DNA of 47,499 bases from NCBI GenBank assembly GCA_003565295.1, contig PXCO01000349.1, forward strand, positions 1-47,499, in the 5' to 3' direction. This stretch comes from Cyclobacteriaceae bacterium (GTDB lineage Bacteria; Bacteroidota; Bacteroidia; Cytophagales; Cyclobacteriaceae). Shown one piece after another: positions 1 to 47,499 of this stretch (the first letter of the stretch is position 1; each line of letters starts with the position of its first letter). The position numbers and the translations under genes are program-made. A model generated the notes under the pieces. It worked only from the letters and a program-made list of their open reading frames with translations, did no database searches and was not told where the DNA came from.

Positions 1-120
1 CACACAGAGGGATGATTATCAAAGCGAGATTCCACCCCGACCTGCGGTACGGGGCAGGTTCCCGAAACAAGTTCGGGACAGGTAATGACCGCTGAAAAAC
101 AAATTATAAACAGATGAAAG
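1..120. repeat. Palindromic interspersed repeat, copy 1
   Basis: This stretch matches 20729-20848 in blocks of the same order and nearly the same spacing: GGGATGATTAT (9-19), GCGAGATTCC (24-33), CAAGTTCGGG (68-77), TGACCGCTGAAAA (86-98) and a 19-base block at 101-119. It contains two small inverted repeats: ACCTGC at 40-45 pairs with GCAGGT at 54-59, and TCCCGAA at 60-66 pairs with TTCGGGA at 72-78. The element ends 13 bases before the start codon of the GAF gene, so it probably forms that gene's leader. It resembles the non-coding REP-like repeats common in Cytophagales genomes (inference); no transposase is present. Its left end may lie outside the window. Confidence 0.75.
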
Positions 121-132
121 ATTATAACCCTT

Positions 133-591
133 ATGAGCATACACGAACTACTGGTTGAGGAAACCATCAATTTTGAAAAGCTTTTGCGAGCTGTTTTGCA
201 TCAGTTTGATTGTAGCACTGGAACCATTCATGTGCTGGACATACCCACTGGGGTCCTGCACTTGAAGGCCTACGAGGGTGTACCTGAGTTCTTGCTCCCC
301 AAAATGGCTGAGGTGCCCATTGGCAAAGGCATGGCTGGGATTGCTGCTCAGCGTAGGGAGGCAGTGCAGGTCTGCAATCTTCAGACCGACGAATCCGGAG
401 TGGTGAGACCGGGTGCCAAGGATACCAAGGTGGAAGGGGCCATTACCGTGCCGTTACTTTCTAAAGGGGAACTCTACGGCACCCTGGGTATTGCAAAGAA
501 AGAGCCCTATGAATTCAGTAAGGAAGAAAGCAAAACATTGATGGATATAGGCCAAAGTTTGGCTGAGAGGATAAAAGAAAAGGCGCTGTAA
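133..591 (+). CDS. GAF domain-containing protein
   Basis: A 152-residue protein that is essentially a single GAF domain spanning about residues 15-148. The pattern of an N-terminal helix, then LLRAVLHQFDCSTGTIHVLD, a GKGMAGIAA turn near residue 63 and a final GTLGIAKKEPYEFSKEE segment is typical of stand-alone bacterial GAF proteins. GAF domains bind small ligands or sense redox state. There is no attached kinase, cyclase or output domain and no membrane segment, so it is a cytosolic protein of unknown ligand. ATG at 133 is the first start after the repeat. It converges with the DEAD-box helicase gene; its TAA stop lies in the loop of the shared terminator hairpin. Confidence 0.85.
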   Translation: MSIHELLVEETINFEKLLRAVLHQFDCSTGTIHVLDIPTGVLHLKAYEGVPEFLLPKMAEVPIGKGMAGIAAQRREAVQVCNLQTDESGVVRPGAKDTKVEGAITVPLLSKGELYGTLGIAKKEPYEFSKEESKTLMDIGQSLAERIKEKAL

Positions 592-610
592 CAGCGCCTT
601 TTCTTTTATC
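570..610. terminator. Bidirectional hairpin terminator, GAF / DEAD-box genes
   Basis: A perfect 19-bp stem (570-588 with 592-610) encloses a three-base loop, TAA, at 589-591, which is the stop codon of the GAF gene. The outer stem is A-rich on the left and T-rich on the right (TTTTCTTTTAT), so RNA from either strand would end in a GC hairpin followed by U residues. It lies between two convergent genes and probably serves both. Confidence 0.85.
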
Positions 611-635
611 AACCTTAGAAATCTATTGCTTGGGA

Positions 636-2339
636 TTACCCCTTAGATATCTCAAAATTCACGGCTTTGCCCTTGATGGTGTTAGTGTTCATCACCTTTA
701 TGACGTGATTGACGTCTTTCTTGGGCACATCTACAAAAGAGAAATTATCGAAGATGTCTATGCCTCCTATACTTCCGCCCGGTACGCCAGTTTCTCCTGC
801 AATCGCCCCGACGATGTCATTCGGTCTTATCCTGTCTTTTTTGCCCAGGTTGAGGAAAAGCCTTTCCATATGGGCATCCCGGTCTTTTCTTGGCCTTTTG
901 CCTCTTTTTTCTCCACGTCCGCCACGATCACGATCACGGTCACGGTCACGATCCCGGCCTCCTCTTCGGCCTCCTCGCTCTTCTCGACGGCCTCTGCTAC
1001 TCATGTCAACTTCAAAATCCACCTCCTTTAATTCCTTCATGGCGGGGGCCAGTTGCATTTTTACCAGGCCTATGGCCAGTTGCTCCAGGCTTAAACCTTC
1101 TGTGAGCATTTTGCCTATAGTTTCCTCATATACCTGATTGTCCTCTTCCTTGGCAAGATGACGATAAACATCCTTAATGAGCTGTTGTTTCTTCATCTCC
1201 AACAACTCGTCCACAGAAGGAGGAGCCATTTTTTCTATAGAGGTCTTGATAAACTTCTCCAGATCTCTAACCTTTCCTTGATCTCTTCTGCCAGTGACAA
1301 AGTTTATGGCTGTACCGGATTTGCCGGCCCTACCTGTTCTACCAATCCTGTGAACGTAGTTTTCCTCGTCAAGGGGAAGATCATAGTTAAATACTGCTTC
1401 CACATTGTCCACGTCAATACCCCTGGCTGCCACATCTGTGGCCACCAATACTGAACAATGGCCTTTGCGGAACTTGTTCATCACCTTGGTACGCTGAGCC
1501 TGGGAAAGATCGCCATGTAGAGCCTCCGCTTGAATTCCCCTGGCTACCAATTCCTCCGTCACCTCATCGGTCACCCTCTTTGTATTGCAAAAGATTAGGC
1601 TTAATGAATAGTGGTGCACGTTGATCAGCCGGGTGATCAGATCAATTTTCAACGGGGATTTAACCTCGTAATATAGCTGTGTGATGTTTTCTACGGTAAG
1701 CTCTTTCCTCAACACCTTTACGATCTTTGGATCCTGTTGGTATTTTTTGGTCAAGTCCAGAATAGGCTTGGGCATGGTGGCTGAGAAAAAGACAGTTTGC
1801 CTTTCCTCTGGCATGGACTTAAGGATGGTTTCTATATCTTCCCTAAAACCCATGTCCAACATCTCATCCGCCTCATCCAGTACCACTATACTGACTTCCT
1901 GAAGATTAAGGGTGCGTCTGTCGATGTGGTCCATTACCCTACCGGGTGTGCCCACCACGATCTGTACGCCCTTTTTCAAATCCCTGATTTGGCGCTCAAT
2001 GGAGTCGCCTCCGTACAGGCAAGTGGATGCGATTTTCTTTTTGTACTTGGTCAGTTTTACAATCTCACCTTCCACCTGAACGGCTAGTTCCCTGGTAGGA
2101 CAAAGGATCAACGCCTGAGGCTTATTTAACGATTCGTCTACCTGATCAATAATGGGAATGGCAAACGATGCAGTCTTTCCTGTACCTGTCTGCGCCTGAC
2201 CTATCAGGTCATGCCCTTCCAATAAATAGGGGATAGATTGTGCTTGAATGGGGGAAGGTTGGGTAAAGCCCATATCTTCCACTGCCCTCAAAATCTCCTC
2301 AGAGACCCCAAGGTCTGAAAATAATAATTCTTGTTCCAT
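636..2339 (-). CDS. DEAD-box ATP-dependent RNA helicase with RG/RD-rich linker and DbpA-like RNA-binding domain
   Basis: A 567-residue DEAD-box helicase. The Q motif is near residues 26-32, AQTGTGKT (Walker A) at 49-56, PTREL at 81-85, TPGR at 131-134, DEAD at 155-158, SAT at 186-188 and HRIGRTGR at 330-337. A basic RG/RD-rich linker covers about 449-488 with an (RD)n run at 462-472, and a DbpA/CsdA-type RNA-binding domain fills about 491-567. The layout matches DeaD/CsdA-type helicases, which remodel structured RNA in ribosome assembly, cold adaptation and mRNA decay. It is monocistronic: 235 bp separate it from gltA upstream and it converges with the GAF gene. The exact subfamily (DeaD or DbpA) is not settled by motifs alone. 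Confidence 0.95.
   Translation of the reverse strand: MEQELLFSDLGVSEEILRAVEDMGFTQPSPIQAQSIPYLLEGHDLIGQAQTGTGKTASFAIPIIDQVDESLNKPQALILCPTRELAVQVEGEIVKLTKYKKKIASTCLYGGDSIERQIRDLKKGVQIVVGTPGRVMDHIDRRTLNLQEVSIVVLDEADEMLDMGFREDIETILKSMPEERQTVFFSATMPKPILDLTKKYQQDPKIVKVLRKELTVENITQLYYEVKSPLKIDLITRLINVHHYSLSLIFCNTKRVTDEVTEELVARGIQAEALHGDLSQAQRTKVMNKFRKGHCSVLVATDVAARGIDVDNVEAVFNYDLPLDEENYVHRIGRTGRAGKSGTAINFVTGRRDQGKVRDLEKFIKTSIEKMAPPSVDELLEMKKQQLIKDVYRHLAKEEDNQVYEETIGKMLTEGLSLEQLAIGLVKMQLAPAMKELKEVDFEVDMSSRGRREERGGRRGGRDRDRDRDRDRGGRGEKRGKRPRKDRDAHMERLFLNLGKKDRIRPNDIVGAIAGETGVPGGSIGGIDIFDNFSFVDVPKKDVNHVIKVMNTNTIKGKAVNFEISKG
924..956 (-). repeat. Hexanucleotide repeat coding for Arg-Asp dipeptides
   Basis: Five and a half tandem units of a CGTGAC/CGTGATC-like hexamer within the helicase gene encode RDRDRDRDRDR (residues 462-472). 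The units are near-identical at DNA level, so copy number could vary by slippage without changing frame. Confidence 0.7.
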
Positions 2340-2540
2340 GATGTTTCCTTACTTCTCTAAGCCACGGTCTCCAAAATCCCTTTAACTAAGCATCAGTAAG
2401 GAAACCCACGGCAATCGAGAAAAATATGACTTCGATTAATTCAGGCACAAAGGTAAGGGTAAGTTTTGAAAAAACCTAATATAGAGTACTGAACAAAAAT
2501 AATATTACGTCAATAGAACCTAAGCTGAGAAAAATTCTGA

Positions 2541-2567
2541 AAAAAAAGGCAGCTCATTGGCTGCCTT
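2541..2567 (-). terminator. Intrinsic terminator of gltA
   Basis: Read on the minus strand, an 8-bp perfect stem (AAGGCAGC pairing with GCTGCCTT, 2546-2567) with a six-base loop begins about 8 bases after the citrate synthase stop codon and runs into a T tract at 2541-2547. This is a textbook rho-independent terminator. Confidence 0.85.
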
Positions 2568-2574
2568 CTAATTT

Positions 2575-3861
2575 TTACCGTTTTGAGAGTTCCACATAGT
2601 CCCTTTCCGTGGCCCCTACATATACCTGTCTGGGTCTTCCAATAGGCTCGTTGTTTTCCCTCATTTCCTTCCATTGGGCCACCCATCCTGGTAGCCTTCC
2701 CAAGGCGAACATCACGGTGAACATATCCGTGGGAATTCCCAGGGCCCTGTAAATGATACCGGAATAGAAGTCTACATTGGGGTAAAGCTTTCTATCCACA
2801 AAATATTGGTCCTTTAAGGCTGCGGCCTCTAATTCCTTGGCTATTTCAAGTACAGGGTCATCTATTCCAAGTTTACCAAGCACATCGTCGGCGGCTTTTT
2901 TAATGATTTTGGCCCTTGGGTCAAAGTTCTTGTACACCCTATGCCCAAATCCCATAAGCCGGAATGGGTCATTTTTGTCCTTGGCCTTGTCCAGCCATTT
3001 TTTAGAGTTCCCGCCGTCTTCCTTGATGGCTTCCAGCATTTCAATCACGGACTGGTTTGCCCCTCCGTGCAATGGTCCCCATAATGCATTGATGCCTGCG
3101 GAAATCGAAGCATAAATACTGGCCTGTGATGAGCCTACGATCCTAACGGTGGAAGTGGAACAGTTTTGTTCATGGTCAGCGTGCAAGATAAGCAATTTGT
3201 CCAAGGCCTTTGAAATGACAGGGTCCACTTCATAAGTCTCCGCGGGAAGTGCGAACATCATTTTCAGGAAATTGCTGCAATAGTCTAATTTATTGTCAGG
3301 GTAATTTACAGGATGCCCAACTTTGTTCTTGTAGGCCCATGCGGCAAAGGTGGGTAGTTTGGCCAGCAGCCTAACTATGCTCAGGTTTATGTCTTTATCC
3401 GAATTATTGGGGTCCAGGGAGTTGGGATAAAAGGCGGTAAGAGAGCAGATCAATGAAGAAAGGACACCCATCGGGTGTGCAACAGATGGAAAACCGTCCA
3501 ATATTTTTTTGATGTCCTCATGCACCAGCGTATGCATGGTAATCTCTTGGCGAAAGTGATCATACTGGGATTTGGAAGGGAGCTCACCGTTGATCAAAAG
3601 ATAGGAAACCTCCAAAAAATCAGACTTTTCGGCCAAATCTTCGATGTTGTACCCCCTGTATCTTAAAATACCTTTCTCACCGTCCAAAAAGGTAATGGCA
3701 CTTTTGGTGGATCCGGTATTTTTAAAACCGGGATCAAGAGTAATGATTCCCGACTGCCCCCGTAGTTTGGCAATATCAATGGCCAACTCATTTTCGGAAC
3801 CTTCAGTGACTGGGAGTTCGAATTCTTTTCCGTTATAGGATAACTTAGCAGTATCAGACAT
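2575..3861 (-). CDS. gltA: Citrate synthase (type II)
   Basis: Condenses oxaloacetate with acetyl-CoA to citrate, the entry step of the TCA cycle. From the ATG at 3861 the product has 428 residues, the normal length of the hexameric Gram-negative enzyme. Catalytic residues are visible: H265 in LHGGANQ, H307 in GFGHRVYK and D364 in VDFYSG. The reading frame is open 42 codons further upstream, but that extension is basic and not family-like, whereas MSDTAKLSYNG is a standard start for this enzyme; 3861 is therefore preferred. It has its own terminator downstream and a 289-bp gap to the bacilliredoxin gene upstream, so it is probably transcribed alone. Confidence 0.95.
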   Translation of the reverse strand: MSDTAKLSYNGKEFELPVTEGSENELAIDIAKLRGQSGIITLDPGFKNTGSTKSAITFLDGEKGILRYRGYNIEDLAEKSDFLEVSYLLINGELPSKSQYDHFRQEITMHTLVHEDIKKILDGFPSVAHPMGVLSSLICSLTAFYPNSLDPNNSDKDINLSIVRLLAKLPTFAAWAYKNKVGHPVNYPDNKLDYCSNFLKMMFALPAETYEVDPVISKALDKLLILHADHEQNCSTSTVRIVGSSQASIYASISAGINALWGPLHGGANQSVIEMLEAIKEDGGNSKKWLDKAKDKNDPFRLMGFGHRVYKNFDPRAKIIKKAADDVLGKLGIDDPVLEIAKELEAAALKDQYFVDRKLYPNVDFYSGIIYRALGIPTDMFTVMFALGRLPGWVAQWKEMRENNEPIGRPRQVYVGATERDYVELSKR

Positions 3862-4126
3862 ATTATGGTATTTAACTTTAATTTTTATTGTGCGCTTAGG
3901 TGCTTTTCGAAAATTCGCCTTAAGATAATAAATAAGCGGCAATTTTCCCCTACAAATTCCATAGCTGGAAGGGATAGCCGCTTTCACTCACTTATATTTC
4001 ATAGTAATGATACCCAAAAAAAATAAACGAAAATTGGGAGTAAATTGTTTAGGCCAAAAAATGGATTATCAAAACCTGAAATACGAAATAATAATCTGCA
4101 ACCGATTTTTCGCAGGGTTGATAAGG

Positions 4127-4146
4127 ATGACCCCCGAAGGGGTCAT
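4127..4146 (-). terminator. Hairpin after the suf/bacilliredoxin operon
   Basis: An 8-bp perfect stem, ATGACCCC (4127-4134) with GGGGTCAT (4139-4146), lies 4 bases after the bacilliredoxin stop. On the transcribed strand the loop is UUCG closed by C-G, an exceptionally stable tetraloop. There is no clear T tract afterwards, so it may terminate weakly or protect the 3' end of the suf mRNA instead. Confidence 0.6.
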
Positions 4147-4150
4147 GGGT

Positions 4151-4570
4151 TTAATTGCAGAAATGCTCAAATACCTCCACCAGGTGGTCTCCTATCATTT
4201 GTGCGTTTCGCCCCTCTATATGGTGACGTTCAATGAAGTGGACCAATTCCCCGTCTTTGAACAAGGCCATGGCAGGGGAAGATGGTGGGTAAGGTAATAC
4301 ATATTCCCTTACCTTATCTACTGCGGCTTTGTCATTGCCTGCGAAAACGGTGGCCAGCACATCGGGTTTTTTATCGGATTTTTCCAAAGCATACCTTACA
4401 CCTGGTCTTGCTGCACCTGCCGCACACCCGCATACGGAGTTCACCACTATTAATGTGGTTCCTTTGTGCGATTTGAGGTGATTGTCCACGTCATCAGAGG
4501 AGCGGAACTCTTGAAAACCTGCATCTGTAAGTTCTGCACGCATGGGTGCTATCAATTCTTCTGGATACAT
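4151..4570 (-). CDS. BrxA/BrxB family bacilliredoxin (DUF1094)
   Basis: A 139-residue protein of the YphP/YqiW (BrxA/BrxB) family, recognised from the MYPEELIAPMR start, the VNSVCGCAAGAARPG active-site segment (CGC at residues 47-49) and the C-terminal FIERHHIEGR motif. Family members reduce protein-bacillithiol mixed disulfides in the cytosol. It is the last gene of the suf operon, 33 bp after the DUF59 gene, which links thiol repair with Fe-S assembly. Bacillithiol production in this organism is implied but no bsh gene is in the window. Confidence 0.9.
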   Translation of the reverse strand: MYPEELIAPMRAELTDAGFQEFRSSDDVDNHLKSHKGTTLIVVNSVCGCAAGAARPGVRYALEKSDKKPDVLATVFAGNDKAAVDKVREYVLPYPPSSPAMALFKDGELVHFIERHHIEGRNAQMIGDHLVEVFEHFCN

Positions 4571-4603
4571 AATATATATATAGATAAGTGTTGTTGATGT
4601 TTC

Positions 4604-4942
4604 TTATAAAAAGCCAAGCTCCAGCTTAGCCACTTCGGACATCATGTCTTGAGAATAGGGGGGGTCGAAGGTCAATTCTACCTCTACGTTGTTTACGCCT
4701 TCTATTTCCTTTACCCTTTCCTTTACTTCTGATGGAATGGATTCTGCAGCTGGGCAGTTGGGTGATGTCAAGGTCATCATTATGTACACACTATTTACAG
4801 GGTATACAGTAATCTCATAGATCAACCCCAACTCATATACATCTACAGGGATTTCCGGGTCATACACAAGCTTGATGGCATTGACCACCTTCTGTTTTAA
4901 GGCCGCTGCATCAATTTGTTCTACGTTTGTTTCTTTTTCCAT
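4604..4942 (-). CDS. DUF59/MIP18 family Fe-S assembly protein (SufT-like)
   Basis: A 112-residue single-domain MIP18/DUF59 protein. Visible signatures are VYDPEIPVDVYELGLIYEI (about residues 26-44), the LTSPNCPAAESIP segment with the conserved cysteine at residue 63, and DPPYSQDMMSEVAK near the C-terminus. Relatives act in Fe-S cluster maturation (SufT, eukaryotic MIP18) or as PaaD-like factors. It sits 10 bp after sufE in the suf operon, which supports the Fe-S role, probably in carrying clusters to target proteins. The precise biochemical step is not established for this subfamily. Confidence 0.9.
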   Translation of the reverse strand: MEKETNVEQIDAAALKQKVVNAIKLVYDPEIPVDVYELGLIYEITVYPVNSVYIMMTLTSPNCPAAESIPSEVKERVKEIEGVNNVEVELTFDPPYSQDMMSEVAKLELGFL

Positions 4943-4952
4943 GACAGATCTT

Positions 4953-5384
4953 TTAGGCGTTTAATTTAGACTGGTAGGCCAAGGCATACAGCTTCATTTG
5001 CTTGATCATTGCCGCCAACCCATTTGAACGTTGAGACCCTATGATGCTACCCATACCGATCTTACTGATGAAATATAAATCCGCGTTGACAATTTCATCT
5101 GCTTTCCTATGGGAAAGCACCCGGATAAGCAAGCTTATCAGGCCTTTGGTGATATCGGTATTGGAATCAGCAAGGTAAACCACCTTGTCTCCCTCGGTTT
5201 TGGTGATCAGCCAAACCTTGGACTGACAGCCTTTAATGATGTTATCTTCTTTCTTTTCCTCTTCTGGAAAGGGGGGCAGTTTGTCCCCCAACTCCATGAT
5301 ATAAAAGATGGTGGATTCTTTGTCGTCCCCCAGAATACTGAATTCCTCGATGATTTCTTCCTGTACCGATTGAATGTCCGACAT
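4953..5384 (-). CDS. sufE: Cysteine desulfuration protein SufE
   Basis: A 143-residue SufE. It accepts persulfide sulfur from SufS on its conserved cysteine, C53 in the IIKGCQSKVWL segment, and passes it to the SufBCD scaffold in the cytosol. Length and the central GCQS motif are typical. Its start codon overlaps the end of sufS by one base, indicating translational coupling and stoichiometric production with its partner desulfurase. Confidence 0.95.
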   Translation of the reverse strand: MSDIQSVQEEIIEEFSILGDDKESTIFYIMELGDKLPPFPEEEKKEDNIIKGCQSKVWLITKTEGDKVVYLADSNTDITKGLISLLIRVLSHRKADEIVNADLYFISKIGMGSIIGSQRSNGLAAMIKQMKLYALAYQSKLNA

Positions 5385-6670
5385 TAATTTTTTCTTTTGG
5401 CTATACGACTTAACGAGTTGTATAGGGTATCGATTTCTTGTTTCGTATTGTAAACAGCGAAGGAGGCACGTACAGTTCCTTCAATATTGAATCGTTTCAT
5501 CAAGGGCTGGGCACAGTGGTGCCCCGTCCTTACCGCAATGCCCATGGCGTCTAGCATCATTCCCACGTCAAAGGGGTGCATGCCGTTGATCAGAAAGCTA
5601 AGCACACTTACCTTCTGGGACGCAGTGCCTACGGGAATAAACCCCTTGATGCTCCCAAGCTTGTCGGTTGCATAGGAAAGCAGCTCATTTTCATGAGCTA
5701 GTATCCGGTCTTTCCCCAGTTCCTGGATAAATTCAAGGGCTTTTTGAAAGGCAATTACATCGGCAATATTTGGGGTGCCTGCTTCGAATTTGAATGGGAT
5801 ATCATTAAAGGTGGTGCCATCAAAGTCCACTTCCTTTATCATTTCCCCTCCACCTTGATAGGGAGGCATTACCTCCAATAGCTCTCTCTTTCCATAAAGA
5901 ATGCCCAGACCTGTAGGGCCATAGAGCTTATGAGCAGAAAAAGCCAAGAAATCACAATCCAAAGCCTGTACATCCACAAGGAAATGTGAGCTTGACTGAG
6001 CGGCATCTACCAACACTTTTGCACCCACTTCGTGGGCTTTCTCGATGATGCCTGAAATAGGATGTACCGTTCCTAAGGCATTGGATACATGTTGTATGGC
6101 CACTAGTTTTGTTTTGGGGGTTAAGAGTTTCTCATAGGTTTCTAAGATTAACTCTCCTTCATCGGTGATGGGAATTACCTTTAGCTCGGCTCCTTTCTCT
6201 TCACAAAGCATTTGCCAGGGCACGATATTGGAATGGTGCTCCATGGCACTGATGATGATTTCATCGCCTTCTTGGATAAATTTCCTGCCAAAGCTGGAAG
6301 CCACCAGGTTAATTCCCTCTGTGGTGCCCTTGGTGAAAATCACCTGCTCCTCAGAGGGGGAATTAATAAAGGACTTCACCATTTGACGGGTACGCTCAAA
6401 TTGATCGGTAGCCCTGGCCGCCAATGCATGTGCGCCCCGGTGTATATTGGCGTTGTCCGTAGAATAGTATTGGTTCAGTGCCTGTATTACCGATAGGGGT
6501 TTCTGGGAAGTGGCCGCATTGTCCAAATATACAAGAGGTCTCCCATTTACCTCTTGATGAAGGATGGGAAACCTCTTTCTAATGGATTCTACAGGAAATC
6601 CCGCATCACCCTCCTTTGCTACCGAGTCTTTCCTGTACAAGTTGTATGCAGTATTTTCTGAAGGTTTCAT
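5384..6670 (-). CDS. sufS: Cysteine desulfurase SufS
   Basis: PLP-dependent group II cysteine desulfurase that mobilises sulfur from cysteine for the SUF pathway. K248 in SAHKLYGPTG binds PLP, H145 in MEHHSN stacks on the cofactor and C386 in RTGHHCAQP carries the persulfide. From ATG at 6670 the protein has 428 residues, about 20 more than usual: homologues start close to residue 27, just before the conserved ESIRKRFPIL. The extra N-terminus overlaps the 3' end of sufD by 65 bp. No ATG or GTG lies nearer the usual start in this frame (only a TTG at residue 11), so 6670 is the best available choice but the true start is uncertain. Confidence 0.93.
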   Translation of the reverse strand: MKPSENTAYNLYRKDSVAKEGDAGFPVESIRKRFPILHQEVNGRPLVYLDNAATSQKPLSVIQALNQYYSTDNANIHRGAHALAARATDQFERTRQMVKSFINSPSEEQVIFTKGTTEGINLVASSFGRKFIQEGDEIIISAMEHHSNIVPWQMLCEEKGAELKVIPITDEGELILETYEKLLTPKTKLVAIQHVSNALGTVHPISGIIEKAHEVGAKVLVDAAQSSSHFLVDVQALDCDFLAFSAHKLYGPTGLGILYGKRELLEVMPPYQGGGEMIKEVDFDGTTFNDIPFKFEAGTPNIADVIAFQKALEFIQELGKDRILAHENELLSYATDKLGSIKGFIPVGTASQKVSVLSFLINGMHPFDVGMMLDAMGIAVRTGHHCAQPLMKRFNIEGTVRASFAVYNTKQEIDTLYNSLSRIAKRKN

Positions 6671-7910
6671 TTTCTATCTTTTCTAATACTTCACCAGCAA
6701 ATGCGTATAGCAATAATGCCCTGGCGTTCTCTTTGGAAATTCCCCTGGATCTTAGATAAAATAAAGCCTCGTCATCTAGCTGCCCGGTGGTACAGCCATG
6801 GGAACATTTTACGTCATCTGCCCAAATCTCCAATTGAGGTTTTGTGTTCACGATGGCATCCTCTGACAATAGAATATTATTGTTTTGCTGAAAAGCATTG
6901 GTTTTTTGGGCATCCTGCCTCACAAATATCTTACCATTGAACACACCTCGGGAAGAATCGGTAAGGATCCCTTTGTATAGCTCATTGGATTCAGCGTGGG
7001 GTTTTGTGTGATCCACATTGGTGTGGTTGTCCACATGTGATTTGCCATTGAGCAGGTAAATCCCATACATGTTTCCCTCGCAGTTGCTGTCCAACAAATT
7101 AAGGCTAAGGTTGTTCCTGGTCATCTGGCTTTGCAAGGATAATACAAAGGAGGTAAAGGTAGCATCCTTAGGCACATCAACCCCGGTATTGGACAGCTCC
7201 AGGGTCTGCTTGTTCTCATCCTGAATTTTATAATGGTGGATATGAGCGCCTTCGCCCACTTTGATTTCCTCCACACTATTTATAAAATAAACTTGGTCAT
7301 CCACGGCAATGGTTTGCTCAATGAAAGTGGCCTCCACAAATTTCCCTGTTTCTATATAAATCCTGGGGTGTATGGTCTGCCCTTTTTCATCTGATTTGGC
7401 CAGGTGAAGGATAAGGACAGGTTTATCCAGCACCAGCTTATCGTCCAAGCTGACAAACACCCCAGCCTGAAATGCAAGCTGATTAAGCCCTGCATAGGGA
7501 TCCTTTTCCGCCGTGACTATTTTTGCGATTTTATTGGCGTCGTCACCGAGGTCTTTTAATGAAGTTATTCTTACACCCTTAGGCATTTCGGTACTCAGGT
7601 TTTTGTCGTAAAAACCATTGTTTAACACTAGCAAATGTGCATCCAAGCCTTCCACCAAGTGCTTTTCCAACTCAGTGCGGTCAATGTCAAAGGGACTGCT
7701 ATGCCCAAATCGACTTATATTGCCCTCAATTTTTTTGGTAATTGGGGTGAACTTGTATTCTTCATCCTTGGCGGAGGGGAGCCCCTTATGGGTCAACAGT
7801 TTGGCGGCCTCCTCCCTTAGTCCGGCAAATAGCCCGCTTGGCTTCTGCGCGTAAAAACTATCCAAAAACGAAGAGGATAAACTTGTGTCTTTTTTTGTTA
7901 CTGCACTCAT
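6606..7910 (-). CDS. sufD: Fe-S cluster assembly protein SufD
   Basis: A 434-residue SufD, the beta-helix partner of SufB in the SufBC2D scaffold complex on which Fe-S clusters are built. The central parallel beta-helix region (about residues 150-380) and the C-terminal SHGCTTGQLDDEALFYLRSRG segment, with the conserved H and C, are clear. It lies 42 bp after sufC, and its last 65 bp overlap the start of sufS. Divergent in sequence from SufB but same fold, as usual for the family. Confidence 0.95.
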   Translation of the reverse strand: MSAVTKKDTSLSSSFLDSFYAQKPSGLFAGLREEAAKLLTHKGLPSAKDEEYKFTPITKKIEGNISRFGHSSPFDIDRTELEKHLVEGLDAHLLVLNNGFYDKNLSTEMPKGVRITSLKDLGDDANKIAKIVTAEKDPYAGLNQLAFQAGVFVSLDDKLVLDKPVLILHLAKSDEKGQTIHPRIYIETGKFVEATFIEQTIAVDDQVYFINSVEEIKVGEGAHIHHYKIQDENKQTLELSNTGVDVPKDATFTSFVLSLQSQMTRNNLSLNLLDSNCEGNMYGIYLLNGKSHVDNHTNVDHTKPHAESNELYKGILTDSSRGVFNGKIFVRQDAQKTNAFQQNNNILLSEDAIVNTKPQLEIWADDVKCSHGCTTGQLDDEALFYLRSRGISKENARALLLYAFAGEVLEKIENETFRKYCIQLVQERLGSKGG

Positions 7911-7952
7911 GATGGTAAAAGGTTTCGATTAGAATTGCAGGAATGGTGAATA

Positions 7953-8714
7953 TTAGACGGCGGTATTGGCCACCTCATCTTTGATCCAATCGTATCCTTT
8001 ATCTTCTAACTCAAGCGCAAGGCTCTTGTCCCCTGATTTCACGATCCTTCCTTCAAATAGCACGTGAACAAAATCCGGAACGATGTAATCCAACAACCTT
8101 TGGTAATGAGTCACCACAATGGTGGCATTGTCGGACGACCTCAATTGATTCACTCCGTTGGCTACTACTTTGAGGGCATCAATGTCCAAGCCTGAGTCTG
8201 TTTCATCCAAGATGGATAATGCAGGATCCAATATGGCCATTTGAAAGATTTCATTCCTCTTTTTCTCACCTCCGGAGAAACCCTCGTTAAGGGAGCGGCT
8301 TAAGAGTTTTTGATCGATCTCCACGAGTTTCATTTTTTCCTTCATCAAGGAAAGGAATTTCACGGCATCTAGCGGTTCTTGTCCCCTGTATTCCCTTACT
8401 TGATTAACTGCTGTTCTTAGAAAATTGGTGGAACTTACCCCTGGGATTTCCACTGGATATTGAAAAGCAAGGAAAACCCCTTCTCTTGCCCTGTCTTCAG
8501 GGCTGAGATCCAATAGGTCTTTTCCTTTGTAAATCACCTCTCCTTCCGTGACTTCGTACTCTTCTCTGCCCGCCAGCACAGAGGCCAAGGTAGACTTTCC
8601 AGAGCCATTGGGCCCCATGATGGCATGTATTTCGCCGGGTTTTATTTCAAGATTAATTCCTCGTAATATAGGTGTGCCCTCGATTGAGGCATGTAAATTC
8701 TTTATGGTAAGCAT
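7953..8714 (-). CDS. sufC: Fe-S cluster assembly ATPase SufC
   Basis: A 253-residue ABC-type ATPase, soluble rather than transport-linked. Walker A GPNGSGKST starts at residue 34, the signature is GFSGGEKKRNE, and the Walker B region is SILDETDSGLD, the diagnostic SufC version. It drives the conformational change of SufBC2D during cluster assembly. It lies 27 bp downstream of sufB and shares the operon. Confidence 0.97.
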   Translation of the reverse strand: MLTIKNLHASIEGTPILRGINLEIKPGEIHAIMGPNGSGKSTLASVLAGREEYEVTEGEVIYKGKDLLDLSPEDRAREGVFLAFQYPVEIPGVSSTNFLRTAVNQVREYRGQEPLDAVKFLSLMKEKMKLVEIDQKLLSRSLNEGFSGGEKKRNEIFQMAILDPALSILDETDSGLDIDALKVVANGVNQLRSSDNATIVVTHYQRLLDYIVPDFVHVLFEGRIVKSGDKSLALELEDKGYDWIKDEVANTAV

Positions 8715-8741
8715 GTTGTTTCTTAATTTTCAATTTTGCAA

Positions 8742-10187
8742 TTATCCCACGCTGCCTTCTAGGGTAAGGGCCAGTAGCTTCTGCGCCTCAACGGCGAATT
8801 CCATTGGAAGCTGATTGAGCACTTCTTTGGCGTAGCCGTTTACGATGAGGGCAACCGCATCCTCTGTGGCAATACCTCGCTGGTTACAGTAGAAAATTTG
8901 ATCTTCGCCGATTTTGGAAGTGGTGGCTTCATGCTCCACCTTGGCAGAAGAATTGGCGATGTCTATGTAGGGGAAGGTATGGGCCCCACATTTATCTCCC
9001 ATTAATAAGGAATCACATTGGGAAAAGTTCCTGGCGTTAGTGGCCCTTTTCATCACCTGTACTTGCCCACGGTAGGAGTTTTGGGACTTCCCTGCTGAAA
9101 TTCCTTTACTCACTATTCTGGAGCGGGTGTTCTTACCGATGTGGATCATTTTTGTTCCAGTGTCGGCCTGCTGATAATTGTTGGTAACTGCCACACTGTA
9201 AAATTCGCCAATAGAATTGTCCCCTTTGAGAATGCATGAGGGATATTTCCAGGTGATGGCCGATCCTGTCTCCACCTGTGTCCAAGAGATTTTTGAATTA
9301 TCCCCTGCACATATGCCCCTCTTAGTCACAAAATTATAGATCCCCCCCTTGCCGTTTTTATCACCAGGGAACCAGTTTTGAACGGTGGAGTATTTGACCT
9401 CCGCATCTTTTTTTGCATAGATTTCAACCACTGCGGCGTGAAGTTGGTTTTCATCCCTTTGAGGTGCCGTACACCCCTCAAGATAAGAGACATATGAACC
9501 CTCTTCTGCAATGATCAGCGTCCTTTCGAACTGACCTGTGTTGGCCGCATTGATACGGAAATATGTGGAAAGCTCCATAGGGCACCTAACCCCTTTGGGT
9601 ATATAACAGAAGGAACCATCGGAAAATACAGCAGAGTTCAATGCAGCATAGTAATTGTCCGTAGAAGGCACTACTGAACCCAAATATTCCTTTACCAAGT
9701 CAGGGTGCTCCTGAACGGCTTCACTAAAGGAACAAAATACAATACCCAATTTAGAGAGGGTTTCCTTAAAAGTGGTGCCTACTGATACAGAATCCAAAAC
9801 CGCATCAACGGCAATCCCTTGAAGCCGTTTCTGCTCATTGAGGGAAATGCCAAGCCTGTCATAGATCTTCAGCAATTCAGGATCTATCTCGTCCAATGAC
9901 TTGGTTTTTTTGGTTTGCTTAGGTGCGGAATAATACCGGACTTTTTGAAAATCCAGCTTGGGATATCTTACGTTGGCCCATTTAGGCTCCTCCATATTTT
10001 CCCAAATACGGTAGGCCTTAAGTCGCCATTCCAATAGCCATTCGGGCTCTTCTTTTTTGGCTGAAATCCAACGGATAATGTCTTCGTTGAGACCTAATGG
10101 TGCTTCATCTGCCTCATAATCGACAGACCAGCCATGCTCATATTCTTTGGAGGTAAACTCCTCTAAAATTTCGTTGTCTTTGCTCAT
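8742..10187 (-). CDS. sufB: Fe-S cluster assembly scaffold SufB
   Basis: A 481-residue SufB, the main scaffold subunit that receives sulfur from SufE and builds the nascent Fe-S cluster with SufD and SufC. The sequence has the expected N-terminal helical part (about 1-130), the beta-helix core containing [21 protein letters not shown], and the C-terminal [21 protein letters not shown] segment. It is the first gene of the operon; 250 bp upstream lies the lrp-like gene, and that gap carries the likely promoter and two palindromes. Confidence 0.97.
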
Positions 10188-10223
10188 ACAGCGAGTTATT
10201 TAGACTAATTATATGCTGAAATA

Positions 10224-10231
10224 CAAATATA
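10224..10231 (-). promoter_or_regulatory. Putative -7 element of the suf operon
   Basis: On the minus strand TATATTTG matches the Bacteroidota -7 consensus TAnnTTTG, 37 bases before the sufB ATG. No TTTG is found at the expected 19-21-base spacing upstream, so only half of the promoter is supported; an activator-dependent promoter is possible. Confidence 0.4.
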
Positions 10232-10296
10232 CAACGATTATCTAAATTATAATGTTCATTCAGTGTTTTAAAAAAGTGAAATTTCCCAAAAAAACA

Positions 10297-10309
10297 AGTA
10301 TAATATACT
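10297..10309. promoter_or_regulatory. Palindrome upstream of suf (candidate operator)
   Basis: AGTATAATATACT, a 13-base palindrome with a single central base, lies about 110 bp upstream of the sufB start in the lrp-sufB gap. It could be a regulator site; AT-richness of the gap means chance occurrence is not excluded. Confidence 0.3.
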
Positions 10310-10405
10310 GATTATAAGAAAGTTAAAATTTAAACTTAGAATTTTTTCCCTAAAATATGAGTATGGAATTAGCTAAGTTAATGTTAAAAAAATACAATAA
10401 ATAGT

Positions 10406-10428
10406 TTATTTAGATTTAATCTAAATAA
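10406..10428. promoter_or_regulatory. 23-base perfect palindrome between lrp and sufB
   Basis: Arms of 11 bases (10406-10416 and 10418-10428) surround one central T. The half-site TTTAGAT recurs on the minus strand at 10240-10246, just upstream of the candidate sufB -7 element. It starts 10 bases after the lrp-like stop codon. It may be an operator, or a weak AT-rich terminator hairpin for the lrp-like gene, although no T tract follows. Confidence 0.45.
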
Positions 10429-10437
10429 TTAGCTGCC

Positions 10438-10929
10438 CTATCCTTTCTCCTCGCCCTCCATGCTTTCCTGGAAAAGTTGTATGGGACGGTTGATACTTTC
10501 TTCCAACACTATTAAGGTTTCCGTTCGGTCTATGCCCTCCACCTGTTGGATTTTGTTCAGCACATCCCTGAGGTGGTTGGTGTCCTTGCAGATGATTTTT
10601 GCAAAAATGCTGTAATTGCCTGTGGTATAATAGGCATTGATCACCTCGGCGATTTCCTTCAATCGTTCTATCACATTATCATAGAGGGAGCTTTTTTCCA
10701 GGTAAATGCCCAGGAAGGCAGAGATATCGTAACCCAATTTGGAAAAATCAATGTTGAGCGTGGCACTTTTCACTATGCCCATTTCCTCTAACTTCCTCAT
10801 TCTCACGTGCACAGTACCAGAGGAGACAAAGACTTTTTTGGCAATTTCTGTGTAGGGAGTTTTTGCGTCTTCATTGAGAAGAGAGATGATCCTGAGGTCT
10901 ACGTTGTCAATATCTAAAATCTTGTCCAT
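10438..10929 (-). CDS. Lrp/AsnC family transcriptional regulator
   Basis: A 163-residue Lrp/AsnC-type regulator: an N-terminal winged helix-turn-helix (about residues 8-60, with YTEIAKKVFVSSGTVHVRMRKL as the HTH) and a C-terminal RAM ligand-sensing domain (about 70-150, ending in TLIVLEESINRP). Such proteins bind AT-rich palindromes as octamers and usually respond to amino acids. It lies upstream of sufB in the same direction with a 250-bp gap and is divergent from the S9 peptidase gene. Whether it regulates suf is unknown; the palindromes in the gap make self- or suf-regulation plausible. Confidence 0.93.
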   Translation of the reverse strand: MDKILDIDNVDLRIISLLNEDAKTPYTEIAKKVFVSSGTVHVRMRKLEEMGIVKSATLNIDFSKLGYDISAFLGIYLEKSSLYDNVIERLKEIAEVINAYYTTGNYSIFAKIICKDTNHLRDVLNKIQQVEGIDRTETLIVLEESINRPIQLFQESMEGEEKG

Positions 10930-11101
10930 GGTGGCAATTCGGATTTGTCTAATCGAAAATAAAGATGCTCTAAAATTAGTAAATTGTCAAAACTAAACCT
11001 TACTTTTTTTTATTTCCTTATCCATTTATATAAGAGAGGGTTTACTCGTATCAATTGCGAGGGGATAATCTGAATTAATTTTTTATTTTTCCATTTGAAA
11101 A

Positions 11102-13903
11102 ATGAATGCGAAGGGGATGAGGACATTTAATTTAGGGGTATTTATTTTGGCAGTTTTTTCGCAGCAAGTACTGGCGCAGGAAAAATTGCCGCTTTCACAT
11201 GATGATTATGACCAATGGGAATCGTTTGGCAGAACTAGCATAAGCGCAGATGGTAAGTTTGTGGCCGCTGAAATAAGTCTACAAGACGGGGATGGTAGAG
11301 TGGAGATTTTCGCCAATAACCAGGCAAGTCCCCTCCTAGTACTTCCCAGGGCGGAACAGGTCAGGATCACCCCCGGGGGAAATTACGCCATTGGTAGAAT
11401 CCGTGTGCCGAAGGATACGGTAAGGCAATTAAAACTAAAAAAAACCAAATCCTCTGAAATGCCCAGGGACAGCCTGTTTATACTAGAACTTACATCTGCA
11501 CAGTTAACCAAGATTCCCGAACTTAAAGCCTACAAGTTGCCGGAAGAAGGAGAAAATTGGTTGGCCATGGAAACCGAACCCTGGGTCAAACCTAAAGAGG
11601 AAGGGAAAGTTAAGGAAAAAAGAGAGATAAAGCTCAAAGTGGTGGCACTGGATGGAAGCGAGTCCTACGAGCTGGGGAAGGTCAAAAGCTATGGTTTTGA
11701 TAAGAGGGGTACCCGCTTTTATTTTTTAAAGGAGAACAAGTACAGTTTGCAAAGGGAAAGTATATGGATGCTCAACTTGGAAAATGGCGAAGAGGAATTA
11801 GTGCATGAGGCGGCCATTCAATATAGAAATCCAGTATTCAGTGAGGATGGAGGCCTTTTTGCCTTTTTGGCAAGTGAGGATACAATGGACACCAAAAGAC
11901 CACAATTTCAACTTTACCTACAGGAAAAGCCAGGTGATTTGGCTGAGGCTGTTGCAGCATCTTATGAACCGGCCTTTAAGCAAGGGTATCGGTTGAGCCA
12001 GCATTTAACCCCCAGGTTCTCTGTGGATTCCAAACGCCTGTTTTTTGGTGTCACTAAGGATTATAAAGCATTTGAGTATGAGGAGGACAGTACCATCTTG
12101 GAAGAGGAGCGGGTTTCCCTGGATATTTGGGGATGGAAGGACAAAACCATACAGCCCATGCAACTTAAGCAAAAGGATGATGCAAATAAGAAATCATTCT
12201 GGGCGGTATTGGAGCTGGATACCCGTAAGATGATTCAATTGCACGATGAAAATTTTGAAGAACTGGAGTTGGACAATGACGCAAAGTTAGCAGTGGGGCT
12301 TTTAATAGATGAACAGGCTTATAAAAGGGACTACAGTTGGAATATTCAGATTGGTAAGGATGTCTACGTGGTCGATTTGTATTCCGGGGAGAAAATTTTG
12401 GTGGAGGAAGAACTGGTAGGTTACCCTTCTCTCTCTCCAATGGGTGAATTTGTAATTTGGTACAGCCTACAGGATAGTGCTTATTATGCCTTTGAGGTGA
12501 AAACCGGTAATAAGAAACCCCTTACCAAAGGACTAAAAGTGGCTTTCCATAACGAGTTACATGACAGCCCATCCCTACCGGGGCCTTATGGACCTATACA
12601 CTGGCTTGAAAAGGATGAAGCCTTGTTGGTATATGATCAATATGATATTTGGATGCTGGATCCCAGGGGAGAGAAGTCACCGGTAAATTTGACCAAGGGT
12701 GAGGGGAGGAAACGACAGCAGGTTTACAGGGTACAGACCTTACACCCAAAAAGCGATCATTTGCTTAAGACCGATCCTCTGTTTCTCAGTGTTTTTGGGG
12801 AATGGAGTAAAAAATCAGGATATGCCATGGGAGATTGGAAAGGGAAAAAGCGCCCCGAGTTACTCCTTTGGGAAGATGCTTGGCTGGGAGGCTTTACAAA
12901 AGCAGATTCTTCGGACCAAGTGATTTTTACCAGATCTACTTTTGAGGATTCACCAGCAATTTTCACAAGCGGTTTAGGCCTCCAATCACCCCTTCGGCTA
13001 GCCATGACCAACCCTCATCAGGAGCAACGGCTATGGGGGACGGTTGAGCTGGTGGATTTCAGGGCCAACGATGGATCGGAGTTGCAGGGGATGCTTTATA
13101 AACCCGAGAACTTTGACCCCGCTCAGCAGTATCCCATGATGGTGTACTTCTATGAAAGAAGATCGGACAATTTGCACCGTTATATCTCACCGGCACCTTC
13201 TGCCTCTACCATTAACATTCCCTATTTTGTGAGCAACGGATACCTGGTGTTTGTTCCGGATATCACGTACGAGGTAGGCCTACCCGGTCCCAGTGCCTTC
13301 AACTGTATTATACCGGGCGTTCAAAAGGTGGTTTCTAAGGGGTTTGTTGATGTGGACAATATTGGCATACAGGGGCAGAGCTGGGGAGGTTACCAGGTGG
13401 CATACCTGATCACCCAAACAGACATGTTTAAGGCTGCCGGGGCGGGGGCACCAGTGGCCAATATGACCTCTGCATACGGTGGTATCCGATGGGAGACCGG
13501 CATGAGCAGGATGTTTCAGTATGAGCAGACACAATCTAGGATAGGGGGTACTTTATGGGAAAAGCCCATGCATTACCTGGAAAACTCACCGCTTTTTTAT
13601 GCCGACCGGATTAATACGCCTGTGCTCATCATGCACAACGATGCAGATGGAGCCGTGCCCTGGTACCAGGGAATCGAATTTTTTATGGCCTTAAAAAGAA
13701 ATGATGTGCCCTCATGGCTACTGGTATACAATGATGAGGCCCACAACCTCCGAAAGAGAAAAAACCGAAAAGACTTGTCTATTCGGCTTTCCCAGTTTTT
13801 TGACCATTACCTAAAGGATGCACCCGCTCCATTATGGATGACAGAGGGTATCCCTGCCGTGGAAAAAGGGCGTACCTTGAAATACAGATTAGAGACAGAA
13901 TAG
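11102..13903 (+). CDS. Secreted S9 family peptidase (prolyl oligopeptidase-like)
   Basis: A 933-residue exported serine peptidase. A signal peptide covers about residues 1-25 (hydrophobic LGVFILAVF, cleavage after VLAQ). An N-terminal beta-propeller of about 600 residues precedes an alpha/beta-hydrolase domain. The likely triad is S760 in GQSWGGYQ, D849 in HNDADGAVP and H881 in DEAHNLRK. S9 enzymes cleave peptides, often after proline, or act as aminopeptidases; here probably in the periplasm on imported peptides. ATG at 11102 is used; an internal ATG at residue 6 would also keep the signal peptide. It converges with the DinB-like gene. Confidence 0.94.
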   Translation: MNAKGMRTFNLGVFILAVFSQQVLAQEKLPLSHDDYDQWESFGRTSISADGKFVAAEISLQDGDGRVEIFANNQASPLLVLPRAEQVRITPGGNYAIGRIRVPKDTVRQLKLKKTKSSEMPRDSLFILELTSAQLTKIPELKAYKLPEEGENWLAMETEPWVKPKEEGKVKEKREIKLKVVALDGSESYELGKVKSYGFDKRGTRFYFLKENKYSLQRESIWMLNLENGEEELVHEAAIQYRNPVFSEDGGLFAFLASEDTMDTKRPQFQLYLQEKPGDLAEAVAASYEPAFKQGYRLSQHLTPRFSVDSKRLFFGVTKDYKAFEYEEDSTILEEERVSLDIWGWKDKTIQPMQLKQKDDANKKSFWAVLELDTRKMIQLHDENFEELELDNDAKLAVGLLIDEQAYKRDYSWNIQIGKDVYVVDLYSGEKILVEEELVGYPSLSPMGEFVIWYSLQDSAYYAFEVKTGNKKPLTKGLKVAFHNELHDSPSLPGPYGPIHWLEKDEALLVYDQYDIWMLDPRGEKSPVNLTKGEGRKRQQVYRVQTLHPKSDHLLKTDPLFLSVFGEWSKKSGYAMGDWKGKKRPELLLWEDAWLGGFTKADSSDQVIFTRSTFEDSPAIFTSGLGLQSPLRLAMTNPHQEQRLWGTVELVDFRANDGSELQGMLYKPENFDPAQQYPMMVYFYERRSDNLHRYISPAPSASTINIPYFVSNGYLVFVPDITYEVGLPGPSAFNCIIPGVQKVVSKGFVDVDNIGIQGQSWGGYQVAYLITQTDMFKAAGAGAPVANMTSAYGGIRWETGMSRMFQYEQTQSRIGGTLWEKPMHYLENSPLFYADRINTPVLIMHNDADGAVPWYQGIEFFMALKRNDVPSWLLVYNDEAHNLRKRKNRKDLSIRLSQFFDHYLKDAPAPLWMTEGIPAVEKGRTLKYRLETE

Positions 13904-13937
13904 CCCCTCCTAAGATTATAGGTGCTGAGATAAAGAT

Positions 13938-14462
13938 TTATGTGGCCCTGAAGGCTGGAGGGGTAAGTCCATTGGCACGGATGTAGGCAATGGCGGCACC
14001 TCTGTGATGAGTGGCGTGGTCATCGATCAGGCCTACCATCTGCCTCCTCGTGATGGTACCCGCAAAGGTATCTATCTTTTCATTCAGTTGCTGCTCGGAA
14101 AGGGATTTGATGACACCTTGACCATAATCGTAGCAGGCACTGATGAATTTTTTCATTTCCTCTTTGCTCTGGGGTTTTTGCCCGGGGTCAAATGGCATGT
14201 CAGGGCCGTCAAGGAAACCTTTGGACATGTTTGCGATACTTGCTCCGATGTGAGTTACCTGCTCGCGAAAGGACATGGCTGATTCGTGAGGTTTGTAGTC
14301 CAGTAGTTCATTGGGCATCTTGTCTACTACTTCCAGGGTAAACTGTTTTCCATTTTCCCACTTCGCCAGGAATTCCTCCATTGTGGTTTGAGCGAAGCCG
14401 CTAATTTGAGTGAGGAATGCAATGGCCATGGTCATGCAGGTAAATAGGGGTGTTTTTTTCAT
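13938..14462 (-). CDS. Exported DinB family protein
   Basis: A 174-residue DinB/YfiT-like four-helix protein with a signal peptide (about residues 1-25, ending GFAQ). Histidines in the usual metal-site positions are visible: EQVTHIGAS near residue 90 and DDHATHHRGAAIAYIR near 150. The family binds divalent metal; several members are thiol transferases, but most are uncharacterised. Export is a variation often seen in Bacteroidota. It converges with the S9 peptidase gene with 34 bp between stops; no obvious hairpin lies there. Confidence 0.9.
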   Translation of the reverse strand: MKKTPLFTCMTMAIAFLTQISGFAQTTMEEFLAKWENGKQFTLEVVDKMPNELLDYKPHESAMSFREQVTHIGASIANMSKGFLDGPDMPFDPGQKPQSKEEMKKFISACYDYGQGVIKSLSEQQLNEKIDTFAGTITRRQMVGLIDDHATHHRGAAIAYIRANGLTPPAFRAT

Positions 14463-14747
14463 GATTCTTTTCGGTTAATTGAAGGTTAAATATCGTAATT
14501 AAATCAATAATTGCTAAGGCAACAGATGAATTTAGCAACTGATGCGCAAACAGTTGGGTTGCTGAGGTGCGATTGGATGGTCCAAATATGCGGGTAAATG
14601 AAGGAAAGGTAAATCAAAAGGTTGTCCAGCTGTAAAAAACTACAGGGGCCATCAACCCATTGATCAGTAATCCCCCATCCGTGCTTCAGGTGTTCAAAAT
14701 ACATCCTCACATTGCCAGAGAAAACAAACTTGTGCAAATACACCTAT

Positions 14748-14947
14748 TTATTCTTCATTTTCTTTTTCGTCCATCTCAAATTCCCTCTTCAGCAATTTAG
14801 CTGGATCCCTGATGTTAGCCCCTCAATTCCTGAATTAATTCCTCTTTAGTCATTAAGTTTTGTCACTATGGAAGCATCGTGATCAAAACCAGAGAATGAA
14901 TCGGCGATATCCCTTTCCAATTCTTTGTCACTGATGTTTCCTCTCAT
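14748..14947 (-). pseudogene. Broken small gene (two overlapping frames plus a frameshift)
   Basis: From ATG at 14947 a 33-residue frame (begins MRGNISDKELERDIAD) stops at 14846-14848. Its end overlaps an ATG at 14853 that opens MTKEELIQELR. That frame stops at once, but removing one G from the GGGG run at 14819-14822 gives a continuation, ANIRDPAKLLKREFEMDE, to a TAA at 14748. Codon choice and the charged helical character look like real coding sequence of one or two very small proteins. No family was recognised. A sequencing error in the G run is the alternative to a true pseudogene. Confidence 0.4.
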
Positions 14948-14998
14948 AGCCTAATTTATAAAAAATCCTGAAAACTAAGAGCGGCGTTTCAACAATAA

Positions 14999-15118
14999 CG
15001 AGCTGACGGCCAAAGAGTCCTGAACAAATTCCTTGATAGGGGCACTGTGAATGAAGGAATTTGGGGAAGTGTAGTAGGTGTTGTGGGCTTAGCTTTAAAA
15101 AAACACCATAATATCTGA
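14999..15118 (+). pseudogene. Possible C-terminal gene remnant
   Basis: An open stretch of 39 codons without ATG ends in VNEGIWGSVVGVVGLALKK followed by HHNI and a stop, which resembles a short membrane-spanning tail. The adjacent upstream frame reads RRFNNNELTAKES before a stop, so a frameshift may separate two pieces. It could be a remnant of an inactivated gene; chance is not excluded. Confidence 0.25.
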
Positions 15119-15127
15119 CACCCTTTC

Positions 15128-15532
15128 TTATCCTTGCAAGTATTCCTCCCCGCTTTTAATTGGCAATAGCCGTAGCAGTTCTTCATCGGTGAAAAGGCGG
15201 GAACGGATGATAAACCGTAATCCGAGTGGAATTTCCAACGAAAAACTGCTGCCCCTTCCCTGGGTCACATCCATGGTCAACTGGGTATGATTCCAGTATT
15301 CGAACTGGTCTGCGCTCATAAAAAAATCACATCCATAAACTTCTCCCATCCATACATCAGCACTGCTTACTTTGAAGTCCCCTTTTTCGAAACACATGGG
15401 GGAAGAGCCATCGCAACAGCCTCCACTTTGATGAAACATCAACTCAGTCCCATACTGCTTTCGCAAGTGGTCGATTACCTCTTTAGCGGCATCTGTCACT
15501 TTCACCCTTGGGGCATACTTTTGCTTTTTCAT
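15128..15532 (-). CDS. DUF779 domain-containing protein
   Basis: A 134-residue DUF779 protein with the characteristic FHQSGGCCDGSSPMC segment (cysteines at residues 39, 40 and 47) and the YGCDFFMSADQFEYWNHTQL block. ATG at 15532 (MKKQKYAPRV) is preferred; the open frame upstream starts in the terminator region and is not family-like. The family is unassigned but is very often encoded next to an aldehyde dehydrogenase, as here. The cysteine cluster suggests metal or thiol chemistry (inference). It is 67 bp after the dehydrogenase stop, with a terminator hairpin in between. Confidence 0.9.
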   Translation of the reverse strand: MKKQKYAPRVKVTDAAKEVIDHLRKQYGTELMFHQSGGCCDGSSPMCFEKGDFKVSSADVWMGEVYGCDFFMSADQFEYWNHTQLTMDVTQGRGSSFSLEIPLGLRFIIRSRLFTDEELLRLLPIKSGEEYLQG

Positions 15533-15572
15533 AATGATCTGGTTCAGGTTTGATGATGGACTGAATATATGC

Positions 15573-15596
15573 AAAAAAGGGGGCACAATGCCCCCT
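15573..15596 (-). terminator. Terminator between the aldehyde dehydrogenase and DUF779 genes
   Basis: On the minus strand an 8-bp stem (AGGGGGCA with TGCCCCCT, 15578-15596) with loop TTG is followed by six T residues (15573-15578). It starts 4 bases after the dehydrogenase stop. As the DUF779 gene is next on the same strand, it probably lowers rather than abolishes downstream transcription. Confidence 0.75.
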
Positions 15597-15599
15597 CCG

Positions 15600-17126
15600 T
15601 TAAAAGAAACCCAATTTATCCTTGCTATAAGATATTAGCATGTTTTTGGTCTGCCTGTAATGGTCCAGCATCATGAGGTGGTTTTCCCTGCCAAAACCTG
15701 ATTTCTTATATCCCCCAAAAGGTGCATGTGCAGGATAGGCATGATAGCAATTCACCCACACCCTTCCAGCCTTTATCGCCCTGGGAACCTGGTAAAGTTC
15801 ATGTGCATCTCTGGACCATAGCCCTGCACCAAGCCCATACATGGTGTCATTGGCGATACGGATCGCCTCATCGGTTGTCTTAAATGTGGTAACCGCCGTG
15901 ACGGGTCCAAAAATTTCCTCCTGAAATATCCGCATTTTATTGTGTCCCTTAAAGATGGTAGGCTGCACATAATACCCTGTTTCCAGCCCTGAATTGAGAG
16001 AGGCTTTTTCTCCTCCACATAAAACTTCGGCACCTTCCTGCTTTCCTATGTCTAAATAAGAAAGGATCTTTTCGAACTGATCATTGGAAGCCTGGGCCCC
16101 CATCATGGTGTCTTCTGCCAGCGGGTGTCCCATTTTTATGGCCTTGGTCCGTTCTATAACCTTTTCCATGAACACATCATAGATGTCCTCGTGCACCAGT
16201 ATCCTGGAAGGGCAGGTGCAAACCTCTCCTTGGTTAAGGGCAAACATTACCGCTCCCTCAATAGCCTTGTCGAAGAATTCATCATCAGCATCTGCGACGG
16301 ATTTCATAAAGATATTGGGGGATTTCCCGCCCAACTCCATCGTTACGGGGATCAGGTTTTCTGAGGCATATTGCATGATCAACCTTCCCGTGGTGGTTTC
16401 GCCGGTGAAAGCTACCTTGGCCACCCTGGGTGAACTGGCCAGAGGTTTCCCTGTCTCTGGGCCAAAACCCGTCACCACGTTCAAAACTCCTTTGGGAAGC
16501 ACATCGGCAATGAGTTCCATCAGCACCATGATACTTGTAGGCGTTTGTTCGGCTGGCTTAACCACGGTACAACAGCCTGCTGCGAGGGCAGGAGCGATTT
16601 TCCAGGTAGCCATCAGTAAGGGGAAGTTCCAGGGGATTATCTGTCCCACCACACCCAGCGGCTCATGCAAGGCAATGGAAACCGTGGTCTCGTCGTGCTC
16701 GGAAATGGAGCTTTCATCTGCCCTGATGACCCCGGCAAAATACCTGAAATGATCTACGCATAGGGGGAGGTCAGCTGCCCGGGTCTCCCTGAGAGCCTTT
16801 CCATTATCCACGGTTTCTACCCTGGCCAGCATTTCCAGGTTTTCTTCCATGATATCTGCAATCCTGAGCAAGACACGGCTCCTTTCGGCAGCAGAAGTTT
16901 TTGACCATTCGGGAAAGGCTTTGTGGGCGGCATCAAGTGCCTTTTCCACATCTTCTTTGTTGCCTCTGGCTGCTTTACAGAAGGGTTTGCCATCAATGGG
17001 TGAGATGTTGTCGAAATATTCCCCCGAAGCCGGGGACACCCATTCTCCTCCGATAAAATGATCGTACTTTTCTTTGATTTTTGGTTTCTCCACAGGTTTA
17101 GTCTGCGATAAAGTGAGTGTAGTCAT
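15600..17126 (-). CDS. NAD(P)-dependent aldehyde dehydrogenase
   Basis: A 508-residue ALDH-superfamily enzyme that oxidises an aldehyde to the acid. N167 (PWNFPL), K190 (VVKPAEQTP), E264 ([11 protein letters not shown]) and catalytic C303 ([11 protein letters not shown]) are present. Length and the C-terminal [15 protein letters not shown] segment match the ExaC/AldA-like acetaldehyde dehydrogenases that travel with DUF779 proteins and AraC-type regulators. The substrate is probably a short aliphatic aldehyde (inference). A 223-bp divergent region with two perfect palindromes separates it from the broken regulator gene. Confidence 0.95.
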
Positions 17127-17183
17127 GATTTGTTATTTTAGATTTGCTCAAATTTGCCCAATTCATTTTCTTTTCTATAGACC

Positions 17184-17197
17184 AAAATGATCATTTT
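17184..17197. promoter_or_regulatory. 14-base perfect palindrome upstream of the aldehyde dehydrogenase gene
   Basis: AAAATGATCATTTT lies 58 bases upstream of the dehydrogenase start codon, in the promoter region between it and the divergent AraC pseudogene. Candidate operator; the binding protein is unknown. Confidence 0.4.
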
Positions 17198-17271
17198 ATC
17201 CACTTCAATAAGCATATTCACAGTTCCACTTTGTAGAAAACCCACCATATTTTTTGATCCTGAAGAAAAAA

Positions 17272-17283
17272 GTTTACGTAAAC
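17272..17283. promoter_or_regulatory. 12-base perfect palindrome in the divergent promoter region
   Basis: GTTTACGTAAAC sits midway between the aldehyde dehydrogenase and the AraC pseudogene, a few bases before a strong hairpin. Candidate operator. Confidence 0.4.
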
Positions 17284-17287
17284 CTTT

Positions 17288-17318
17288 AAAAATCCCTTCT
17301 TTTCGTGAAGGGATTTTT
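17288..17318 (+). terminator. Hairpin in the leader of the AraC pseudogene
   Basis: A 12-bp stem (AAAAATCCCTTC with GAAGGGATTTTT, 17288-17299 and 17307-17318) with a seven-base loop, ending in five T residues. It lies 32 bp before the pseudogene start. It could terminate plus-strand transcription or fold in the leader mRNA; on the minus strand it is upstream of the dehydrogenase gene and could insulate it. Confidence 0.5.
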
Positions 17319-17349
17319 GTACATTTAAAGGAAACCCGTCAAATTACCT

Positions 17350-17897
17350 ATGCAATCATTTGTAGCAGGAGTGCCTTGGAGGGATGAGCGTGACCTTAGG
17401 ACTCTCGTAGAAAACCGGACCACTTACACGCTGCAAGATTGTGAACTGAACATTTTTGAGACTCACCAATGGGCCTCTGCGGTGAATTTAAGTTTTGGGG
17501 ACTTGGTACTGACCACTATGTTAAAAGGGAAAAAGATCATGCATCATGCTGGAAAAATCTTATCAGCGATTGGCTAACAATAATGGAATAGCCCACCTGT
17601 TAAGTTACATCAAAGAAAATATCCGCGAAACCTTCAACTTGGAGCAAATAAGTGAAAAGGCCTGCATGAGCAAGGCGCATTTTTGCAGGATGGTCAAGCA
17701 GGAACTAGGCATTACCCCCATGGTTTATATATTACAGGAAAGACTTACCCTGGCCAAAAAACACCTTCAAATGGGGAAGTACCAAATCCAGGAAGTTTGC
17801 TACCTCTCAGGCTTTAACAATCCCACCTAATTTTATCCGATCTTTCAAACAAGAATACGGAAAAACGCCCAAGGTATTTAAGGAGAGTTGGGAATGA
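17350..17897 (+). pseudogene. AraC family transcriptional regulator, broken
   Basis: The first 65 codons ([19 protein letters not shown] to KGKKIMH) read as the start of an AraC_N-type sensor domain. The text then jumps at about 17541-17548, with a frame change, to [18 protein letters not shown] in another frame, which leads into a normal AraC DNA-binding domain (first HTH around EKACMSKAHFCRMVKQ, second around QEVCYLSGFNNPT). A second frameshift at about 17829 moves the last segment, FIRSFKQEYGKTPKVF, into a third frame ending at TGA 17895-17897. Compared with the usual length of about 300 residues some 100-150 residues of the linker are missing. It is divergent from the aldehyde dehydrogenase it presumably once controlled. 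Confidence 0.8.
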
Positions 17898-17981
17898 CCC
17901 TAAAAGAAGATTTATTATCTGTCCTAAGGGTCATCCCCATCTCCAATAAAACAATCAAAAAGAGAGAAGTACCTTTTTACG

Positions 17982-19007
17982 CTATTTGGTTGTCACCAAT
18001 TCGTAATGTTCAAGGCTTTGATAGAAATCTTCAATCACAGCGTCACGGTCGAAATTTTCCCACAAAAGGATTTTCCTGGAGTTTTCCGGTCTTTCCACCC
18101 ATTGATTATCAATAAGTATAGGTGCGGAAATGGAGCGGCTCTCACCCCAATCGGGATTTTTTAGGATGGCTGCCGCCACCATGTCGAATAAGGCCCTTGA
18201 GGGTGGGTCACCGTGATAATCTATGTGTTCGAAAAGATTTACCGCATAATCTCCAAAAGTGTGGAATTCCCCACCATGGCGGCCAACTATCGGATCCTCT
18301 ATCTTAGGTCCTTTTCCTGGCATGGTAGTGTTGATATCTTCTTGAGTGACCCTCACCGCGTCGGTACCACTAGGCTCTCCATACCTTACCGTCACCATCT
18401 CAAAGGGCACTTTGGTGTTTAATACATAATTCATGGAGACAGTGTCATTATCCTGATTGTACTCACCAGGTTTAGGGTAATTGGATCCCAACCAAACCAC
18501 CCGCATTTTTTCAGAAATTCCAGGGTCCTTTTCCAAGGCCAGTGCAACGTTGGTCAATTTTCCTACTGCAAGCAGAATTAACTCCTCTTCATGATTCCTG
18601 TTGGCATGATCAATGATAAAATCCACCCCATCTTTACCGTCAAAATCAGCTGTTACAACTTTTTCGCGAATGGTTTCAAAGTTTCCGTCTGCTCCTTTCA
18701 ACAAGGGGATTTTCCCGTGGCGCTGCCCAAGTTGCAAAATACGCTTTGCTTCCTCATAGTGTTCATCGATGTTACCACCATTCCGGGTGGCATTTACCGT
18801 CACCCCTTCAAGGTCAAATACACCACCGTTTACCAACAGATACATCAGCGCAAACTGATCATCCAACTCATTATTGGCGTCTGTGTCGTAGATGAGCCTT
18901 ACTTTTTTGCTTTGGCTTTGCTCCACTTGGCTTTCTACTTTTTTTTCTGTTTGGCAAGCCACCAAAAGGAGTATTGCCACCCCAGCAAGTAGTTGGGATT
19001 TGATCAT
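17982..19007 (-). CDS. Nucleoside hydrolase-like lipoprotein
   Basis: An inosine/uridine-preferring nucleoside hydrolase family protein (PF01156). The metal-binding start motif is present as DTDANNELDDQFAL, a variant of the classic DTDPGxDDA; LLAVGKLTNVALALEKDP and DTVSMNYVLN are also family-like. With the ATG at 19007 it begins with a short lipoprotein signal peptide (MIKSQLLAGVAILLLVAC), so the mature protein is lipid-anchored outside the inner membrane. Starts at 19037 and 19073 are also open. It would release ribose or another sugar from a riboside in the periplasm or at the surface. The variant motif makes the exact substrate uncertain. It is followed upstream by a secreted glycosidase and ribokinase. 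Confidence 0.85.
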   Translation of the reverse strand: MIKSQLLAGVAILLLVACQTEKKVESQVEQSQSKKVRLIYDTDANNELDDQFALMYLLVNGGVFDLEGVTVNATRNGGNIDEHYEEAKRILQLGQRHGKIPLLKGADGNFETIREKVVTADFDGKDGVDFIIDHANRNHEEELILLAVGKLTNVALALEKDPGISEKMRVVWLGSNYPKPGEYNQDNDTVSMNYVLNTKVPFEMVTVRYGEPSGTDAVRVTQEDINTTMPGKGPKIEDPIVGRHGGEFHTFGDYAVNLFEHIDYHGDPPSRALFDMVAAAILKNPDWGESRSISAPILIDNQWVERPENSRKILLWENFDRDAVIEDFYQSLEHYELVTTK

Positions 19008-19142
19008 TTTTAAGGATTCTTTTGTTAGTGTTTTCATATTTGAATTATTTTTTTGGGTACTACCTTGTTTCATTGGGCAAGCCTCATCGTATGAATGGAC
19101 CTGTGAGCCAAATTTTTAGCCCAGGAAGCTGAAAAATTTTCT

Positions 19143-20627
19143 TTACTTAGATTTCCTCCACCCCCCATAAGGCCACCATGGGTTGTGGTAGTAGGGGGAT
19201 TCCACGACGATTTCTTTTCCTTCCCAATTATAGGTCAGCCTTGCTTTGATCCAATGGTCTGATTCAAGAAGCTTTTCATCCAATTTTAGAGAGGCAGGCA
19301 CTTCTGTAAGTGTAGAGAAGGTTTGATGGTTAACAATCCATTCAAATTTACTTACTTCTATGGATTCAGGGCCTCCATCTATTTTCACCTCTATACTTTC
19401 CCCTATTTTTTCCGAAAAAATCAAGTCAATGGCTGGTGTCCCCACATGTCCCGTGATTTTAGCCAGTAGCTCAAAAAAGTCTCTTTTACGATCAGAGGAA
19501 ATTTGCCAATTTACCGGTACCCCTTGATATCCTTGGTTGAATTCATAATTTTCCTCTGGTCTGCGGAAATCAAAAAAGCCCCAACCTGTATAGGATTTAA
19601 CGCTAGCCACAAAATTATTCCCCGATTCATCCCATCCCTGATCTGGGTTTCTCCAAGGAATATCATCCTCGTTATTGACTAACGGCTTGGGAGTATAGAC
19701 CTCCTTTTTCCGAATTTCCTCTGATATCTCTACAATTCTATCTGGCTCTTGTACACCGTTACCATGGATGAGCACAAAATCAGAAACCTCCACAATATTG
19801 TCTGTAGGGACCCAACCCCCCGCAAGGGAGGTAGATACATATAAGGATCGGCCATCTACCTCAATCCCTTTGGCCAATGCAATAAGCTCATGTACACGAT
19901 CGCATTTTAAAATGGCGTGGTCGTATGCTCCTCCTGTACACTCATTGTTGATTTCGATCAACACATGGGTATATCCACGTAGGAGGACCCAACGGGTGGC
20001 ATCGGCCACGGCCTTTTTTACAGCTTTTTCGTCCTGTAACGTGCCGTCCTCACCAAAATAAAACAACCCCAATATTACCACCATTCCCAATTCATCAGCC
20101 CTATCCAGGATTCGTGCTGCCCTTTGCATAAATGGATCCCTGAGTGAACCATCAGGGTTAAATGCTGAATTGTCCCATGGGAAACCGCTGCAATACCCAT
20201 AAGGGCACCCCCCTTGTAGATTCAAGGTGAACCCTAACAGCCCATTTGCCCTCCAGGAGGCCATGGCCTGAACAAACTCATCTGTATTCCGGTCAGGGTC
20301 CCATTTTTCCGTATCTGGATAAGCCCATTGTGCCCGGGTAAGTGGATTCAAATCATCAAAGACACCCTGGACCATCCGGGAATTCATCAATAATCCTTCT
20401 ATCGGATACTCTTCTCCATAAGAGGTTTTCCAAACCCGCCCCTCATAAGTAGGCTTACCATTGATCAAAAATTTTTCCCCTTCAATGCTTACTGTTGTTT
20501 TTTTAGATGGGGATGAAGGTTCAATAGATTGCCCTAAAGTGGGAAGGACAGAACTAATTAGCAACAACACACTAACTATGTGTACATAATATCTGCTAAG
20601 ACCAAAGATGAAATTGAATGCTACCAT
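19143..20627 (-). CDS. Secreted clan GH-A-like glycoside hydrolase
   Basis: A 494-residue exported protein: hydrophobic segment at about residues 15-32 ending LGQ, then FLINGKPTYEGR, a typical opening of GH5-like (beta/alpha)8 hydrolases. E229 in IEINNEC is the expected acid/base (NE pair on strand 4) and E320 in PLVNNEDD is the likely strand-7 nucleophile. Residues 400-494 look like a small beta domain. I cannot name the family or substrate. It lies 136 bp upstream of the nucleoside hydrolase-like gene on the same strand, so the two may be co-transcribed. Confidence 0.75.
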   Translation of the reverse strand: MVAFNFIFGLSRYYVHIVSVLLLISSVLPTLGQSIEPSSPSKKTTVSIEGEKFLINGKPTYEGRVWKTSYGEEYPIEGLLMNSRMVQGVFDDLNPLTRAQWAYPDTEKWDPDRNTDEFVQAMASWRANGLLGFTLNLQGGCPYGYCSGFPWDNSAFNPDGSLRDPFMQRAARILDRADELGMVVILGLFYFGEDGTLQDEKAVKKAVADATRWVLLRGYTHVLIEINNECTGGAYDHAILKCDRVHELIALAKGIEVDGRSLYVSTSLAGGWVPTDNIVEVSDFVLIHGNGVQEPDRIVEISEEIRKKEVYTPKPLVNNEDDIPWRNPDQGWDESGNNFVASVKSYTGWGFFDFRRPEENYEFNQGYQGVPVNWQISSDRKRDFFELLAKITGHVGTPAIDLIFSEKIGESIEVKIDGGPESIEVSKFEWIVNHQTFSTLTEVPASLKLDEKLLESDHWIKARLTYNWEGKEIVVESPYYHNPWWPYGGWRKSK

Positions 20628-20892
20628 AACATTATTTATTCTAATTGAAATTTCTCAACGTTGATAGGTACTTGCTTTTTCGATGAAATCGAGCCTGCCT
20701 GGACGGCAGTCAGGCATTACGAGCACGTCACACACTGGGATGATTATAGACTGCGAGATTCCCCCGAAACGAGTTCCCCGAATCAAGTTCGGGGCAGGCA
20801 GGGGCAGGCTATCTGACCGCTGAAAAGAAATTATAAACAGATGAAAAGGAAAACAGGGCATAAATTGGCTATACGCACCTACCCCATCCTTC
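20628..20892. other. Intergenic region carrying repeat copy 2
   Basis: The 265-bp gap between the ribokinase stop and the glycosidase start. Apart from the repeat at 20729-20848 it has an imperfect inverted repeat GCCTG (20695-20699)/CAGGC (20711-20715) on the repeat's left flank, which may be part of the same element. No coding potential is seen. Confidence 0.6.
20729..20848. repeat. Palindromic interspersed repeat, copy 2
   Basis: Second copy of the element at 1-120. Shared blocks: GGGATGATTAT (20737-20747), GCGAGATTCC (20753-20762), CAAGTTCGGG (20784-20793), TGACCGCTGAAAA (20814-20826) and the 19-base block 20828-20846. The hairpin is better preserved here: CCCCGAA (20776-20782) pairs with TTCGGGG (20788-20794). 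It lies between two same-strand genes, after ribokinase, where the hairpin could also end ribokinase transcription. Confidence 0.75.
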
Positions 20893-21789
20893 CTATAACT
20901 CCCTCCAAAAAGGAATGGAAGATTGGGCGCCCATTTTTGTGACCGTTTGAGCAGCAGCCTTATTAGCAAAAGCCAGGGCATCCTTGAGTGACCATTTTTT
21001 TGCAATTGCCACTGCTAAGGCACCGTTAAACGTATCTCCCGCAGCAGTAGTGTCCACTGCCTTTACCTTGGGTGCAGGAAGTTGGATTTCCTCATTCCCA
21101 TCATAAAGAAAGGCCCCGTCTGCACCAAGCGTAATGATTACCACCTTCACCCCCTTCCTTAAGAACCATTCTGCAGCTATTTTTGAAGACTTCTCATCAG
21201 TTACCTTAATTCCTGTGAGGATCTCGGCTTCTGATTGATTGGGAGTGATCATGTATAGGGATTTATAAAGATCATCAGGGAGAGGAACAGCAGGAGCGGG
21301 GTTTAGTATGGTTTTTTTTCCCATTTCATAGGCCCTGGCTAATGCAAAAGAAATGGTTGATAAGGGGACTTCCAATTGTGCCAGCACTATTTCGGCAGAT
21401 TCTATCAAGCCCATCCTTTTTTCCAGATCCTCCCGGCTCAAGGCCATGTTGGCACCCGGGGCTACTACGATGCAGTTTTCCGCAGACTTGTCTACCGTAA
21501 TTTGAGCGACCCCGGAGGGCTCTTCTGGGTCAATTGCCACACCCGTGGTATCTATGCCTTCATTTTTAAGGTTTTGAATGGCCTGCTGGCCAAAAACGTC
21601 TTGCCCTACCTTGGAGATGAAAGCCACCTCACCCCCGAGTCGCGCAGCAGCTACTGCCTGATTAGCTCCTTTTCCACCGGGGTTCATCAAAAACGTGCCC
21701 CCAATTATGGTCTCTCCGGGTGCGGGAAAGTGATCTGCCACGATCACCATATCGGTGTTGGTACTTCCAATTATTAGAATTTTACCCAT
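20893..21789 (-). CDS. rbsK: Ribokinase
   Basis: A 298-residue PfkB-family sugar kinase that phosphorylates ribose to ribose-5-phosphate in the cytosol. NPGGKGANQAVAAARLG (sugar site, about residues 36-52) and AVDTTAAGDTFNGA (anion hole and catalytic base D252) are diagnostic for RbsK. ATG at 21789 is used; the TTG two codons upstream is unlikely. It stands 265 bp upstream of the glycosidase and nucleoside hydrolase genes on the same strand, which suggests salvage of ribose released from nucleosides. No transporter is adjacent. Confidence 0.93.
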   Translation of the reverse strand: MGKILIIGSTNTDMVIVADHFPAPGETIIGGTFLMNPGGKGANQAVAAARLGGEVAFISKVGQDVFGQQAIQNLKNEGIDTTGVAIDPEEPSGVAQITVDKSAENCIVVAPGANMALSREDLEKRMGLIESAEIVLAQLEVPLSTISFALARAYEMGKKTILNPAPAVPLPDDLYKSLYMITPNQSEAEILTGIKVTDEKSSKIAAEWFLRKGVKVVIITLGADGAFLYDGNEEIQLPAPKVKAVDTTAAGDTFNGALAVAIAKKWSLKDALAFANKAAAQTVTKMGAQSSIPFWREL

Positions 21790-21957
21790 GATCAATGATA
21801 GTTAGAAACCTATTTTGAGAAAGTTAACCTAAGTTTTGATAGGATAGGAAACAATTTTAGATCAAATTTATGATCTTAAATTAAAAAATATGATCATAAA
21901 AAATTGAAAATTAGACACTTAAATATTTTTTTATTATGTTTATAAAATCTTATAAAG

Positions 21958-23412
21958 ATGGCAACATTTCACACTATTGCTGCCCTGGTCAAAGGCCTTT
22001 CAAAGGCCGAGAGACGAAATATCAACAGAAACCTTGCTCTTCATTCTAAAGGCATATATGTCTGGATTTACCGATTCATTTCCCATCACCCGGACGACCT
22101 TGCCAAACTTAAAAGGGCTTTTAAAGAAAAATTTCCGGATAGTTCCTTGTCGATGGGCATAAATCATTTGTATGATCAATTGATGTATTTGATTGGAGGA
22201 ATGGAAAAATCCAGCAATCCAGAGTCCAGGATCATGTTTTATCTACAGCAAGTAAGGTTACTATATGAGCGTGGAATTTACGATGCTAGTCTTCAGATGG
22301 TGGCTAAGGCCATAGCACTGGGGGAAAAGCATGAATTATATGGCTGGCTTTTGATTTCGTTGCGGTTGAAACTGATGCTCACAACTACAACAAGATTTTA
22401 TACATTAGAGGAAAAAGAACTTTTAGCACTTTACAATGATATACAACAGACACTTAATTACCTGCACACCCAAAGCCAACATGAATTGCAATATGAATTG
22501 CTTCATATGCGTAGGACTTCCTTAAATAGCAAAAAAGGAGTAAACCCTGAAGCTGCCATTGAGGACTTGGCCATGCACGAAAAAATGGTTTTTAGCACCC
22601 CGCGTTATCAAAGCCTGGAGGCAGAAAAATTACACCTGATGTTTCAGGTAGAATACTTTCTTACATCAGGAAATACAGCCACTAGTCTAAGGGTAGCAAG
22701 CAAACTCAATGAACATTTTGATCAGCATCATTCAGTGAATTTGCAAGCTTCCCTTCATTACATCACCCATATTTGTGGTGTTTTACAGAACCTTTCTCAT
22801 GCGGGGGATTTTGGGGCAATGAGGGCCTATGAGGAAAAGCTTTATGACTATACCCAACGTAAAGGTCAGGTTCAGGGACTGGCAAATTATGCCTTACTAC
22901 ATTTCGGTTTGCAGCGGTGTATCACCTTATCCGAAATGGAGGAACTTGGCATACTCCTGGAAAAAGCCATGAGCCTAATGGAAAAACCTATACCTTCATT
23001 TGCCTGGGAATATGAAAAACTCCTTACCCTTTCGGTTGGAATTGCCCATTTCCTAAGAAAGGATATGAAAAAAGCCAACAAATATTTAAGAGGTCTAACC
23101 TATCAAAAAGCAAGTATGAACCTTGCCCCAGTGATATATACGGCTTTCATCGTTCAACTTTTAGCCTATTTTGAACAAGGGGAAATCAACCTCCTTGAAT
23201 CTAAATCACGGGCTTTTCGTCATTTGCTGAAAAAAATCGGCAATTTTGGTGCCTCGGAAAAGGAATTTATAAACACATTGCTAGGTGCCTACCCGGACTT
23301 CAAGTCCAGGTTAGGTGCAATAGCCAAGAAAGCCCTGAATTCTCATCATACCCCTGCCAAAAAGAGCCCCGTACAGCAATCTTTGGTATTTCTGCGGTGG
23401 GATAAGATATGA
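21958..23412 (+). CDS. Uncharacterised alpha-helical protein
   Basis: A 484-residue protein I do not recognise. It is rich in Leu, Lys and Glu, has no signal peptide or membrane segment, and appears almost entirely alpha-helical with recurring helix pairs of roughly TPR size. Examples are YLQQVRLLYERGIYDASLQ and the region around MVAKAIALGEKHELYGW. The start resembles DNA- or RNA-binding basic helices (KGLSKAERRNINRNLALH), and the C-terminal 40 residues are basic and probably disordered. It is divergent from rbsK across an AT-rich 168-bp gap containing ATGATC repeats. A helical-repeat scaffold or regulator is a guess only. Confidence 0.75.
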   Translation: MATFHTIAALVKGLSKAERRNINRNLALHSKGIYVWIYRFISHHPDDLAKLKRAFKEKFPDSSLSMGINHLYDQLMYLIGGMEKSSNPESRIMFYLQQVRLLYERGIYDASLQMVAKAIALGEKHELYGWLLISLRLKLMLTTTTRFYTLEEKELLALYNDIQQTLNYLHTQSQHELQYELLHMRRTSLNSKKGVNPEAAIEDLAMHEKMVFSTPRYQSLEAEKLHLMFQVEYFLTSGNTATSLRVASKLNEHFDQHHSVNLQASLHYITHICGVLQNLSHAGDFGAMRAYEEKLYDYTQRKGQVQGLANYALLHFGLQRCITLSEMEELGILLEKAMSLMEKPIPSFAWEYEKLLTLSVGIAHFLRKDMKKANKYLRGLTYQKASMNLAPVIYTAFIVQLLAYFEQGEINLLESKSRAFRHLLKKIGNFGASEKEFINTLLGAYPDFKSRLGAIAKKALNSHHTPAKKSPVQQSLVFLRWDKI

Positions 23413-23429
23413 TTTATTTACCCGTCAAT

Positions 23430-23639
23430 TTAATCCTTCTCCACCTCTTGCTCAAGCTTCAACACTTTGTCACCGTCCCCCAGGTCTATCGACAAAGCCT
23501 TGTTATTCGGCTCCCCTTTTCTGGTGATAGATTCCCCTTTTATCATTTTGGTGACTTTCTCGCTAAAGGATTCCAATACTTTGCCATGGGCACCTCCAGC
23601 GCGCCATTTCCATTTTAATGTGCCACCTTCCGTAACCAT
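23430..23639 (-). CDS. HVA1 (DUF2945) family small protein
   Basis: A 69-residue protein from ATG at 23639. The pattern LKWKWRAGGAHGKVLESFSE, then TRKGEPNNKALSIDLGDGDK and VLKLEQEVEK is that of the DUF2945/HVA1 family, small SH3- or Tudor-like beta barrels of unknown function found in many bacteria and in fungi. It is cytosolic, convergent with the helical protein gene (17-bp gap) and 47 bp downstream of gpsA on the same strand, so it could be the last gene of the gpsA operon. Confidence 0.85.
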   Translation of the reverse strand: MVTEGGTLKWKWRAGGAHGKVLESFSEKVTKMIKGESITRKGEPNNKALSIDLGDGDKVLKLEQEVEKD

Positions 23640-23686
23640 AGCTTTCAAAATAAGTTATCCCAAAATCTTTGCTTTGAAGTACTTGA

Positions 23687-24745
23687 TCACAAAAAATCAA
23701 TATCCACATTAAATGGGTATTTCATTAAAAATTGCAGGGCATGTTCCACTTTGAAATCCTCAAACAACACTTTGTAAAGATTTTCTGTGATAGGTGCCCT
23801 GAGATCAGTACTATCCAAGAATTTTCTGATCAACTTAACGGTATTGATGCCCTCTGCTATTTCCTCCATATCGGCTATGATGCTATCCAACTTTTCGCCC
23901 TTTGCCAACCGAAACCCCACCGTATAGTTTCTGGATAGGGTGGAGTTACAGGTGGTCACAAGGTCACCTATGCCTGCCAGTCCCACAAAGGACTTAGTAC
24001 TTCCCCCCAGCGCATTCCCCAGATAGATCAGCTCTACCATTCCTCTGGACACGAGCAAACCTTTGGCGTTTTCACCCAGGCCAAGCCCCGACAATGCCCC
24101 AGCGGCAATGGCAATTATGTTTTTTAACACACCGCTTAGCTCCACTCCTATAATATCCGAATTACCATACACCTGGAAATTATCCGATCTTAATAGGCGT
24201 TGGCCTTCCAGAATTACCTCATTGAACCTACTGGCCACCACAGTGGCGGCAGGTTGGCGCTGGGCAAGCTCCTTGGCCAGGTTAGGACCTGCCAGACAAC
24301 CTACCCTTCGGACCACAGTTTCTTGAAGGATAAGCTCACTCATGGTGCAGATATTTTCCCTGGTGATTCTATTTACATCCGATAATGTTTTACCCTCAGG
24401 TAGATTGAGCACCAGGCCTTTGGTGCCATGAATCATGAAATGATAAGGGTGTAAAAATGGGGAAAACAAGGCTATCACCTCCTGAAAGCCATTGGAGGAG
24501 ATCATTGGGAAAAGGGTTTGGCACCTGTCGCATATCATTTCGGGATCATTGGTGGCAATGATGCGCTCATCCAATTTCCTCCCTCTGGCCTCATGCCTGG
24601 AGTTAATTTCCCCCACCACTTCCGGGGATCTGGCATATACCAGCACAGGGTTTTTTTCAGCAAGGAGGTTCGCCACTGCGACGCCAAAACTGCCAATGCC
24701 AATCACCCCTACAGTTCCTTCTTTAGAATAATTTTTCCAAACCAT
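23687..24745 (-). CDS. gpsA: Glycerol-3-phosphate dehydrogenase [NAD(P)+]
   Basis: A 352-residue GpsA that reduces dihydroxyacetone phosphate to sn-glycerol-3-phosphate, the backbone of phospholipids. The NAD-binding motif GIGSFG is at residues 16-21, and the C-terminal half has SGVLKNIIAIAAGALSGLG, containing the conserved catalytic lysine, and GLAGIGDLVTTC. ATG at 24745 (MVWKNYSKEG) is preferred; the longer open frame continues into the upstream acyltransferase in another frame and is not conserved. It overlaps that gene by 23 bp, indicating coupled translation of consecutive steps. Confidence 0.95.
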   Translation of the reverse strand: MVWKNYSKEGTVGVIGIGSFGVAVANLLAEKNPVLVYARSPEVVGEINSRHEARGRKLDERIIATNDPEMICDRCQTLFPMISSNGFQEVIALFSPFLHPYHFMIHGTKGLVLNLPEGKTLSDVNRITRENICTMSELILQETVVRRVGCLAGPNLAKELAQRQPAATVVASRFNEVILEGQRLLRSDNFQVYGNSDIIGVELSGVLKNIIAIAAGALSGLGLGENAKGLLVSRGMVELIYLGNALGGSTKSFVGLAGIGDLVTTCNSTLSRNYTVGFRLAKGEKLDSIIADMEEIAEGINTVKLIRKFLDSTDLRAPITENLYKVLFEDFKVEHALQFLMKYPFNVDIDFL

Positions 24746-26420
24746 ATCCTTCAAGTCGGTTGTGATAAAAATATAAAAGGCTGGTGTCCTGGGTGACAAT
24801 CTCCCCCTTTTCGTTGCGCACCAATGGTCGCTTGGCATGGTACATCCCCACATTGTCCAGTCCATGGGCAATGATTTCCTCCATGTCCATTTTTAAATGA
24901 GGGGCAATATGCACCTTTCCCACCTCGCTCAGTTCCTTCAATCTATCCAGCACTTCCTGGCACTTGGCTTTGAATGCATCATATTCCAGGTAGATATCCT
25001 CTTCAGGGATTTTGAGAAGGTTGAAGAGGTCAAGCTTTTTATTCGCCTTCTGTATCATCTGGAATGCCGTATACGCCACCAGATGACTGCTAAATACCCG
25101 GTTAATTTTATGGAATTCCTCCACTATCCTTTCTCCTAAGGCCTTGGTATACTCCTCTTCCCGTTGATGGTCCACGGTAACCTTTCCCTTGGACATAAAA
25201 TAGTCCATGCAATCGATTACCCTGCCATGCCTGTCCCTGCTGTTGCCTTCCTCATCCACATAATTGCCCATGATATCCATGGCTTTGCCGATGGAAACGG
25301 AAATATCCGAACCCTTTGTGAAAAATTTCACCAGGAACTTGGAGATTTTATAAGAGGGGGAAAACTCGTCCATTTCTTTGTAATACCTTTCCTGACCAGT
25401 GATGTCCAGATGTTCTTTGATAAGGCTGGGGGCTTCCAGCACGAAATGATAATTGATGGCCACAGGCACTATAAATACCTTGCCATCCACACCCCTAATT
25501 CCATTTTCATAATTTGAGCGCTGTGCTTCCACGGCAGTGCTTAAAAGCCCCAATTTTAGCCTGGCCTCTATCATTCCGCTTCTTGACCGGGTTCCTCCGG
25601 GAAAAAAAAGACTGTGGCAGCCAAACTGTATGGCCTCTTTGGAATAGGCCTTGAGGGTTTCCAGATAGATGAGGTTCTTCTTTCTCCTGTCCACCTTGTA
25701 GGCCCCAAGCGCATTCATGAAATAAGCAAAAATCTGTATATTGAATAAATTGAGCCCTGCGCCATATATAAAAGGTGGCAAACCCAAGGTACTGATGGTC
25801 CATCCGATCAGTATACTGTCCAGGTTGCTAAAATGGGTGGGTACCATTACAATAGTACCCTTGGACGCCAGGTCCCTCAGTTGGTCGGTTTCACCGATGA
25901 TCTGAATTTTATCCTGAAGGCTATATTGATTGCTGAAGAATGATTTGAAGCCTTTTACCCTGGCTGTGTTCAACAGCCTGCTGAACCCATAGGTAGCAAT
26001 GCTTCTGGTGAGCTTATAATGGCTATGCTTGAAGTTACCTGCAATTTCTTCTACATATCGGGTGATAATGGACTTCAGAAGTTCCACATACACCGCTTTC
26101 TTTTCATTATCTATTTCATGGTTCTCCGCATTGATCGCAAGGAGTGAGGACTTCACTGTTGACCAGAATTCTCTTTCATCATCCGGGTCTACCAGCCAGG
26201 GGTTTTGCTTGATCCTCATCCTTTCCCGATAAAGAGTAGTCTCAAGTTCCTCTTTGAGCAAGTCCGTCTGCTGGCCGGTGAAATGAAGTATACGTTCTAC
26301 ACTTTCTTGCACCACTTGCTGAATAAAAGCCTTTCGGTTTTTGCTCAATTTCACCACAGGCCACTCGTCTTTCCTGGGTAAAATGGGGGCGTATTGGTGC
26401 TTGATGTAATCGTCAGTCAA
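24723..26420 (-). CDS. Glycerol-3-phosphate/lysophosphatidate acyltransferase family protein (PlsB-like)
   Basis: A 565-residue acyltransferase. The catalytic HX4D box is H196-D201 (PTHFSNLDS) and the substrate-binding motif is FFPGGTRSRSG (272-282); later EAPSLIKEHLDITGQERYY is family-like. The protein is longer than PlsC and lacks obvious multiple membrane spans, fitting a PlsB-like enzyme that acylates glycerol-3-phosphate. It overlaps gpsA, which makes that substrate, strongly supporting the role. The start appears to be TTG at 26420 (MTDDYIKHQY); no ATG is nearby. It is divergent from the polyprenyl synthase gene. Confidence 0.85.
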   Translation of the reverse strand: MTDDYIKHQYAPILPRKDEWPVVKLSKNRKAFIQQVVQESVERILHFTGQQTDLLKEELETTLYRERMRIKQNPWLVDPDDEREFWSTVKSSLLAINAENHEIDNEKKAVYVELLKSIITRYVEEIAGNFKHSHYKLTRSIATYGFSRLLNTARVKGFKSFFSNQYSLQDKIQIIGETDQLRDLASKGTIVMVPTHFSNLDSILIGWTISTLGLPPFIYGAGLNLFNIQIFAYFMNALGAYKVDRRKKNLIYLETLKAYSKEAIQFGCHSLFFPGGTRSRSGMIEARLKLGLLSTAVEAQRSNYENGIRGVDGKVFIVPVAINYHFVLEAPSLIKEHLDITGQERYYKEMDEFSPSYKISKFLVKFFTKGSDISVSIGKAMDIMGNYVDEEGNSRDRHGRVIDCMDYFMSKGKVTVDHQREEEYTKALGERIVEEFHKINRVFSSHLVAYTAFQMIQKANKKLDLFNLLKIPEEDIYLEYDAFKAKCQEVLDRLKELSEVGKVHIAPHLKMDMEEIIAHGLDNVGMYHAKRPLVRNEKGEIVTQDTSLLYFYHNRLEGYGLEKLF

Positions 26421-26508
26421 TGGTTTATGGTTTAGCGATCACAAAGATAATTAAAATTGGTCGGCAAGTGGTGTCAGTTTTATAAAACACAATATTAGAT
26501 AAAGGGGT

Positions 26509-26539
26509 TTTGTCAATGAATGTATTCATCGTATAATTG
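26509..26539 (+). promoter_or_regulatory. Bacteroidota-type promoter of the polyprenyl synthase gene with spacer palindrome
   Basis: TTTG (26509-26512), exactly 19 bases, then TATAATTG (26532-26539), close to the TTTG-N19-TAnnTTTG consensus. The start codon follows 16 bases after the -7 box. The spacer contains a perfect inverted repeat ATGAAT-GT-ATTCAT (26516-26529), which a repressor could use. Confidence 0.55.
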
Positions 26540-26555
26540 CACCATTAAAACCTCA

Positions 26556-27530
26556 ATGAAGCAAGATCTAAAGCAAATACAAGCACCTATTGCCACCGAG
26601 ATGGAGGACTTCGAAAAGAAGTTCCGAACCTTCATGAAAAGTAAGGTCAAGCTTTTGGATCACATCACCAACTACATTGTAAGAAGGAAAGGGAAGCAAA
26701 TGCGGCCCATGTTTGTGTTTCTAACCTCCGGGGTTGCTGGGCAAATTTCGGAAGCCACTTATAGAGGGGCTGCACTGATAGAGCTTTTGCACACCGCCAC
26801 CTTGGTTCACGACGATGTGGTAGACGACGCTAACTACCGACGGGGATTTTTTTCCATTAATGCCCTCTGGAAAAACAAGATAGCCGTGCTGGTTGGGGAT
26901 TACCTGCTTTCAAGAGGACTTCTTTTGAGTGTGGATAACGGTGACTTTGAATTGCTCAAGATCGTTTCCAGTGCGGTCAGGGAAATGAGCGAGGGAGAAC
27001 TGCTACAAATCGCAAAATCCAGAAACCTGGATATCACCGAAGAGGTATATTATACCATCATCCGCCAAAAAACCGCTAGTCTAATTGCGTCCTGCTGTGC
27101 CGTAGGTGCGGCTACCGCGGGGGCTGACACCGACACCGTGGAGAAAATGAGGATGTTCGGCGAGAAAGTCGGCATGGCTTTTCAAATCAAGGATGACCTA
27201 TTTGACTATGGACAAGATGTGGTAGGGAAACCCGTAGGCATAGATATCAAAGAAAAGAAAATGACATTGCCTTTGATCCATGCGCTCAACCACGCCTCTT
27301 GGGTGGACAAAAAACGCATCACTTATTTGGTGAAAAATAAAAACGAGGATAAAAAGTCCGTGAATGAAGTCATTGCTTTTGTGAAGTCATCCGGTGGGCT
27401 CACCTATTCGGAAGGCGTTATGAACCAGTTTTTTGAAGAGGCCTTGGCGGTGTTGGATGAATTCCCCTCCTCAGATTACAAATCCTCGCTTAGTGCCTTG
27501 GTGAGGTACACCATAGAACGCAAAAAGTAA
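26556..27530 (+). CDS. Long-chain all-trans polyprenyl diphosphate synthase
   Basis: A 324-residue IspA/IspB-family enzyme that extends farnesyl diphosphate with isopentenyl diphosphate to make the isoprenoid side chain of menaquinone. The two aspartate-rich motifs are DDVVD (86-90, within HDDVVDD) and DDLFD (213-217). Bulky small-residue replacements before the first motif (ALIELLHTATLVH) fit a long product of heptaprenyl or octaprenyl size; chain length cannot be fixed from sequence. ATG at 26556 is chosen over an upstream in-frame codon because it directly follows a good promoter. It is divergent from the acyltransferase gene. Confidence 0.93.
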   Translation: MKQDLKQIQAPIATEMEDFEKKFRTFMKSKVKLLDHITNYIVRRKGKQMRPMFVFLTSGVAGQISEATYRGAALIELLHTATLVHDDVVDDANYRRGFFSINALWKNKIAVLVGDYLLSRGLLLSVDNGDFELLKIVSSAVREMSEGELLQIAKSRNLDITEEVYYTIIRQKTASLIASCCAVGAATAGADTDTVEKMRMFGEKVGMAFQIKDDLFDYGQDVVGKPVGIDIKEKKMTLPLIHALNHASWVDKKRITYLVKNKNEDKKSVNEVIAFVKSSGGLTYSEGVMNQFFEEALAVLDEFPSSDYKSSLSALVRYTIERKK

Positions 27531-27781
27531 GTAGCGTTCTCCCATTTTTCCACATTCCGGCAATTCTTCGTGAATTTTATGGGAAAACCTCCCACTTGGG
27601 GTTCAAAACTATTTATGTTCCCCAAACTGCTGTAAAATCATCAAATAGCCATCTTACAAGGAAAATTTAGGGCTTTTACTGAGAAATCCATGCAAAAGAC
27701 GCCAGGAGCTAAGAGGATTCCGCTATAATTTTTGTTGAAAAACTTGTGTTTTTTCAAACAAATAGATATTTTTAACCAAAA

Positions 27782-27821
27782 GTGTCAAAAAGTGGGGCAT
27801 TGTGGTACATTGTGTTGCGCC
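27782..27821 (+). promoter_or_regulatory. Putative MraZ operator: four GTG repeats with 10-bp period
   Basis: GTGTCAAAAA, GTGGGGCATT, GTGGTACATT and GTGTTGCGCC follow one another without gaps from 27782. Known MraZ sites are direct repeats of a short G-rich motif spaced one helical turn apart (TGGGA in E. coli, AAAGTGT/G in Mollicutes). The array ends 6 bases before the candidate -7 box and covers the -33 region, so binding would block the promoter. Confidence 0.75.
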
Positions 27822-27827
27822 TTTTGT

Positions 27828-27835
27828 TACTTTTG
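27828..27835 (+). promoter_or_regulatory. Putative -7 element of the dcw promoter
   Basis: TACTTTTG matches TAnnTTTG exactly and lies 26 bases before the mraZ ATG. A TTTG at -33 is lacking; that position is occupied by the GTG repeats. Confidence 0.5.
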
Positions 27836-27861
27836 CATGGTAAAGGATTTTTGTTTCAGTT

Positions 27862-28311
27862 ATGGCCATTTTCACTAGTGAATACGTGTGTAAACTTGAC
27901 GCCAAAGGGCGTCTGGTTTTACCTGCCAAACTGAAAGCAGCACTTCCGGAGTCCCCTAGTAACGAACTTTATCTGAGACGGGGCCTGGAACCTTGCCTGG
28001 TGTTACGCACAATCCTTGAGGTAAGAAAAGAATACCATAAACTGGCCAACCTGGACGACACAGATGAGGAGGCCAGAAGTTTTCAAAGGGCTTACTTCCG
28101 TAGAGAAGTGGTGATAGAGATGGACAATGCAGGGAGAATTTTGATCCCCAGGTCATTGATAAAATATGCACAACTGGAGAAAGAAGCCACGGTGGTGGGT
28201 GTGGGAAACCGGATAGAAATCTGGAACCCTGACCTACTGGAAGAGTATGATGAAAAATTAGAGCAGAATTACGGTAAGTGGAATAAAAAATACTTGTCTA
28301 AAGGTGAATGA
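27862..28311 (+). CDS. mraZ: Transcriptional regulator MraZ
   Basis: A 149-residue MraZ made of two tandem AbrB-like SpoVT domains, each with a DxxGR core: KLDAKGRLVLPAKLK near residues 12-26 and MDNAGRILIPRSL near 88-100. It forms a ring-shaped multimer that binds the direct repeats upstream and represses or tunes its own operon. It is the first gene of the dcw cluster; its last 8 bases overlap the GTG start of rsmH. Confidence 0.97.
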   Translation: MAIFTSEYVCKLDAKGRLVLPAKLKAALPESPSNELYLRRGLEPCLVLRTILEVRKEYHKLANLDDTDEEARSFQRAYFRREVVIEMDNAGRILIPRSLIKYAQLEKEATVVGVGNRIEIWNPDLLEEYDEKLEQNYGKWNKKYLSKGE

Positions 28312-29209
28312 TCAGGCGTACCATATCCCGGTAATGTTGCAGGCTTGCATGGAGGGTTTATCCATAAAGCCTGATGGCATTTATGTGGACCTCACTTTTG
28401 GTGGAGGTGGGCATTCCCTGGAATTACTGAAAAGGCTGGAGAACGGACATTTGTATGGCTTCGACCAGGATGAGGATGCGGTGGAAAATGTCCCCAAAGA
28501 CAAGAGATTCACTTTTATTCAGGCCAACTTCAGGGATTTGAAAAAGTACCTCCGGCTATATGGGGTGTCCCAAGTGGACGGAATACTGGCTGATTTGGGT
28601 ATATCTTCCCATCAAATAGATGAGCCCGGCAGGGGTTTTTCCACCAGGTTCAATGCGGACCTGGACATGCGGATGAACAGAGGTGCTACCTTGACTGCCG
28701 CCAAGTTGCTGAACACCGCCGAGGAAGAGGAGCTTCACCGCATTTTTGGGCAATATGGAGAAATCAAGAATGCCAAACGCCTTGCAGCAGCAGTAATAAG
28801 GAGGAGGGACTCGTCACCCATCCAAAGTACGGAAGATTTTGTGGAGCTTCTGGAAAAACTTGCCCCCAGGGGCAAATTTCATAAATATTATGCACAGGCA
28901 TTCCAGGCTCTCCGTATTGTGGTCAATGATGAGCTGGATGCCCTGAGGGAGATGCTGGAACAAAGTACCGACATTTTGAAAAGTGGTGGGCGCCTGGTGG
29001 TGATGAGCTACCATTCCCTGGAAGACCGCTTGGTGAAAAACTTCATGAACAAGGGGAAATTTCACGGTGAGGCTGAAAAGGATTTTTACGGAAACCTGAT
29101 CCGGCCTTTAGTGCCCATATCCCGAAAGGCCATAATGGCTGATCCGGAGGAAGTGACACTGAATAAGAGAGCAAGAAGTGCCAAATTGAGAATTGCAGAA
29201 AAACTTTAA
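28304..29209 (+). CDS. rsmH: 16S rRNA (cytosine-1402-N4)-methyltransferase RsmH
   Basis: A 301-residue SAM-dependent methyltransferase (old name MraW) that modifies C1402 in the 16S rRNA decoding centre. The SAM motif appears as DLTFGGGGHS, followed by YGFDQDEDA, LADLGISSHQ and the C-terminal MSYHSLEDRLVKNFM segment. The start is GTG at 28304, overlapping mraZ by 8 bp; the next ATG would remove the conserved HIPVML start. Confidence 0.97.
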   Translation: MNDQAYHIPVMLQACMEGLSIKPDGIYVDLTFGGGGHSLELLKRLENGHLYGFDQDEDAVENVPKDKRFTFIQANFRDLKKYLRLYGVSQVDGILADLGISSHQIDEPGRGFSTRFNADLDMRMNRGATLTAAKLLNTAEEEELHRIFGQYGEIKNAKRLAAAVIRRRDSSPIQSTEDFVELLEKLAPRGKFHKYYAQAFQALRIVVNDELDALREMLEQSTDILKSGGRLVVMSYHSLEDRLVKNFMNKGKFHGEAEKDFYGNLIRPLVPISRKAIMADPEEVTLNKRARSAKLRIAEKL

Positions 29210-29213
29210 GCAG

Positions 29214-29594
29214 ATGGCAACAAATACTTTTAAAAAGAAGCTGGAGCATGCTAGGCATGGCAAAAAGAGCCGTTTTAATCCTTTCGCATTTTTAGAAAGG
29301 AAGCTGGCGATGAGCGGATTGTTTGGGGAAGGAATTCCCGTCCGGTTGGTCCCCCCATTTTTATATGCGGCCTTTTTGGCCTTGGTATACATCTGGAGCA
29401 ACCATAAAACAGAAAGCACGATCAGAAAAATTAATTTGCTTCAGGTGGAGGTGGAAGATTTGAGAGCAGATGTCACCACACTGGAAGCAGAATACATGTA
29501 CGCCAGTAAACAGTCAGAAGTGGCCAAAAAAATCGGTCCTTTGGGCATAGAGGAAATAGACGAACCCCCATTTAAAATCATCAACAGGAAGTGA
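29214..29594 (+). CDS. ftsL: FtsL-like cell division protein
   Basis: A 126-residue bitopic protein: basic cytosolic N-terminus, one membrane span around LVPPFLYAAFLALVYIW (about residues 44-60), then a periplasmic coiled coil (EVEDLRADVTTLEAEYMYA). Position between rsmH and ftsI and this topology identify the FtsL-like component of the FtsQLB complex, although sequence conservation is weak as usual. ATG at 29214 is preferred over a TTG at 29193 inside rsmH. It overlaps ftsI by 4 bases. Confidence 0.85.
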   Translation: MATNTFKKKLEHARHGKKSRFNPFAFLERKLAMSGLFGEGIPVRLVPPFLYAAFLALVYIWSNHKTESTIRKINLLQVEVEDLRADVTTLEAEYMYASKQSEVAKKIGPLGIEEIDEPPFKIINRK

Positions 29595-31690
29595 ACATCA
29601 AAAGATCCATATTGTTAAGGGTGAGGTTGGCTTTTTTGCTGACCGCCGTCTTTGCTGCCGGGATATTTTACCGGATCACTCAGGTACAATTTGTGGAGGG
29701 TGAAAAATGGCGCGAGATGTCAGAAAATATTCACTTGCAACACCGGCCTGTAAAAGCTACAAGGGGAAACATCTATAGTGCCGACGGCAGCCTTTTAGCC
29801 ACCAGTTTGCCCTTTTATAGAGTGGTGATGGATCCATCCATAGCTACCGATTCCCGGTTTCAAGAAGGCATAGATTCCCTCTCCAGGAAACTGGCTGGGT
29901 TTTACAAAGACAAGTCTGCCACTGCATACGCCAGGATGATCCGGGATGCCAGGGTTTCGGGAAAAAAATACCTCATTTTGAACCGGAAACATGTAGGCTA
30001 CCAAGAAAAGCTGGAAATGGAATCCTGGCCCATTTTCCGGGATGGCAGGTTTGGAGGAGGGGTCATCTTTGAAAAAGTGGACCGTAGGTATAGGCCCTTT
30101 CGGAACCTGGCCGGCAGAACCGTTGGCTTTTTAAATGAAGATCAATACGGCGTAGGGGTGGAATACAGCTACAATGATTACCTGGAAGGGAAAAACGGCG
30201 AAGCACTATTTCAGAAAATCGCCGGTGGGGCATGGAAACCCATCCATGACACCGAAGACATTAAGCCCACTGATGGGTTTGATATCATCACTACCCTGGA
30301 TGTGAATCTTCAGGATGTGGCAGAAACAGCCCTACTTAGGCAATTGATGAACAAAGATGCCAATTTTGGCTGTGTGATCGTCATGGAAGTGGCCACAGGG
30401 CATATTAAGGCACTAGCGAACCTGGAAAAAAGCAAGAGCGGCAAAGGTTATGGTGAGTATTATAACTATGCCGTAGGAGAGCAAGGACTTACCGAGCCCG
30501 GCTCCACTTTCAAGCTTCTTTCCATGATGGCTTTATTGGAGGAAGGGAAAATCACCCTGGAAGACGTGGTGGATACCGGTAATGGGACCTATAAGTTTTA
30601 TGACCGTACCATGAGGGATGTGAAAATTGGAGGATATGGAAAAATCACAGTTAGGGAAATTTTTGAAAAATCCTCAAATGTCGGAGTTTCCAAGCTCGTG
30701 AACGAGCATTTTGGGGTGAATCCATCGAAATACCTTCACTATGTGTCCAAAGCAGGGCTTCACCAGCCCTTGGGCTTTCAGCTAAAAGGTGAAGCACAAC
30801 CCTATTTTAAAAAGCCAGGCAGCAAAAACTGGTATGGGACCACTTTGCCCTGGATGTCCATAGGGTATGAATTAAAAGTCACCCCCCTGCAAACCTTAAC
30901 CCTTTACAATGCCATAGCCAACAACGGTAAAATGGTGAAGCCTCTGTTGGTACAGACCATTAAAAGGGGCAACCAGATAGAGGAAAGTTATTCCACCGAG
31001 GTCTTGGAAAAACAGGTAGCTTCTGCAAAAACCATCGCCCAATTGAGGGAATTACTGGAAGGCGTAGTGGAAAACGGCACGGCACGGAACGTGAAAAATC
31101 AAAACTACCGCTTAGCGGGCAAAACAGGGACAGCACAGAAATTAATCAACGGGAAGTATTCCCAACTGTATTATACCTCATTTGCGGGATATTTTCCGGC
31201 AGATAACCCTAAATACAGTGCCATTGTAGTGATAGATAGCCCCAAAGGCTTCCATGCATATGGGGGGGATATTTCTGCACCTGTGTTTAAGGAGATAGCA
31301 GATAAAATACATGCACAGGACTTGACCCTTAACCATAAAAAGACAGATCCGGAAGCAAAATATGCCGACGACTTCCCATTCATACAGGCGGGCCTTACAG
31401 AGGAGCTGCAAATGATCTGTAATCAATTTGGGATATCCAACCACTATCAGGGGCATGAAAAATGGGTGAAATCCACCCTTTCCAACAAATCCATTAAATG
31501 GGTATCGAATGAAACCGAGGCACCAAAAATCCCGGACGTATCCGGAATGACGCTCAGGGATGCTTTATACCTTTTGGAAAATAAGGGGCTAAGGGTCCAA
31601 TATCAGGGAAAAGGGAGAGTGAAAAGACAATCCATATCTCCGGGGGTGCCTGTATATAAAGATCAAGTCATAAAAATTGAATTGGGATAA
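29591..31690 (+). CDS. ftsI: Septal penicillin-binding transpeptidase FtsI (PBP3) with PASTA domain
   Basis: A 699-residue class B PBP that cross-links septal peptidoglycan. An N-terminal membrane anchor covers about residues 11-28; the transpeptidase motifs are S305-TFK (EPGSTFK), SSN at 361-363 and KTGT at 511-514. One PASTA domain, IPDVSGMTLRDALYLLENKG onward (about 640-699), closes the protein, which is common in Bacteroidota and Firmicutes but absent from E. coli FtsI. It starts with GTG inside the ftsL stop and overlaps murE by one base. Confidence 0.96.
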   Translation: MNIKRSILLRVRLAFLLTAVFAAGIFYRITQVQFVEGEKWREMSENIHLQHRPVKATRGNIYSADGSLLATSLPFYRVVMDPSIATDSRFQEGIDSLSRKLAGFYKDKSATAYARMIRDARVSGKKYLILNRKHVGYQEKLEMESWPIFRDGRFGGGVIFEKVDRRYRPFRNLAGRTVGFLNEDQYGVGVEYSYNDYLEGKNGEALFQKIAGGAWKPIHDTEDIKPTDGFDIITTLDVNLQDVAETALLRQLMNKDANFGCVIVMEVATGHIKALANLEKSKSGKGYGEYYNYAVGEQGLTEPGSTFKLLSMMALLEEGKITLEDVVDTGNGTYKFYDRTMRDVKIGGYGKITVREIFEKSSNVGVSKLVNEHFGVNPSKYLHYVSKAGLHQPLGFQLKGEAQPYFKKPGSKNWYGTTLPWMSIGYELKVTPLQTLTLYNAIANNGKMVKPLLVQTIKRGNQIEESYSTEVLEKQVASAKTIAQLRELLEGVVENGTARNVKNQNYRLAGKTGTAQKLINGKYSQLYYTSFAGYFPADNPKYSAIVVIDSPKGFHAYGGDISAPVFKEIADKIHAQDLTLNHKKTDPEAKYADDFPFIQAGLTEELQMICNQFGISNHYQGHEKWVKSTLSNKSIKWVSNETEAPKIPDVSGMTLRDALYLLENKGLRVQYQGKGRVKRQSISPGVPVYKDQVIKIELG

Positions 31691-33153
31691 TGAAATTGCT
31701 CAAAGACATATTATACAAGGTATCTCTGGTTTCCGCTAAGGGGAACATGGAGACCTCTGTGCGTGAGGTGGTCTTTGACAGCAGGGCTTGTGAGCCCGGG
31801 GATTGTTTTGTGGCTATTCCGGGAACCCAGGTGGACGGTCATCAATATATGGACAGAGCACTTGAAGCAGGGGCTTCCAGCATTGTCTGCCAAACCCTAC
31901 CCGAAGCCTTTAAAGAAGGGGTCACCTATGTACAGGTCACGTATTCGGCGAAAGCACTTGGGGTGATGGCCGCAAATTATTTTGAGCATCCCTCTTCGAA
32001 GGTTTCGCTAGTGGCGGTGACCGGCACCAACGGGAAGACCACCATGGTTACCCTATTGCACCAGCTGTTCACCCAACTTGGGTATGAAACGGGACTGCTT
32101 TCCACTGTGGAAAACAAGATAGGCGAAAAGGTAATACCCGCCACCCATACCACACCTGATGCCCTTTCCATCAATTCTCTGCTCGATAGAATGGTAAAGG
32201 CAGGATGTACACATTGCTTTATGGAAGCGAGCTCCCATGCCATTGTACAGGAGAGAACGGCGGGATTGGGCTTCACTGGTGCGATTTTTACCAATATCAG
32301 CCATGACCACTTGGATTACCATGAAACCTTTGACAATTATATCAAAGCCAAAAAGAAACTCTTTGACGAATTGCCTTCAGGGGCTTTTGCCCTGGTAAAT
32401 GCGGATGACAAACGCGGGCAGGTAATGCTGCAAAACACCAAGGCAGAAAAACATACTTTCGCGCTCCGTTACCCGGCAGATTTTAAGGGAAAGATCATCA
32501 GCAATACCTTGCAGGGATTGGAACTTGAGATCAACAAGCAGTCGGTATGGTTCCGAATGATTGGGGAATTCAACGCCTACAATTTATTGGGAGTGCTCGG
32601 AACGGCTTTATTGTTGGGCGAAGATGAGGAAGAGGTGCTGATGCAATTGTCGCAATTACAAGGAGCACAGGGAAGGTTTGATCAAGTCTTTTACGGTGGG
32701 GTCACAGCCATTGTGGACTATGCACATACGCCCGACGCTTTGGAAAATGTACTGAAAACCATCCAACAGTTGAGGTCTGGAGGAGAGCAATTATTCACCC
32801 TTATCGGGTGTGGGGGAAACAGGGATAAGGGGAAGCGTCCCATCATGGCCAAAATAGCCACCCAATACAGCGACAAAGTCCTGTTAACATCAGATAACCC
32901 CAGGAATGAAGATCCCATGGATATCCTCAGCGACATGCAGGCAGGTATCAACCCCGTGGAGTTGAGAAAGACCCTGACCATAGCCGACCGAAAAGAGGCG
33001 ATCAAAACCGCCTGTGCCATGGCCAATAAAGGGGATATCATCCTGATTGCCGGAAAAGGCCATGAAACCTACCAGGAAATCAAGGGCGTGAAACACCCTT
33101 TTGATGATAAAAAGATTGTAATCGAAATGCTTAAACTAATACATACTGCCTGA
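31690..33153 (+). CDS. murE: UDP-MurNAc-L-Ala-D-Glu:meso-diaminopimelate ligase MurE
   Basis: A 487-residue Mur ligase that adds the third residue of the peptidoglycan stem in the cytosol. The ATP loop GTNGKTT is near residue 112. The DNPR motif at 402-405 is the signature of enzymes using meso-diaminopimelate rather than lysine, so this organism should have DAP-type peptidoglycan. It overlaps the genes on both sides by one base. Confidence 0.97.
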
Positions 33154-34364
33154 TGCTGTACCATCTTTTTGATTATATAGACCGCGTTTTCGATTTGCCA
33201 GGTGCCGGAGTATTTAGGTACATCTCATTTAGGGCCGGTATGGCCGCATTGTTTTCCCTTATCATCACCATTACCTTTGGCAAGGCCATCATCGACTGGA
33301 TTCGGAAAAAACAAATCGGTGAGACCGTAAGGGAGCTTGGACTTCAAGGGCAGATGGAAAAAAAGGGTACCCCTACAATGGGCGGCCTGATGATCATGGC
33401 GGCCATTGCCATCCCTACGCTACTGTTTGCTGATATCTATAATATCTACATCATTTTGCTTCTGGCTACCACCCTGTGGCTTGGAGGTATAGGTTTTCTG
33501 GATGATTTTATAAAGGTCTTTAGGAAAAACAAGGAAGGACTTGCAGGAATATTCAAAATTGTGGGCCAAGTGGTAATTGGCATCGTGGTGGGCACCACCC
33601 TTTACTTTCATGATGATGTGGTGGTCAGGGAATTTCAAACCCCAGTATCAGTGGAGGAAGGGGTGATAGATACACCCATTTATAGGGATGTGAAATCACT
33701 CAAGACCACTATTCCATTCGTGAAAAATAACGAATTGAGGTACGATGTGATTTTCGGGTTTCTGGGGGACTTCCTTACACCTATCCTCTACATAGGGTTG
33801 GTGATTTTCATAGTCACGGGTGTGTCTAACGGGGCCAATATTACCGATGGCATTGATGGATTGGCCGCAGGGACATCTGCCATTATTGGTCTTACCATAG
33901 CCATTTACGCCTATATAAGTGGTAACGCCATCTTTTCTCAGTATTTAAATGTGATGTTCATCCCCAATTCCGGGGAGTTGGTGATTTTCTGTGCAGCCTT
34001 TGTGGGTGCCTGCGTGGGCTTTTTATGGTATAATGCCTACCCGGCTCAGGTTTTTATGGGCGATACTGGCAGCCTAATGATAGGAGGAGTCATTGCAGTT
34101 TTATCCCTTACATTGAGAAAAGAACTCTTGTTGCCACTCCTGTGTGGGGTTTTCGTGATCGAATTGTTGTCTGTGATTTTCCAGGTCAGCTATTTCAAGT
34201 ATACCAGAAAAAAATATGGTGAAGGGAGAAGGATCTTTTTGATGTCTCCCTTGCATCACCATTACCAGAAAAAAAACGTCCCGGAAGCCAAGATCACCGT
34301 GCGGTTTTGGATTGTGGGGATACTCTTTGCCATACTCGCATTAGCCACATTAAAACTCCGATAG
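33153..34364 (+). CDS. mraY: Phospho-N-acetylmuramoyl-pentapeptide transferase MraY
   Basis: A 403-residue polytopic inner-membrane enzyme with about ten spans that joins UDP-MurNAc-pentapeptide to undecaprenyl phosphate, giving lipid I. GTPTMGGL, the catalytic-site [22 protein letters not shown] and the C-terminal [12 protein letters not shown] are diagnostic. It is about 40 residues longer than E. coli MraY because of a loop around residues 155-195 (from [13 protein letters not shown] to IPFVKNNE), a usual feature in Bacteroidota. Confidence 0.97.
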
Positions 34365-34365
34365 C

Positions 34366-35700
34366 ATGAAAAAGATCGTCATATTGGGAGCAGGAGAAAG
34401 CGGTGTGGGAGCAGCGCTTTTGGCGCATTTCAAGGGTTTTGATGTATTTGTGTCAGATGCCGGCCAAATCCTAAAGGCCCGTAAAGATCTAATGGCCAAT
34501 AAAGGTATCGCCTATGAAGAAGGAGGACACAGCATGGATCAACTATATGGGGCGGATATGGTGGTCAAAAGCCCTGGAATACCTTTCTCCTTGCCTTTGG
34601 TAAAAGCGCTAGTGGACAAAAATATCCCTGTGATAGATGAGCTTGAATTTGCTTATACCTATAGTAGGGGAAAAATGATCGCCATCACCGGTACCAATGG
34701 AAAAACCACCACTACCTTGCTCACTTACCATCTGATGAAAAATGCAGGCCTGGACGTGGGTTTGGCAGGCAACGTGGGTCAAAGTTGGGCAGCCCAATTA
34801 CAGCAGGGAGACCATGATTGGTGGGTAGTGGAAGTCAGCAGCTTTCAAATAGAGGGTTTTAGAGCCTTGAAGCCTAAAATTGCGATCATACTGAACATCA
34901 CTCCTGACCATTTGGACAGGTACGCATACGACATTTCAAAATATGCTCAGACAAAATTTGATTTATTGGATCAAATGGATGAAAATGATCATTTCATCTA
35001 TTTCCAAGACAACCCTTTGGTACGGGAACAGGTGGAGGTGATGGGGAATAACCCAAAAAAACACCCTGTTTCCCTTCAAACTTCCCCTGGGGCGGACTAT
35101 CTGGACTCGGATAAACTTTGGGTAAATCATGGGGACCGCATCCTTCAATTCCCCATAGGAGAGATGGTGCTTCAAGGAGGGCATAATTACGTGAATAGCC
35201 TTTGTGCCATTAAGGCTGCTTTGCTTGCCGGGGTAGACCCGGAAAGCCTATCCCAGGGTCTAAAAACCTTTAAAAATGCAGCCCATCGCATGGAATTGGT
35301 GGCCACCATCGATGGGGTGTCCTATGTCAATGACAGCAAGGGTACCAATGTAGACGCCACTGCTTATGCCCTGCAATCTTACAGCTCTCCCTTGGTATGG
35401 ATAGCAGGGGGAGTGGACAAGGGCAACGACTATGAACCCATCAAGCCCATGGTAAAGGGGAGGGTACATACCCTGATATGTTTGGGCAAGGATAATGAAA
35501 AGCTGAAGGAGGCTTTTACAGGGGTGATCCCAGAGGTATTGGAAACCACAAATTTACAAGAGGCCCTAGATTGGGCCAAAGCCAAGAGCCGATCTGGTGA
35601 CATCGTATTACTTTCCCCTGCCTGTGCGAGTTTTGATTTATTCAAAAACTACGAAGATCGGGGAGAACAATTTAAGGCAGCAGTGAAGTCAATAACCTAA
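34366..35700 (+). CDS. murD: UDP-N-acetylmuramoyl-L-alanine:D-glutamate ligase MurD
   Basis: A 444-residue Mur ligase adding D-glutamate to UDP-MurNAc-L-Ala. The N-terminal Rossmann-like domain starts ILGAGESGVGAALLA, the ATP loop is [11 protein letters not shown] (about residue 107), and later VNDSKGTNVDAT and SPACASFDLFKNYEDRG are conserved MurD blocks. One base separates it from mraY. Confidence 0.97.
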   Translation: MKKIVILGAGESGVGAALLAHFKGFDVFVSDAGQILKARKDLMANKGIAYEEGGHSMDQLYGADMVVKSPGIPFSLPLVKALVDKNIPVIDELEFAYTYSRGKMIAITGTNGKTTTTLLTYHLMKNAGLDVGLAGNVGQSWAAQLQQGDHDWWVVEVSSFQIEGFRALKPKIAIILNITPDHLDRYAYDISKYAQTKFDLLDQMDENDHFIYFQDNPLVREQVEVMGNNPKKHPVSLQTSPGADYLDSDKLWVNHGDRILQFPIGEMVLQGGHNYVNSLCAIKAALLAGVDPESLSQGLKTFKNAAHRMELVATIDGVSYVNDSKGTNVDATAYALQSYSSPLVWIAGGVDKGNDYEPIKPMVKGRVHTLICLGKDNEKLKEAFTGVIPEVLETTNLQEALDWAKAKSRSGDIVLLSPACASFDLFKNYEDRGEQFKAAVKSIT

Positions 35701-35711
35701 AGAATAGTGGG

Positions 35712-36881
35712 ATGAACAAGACTAGAATTTGGCTGGAAGAAAACTTGAAAGGGGACCCCATCATTTGGGGGATTGTGATTCTGCTATCGCTGATCAGCAT
35801 CGTGGTGGTATATTCAGCCACCGGTTCCCTGGCCTACCGGATGATGGGTGGGAATACAGAAGCCTACCTTATCAAACATGGGCTGTTGGTAATCCTTAGT
35901 CTGGTGGTGATGTGGGGAGTGCACAATATTCCCTATAAATATTTTGCCAAGTTGAGCCTTTTGGCACTTTGGGTAAGCATCCCCTTGTTGATCTTTACCT
36001 ATATCTATGGTGCCAAGATCAATGAGGCTAGCCGTTGGATCACTATCCCTATCATCAATCAAGCTTTCCAGCCTTCTGATCTGGCCAAGTTGGCATTGAT
36101 TTCCGCTGTTGCCGGCATGCTGGCAAAAAGACAGCGAAGTATAGAAGATTTGATGACAACGTTTCTGCCCATCATGCTTTGGATCGCCATTATATGCATG
36201 CTTATAGGGTTGGCCAATATGTCTACGGCGATTTTGCTGTTATCTACCTGTCTATTACTGATGTTCATAGGAAGGGTACCCATGAAATTTCTAATGACGA
36301 TTGCCTTGGCTGGTATGGTGGGACTTACTGCATCGGTGATGATAGGTCAAAGAGGAGGGGTGTTTCATTCCAGAATTGATAAATTTCTCAATGCAGGGCA
36401 GACGGAAATCCCCTATCAGGCCCAACATAGCTACATAGCCATTGCCACCGGAGGAATCACCGGCAAGGGACCTGGAAAGAGCGAGCAAAAAAATGTGTTG
36501 CCTCATCCCTATTCCGATTTTATCTATGCAATCATTATAGAGGAGTATGGCCTGATCGGCGGAGCTACTGTATTGTTCCTATACCTAGCCTTACTCTACC
36601 GGGGCATGAGGGTAGTGGCTATTTCCACGCGTCCTTTTGGGGGGTTACTATCGGCAGGACTGAGTTTCGCCCTGGTGCTCCAGGCCATGGTCAATATGGC
36701 CGTGGCAGTGGGTCTAATCCCTATCACAGGACTTCCCTTGCCTTTATTGAGCATGGGGGGTACCTCCTTGATTTTCACGGGCACTTCATTGGGTATCATT
36801 CTTAGCATTAGCAGGGGAGATCACGAAGATGACTTTTCCACCGAAGTAAATTCCATTAATCGAATGGCAAAAGTGGCATGA
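35712..36881 (+). CDS. ftsW: Septal peptidoglycan glycosyltransferase FtsW
   Basis: A 389-residue SEDS-family membrane protein with about nine or ten spans that polymerises lipid II at the septum together with FtsI. FQPSDLAKLALI, PYSDFIYAIIIEEYGLIGG and the C-terminal GLPLPLLSMGGTSLIF are SEDS signatures. It lies 11 bp after murD and overlaps murG by 4 bases. Location in dcw supports FtsW rather than RodA. Confidence 0.96.
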   Translation: MNKTRIWLEENLKGDPIIWGIVILLSLISIVVVYSATGSLAYRMMGGNTEAYLIKHGLLVILSLVVMWGVHNIPYKYFAKLSLLALWVSIPLLIFTYIYGAKINEASRWITIPIINQAFQPSDLAKLALISAVAGMLAKRQRSIEDLMTTFLPIMLWIAIICMLIGLANMSTAILLLSTCLLLMFIGRVPMKFLMTIALAGMVGLTASVMIGQRGGVFHSRIDKFLNAGQTEIPYQAQHSYIAIATGGITGKGPGKSEQKNVLPHPYSDFIYAIIIEEYGLIGGATVLFLYLALLYRGMRVVAISTRPFGGLLSAGLSFALVLQAMVNMAVAVGLIPITGLPLPLLSMGGTSLIFTGTSLGIILSISRGDHEDDFSTEVNSINRMAKVA

Positions 36882-37990
36882 GAATAACAAAGGGCACATA
36901 TCGCATCATCATTAGCGGAGGGGGCACGGGAGGACATATCTACCCGGCCATCGCAATTGCCAATGCCTGGAAATCCAGGCATCCAGATTCCAAGATACTT
37001 TTTGTGGGAGCTGAAGGAAAAATGGAAATGCAAAAAGTGCCCGAAGCCGGATATGAAATTCGAGGATTGAAAATTGCCGGGCTGCAGCGCAAGTTGACCC
37101 TGGCCAACCTAAGTTTTCCCTTCAAGCTGTGGAAGAGCCTGCAGAAGGCCAAGCAGATCCTAAAGGAGTTTGAGCCAGATTTGGCATTGGGGGGGGGAGG
37201 TTATGCCAGTGGGCCAATGCTCAGGGCAGCTCAGCAAAAAGGCATCCCTACACTTATACAAGAACAAAATTCCTACGCAGGGCTTACCAATAAATTTCTA
37301 GCTAAGAAGGCGAAAGCCATTTGTGTGGCCTACCCTGGAATGGAAAAATTCTTTCCCAAAGAAAAGACGCATTATCTAGGCAATCCTGTGCGAGGGGACA
37401 TATTGCAGCTTGAGGGCAAAAGCGAAAAAGCAAAAGCTCATTTTGGGCTAGATACACATAGACCTCTTTTGCTGGTGTTAGGAGGAAGTCTAGGCGCAAG
37501 GACCATCAATAAGGCCATTCTTCAGCACATGGCCTTCTTTGAAGCCAAGGGGTACCAAGTGCTTTGGCAAACGGGCAAGTATTATTATGAGGAGATGAAA
37601 CAGGCGGTCAATACTTCCCAACTGAAGCATATCCATCCCTTGGAATTTATCAAAGAAATGGATTTGGCCTATGCATCGGCAGACTTGATTCTTTCCAGGG
37701 CAGGAGCACTTTCCGTTTCTGAGCTAAGTCTGGTAGGAAAGCCTGCCATATTCATCCCCTCTCCCAACGTGGCGGAAGACCATCAAACAAAAAATGCGAT
37801 GGCTTTTGTGGAACAGGGAGCAGCGAGAATGATAAAGGACAGTGAAGCAATTGAAAAGGTAGGGAAAGAGGTGGAAAAGTTGTTTTCCCAACCCCAGACC
37901 ATGGCTGTACTTGGTCAAAACATTCGAAAACTGGCAAAGCCGGATGCTTCTGAAGCAATTGTCAACCTAATGGAGAAACTGGTGCAATGA
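36878..37990 (+). CDS. murG: UDP-GlcNAc:lipid I N-acetylglucosaminyltransferase MurG
   Basis: A 370-residue GT28 glycosyltransferase that makes lipid II at the inner face of the membrane. The lipid-site glycine loop is SGGGTGGHIYPAIAIA, the second loop LGGGGYASGPML, and the UDP-GlcNAc site includes VLGGSLGARTIN and LILSRAGALSVSELS. Overlaps ftsW and murC by 4 bases each. Confidence 0.97.
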   Translation: MRITKGTYRIIISGGGTGGHIYPAIAIANAWKSRHPDSKILFVGAEGKMEMQKVPEAGYEIRGLKIAGLQRKLTLANLSFPFKLWKSLQKAKQILKEFEPDLALGGGGYASGPMLRAAQQKGIPTLIQEQNSYAGLTNKFLAKKAKAICVAYPGMEKFFPKEKTHYLGNPVRGDILQLEGKSEKAKAHFGLDTHRPLLLVLGGSLGARTINKAILQHMAFFEAKGYQVLWQTGKYYYEEMKQAVNTSQLKHIHPLEFIKEMDLAYASADLILSRAGALSVSELSLVGKPAIFIPSPNVAEDHQTKNAMAFVEQGAARMIKDSEAIEKVGKEVEKLFSQPQTMAVLGQNIRKLAKPDASEAIVNLMEKLVQ

Positions 37991-39384
37991 ATCTGAAAAA
38001 TCTACATAGCGTCTATTTCTTAGGTATAGGGGGTATAGGAATGAGTGCCATTGCCCGGTGGTTTCATCACATTGGCGTGCGGGTGTATGGGTATGATAAA
38101 ACCCCTTCATCCCTTACCCAAACCCTCACTCAAGAGGGGATGGCCATTACCTATGTGGACAGTATCTCCACTATCCCTGAGGAATTTTTGGAAAGTAACC
38201 AAGACAGATTGGTGGTTTGGACTCCTGCCATTCCTAAGGACTGTGTCCAAAAAAATCACCTTCTGAAAAAGGGCTATATACTTAAAAAGCGCTCTGAAGT
38301 GTTGGGCATAATCACTGAAGGCATGTATACCGTGGCCGTAGCCGGCACACACGGGAAAACCACCACTTCCTCCATGGTGGCCCATCTCCTTAAGCATGGC
38401 GGGAAAAATATCGCGGCTTTTTTGGGAGGGCTTACCCAAAACTATCAAAGCAACCTGATTCTTCATGATGAAGGAAGCCAGGAGTTGCCAATTGTGGTAG
38501 TGGAAGCCGATGAGTTTGACCGAAGCTTTCTCACCCTGCATCCCAATATCAGTATTGTGACCAGTGCTGACCCCGACCACCTGGATATTTATGGGGACGG
38601 GGAACACCTGATGGAAGGCTTTAGGAGTTTTATCCAACTCACTGATGCCAAGGGGCAGCTGATCATTCAAGGTAAGGCATTACAAAAGCTGGGCATATCC
38701 CAATTGCCCGCTATAAAAACCACCTCCTATGGATTTGAGAATAATGCGATCAGGGCGGAAAACATACAGCCTGGGATTTTAGGTTTCAGGTTTGATTATG
38801 TGAGTGATGCAAGTAAAATCCATTCACTCCTTTTACCTATTCCAGGGTTTCATAATATAGAAAATGCCTTGGCTGCCATTACTGTTGCCCTTTCATTTGG
38901 CATTAGCGCAGAAAGCATCAGAGAGGGCTTGTTAAGTTATAAAGGGGTAAAACGTAGGTTTGAGCTGGTATACTCCGATGAGCACAAGACATTTATAGAT
39001 GACTATGCCCACCATCCCGAGGAAATCCATGCGCTATTGACTTCTGTGAGGGCCATATATCCCGATAAAAAAATTACCGCAGTGTTTCAGCCCCATCTTT
39101 ATACCCGCACCAGGGATTTTGCCCAAGGATTTTCGGAAAGCCTTTCACTGGCCGATGAAGTGGTATTGCTGGACATTTATCCAGCCAGGGAGCTGCCCAT
39201 TCCAGGTGTGAATGCAGAGATGCTATTGCCCGACATTAAAAGTGAAAAGAAATCTGTGCTGTCTAAGGAAGACTTATTACCCCATTTAAAAGCTTCTTCT
39301 ACAGAGATACTGCTTACTATAGGAGCAGGAGATATTGATAGATTGGTTTTGCCTATTGCTAAATGGTTAGAAAATGAAAGATAA
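37987..39384 (+). CDS. murC: UDP-N-acetylmuramate:L-alanine ligase MurC
   Basis: A 465-residue Mur ligase adding the first residue of the stem peptide. The nucleotide-sugar loop FLGIGGIGMSAIARW is at the N-terminus, the ATP loop AGTHGKTTTSSM near residue 120, and the C-terminal domain includes DDYAHHPEEIHALL and FQPHLYTRT. It overlaps ftsQ by 11 bases. Confidence 0.97.
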   Translation: MNLKNLHSVYFLGIGGIGMSAIARWFHHIGVRVYGYDKTPSSLTQTLTQEGMAITYVDSISTIPEEFLESNQDRLVVWTPAIPKDCVQKNHLLKKGYILKKRSEVLGIITEGMYTVAVAGTHGKTTTSSMVAHLLKHGGKNIAAFLGGLTQNYQSNLILHDEGSQELPIVVVEADEFDRSFLTLHPNISIVTSADPDHLDIYGDGEHLMEGFRSFIQLTDAKGQLIIQGKALQKLGISQLPAIKTTSYGFENNAIRAENIQPGILGFRFDYVSDASKIHSLLLPIPGFHNIENALAAITVALSFGISAESIREGLLSYKGVKRRFELVYSDEHKTFIDDYAHHPEEIHALLTSVRAIYPDKKITAVFQPHLYTRTRDFAQGFSESLSLADEVVLLDIYPARELPIPGVNAEMLLPDIKSEKKSVLSKEDLLPHLKASSTEILLTIGAGDIDRLVLPIAKWLENER

Positions 39385-40135
39385 GAGAAGGATAAGGAAA
39401 TCTATCGTCTTCGTGTTACTGGCAGTGGTGTTCATTGCATATATAGCCTTTACAGAGCACCGGAGCGAACAGAAGAGCTTTGCGGGATTGGAAGTCTATG
39501 TTGAGGCAGTAAGCGATGTCTATTTTGTGGAAGAAAAGGACTTAGTGGAGAAATTGAATCATGCTTTTCCTGAGCTGAAACCTGGAATAGCCCTTAAAGA
39601 GATCAATCTTCACGATATTGAGAGGCAGGTGTTAAGCCATCCTTTTGTGAAAACGGCGGAGGTTTTTACGGATTTAAAAGGGAAAATAGTGGTGAAATCC
39701 TCCCAGCACATTCCCATGGCCAGGATCGTAAGACCTTTGGCCGCAGATGGATACATCAGTACCGAAGGAAAAATCCTCCCCACCCGTGCAAACTATACCT
39801 CAAGGGTACTCACCCTTCAGGGCAAAGGGGCAGAGAAATTGCTGGAAGAAGAGGAATTGGGAGGCTCCCACTCTGAGCTGTTAAAGCTGCTCTCCTTTAT
39901 TAGCAAGCACTCATTTTGGAGCGCCCAGATCAGTGGATTGGAAATTTTGGGGAATGGGGATATCCTATTGGAACAGCAGGTGGGCAAGCAGCTCATCGAA
40001 TTCGGAAAACCTGAGGATATTGAGGGAAAGTTCAATAAAATCAATTTGTATTATCAAAAAATTGTACCCCAAAAAGGGTGGAATACCTATGAAAGGGTAA
40101 ATGTAAAATTTAAGGATCAGATCATTTGTGAATAA
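39374..40135 (+). CDS. ftsQ: Cell division protein FtsQ
   Basis: A 253-residue bitopic protein: a short basic N-terminus, one membrane span (about residues 9-26), then a POTRA-like region beginning VYFVEEKDLVEKLN and containing HPFVKTAEVFTDLKGKIVV, and a beta domain. FtsQ links the Z ring to the septal synthases through FtsL. Sequence conservation is low; the identification rests on topology, POTRA pattern and position between murC and ftsA. Confidence 0.92.
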   Translation: MKDKRRIRKSIVFVLLAVVFIAYIAFTEHRSEQKSFAGLEVYVEAVSDVYFVEEKDLVEKLNHAFPELKPGIALKEINLHDIERQVLSHPFVKTAEVFTDLKGKIVVKSSQHIPMARIVRPLAADGYISTEGKILPTRANYTSRVLTLQGKGAEKLLEEEELGGSHSELLKLLSFISKHSFWSAQISGLEILGNGDILLEQQVGKQLIEFGKPEDIEGKFNKINLYYQKIVPQKGWNTYERVNVKFKDQIICE

Positions 40136-40146
40136 TTGTCAGAGCT

Positions 40147-41463
40147 ATGGATAACGAAAATTTAATTGTGGGCCTGGACATCGGCACCACGAAAATCTGT
40201 GCGGTGATAGGCCGCAAAAATGAATATGGTAAGCTGGAAGTCCTTGGAATGGGCAAGGCGGTGTCCGAAGGAGTGATCCGGGGCATTGTGACCAACATCG
40301 ACAAGACGGTAAACGCCATACAGAAAGCCGTAAACGACGCTTCCGAAATGTCCAATGTAAACATCGGTGAAGTAATCGTGGGCATTGCCGGGCAACACAT
40401 CCGAAGCTCCATCCATCACGGAGTTATCATCCGAAATACAAAGGATGATGAAATCACGGTGGAAGATGTACGAAGGTTGGCCAATGACATGGAAAACATC
40501 GTGGTACCCCCAGGTAACAAGATCATCCATGTGATGCCCCAGGATTATACGGTGGACTACGAAGAGGGCATAAAAGACCCTGTGGGAATGTCAGGGGCAA
40601 GGCTTGAGGCAGACTTTCACATTATTACCGCCCAGAGTACGGCTATCAACAACATCAACCGCTGCGTGAAGCGGGCAAGTCTGGAGTCCACCGACCTTAT
40701 CCTTGAGCCTTTGGCAAGCTCTCTTTCTGTACTCAGTGACGAGGATAAAGAAGCCGGCGTTTGCCTGGTGGACATCGGAGGAGGCACCACTGATGTGGCC
40801 ATCTTTTATGACAATATTATCCGGCACACTGCAGTCATTCCCTTTGGCGGGAACATCATCACTACCGACATCAAGGAAGGGTGTATGGTGATGCAACATC
40901 AAGCAGAGCTGTTGAAGACCAAATTCGGCAAAGCCATAGCCGAGGAAGCCAATCCAAATGAAATCGTATCTATTCCCGGCTTGAGGAACAGACCCCCCAA
41001 AGAGATTTCGGTTAAAAATCTCGCCTCTATCATCCAGGCCAGGATGGAAGAAATCGTGGAGCTTGTCCAATCGGAAATTGCCGCCAGCAACATTTACCAA
41101 AAACTGGCCGGAGGAATAGTGCTCACCGGAGGGGGAGCCCTGCTAAATGGGGTGGGTCCCTTGTTCGAATACATGACCGGGCTGGACACCAGGATCGGTT
41201 ACCCCAATGAGCATTTGGGAAAAACCAAGGGGGATGATATCAAGAGCCCCATGTATGCTACTACTGTAGGATTGGTCTTGGCGGGATTTAAAGCATTGGA
41301 CGACAGGGAGGACGTTTACAGGGCAAAAGAAAAAGCAGTTAACTCTAATTTGAAAGGGAGGCCCCAAAAGATCGAACAATCCGGGAAAGATATTTTCCAT
41401 AGCATTACCCGGAAACTGAAAAACTTTATCACTGATGATATAGGAGATAGCGGCCATTACTGA
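40147..41463 (+). CDS. ftsA: Cell division protein FtsA
   Basis: A 438-residue actin-like ATPase that anchors FtsZ to the membrane. Phosphate-1 motif IVGLDIGTTKICAVIG is at the N-terminus, the SHS2 (1C) domain follows, phosphate-2 is CLVDIGGGTTDVAIF, and GIVLTGGGALLNGV is the adenosine motif. The amphipathic C-terminal helix (IFHSITRKLKNFITDDI) is the membrane-targeting sequence. It lies 11 bp after ftsQ and 97 bp before ftsZ. Confidence 0.97.
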   Translation: MDNENLIVGLDIGTTKICAVIGRKNEYGKLEVLGMGKAVSEGVIRGIVTNIDKTVNAIQKAVNDASEMSNVNIGEVIVGIAGQHIRSSIHHGVIIRNTKDDEITVEDVRRLANDMENIVVPPGNKIIHVMPQDYTVDYEEGIKDPVGMSGARLEADFHIITAQSTAINNINRCVKRASLESTDLILEPLASSLSVLSDEDKEAGVCLVDIGGGTTDVAIFYDNIIRHTAVIPFGGNIITTDIKEGCMVMQHQAELLKTKFGKAIAEEANPNEIVSIPGLRNRPPKEISVKNLASIIQARMEEIVELVQSEIAASNIYQKLAGGIVLTGGGALLNGVGPLFEYMTGLDTRIGYPNEHLGKTKGDDIKSPMYATTVGLVLAGFKALDDREDVYRAKEKAVNSNLKGRPQKIEQSGKDIFHSITRKLKNFITDDIGDSGHY

Positions 41464-41560
41464 TCCAGGCCCATATGTCCACAGCTCTAAAAACCAATAA
41501 AGCACCAAATATAACCCTAGATTGATTCACCAATTACGAGGAAAATAAAAGTCAGAAAAA

Positions 41561-43162
41561 ATGAAAGATTATCAATTTGACATCCCTAAAAACCACAAAT
41601 CTATCATCAAGGTGATAGGTGTGGGAGGAGGTGGTTCCAATGCTGTGAACCATATGTATAATTTAGGTATCAAGGACGTGGAATTCGTGGTGGTCAACAC
41701 CGATGCCCAAGCCTTGAAGAGTAGCCCTGTACCTTTGAAGCTTCAGATAGGCACCACACTTACGGAGGGATTAGGCGCAGGAGCCAATCCGGAGAAGGGC
41801 AAGAATGCGGCTCTGGAAAGTAAGGAAGAGATTCGAGATCTTTTGGCCGATAACACCCGCATGGTTTTCATCACCGCAGGTATGGGGGGTGGCACCGGTA
41901 CAGGCGCCGCTCCTGTGATCGCCAAGATCGCAAAGGACATGGATATCCTAACGGTGGGCATCGTGACGGCTCCTTTCATGTTTGAGGGCCGGAAAAAAAT
42001 GCTTTCTGCACAAAACGGCATAGACACCCTGAGGGCCAATTGCGACACCGTTTTGGTAATCCTCAATGACAAGTTGAGGGATATCTACGGAAACTTGCCC
42101 ATCAGGCAGGCCTTCGGGAAGGCGGATAACATACTTACCACTGCTGCCAAATCCATCGCAGAAATCATTACTGTTCACCAGGAGGTAAACGTGGACTTTG
42201 AAGACGTGAAAACGGTAATGAAGGATGCGGGAGCAGCCGTAATGGGGTCTGCTACAGAGGAAGGTAAGGATAGGGCCACCAAAGCAGCCGAGAATGCAAT
42301 TTCCTCCCCATTGCTCAACAATGTGGACATTAAGGGTGCACAAAAGATCCTACTTTCCATCATGTCCGGTGAGGAGGAGGAATTGTCCATGGACGAGCTT
42401 AGTGAAATCACCGAATATATTCAGGCCCGTTCTGGAGATATGTCCGACGTGATCTTTGGTCAAGGCATAGACCCCGAGCTCAAGAAAGGAATCAGGGTTA
42501 CCGTCATTGCCACCGGGTTTGAGGCCGATGCCATTTCAGAAAAGCACGAGATCTTAAACAAAGAAGAAAGTGAAGAGATAAAAAAGGTGATTGACCTGGA
42601 GTCCGGGAAAACCTCCAAGGTAGACCCTGAAGAAGCTACTAAGCCAGGTCAAACATTTACCTTCACCATACAACCGCCTCAGCAGGTTCCAAACCCCCAG
42701 GCTAACAGCCAGGAAAAAAAAGAACCCCAGGAAGCTGAAAAAACGCCTGAACCCAGTGCTTCGGCAAAGGAGAAAGATGAAGATGATGAAGGGTTTATCT
42801 TCGAAAGAGCCGAACCCAAGCCCGAACCCAAACGGGTACTTACCTTATTCGACAAGCCAGATGACACTGAGCCAAGAGAAGAGGAAAAACCCAGTTACGG
42901 GCAAAGCGACTACTATGAGGAGATCAAGGCCAGGGCGATGAGGAGGGCGCATGAGCGGTTTGAGAAACTGAGGCAGAAACGCTCGATCCATCAAACCCCT
43001 GAGGAATTCAAGGAGAAACTTGAAATTCCAGCCTATCAACGGAAGAACGTGAAGCTTCAGGACATTGCCCACAGCTCTGAAAGGAACCTGTCCAAGTTCA
43101 ACTTGAATGATGATAACGAAATCATCAGCAACAACAGGTTCCTTCACGACAATGTGGATTAA
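41561..43162 (+). CDS. ftsZ: Cell division protein FtsZ
   Basis: A 533-residue tubulin-like GTPase forming the Z ring. The GTP motif GGGTGTG is at 109-115, with VGGGGSNAVNHM at 21-32 and the catalytic loop at NVDFEDVKTVM. After the GTPase core (about residues 1-320) comes a long acidic, Pro/Glu/Lys-rich linker (about 330-460) and a conserved C-terminal tail ending NNRFLHDNVD. It is about 150 residues longer than E. coli FtsZ, as in other Bacteroidota. The 97-bp gap after ftsA may hold an extra promoter, but no consensus was seen. Last gene of the cluster. Confidence 0.97.
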   Translation: MKDYQFDIPKNHKSIIKVIGVGGGGSNAVNHMYNLGIKDVEFVVVNTDAQALKSSPVPLKLQIGTTLTEGLGAGANPEKGKNAALESKEEIRDLLADNTRMVFITAGMGGGTGTGAAPVIAKIAKDMDILTVGIVTAPFMFEGRKKMLSAQNGIDTLRANCDTVLVILNDKLRDIYGNLPIRQAFGKADNILTTAAKSIAEIITVHQEVNVDFEDVKTVMKDAGAAVMGSATEEGKDRATKAAENAISSPLLNNVDIKGAQKILLSIMSGEEEELSMDELSEITEYIQARSGDMSDVIFGQGIDPELKKGIRVTVIATGFEADAISEKHEILNKEESEEIKKVIDLESGKTSKVDPEEATKPGQTFTFTIQPPQQVPNPQANSQEKKEPQEAEKTPEPSASAKEKDEDDEGFIFERAEPKPEPKRVLTLFDKPDDTEPREEEKPSYGQSDYYEEIKARAMRRAHERFEKLRQKRSIHQTPEEFKEKLEIPAYQRKNVKLQDIAHSSERNLSKFNLNDDNEIISNNRFLHDNVD

Positions 43163-43196
43163 GTAAGTATAGGCAGGGTTTCCCGATGCTAACTCT

Positions 43197-43216
43197 CCTT
43201 CAGTATTGGCTGAAGG
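43197..43216. terminator. Hairpin between ftsZ and the FMN reductase gene
   Basis: CCTTCAG (43197-43203) pairs with CTGAAGG (43210-43216) around a six-base loop, between two convergent genes, 35 bp after the ftsZ stop. No T tract follows on either strand, so termination strength is uncertain. Confidence 0.45.
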
Positions 43217-43233
43217 GGCAGGGGATTCCCGCC

Positions 43234-43758
43234 CTAAAATTCCAGGAATAATTGTGCTTGTTCCTTCAGTAAGTCCATGTATAGCCTGTTGGTGAGCAGG
43301 TCTTCTGACATATTTTCCTCGATCTTTGCCAGTCTTGGCTTGAAGGCAAGCACATGCATTCCCAGGTAGTTAAAGATATCTGTGAGGTGACTCATAGCTA
43401 TGCTGCCCCCGCCAATCCCGGAGGAAATACCCACCAGGGCGCATTTCTTGTTTTGGAAGCTATTGGGGTAAGTCATTCCGTCTATGAAGGATTTTAATAT
43501 CCCGGGGAAGGAGCCATTGTATTCAGGTACTATGAAAATATACTTTTTGCCTTCTCTTACCCTATTATGGATACGGTTGAATTCCTCGTTTTTCCCGTTG
43601 TACTCATAAAGAGCGGTGAACACAAAATCATCAGGCAAGGCATTTAAATTGATAATTTCTGCGCTTTCACCCATGGTTTTCAACAGGTCATGATAGATCA
43701 GTGCGATTTTTTCAGAGTTGGCGTTGGCCCTATTGGTGCCTATTATGATTTTGATCAT
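43234..43758 (-). CDS. NAD(P)H-dependent FMN reductase-like flavoprotein
   Basis: A 174-residue flavodoxin-like protein of the NADPH-dependent FMN reductase family. The FMN phosphate loop is IIIGTNRANANSEKIA at the N-terminus; FIVPEYNGSFPGILKSFIDG and GISSGIGGGSIAMSHL are the flavin-binding loops. Such enzymes reduce flavins, quinones, chromate or azo dyes; the substrate here is not known. Convergent with ftsZ and divergent from the purine phosphorylase gene. Confidence 0.9.
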   Translation of the reverse strand: MIKIIIGTNRANANSEKIALIYHDLLKTMGESAEIINLNALPDDFVFTALYEYNGKNEEFNRIHNRVREGKKYIFIVPEYNGSFPGILKSFIDGMTYPNSFQNKKCALVGISSGIGGGSIAMSHLTDIFNYLGMHVLAFKPRLAKIEENMSEDLLTNRLYMDLLKEQAQLFLEF

Positions 43759-43861
43759 GAAAGATGATTTCAGATTTTTATGACTTCATTAATACAACAT
43801 GAAACTGAATTAAGTTTCTAGCTTTCTGTACAAATTTTCTTAGCGGAACTAATTGGATAAA

Positions 43862-44704
43862 ATGATCATGAACGAAAAAGGACTCATCACCTATGCCGAA
43901 AGGATTCATTTGGCGCATCAGCATTTAGAAAAAGTGCTGCCTTATTCCCCGGAAATAGGGATTATTCTAGGCACGGGACTAGGGGGACTTTTGAAAGATA
44001 TTTCCATAGACATGGAAATTGATTACAGGGATATCCCTCATTTCCCTGTCTCCACGGTAGAATCCCATGCCGGGAAATTGGTGCTCGGCACCTTAGCTCA
44101 CAAAAAAATACTTGCCATGAAAGGCAGGTTCCATTATTACGAAGGTTACAGCATGAAACAGGTGACCTTTCCGGTCAGGATTTTTAAAAAGCTGGGTATT
44201 CATCACCTTTTTATCTCCAATGCGGCAGGTGGCTTGCACCCGGATTTCGAACTTGGGCAAAGTATGATCATCAAAGATCACATAGACCTATTTCCCGAAA
44301 ACCCCTTAAGGGGTGCCAATTTAGAAAATTACGGCCCCCGGTTTCCAGATATGAGTGATCCCTACGACGAAAAACTCATTGATAAAGCCCTTTTATTTGC
44401 CAGGGAAGAAGGTATTAAGACAAGTGTGGGGGTATATGCAGGCGTACAGGGTCCAAACCTGGAAACGAAAGCAGAATACCGGTATTTGGGAATTATAGGT
44501 GCGGATGGGGTGGGAATGAGTACGGTGCCGGAAGTAATCGTGGCCAGGCATATGGGCATACCCGTATTTGCCATTTCGGCCATCACGGATCTTTGCGCCC
44601 CGGGAAAAATCCAGAAAGTAACCATTGCCGATGTGCTCGAAGCGGCGGCCATGGCAGAACCAGGTATGACCCGGATCATCAAGCAATTGATCGGAGAGCT
44701 CTAG
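43862..44704 (+). CDS. Purine nucleoside phosphorylase
   Basis: A 280-residue trimeric-type PNP (PunA/DeoD2 class), which splits purine ribonucleosides with phosphate to base and ribose-1-phosphate. GTGLGGLLKDI, TVESHAGKLVLG, MKGRFHYYEGY, SNAAGGLHPDF and GVGMSTVPEVIVARH are the family blocks. ATG at 43862 is used; ATG at 43868 is equally possible. It is followed after 93 bp by the exported FG-GAP gene. Confidence 0.95.
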   Translation: MIMNEKGLITYAERIHLAHQHLEKVLPYSPEIGIILGTGLGGLLKDISIDMEIDYRDIPHFPVSTVESHAGKLVLGTLAHKKILAMKGRFHYYEGYSMKQVTFPVRIFKKLGIHHLFISNAAGGLHPDFELGQSMIIKDHIDLFPENPLRGANLENYGPRFPDMSDPYDEKLIDKALLFAREEGIKTSVGVYAGVQGPNLETKAEYRYLGIIGADGVGMSTVPEVIVARHMGIPVFAISAITDLCAPGKIQKVTIADVLEAAAMAEPGMTRIIKQLIGEL

Positions 44705-44797
44705 AATAAAAAGGCCCTAAAATTCCGGAAGGGATTTCCTTACCTGCCTTAAATTCCCTATATTTAATCCTTTACCCAAAAAACCATAGCTTAAACC

Positions 44798-45973
44798 ATG
44801 ATATACCATCTTTTATTATTTGTAAGTCCATTATGGATGTTATTTAATGACCCTCCTAAAAAACCTGTTTTTGTGGAACAAATCCTGGATGAGCAGGTGG
44901 CCATAGGATATGGCCTTGCCATCGGAGATGTGGACGGGGATGGAAAACCAGATATATTATTGGTAGATAAAAAGGAATTTGTATGGTACAGAAACAGCGA
45001 TTGGAAGAGGTTTGTCATGGTAAAAGACCTTACCGAATATGATAATGTTTGCATAGCTGCCAGGGACATCACTGGCGACGGCAAGGTGGAGGTAGCAGTA
45101 GGTGCCCAATGGAACCCCGGAGAAACCTCGGACATGGCAAAATCGGGATCTGTACATTACCTGAAAAGGCCCGAAGATCCTACCCAACTTTGGACCCCCA
45201 TTGAACTGCCCCATGAACCAACCGTTCACAGAATGGCATGGGCCAAAACAGGAAATGGAAAACATCACCTCATCATGGTGCCACTGCACGGCAGGGGGAA
45301 TAAAGGAGGCGAAGGGGAAGGTGTCAACATCATTGCCTATGAGATGCCAGATAACCCTGAAAATCCATGGAAAACGATGATCATTGACCAATCCATGCAC
45401 ATGACCCATAACCTGGACGTCTATGAAGAGGGAAATGGAGAAGCCGTTTACATAGGTGGAAAGGAAGGGGTAAAAGTACTCACCTACCAAAATGGGGAAT
45501 GGAAAGGAAGAAAAGATGGTGCCTGGTTGGTTCAGGGAAATGGATTTGGTGAACTCAGGATCGGTAAAACCAGAAATGGAAAACGATTCCTTACCGGTAT
45601 AGAACCTATCCACGGAAATTTGTTGACCACTTATATGCCTAAGGGAGAGACCTTCACCAAAGCCTCTCTTGAAAGGACTGTACTCACTGATCAGCTCAAA
45701 CAGGGACATGGATTGGCCACTGCTGACCTGATCGACCAAGGGATTGACCAAATCGTGGTAGGATGGAGAGACCCCAATGATGCCGGAGAATTAGGTGTTC
45801 AGCTTTACATCCCGAAGGACAATGGTCAATGGGAAAAGGTATGGATAGACCAAAACGGTATGGCCTGTGAAGACCTAAAAGTGGCCGACCTGGATGGGGA
45901 CGGAAAGCCTGACATCATTGCTGCAGGTAGGGAAACCAATAATCTCAAAATCTATTGGAACAAAAGTAAATGA
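44798..45973 (+). CDS. Exported FG-GAP/VCBS repeat protein
   Basis: A 391-residue protein with a hydrophobic N-terminus (about residues 1-15), a probable signal peptide. Calcium-binding FG-GAP loops are visible as DVDGDGKPDILLVD, DITGDGKVEVAVG and, at the C-terminus, DLDGDGKPDIIAAG. This indicates a seven-bladed beta-propeller in which some blades have lost the loop. Such propellers serve in extracellular binding or as enzyme scaffolds; the function is unknown. It is 14 bp upstream of the DUF3500 gene and probably co-transcribed with it. Confidence 0.88.
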   Translation: MIYHLLLFVSPLWMLFNDPPKKPVFVEQILDEQVAIGYGLAIGDVDGDGKPDILLVDKKEFVWYRNSDWKRFVMVKDLTEYDNVCIAARDITGDGKVEVAVGAQWNPGETSDMAKSGSVHYLKRPEDPTQLWTPIELPHEPTVHRMAWAKTGNGKHHLIMVPLHGRGNKGGEGEGVNIIAYEMPDNPENPWKTMIIDQSMHMTHNLDVYEEGNGEAVYIGGKEGVKVLTYQNGEWKGRKDGAWLVQGNGFGELRIGKTRNGKRFLTGIEPIHGNLLTTYMPKGETFTKASLERTVLTDQLKQGHGLATADLIDQGIDQIVVGWRDPNDAGELGVQLYIPKDNGQWEKVWIDQNGMACEDLKVADLDGDGKPDIIAAGRETNNLKIYWNKSK

Positions 45974-45987
45974 TAATCTGATACGCC

Positions 45988-47034
45988 ATGAAGAAGTGCT
46001 GCATTTTATTTGGTATTAGCCTCCTGTTTTCCATACACTTACAGGGGCAGGACTTGTCTGCTCAGGCCCGAACATTTTTAAATGCCCTGACCCCTGAGAT
46101 TAAGGCAAAGGCCACCTTTCCATTCGATCACTCAGAACGTTTCAATTGGCATTTTATCCCCAGGGACAGAAAAGGGGCGAGTTTTCACGATTTCAATGAA
46201 CAGCAGCGGCAGGCTGCATTACGTTTGCTAAAGGCCTCAATGGGAGAGCCAGGAGTGGAAAAAACGGAAGCTATATTTGAGCTGGAGAAGGTGTTGCGGG
46301 TTGTGGAAGACCGACCGGCGAACGACACTTACCGGGATCCTGAAAACTATTACTTTTCCATCTTTGGAGATCCTGAAGGGGACAAGGCTTGGGGATGGAG
46401 ATTGGAAGGCCACCATGTTTCTTTGAATTTTTCCTCTGCAAATCGTAGGGTGATCTCCTCCACACCTACATTTTTGGGCAGTAACCCCGCCATAGTGCCC
46501 GGCCATGTGGACATACATACCGGCATGCAGGTTTTGGAAAAGGAGACCAACGGGGGCTTCGAACTCCTTCATTCATTGGATGCAAGCCAAATGAAGCAGG
46601 TCATATTTGACGATAAGGCTCCTCTTGACATCATCACTGGAAACGACAGAAAGGCTGACCTTCTCAGTCCCAAGGGAATTCCCTATGAGCAGCTTTCCTC
46701 GGATCAGCAGCAAAAGCTGTTGGAACTTCTGGGAGTTTATCTGGGGAATTACTCCAAGGAAATGGAGAAGAAATTATGGGAAAAGGTAAGAGAGGATGGC
46801 TATGAAAGTTTACATTTTGCCTGGGCCGGAAGCACCAAAAATGCCATTGGAGAACCTCATTATTACCGCATACAATGTCCTTCATTACTCATAGAGTATG
46901 ACAATGTCCAAAACAACGCCAACCATGTACATACAGTGGTAAGGGATCTCAGCAATGATTTCGGTGAAGATGTGCTGCGGAATCATTACACTTTCGGACA
47001 CTCACATAAAAAACGCAATCAAACTAGTGAATAA
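45988..47034 (+). CDS. DUF3500 domain-containing exported protein
   Basis: A 348-residue DUF3500 protein with a signal peptide (ILFGISLLFSIHLQGQ, cleavage near residue 21). The conserved parts are RFNWHFIPRDRKG, GWRLEGHHVSLNFS and a C-terminal YDNVQNNANHVHTVVRD followed by FGEDVLRNHY. Several conserved His, Asp and Trp residues suggest an enzyme or metal-binding protein, but no activity is established to my knowledge. Neighbours on both sides are also exported. Confidence 0.9.
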   Translation: MKKCCILFGISLLFSIHLQGQDLSAQARTFLNALTPEIKAKATFPFDHSERFNWHFIPRDRKGASFHDFNEQQRQAALRLLKASMGEPGVEKTEAIFELEKVLRVVEDRPANDTYRDPENYYFSIFGDPEGDKAWGWRLEGHHVSLNFSSANRRVISSTPTFLGSNPAIVPGHVDIHTGMQVLEKETNGGFELLHSLDASQMKQVIFDDKAPLDIITGNDRKADLLSPKGIPYEQLSSDQQQKLLELLGVYLGNYSKEMEKKLWEKVREDGYESLHFAWAGSTKNAIGEPHYYRIQCPSLLIEYDNVQNNANHVHTVVRDLSNDFGEDVLRNHYTFGHSHKKRNQTSE

Positions 47035-47058
47035 CCTTTACCAAACCACTCTCATATA

Positions 47059-47499
47059 ATGATGAAGAACAACCTTATTATCCTACTTCCGCTGCTCCTT
47101 TTCATGAGCTGCGAGCAACCCGGTTCATCCCTAAATGACAGTCTTCCCCACAAAGTGGCTAAGGCATATGGTTTTGAAAAAATGGAAGATGTACGAGAAA
47201 TGGCCTATACCTGGAACGTACGGCGGGACAGTGTGACGGTTCTAAGCCGAAACTGGAAATGGAACCTGGAAAAAGGGGAGGTTGCCTATGCAGGGCCTGA
47301 TACCACTGCTACTTACATTCTGACAGAAAAAACAGAGGCTCACAATAGCCTGGACCAAAAGTTCATCAATGATAAATATTGGTTGATCTTCCCTTTCCAG
47401 TTGGTTTGGGATACAGGGTATAGCTACGAGGAGGTTGCGGATCAATCCAGCCCCATTCAAGGGATTCCCACCACCAAACTGATCATCCGCTACAATGAA
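47059..47499 (+). CDS. Partial lipoprotein of unknown function (3' end beyond window)
   Basis: From ATG at 47059 (or 47062) a frame stays open for 147 codons to the window end. The N-terminus is a lipoprotein signal peptide (NNLIILLPLLLFMSC), giving an acylated cysteine. The mature part (AYGFEKMEDVREMAYTWNV, then DKYWLIFPFQLVWD) is beta-rich and slightly recalls LolA-like periplasmic lipid-binding folds, which is a weak resemblance only. It lies 24 bp after the DUF3500 gene, most likely in the same operon. Confidence 0.75.
   Translation, partial: MMKNNLIILLPLLLFMSCEQPGSSLNDSLPHKVAKAYGFEKMEDVREMAYTWNVRRDSVTVLSRNWKWNLEKGEVAYAGPDTTATYILTEKTEAHNSLDQKFINDKYWLIFPFQLVWDTGYSYEEVADQSSPIQGIPTTKLIIRYNE

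Follow-up and report, generated by a model that had tools for sequence, protein, structure and literature searches.

Origin of two matching stretches

The DNA studied here (the window, 47,499 nucleotides) raises the question of why two of its stretches, positions 1-120 and 20729-20848, contain the same blocks in the same order, and what put them there. The window corresponds to contig C324 in the 5.62-Mb assembly of genome G000 (403 contigs). The common blocks are CACACANNGGGATGATTAT, GCGAGATTCC, CCCGAA...TTCGGG, TGACCGCTGAAAA and AAATTATAAACAGATGAA. The initial annotation described a two-copy palindromic repeat with a CCCGAA/TTCGGG hairpin, and suggested a selected structure or spread in trans by a RAYT-like transposase. 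Both stretches indeed have the ordered blocks and the hairpin. Moreover, both are recognized by a covariance model trained on copies from other genomes, copy 2 in two pieces and copy 1 weakly (E 0.017, 5′ end cut off). The extents first given are not those of the full element; copy 1 is cut, and copy 2 spans positions 20688-20845.

Copy 1 (positions 1-118, + strand) lacks its left part, as judged from the block comparison and the covariance model. The truncation results from the contig edge (C324:1), which is where the window starts. From the sequence and the list of modules, it carries an inserted palindrome, CCCCGACCTGCGGTACGGGG (35-54), and a second one, CCCGAAACAAGTTCGGG (61-77). Its right-hand ATGAA occupies positions 114-118, and the ATG is 19 nt 5′ of the start codon (133) of a GAF-domain gene (133-591, + strand; Pfam and gene map). 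Copy 1 is therefore located in the leader of this gene, as originally annotated, and off its start codon. At 570-610, a perfect inverted repeat of 20 nt, with a loop of 1 nt, extends across the stop codon of the GAF gene; it may be a terminator that this gene has in common with the convergent gene.

Copy 2 (20688-20845, + strand) is a complete element by its sequence and the covariance model. A left ATGAA on the target side (20683-20687) precedes it, and its terminal ATGAA is at 20841-20845. An optional palindromic module, CCTGCCTGGACGGCAGTCAGGC, lies in the region of helix P1 (20694-20715). The block GGGATGATTAT (20737-20747) is the most conserved in our alignment A1, whose collecting pattern fixed that block. 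It is followed by GCGAGATTCC (20753-20762), which pairing tests identify as the right arm of P1, and by two nested palindromes, read as two left halves and then two right halves (20763-20810); an identical insert occurs at locus L092. The terminal helix P5, ATCTG ... CAGAT (20811-20842), overlaps the right ATGAA and is supported by RNAalifold, pairing tests and the covariance model. The initial annotation correctly placed this copy between two same-strand genes. Both genes are on the minus strand and copy 2 has the opposite orientation, so that it is antisense to both neighbours. Neither window copy sits on a start codon.

The region around copy 2 was compared with G001, a genome of the same genus. 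Positions ~17340-23250 are ~99% identical to G001 (98.4-100% in 500-base pieces, 92% in the last piece), and the following 24 kb are mostly 70-87% identical. Judging by these identities, the tract appears to be a recent exchange between species that took copy 2 along. Such an exchange would explain why copy 2 is closer to G001 copies than to other copies in G000.

Abundance and distribution

The repeat is two-copy only within the window. A BLAST search with copy 2 yielded at least 71 matched pieces in G000 (40 of 302 candidates scored), some of which are parts of one element. In ~558 kb of G000 sequence not centred on the first matches (L045-L048, L051-L090) there are 18 ends; this extrapolates, very roughly, to ~180 ends per 5.6 Mb, with the larger contigs of the sample having been chosen for matches elsewhere on them. 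Contigs C173, C23, C137 and C376 of G000 end within elements. The assembly is fragmented partly because contigs break on the repeat.

A DNA search found the element in 13 of 59 genomes including G000, all within the window's own family, in which we place G000 on account of the elements it has in common with these genomes. The covariance-model search, with stricter filters, covered 148 genomes in the order and found the element in 11, again including G000; four of these belong to other families. Model matches number at least 150 in G001 (every one of the 150 candidates scored), 124 in G126, 11 in G113 (some closely alike) and 4 in G077. A pattern scan of named genomes gave at least 111 stretches. 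The 80 that were listed come from Algoriphagus, Cyclobacterium, Lunatibacter, Pleomorphovibrio, Belliella, Mongoliibacter, Aquiflexum and Cyclobacteriaceae/Cytophagales MAGs, and Lunatibacter salilacus contributes many of them. Viral contigs had no match to one exact pattern.

Units are ~60-240 nt long. The copies seen contain no gene, in agreement with the earlier suggestion of spread in trans. The alternative that the blocks belong to a longer decayed gene or IS also found no support, in that the start/end listing of the examined G000 sequence includes no longer gene- or IS-bearing version.

Filled and empty sites

The initial annotation proposed looking for empty sites in relatives, and such sites exist. 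We sought the joined flanks of 22 G000 sites in G001. Six were readable on both sides, and the 16 further sites had a match on one side only or no match. Sites L036, L039 and L040 are filled in G000 and empty in G001. At the empty sites, G001 has an ATGAAA gene start (L039), ATTAA (L040) or no ATGAA-like letters (L036, where the filled copy is preceded by AGGAA); the non-coding stretches at L036 and L040 have diverged between the two genomes. The other three sites are filled in both genomes. They differ in the number of units (three against four at L028, one against two at L030) or, at L027, have one unit each with an extra insert in G001. At the G001 orthologue of the L027 site (L141, contig C3), an insert of ~180 nt breaks the element in its P2 region.

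The cleanest junction seen lies in the window itself. An empty ATGAA (31690-31694, + strand) opens a Mur-ligase (murE-like) gene that lies directly 3′ of a penicillin-binding-protein gene, both assigned with Pfam. The window reads ...GGATAATGAAATTGCTC... at this site, and G001, which is filled exactly there, reads ...GGCTGATGAA[ATCGAGC...AACATATGAA]AATGCTC....

The start of murQ was compared at 31 loci, of which 30 belong to the genus of G126 and one, L227, to A. antarcticus. The site is empty in 17, where the upstream gene adjoins or almost adjoins murQ; 7 have ambiguous spacers and 7 have element-like inserts (L227, L327, L329, L331, L342, L344 and L350). Five of the seven inserts have a model match near the start, and those of L329 and L342 were judged by eye to be decayed. 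Orthologous sites that are filled in one genome and empty in another show that the element is mobile, and hence, given its lack of genes, a non-autonomous mobile element.

Boundaries, target and start codons

The main feature, which the initial annotation missed, is that copies are bounded by ATGAA and are frequently positioned at start codons. In the named genomes, the left 5-mer of non-tandem ends is ATGAA in 55 of 63 cases, and the other 8 all end in GAA. The right 5-mer is ATGAA in 85 of 87 cases, as located by a finder that scores similarity to TATAAACANATGAA and is therefore biased towards ATGAA. Left ends are thus the more variable in these genomes. This boundary count kept 109 rows and omitted 8 that were at an edge or had no left end. 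Of the 36 left ends printed for G000, 8 are not ATGAA, and GAA is missing from four of the 8. The one gene-start copy with an odd left end has GTGAA, at murQ in A. antarcticus (L227). The 30 orthologous murQ genes that were read have ATG, so this GTGAA may be a mutated target rather than the original one.

By eye, the element proper begins with ATCGAGC and ends with CANATGAA, and these ends do not form terminal inverted repeats. An internal TTCCAT can face the ATGAA of the left target via P1 and that of the right end via P5.

The ATG at the right end often opens a reading frame. For terminal ends in G000 it opens at least 50 codons in 26 of 50 cases, a set in which a few ends (L058, L061) are probably fortuitous matches to the motif, against 124 of 408 control sites, which are ATGAA sites with non-coding sequence upstream. 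For single copies in the named genomes it opens at least 60 codons in 25 of 40 cases, against 85 of 351 controls (controls drawn from 80 of the 111 element-source loci; 9 copies with too-short flanks omitted). The remaining single copies are intergenic (13/40) or possibly inside open reading frames (2/40). Among 20 distant copies picked by hand from the covariance-model matches, 16 stay open for 50 codons. Array-ending copies finish on the ATG of a long reading frame in roughly half of the cases or more. In two genera the element precedes an rpmH-like gene, named by eye. The family therefore has a strong lean towards start codons. This excess could reflect selection against copies at other sites, and not targeting.

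Modules and arrays

Alignment A1 comprises 82 units from the named genomes, with the middle blocks fixed by the collecting pattern. A compact unit reads, from left to right, [ATGAA] ATCGAGCATGACGNNNNCGTCACACANTGGGATGATTAT...TGCGAGATTCC ATNTGACC-(A-rich loop)-ATTATAAACAN ATGAA. Longer copies have palindromic modules at three places, and it is these modules that make up the variable middle. A hairpin of ~24 nt (CCCGAA.CGAGTTCGGGGCAGGCT) occurs inside its own loop, so that two or three left halves precede an equal number of right halves. Of 79 parsed inserts, 37 have left and right halves in equal numbers, 15 have them in unequal numbers and 27 have neither kind; equal numbers would also fit hairpins lying side by side, and the nesting itself was read from printed sequences.

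In the G000 sequence examined, module matches are almost confined to the vicinity of the element. We considered whether the inner palindromes are mobile on their own, and rejected this, as 5 of 7 modules have 0 matches away from the core and the others have 6 and 2, counts in which palindromes are counted twice.

Elements also form tandem arrays, in which each junction has one ATGAA common to both units. Array-internal ends are 31 of the 82 ends in the examined G000 sequence.

Conserved secondary structure

Compensatory changes support three helices, P1, P2 and P5, which bears out the earlier suggestion of a conserved structure. The left arm of P1 starts beside the flanking GAA, and the right arm of P5 contains the terminal ATG. 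G-U pairs occur in the helices. Unaided, RNAalifold predicts only P5, with six pairs (ATNTG/CANAT and one outer pair), and in A1 42 of 82 sequences are changed on both sides of one of its pairs. For the named structure P1+P2+P5, 94.1% of cells in A1 are paired, compared with 89.2% after shuffling, and none of 500 shuffles reached its covariation score. Five pairs have changes on both sides, a number that 32 of 500 shuffles also reach. Sliding the partners lowers pairing to at most 42%. P2 is broken in a number of copies, with 87% and 85% of its cells paired.

Because the collecting pattern fixed the right arm of P1 in A1, this helix was tested instead on the 20 distant copies. Their arms (12 distinct pairs) form 5.33 of 6 Watson-Crick pairs on average, against 3.56 when shuffled, a value that 0 of 5000 shuffles reach; read one register off, they form 1.25 pairs. 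In 7 distant copies with 4 of 6 pairs, GA faces GA in the middle of the helix.

P5 pairing is kept at genes (81/94), away from genes (37/37) and inside arrays (44/51). Since it is retained off genes and within arrays, translational control alone is not a sufficient explanation of P5. The variable P5 position is non-Watson-Crick in 13 of 94 gene-start copies and in 0 of 37 copies away from genes. Gene-start copies may be the older ones; alternatively, a closed start codon may be disfavoured by selection through translation.

Candidate mobilizing enzymes

We examined 69 loci with genes for a Y1 transposase (63) or a reverse transcriptase (6). Model matches occur at only one, L120, ~1 kb from the Y1 gene. 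At L050 there is a partial element, seen by BLAST only, ~300 nt from a Y1 gene whose frame is broken. Element ends are absent from the Y1 loci examined except near L120 and L050; this sample covers part of the Y1 genes of these genomes.

Y1 genes are present in G000, in 9 of 10 element-bearing relatives and in 8 of the 10 element-bearing genomes of a 15-genome search. In that search, 4 of the 5 element-free genomes also have Y1 at E 0.001, one of them below the family cut-off. At the same threshold, Y1_Tnp has no match in two element-bearing genomes, G113 and G077. One Y1 query protein matched 10 of the 13 genomes with the element and 21 of the 46 others, a weak co-occurrence. Reverse transcriptase was rejected as the mobilizer, because 5 of the 10 element-bearing genomes searched (G113, G077, G071, G022 and G059) have no RVT_1 match. 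Overall, the searches for Y1 and reverse transcriptase found no gene that would mobilize the element. The RAYT-like mobilization put forward in the initial annotation is not borne out, as only 1 of 69 loci is linked and G113 and G077 have neither Y1 nor reverse-transcriptase matches.

Two Y1 genes have features of their own. That at L049 (contig C161 of G000, ~780-2530) lies amid its own palindromes, CAACCCGCTTCGGGGTTGG and CAGCCCTTCGGGCTTCGG (by eye), apparently a separate REP-like system. The broken gene at L050 (~1444-1905) encodes a YILNQETHH motif like that of TnpA subclass 1.2, for which the table in PMC6006769 gives no REP.

Proposed explanation and alternatives

We think it probable that the family consists of short, non-autonomous mobile elements of Cytophagales that insert mainly at ATGAA by way of a single-stranded intermediate, with an enzyme acting in trans. 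The element would move in single-stranded form, whether DNA or RNA, via a head-to-tail junction (...CANATGAA/ATCGAGC...) that arrays also contain. Insertion would occur mainly at ATGAA. With the left GAA next to P1 and the right ATG inside P5, TTCCAT can face both junctions, and it may be a guide that defines both ends. The right end, whether ATGAA is carried by the element or is a duplicated target, would restore ATGAA behind an A-rich leader, so that insertion at a start codon would leave the gene readable and such copies could persist. Cutting would be performed by some trans-acting enzyme. The inner palindromes would grow by repeated insertion of the ~24-nt hairpin into its own loop.

A more specific version is a site finder that works by base pairing. 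A single TTCCAT in a single strand of 60-240 nt would pair with ATGAA both in the target and at the element's own end, and would thereby home to start codons and rebuild them, with an enzyme that is neither Y1 nor a reverse transcriptase. We propose this version only tentatively, and it could well be wrong.

A rather unlikely alternative is a REP- or PATE-type element moved in trans by a Y1 enzyme (TnpA, RAYT-like), with end hairpins in single-stranded DNA and a target read by a guide. Hairpins near the ends, a short target, strand-specific insertion and the lack of inverted ends all fit the logic of IS200/IS605 TnpA as set out in PMC6006769. Y1 genes are also common in element-bearing genomes, with the weak co-occurrence described above, and the Y1 gene at L050 has its partial element nearby. 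Against this reading are the single linked model match among the 69 Y1 and reverse-transcriptase loci, the absence of Y1_Tnp matches from G113 and G077 despite 11 and 4 copies, the Y1 genes of element-free genomes (4/5) and the different palindromes that, by eye, flank the C161 gene. The ~95-nt consensus, inspected by eye, also lacks a GTAG/GTGG foot. The same copies would look different as cis-regulatory RNA leaders (similar to a thermosensor or riboswitch) that are kept for gene control and whose spread is incidental. Their sense orientation at start codons, the position of P5 over the start codon, the similar loops of distant copies and the cell-wall and housekeeping-like neighbour genes are compatible with regulation, but P5 pairs equally well or better off genes and within arrays, the neighbour genes look unrelated by eye, presence varies among relatives, and copy 2 is antisense to both neighbours. 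In addition, the window has no Rfam family at gathering score, and five further loci gave only one match, to NsiR1, which is sub-threshold and located elsewhere. A regulatory leader is thus an unlikely account of the family.

Spread through RNA was weighed in two forms, namely reverse transcription or a tiny intron-like element that is spliced out with the original start codon restored. The sense strand at 5′ ends, the G-U pairs and the use of the same internal stretch at both junctions would fit. Half of the ten element-bearing genomes searched lack an RVT_1 match, however, and few copies (2/40) lie in genes, where a spliced element could sit; we regard this route as very improbable. Least credible of all is a decayed IS or piece of a gene that was multiplied solely by recombination. 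Arrays and the turnover of units at orthologous sites resemble the outcome of recombination, and an exchanged tract carried copy 2, but the similar ATGAA ends of many copies, the empty sites and the conserved structure speak against this reading, and the start/end listing includes no longer version.

If the proposed non-autonomous element is correctly understood, one that inserts at ATGAA, often on a start codon, and supplies that codon again could spread through operons at little cost. Its spread could rewire 5′ leaders, as at the Mur-ligase gene among cell-wall genes, and this would alter views of leader evolution in Cytophagales. If its enzyme were found, the element would be a test case for guide-based, programmable insertion.

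Comparison with known systems

We found no description of this element in the open-licence PMC literature. PATE is the name for non-autonomous elements derived from IS200/IS605. The present element has subterminal hairpins at both ends (P1/P2 and P5), as is expected of a PATE with this origin. Like IS200/IS605 derivatives, it is short, has no inverted ends, has hairpins near its ends, uses a short target and is strand-specific. In TnpA systems, the target interacts through its bases with an internal guide, according to PMC6006769. A PATE would be expected to have the ends of an autonomous IS200/IS605 copy and to insert 3′ of a fixed short target that is not duplicated; here the second ATGAA may be a duplicated target or part of the element. 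Unlike in IS200/IS605, our element mostly has ATGAA as its target, in many cases at a start codon, and one putative guide (TTCCAT) would serve both ends. Also, no autonomous copy with these ends was found, the element is not linked to Y1 and two genomes with the element lack a Y1 match. It is therefore IS200/IS605-like in some ways, a resemblance that stops short of showing membership in that group.

The element resembles REP/RAYT systems in being palindromic, dispersed and gene-free, with clustered copies. REPs are 21-65 nt long and have a 5′ GTAG or GTGG foot, as stated in PMC6006769. By contrast, our element is ~60-240 nt long, has ATGAA ends, lacks such a foot and does not flank RAYT genes. 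It thus fails key features of REP/RAYT.

MITEs and the enterobacterial RU elements are similar in that they are non-autonomous, ~100-200 bp long and intergenic, but our element differs in its lack of terminal inverted repeats. The palindromic elements of Rickettsia and Wolbachia and the GC clusters of yeast mitochondria are small palindromes, some of which insert in one another. The difference here is that the nesting is of hairpins inside a larger structured element.
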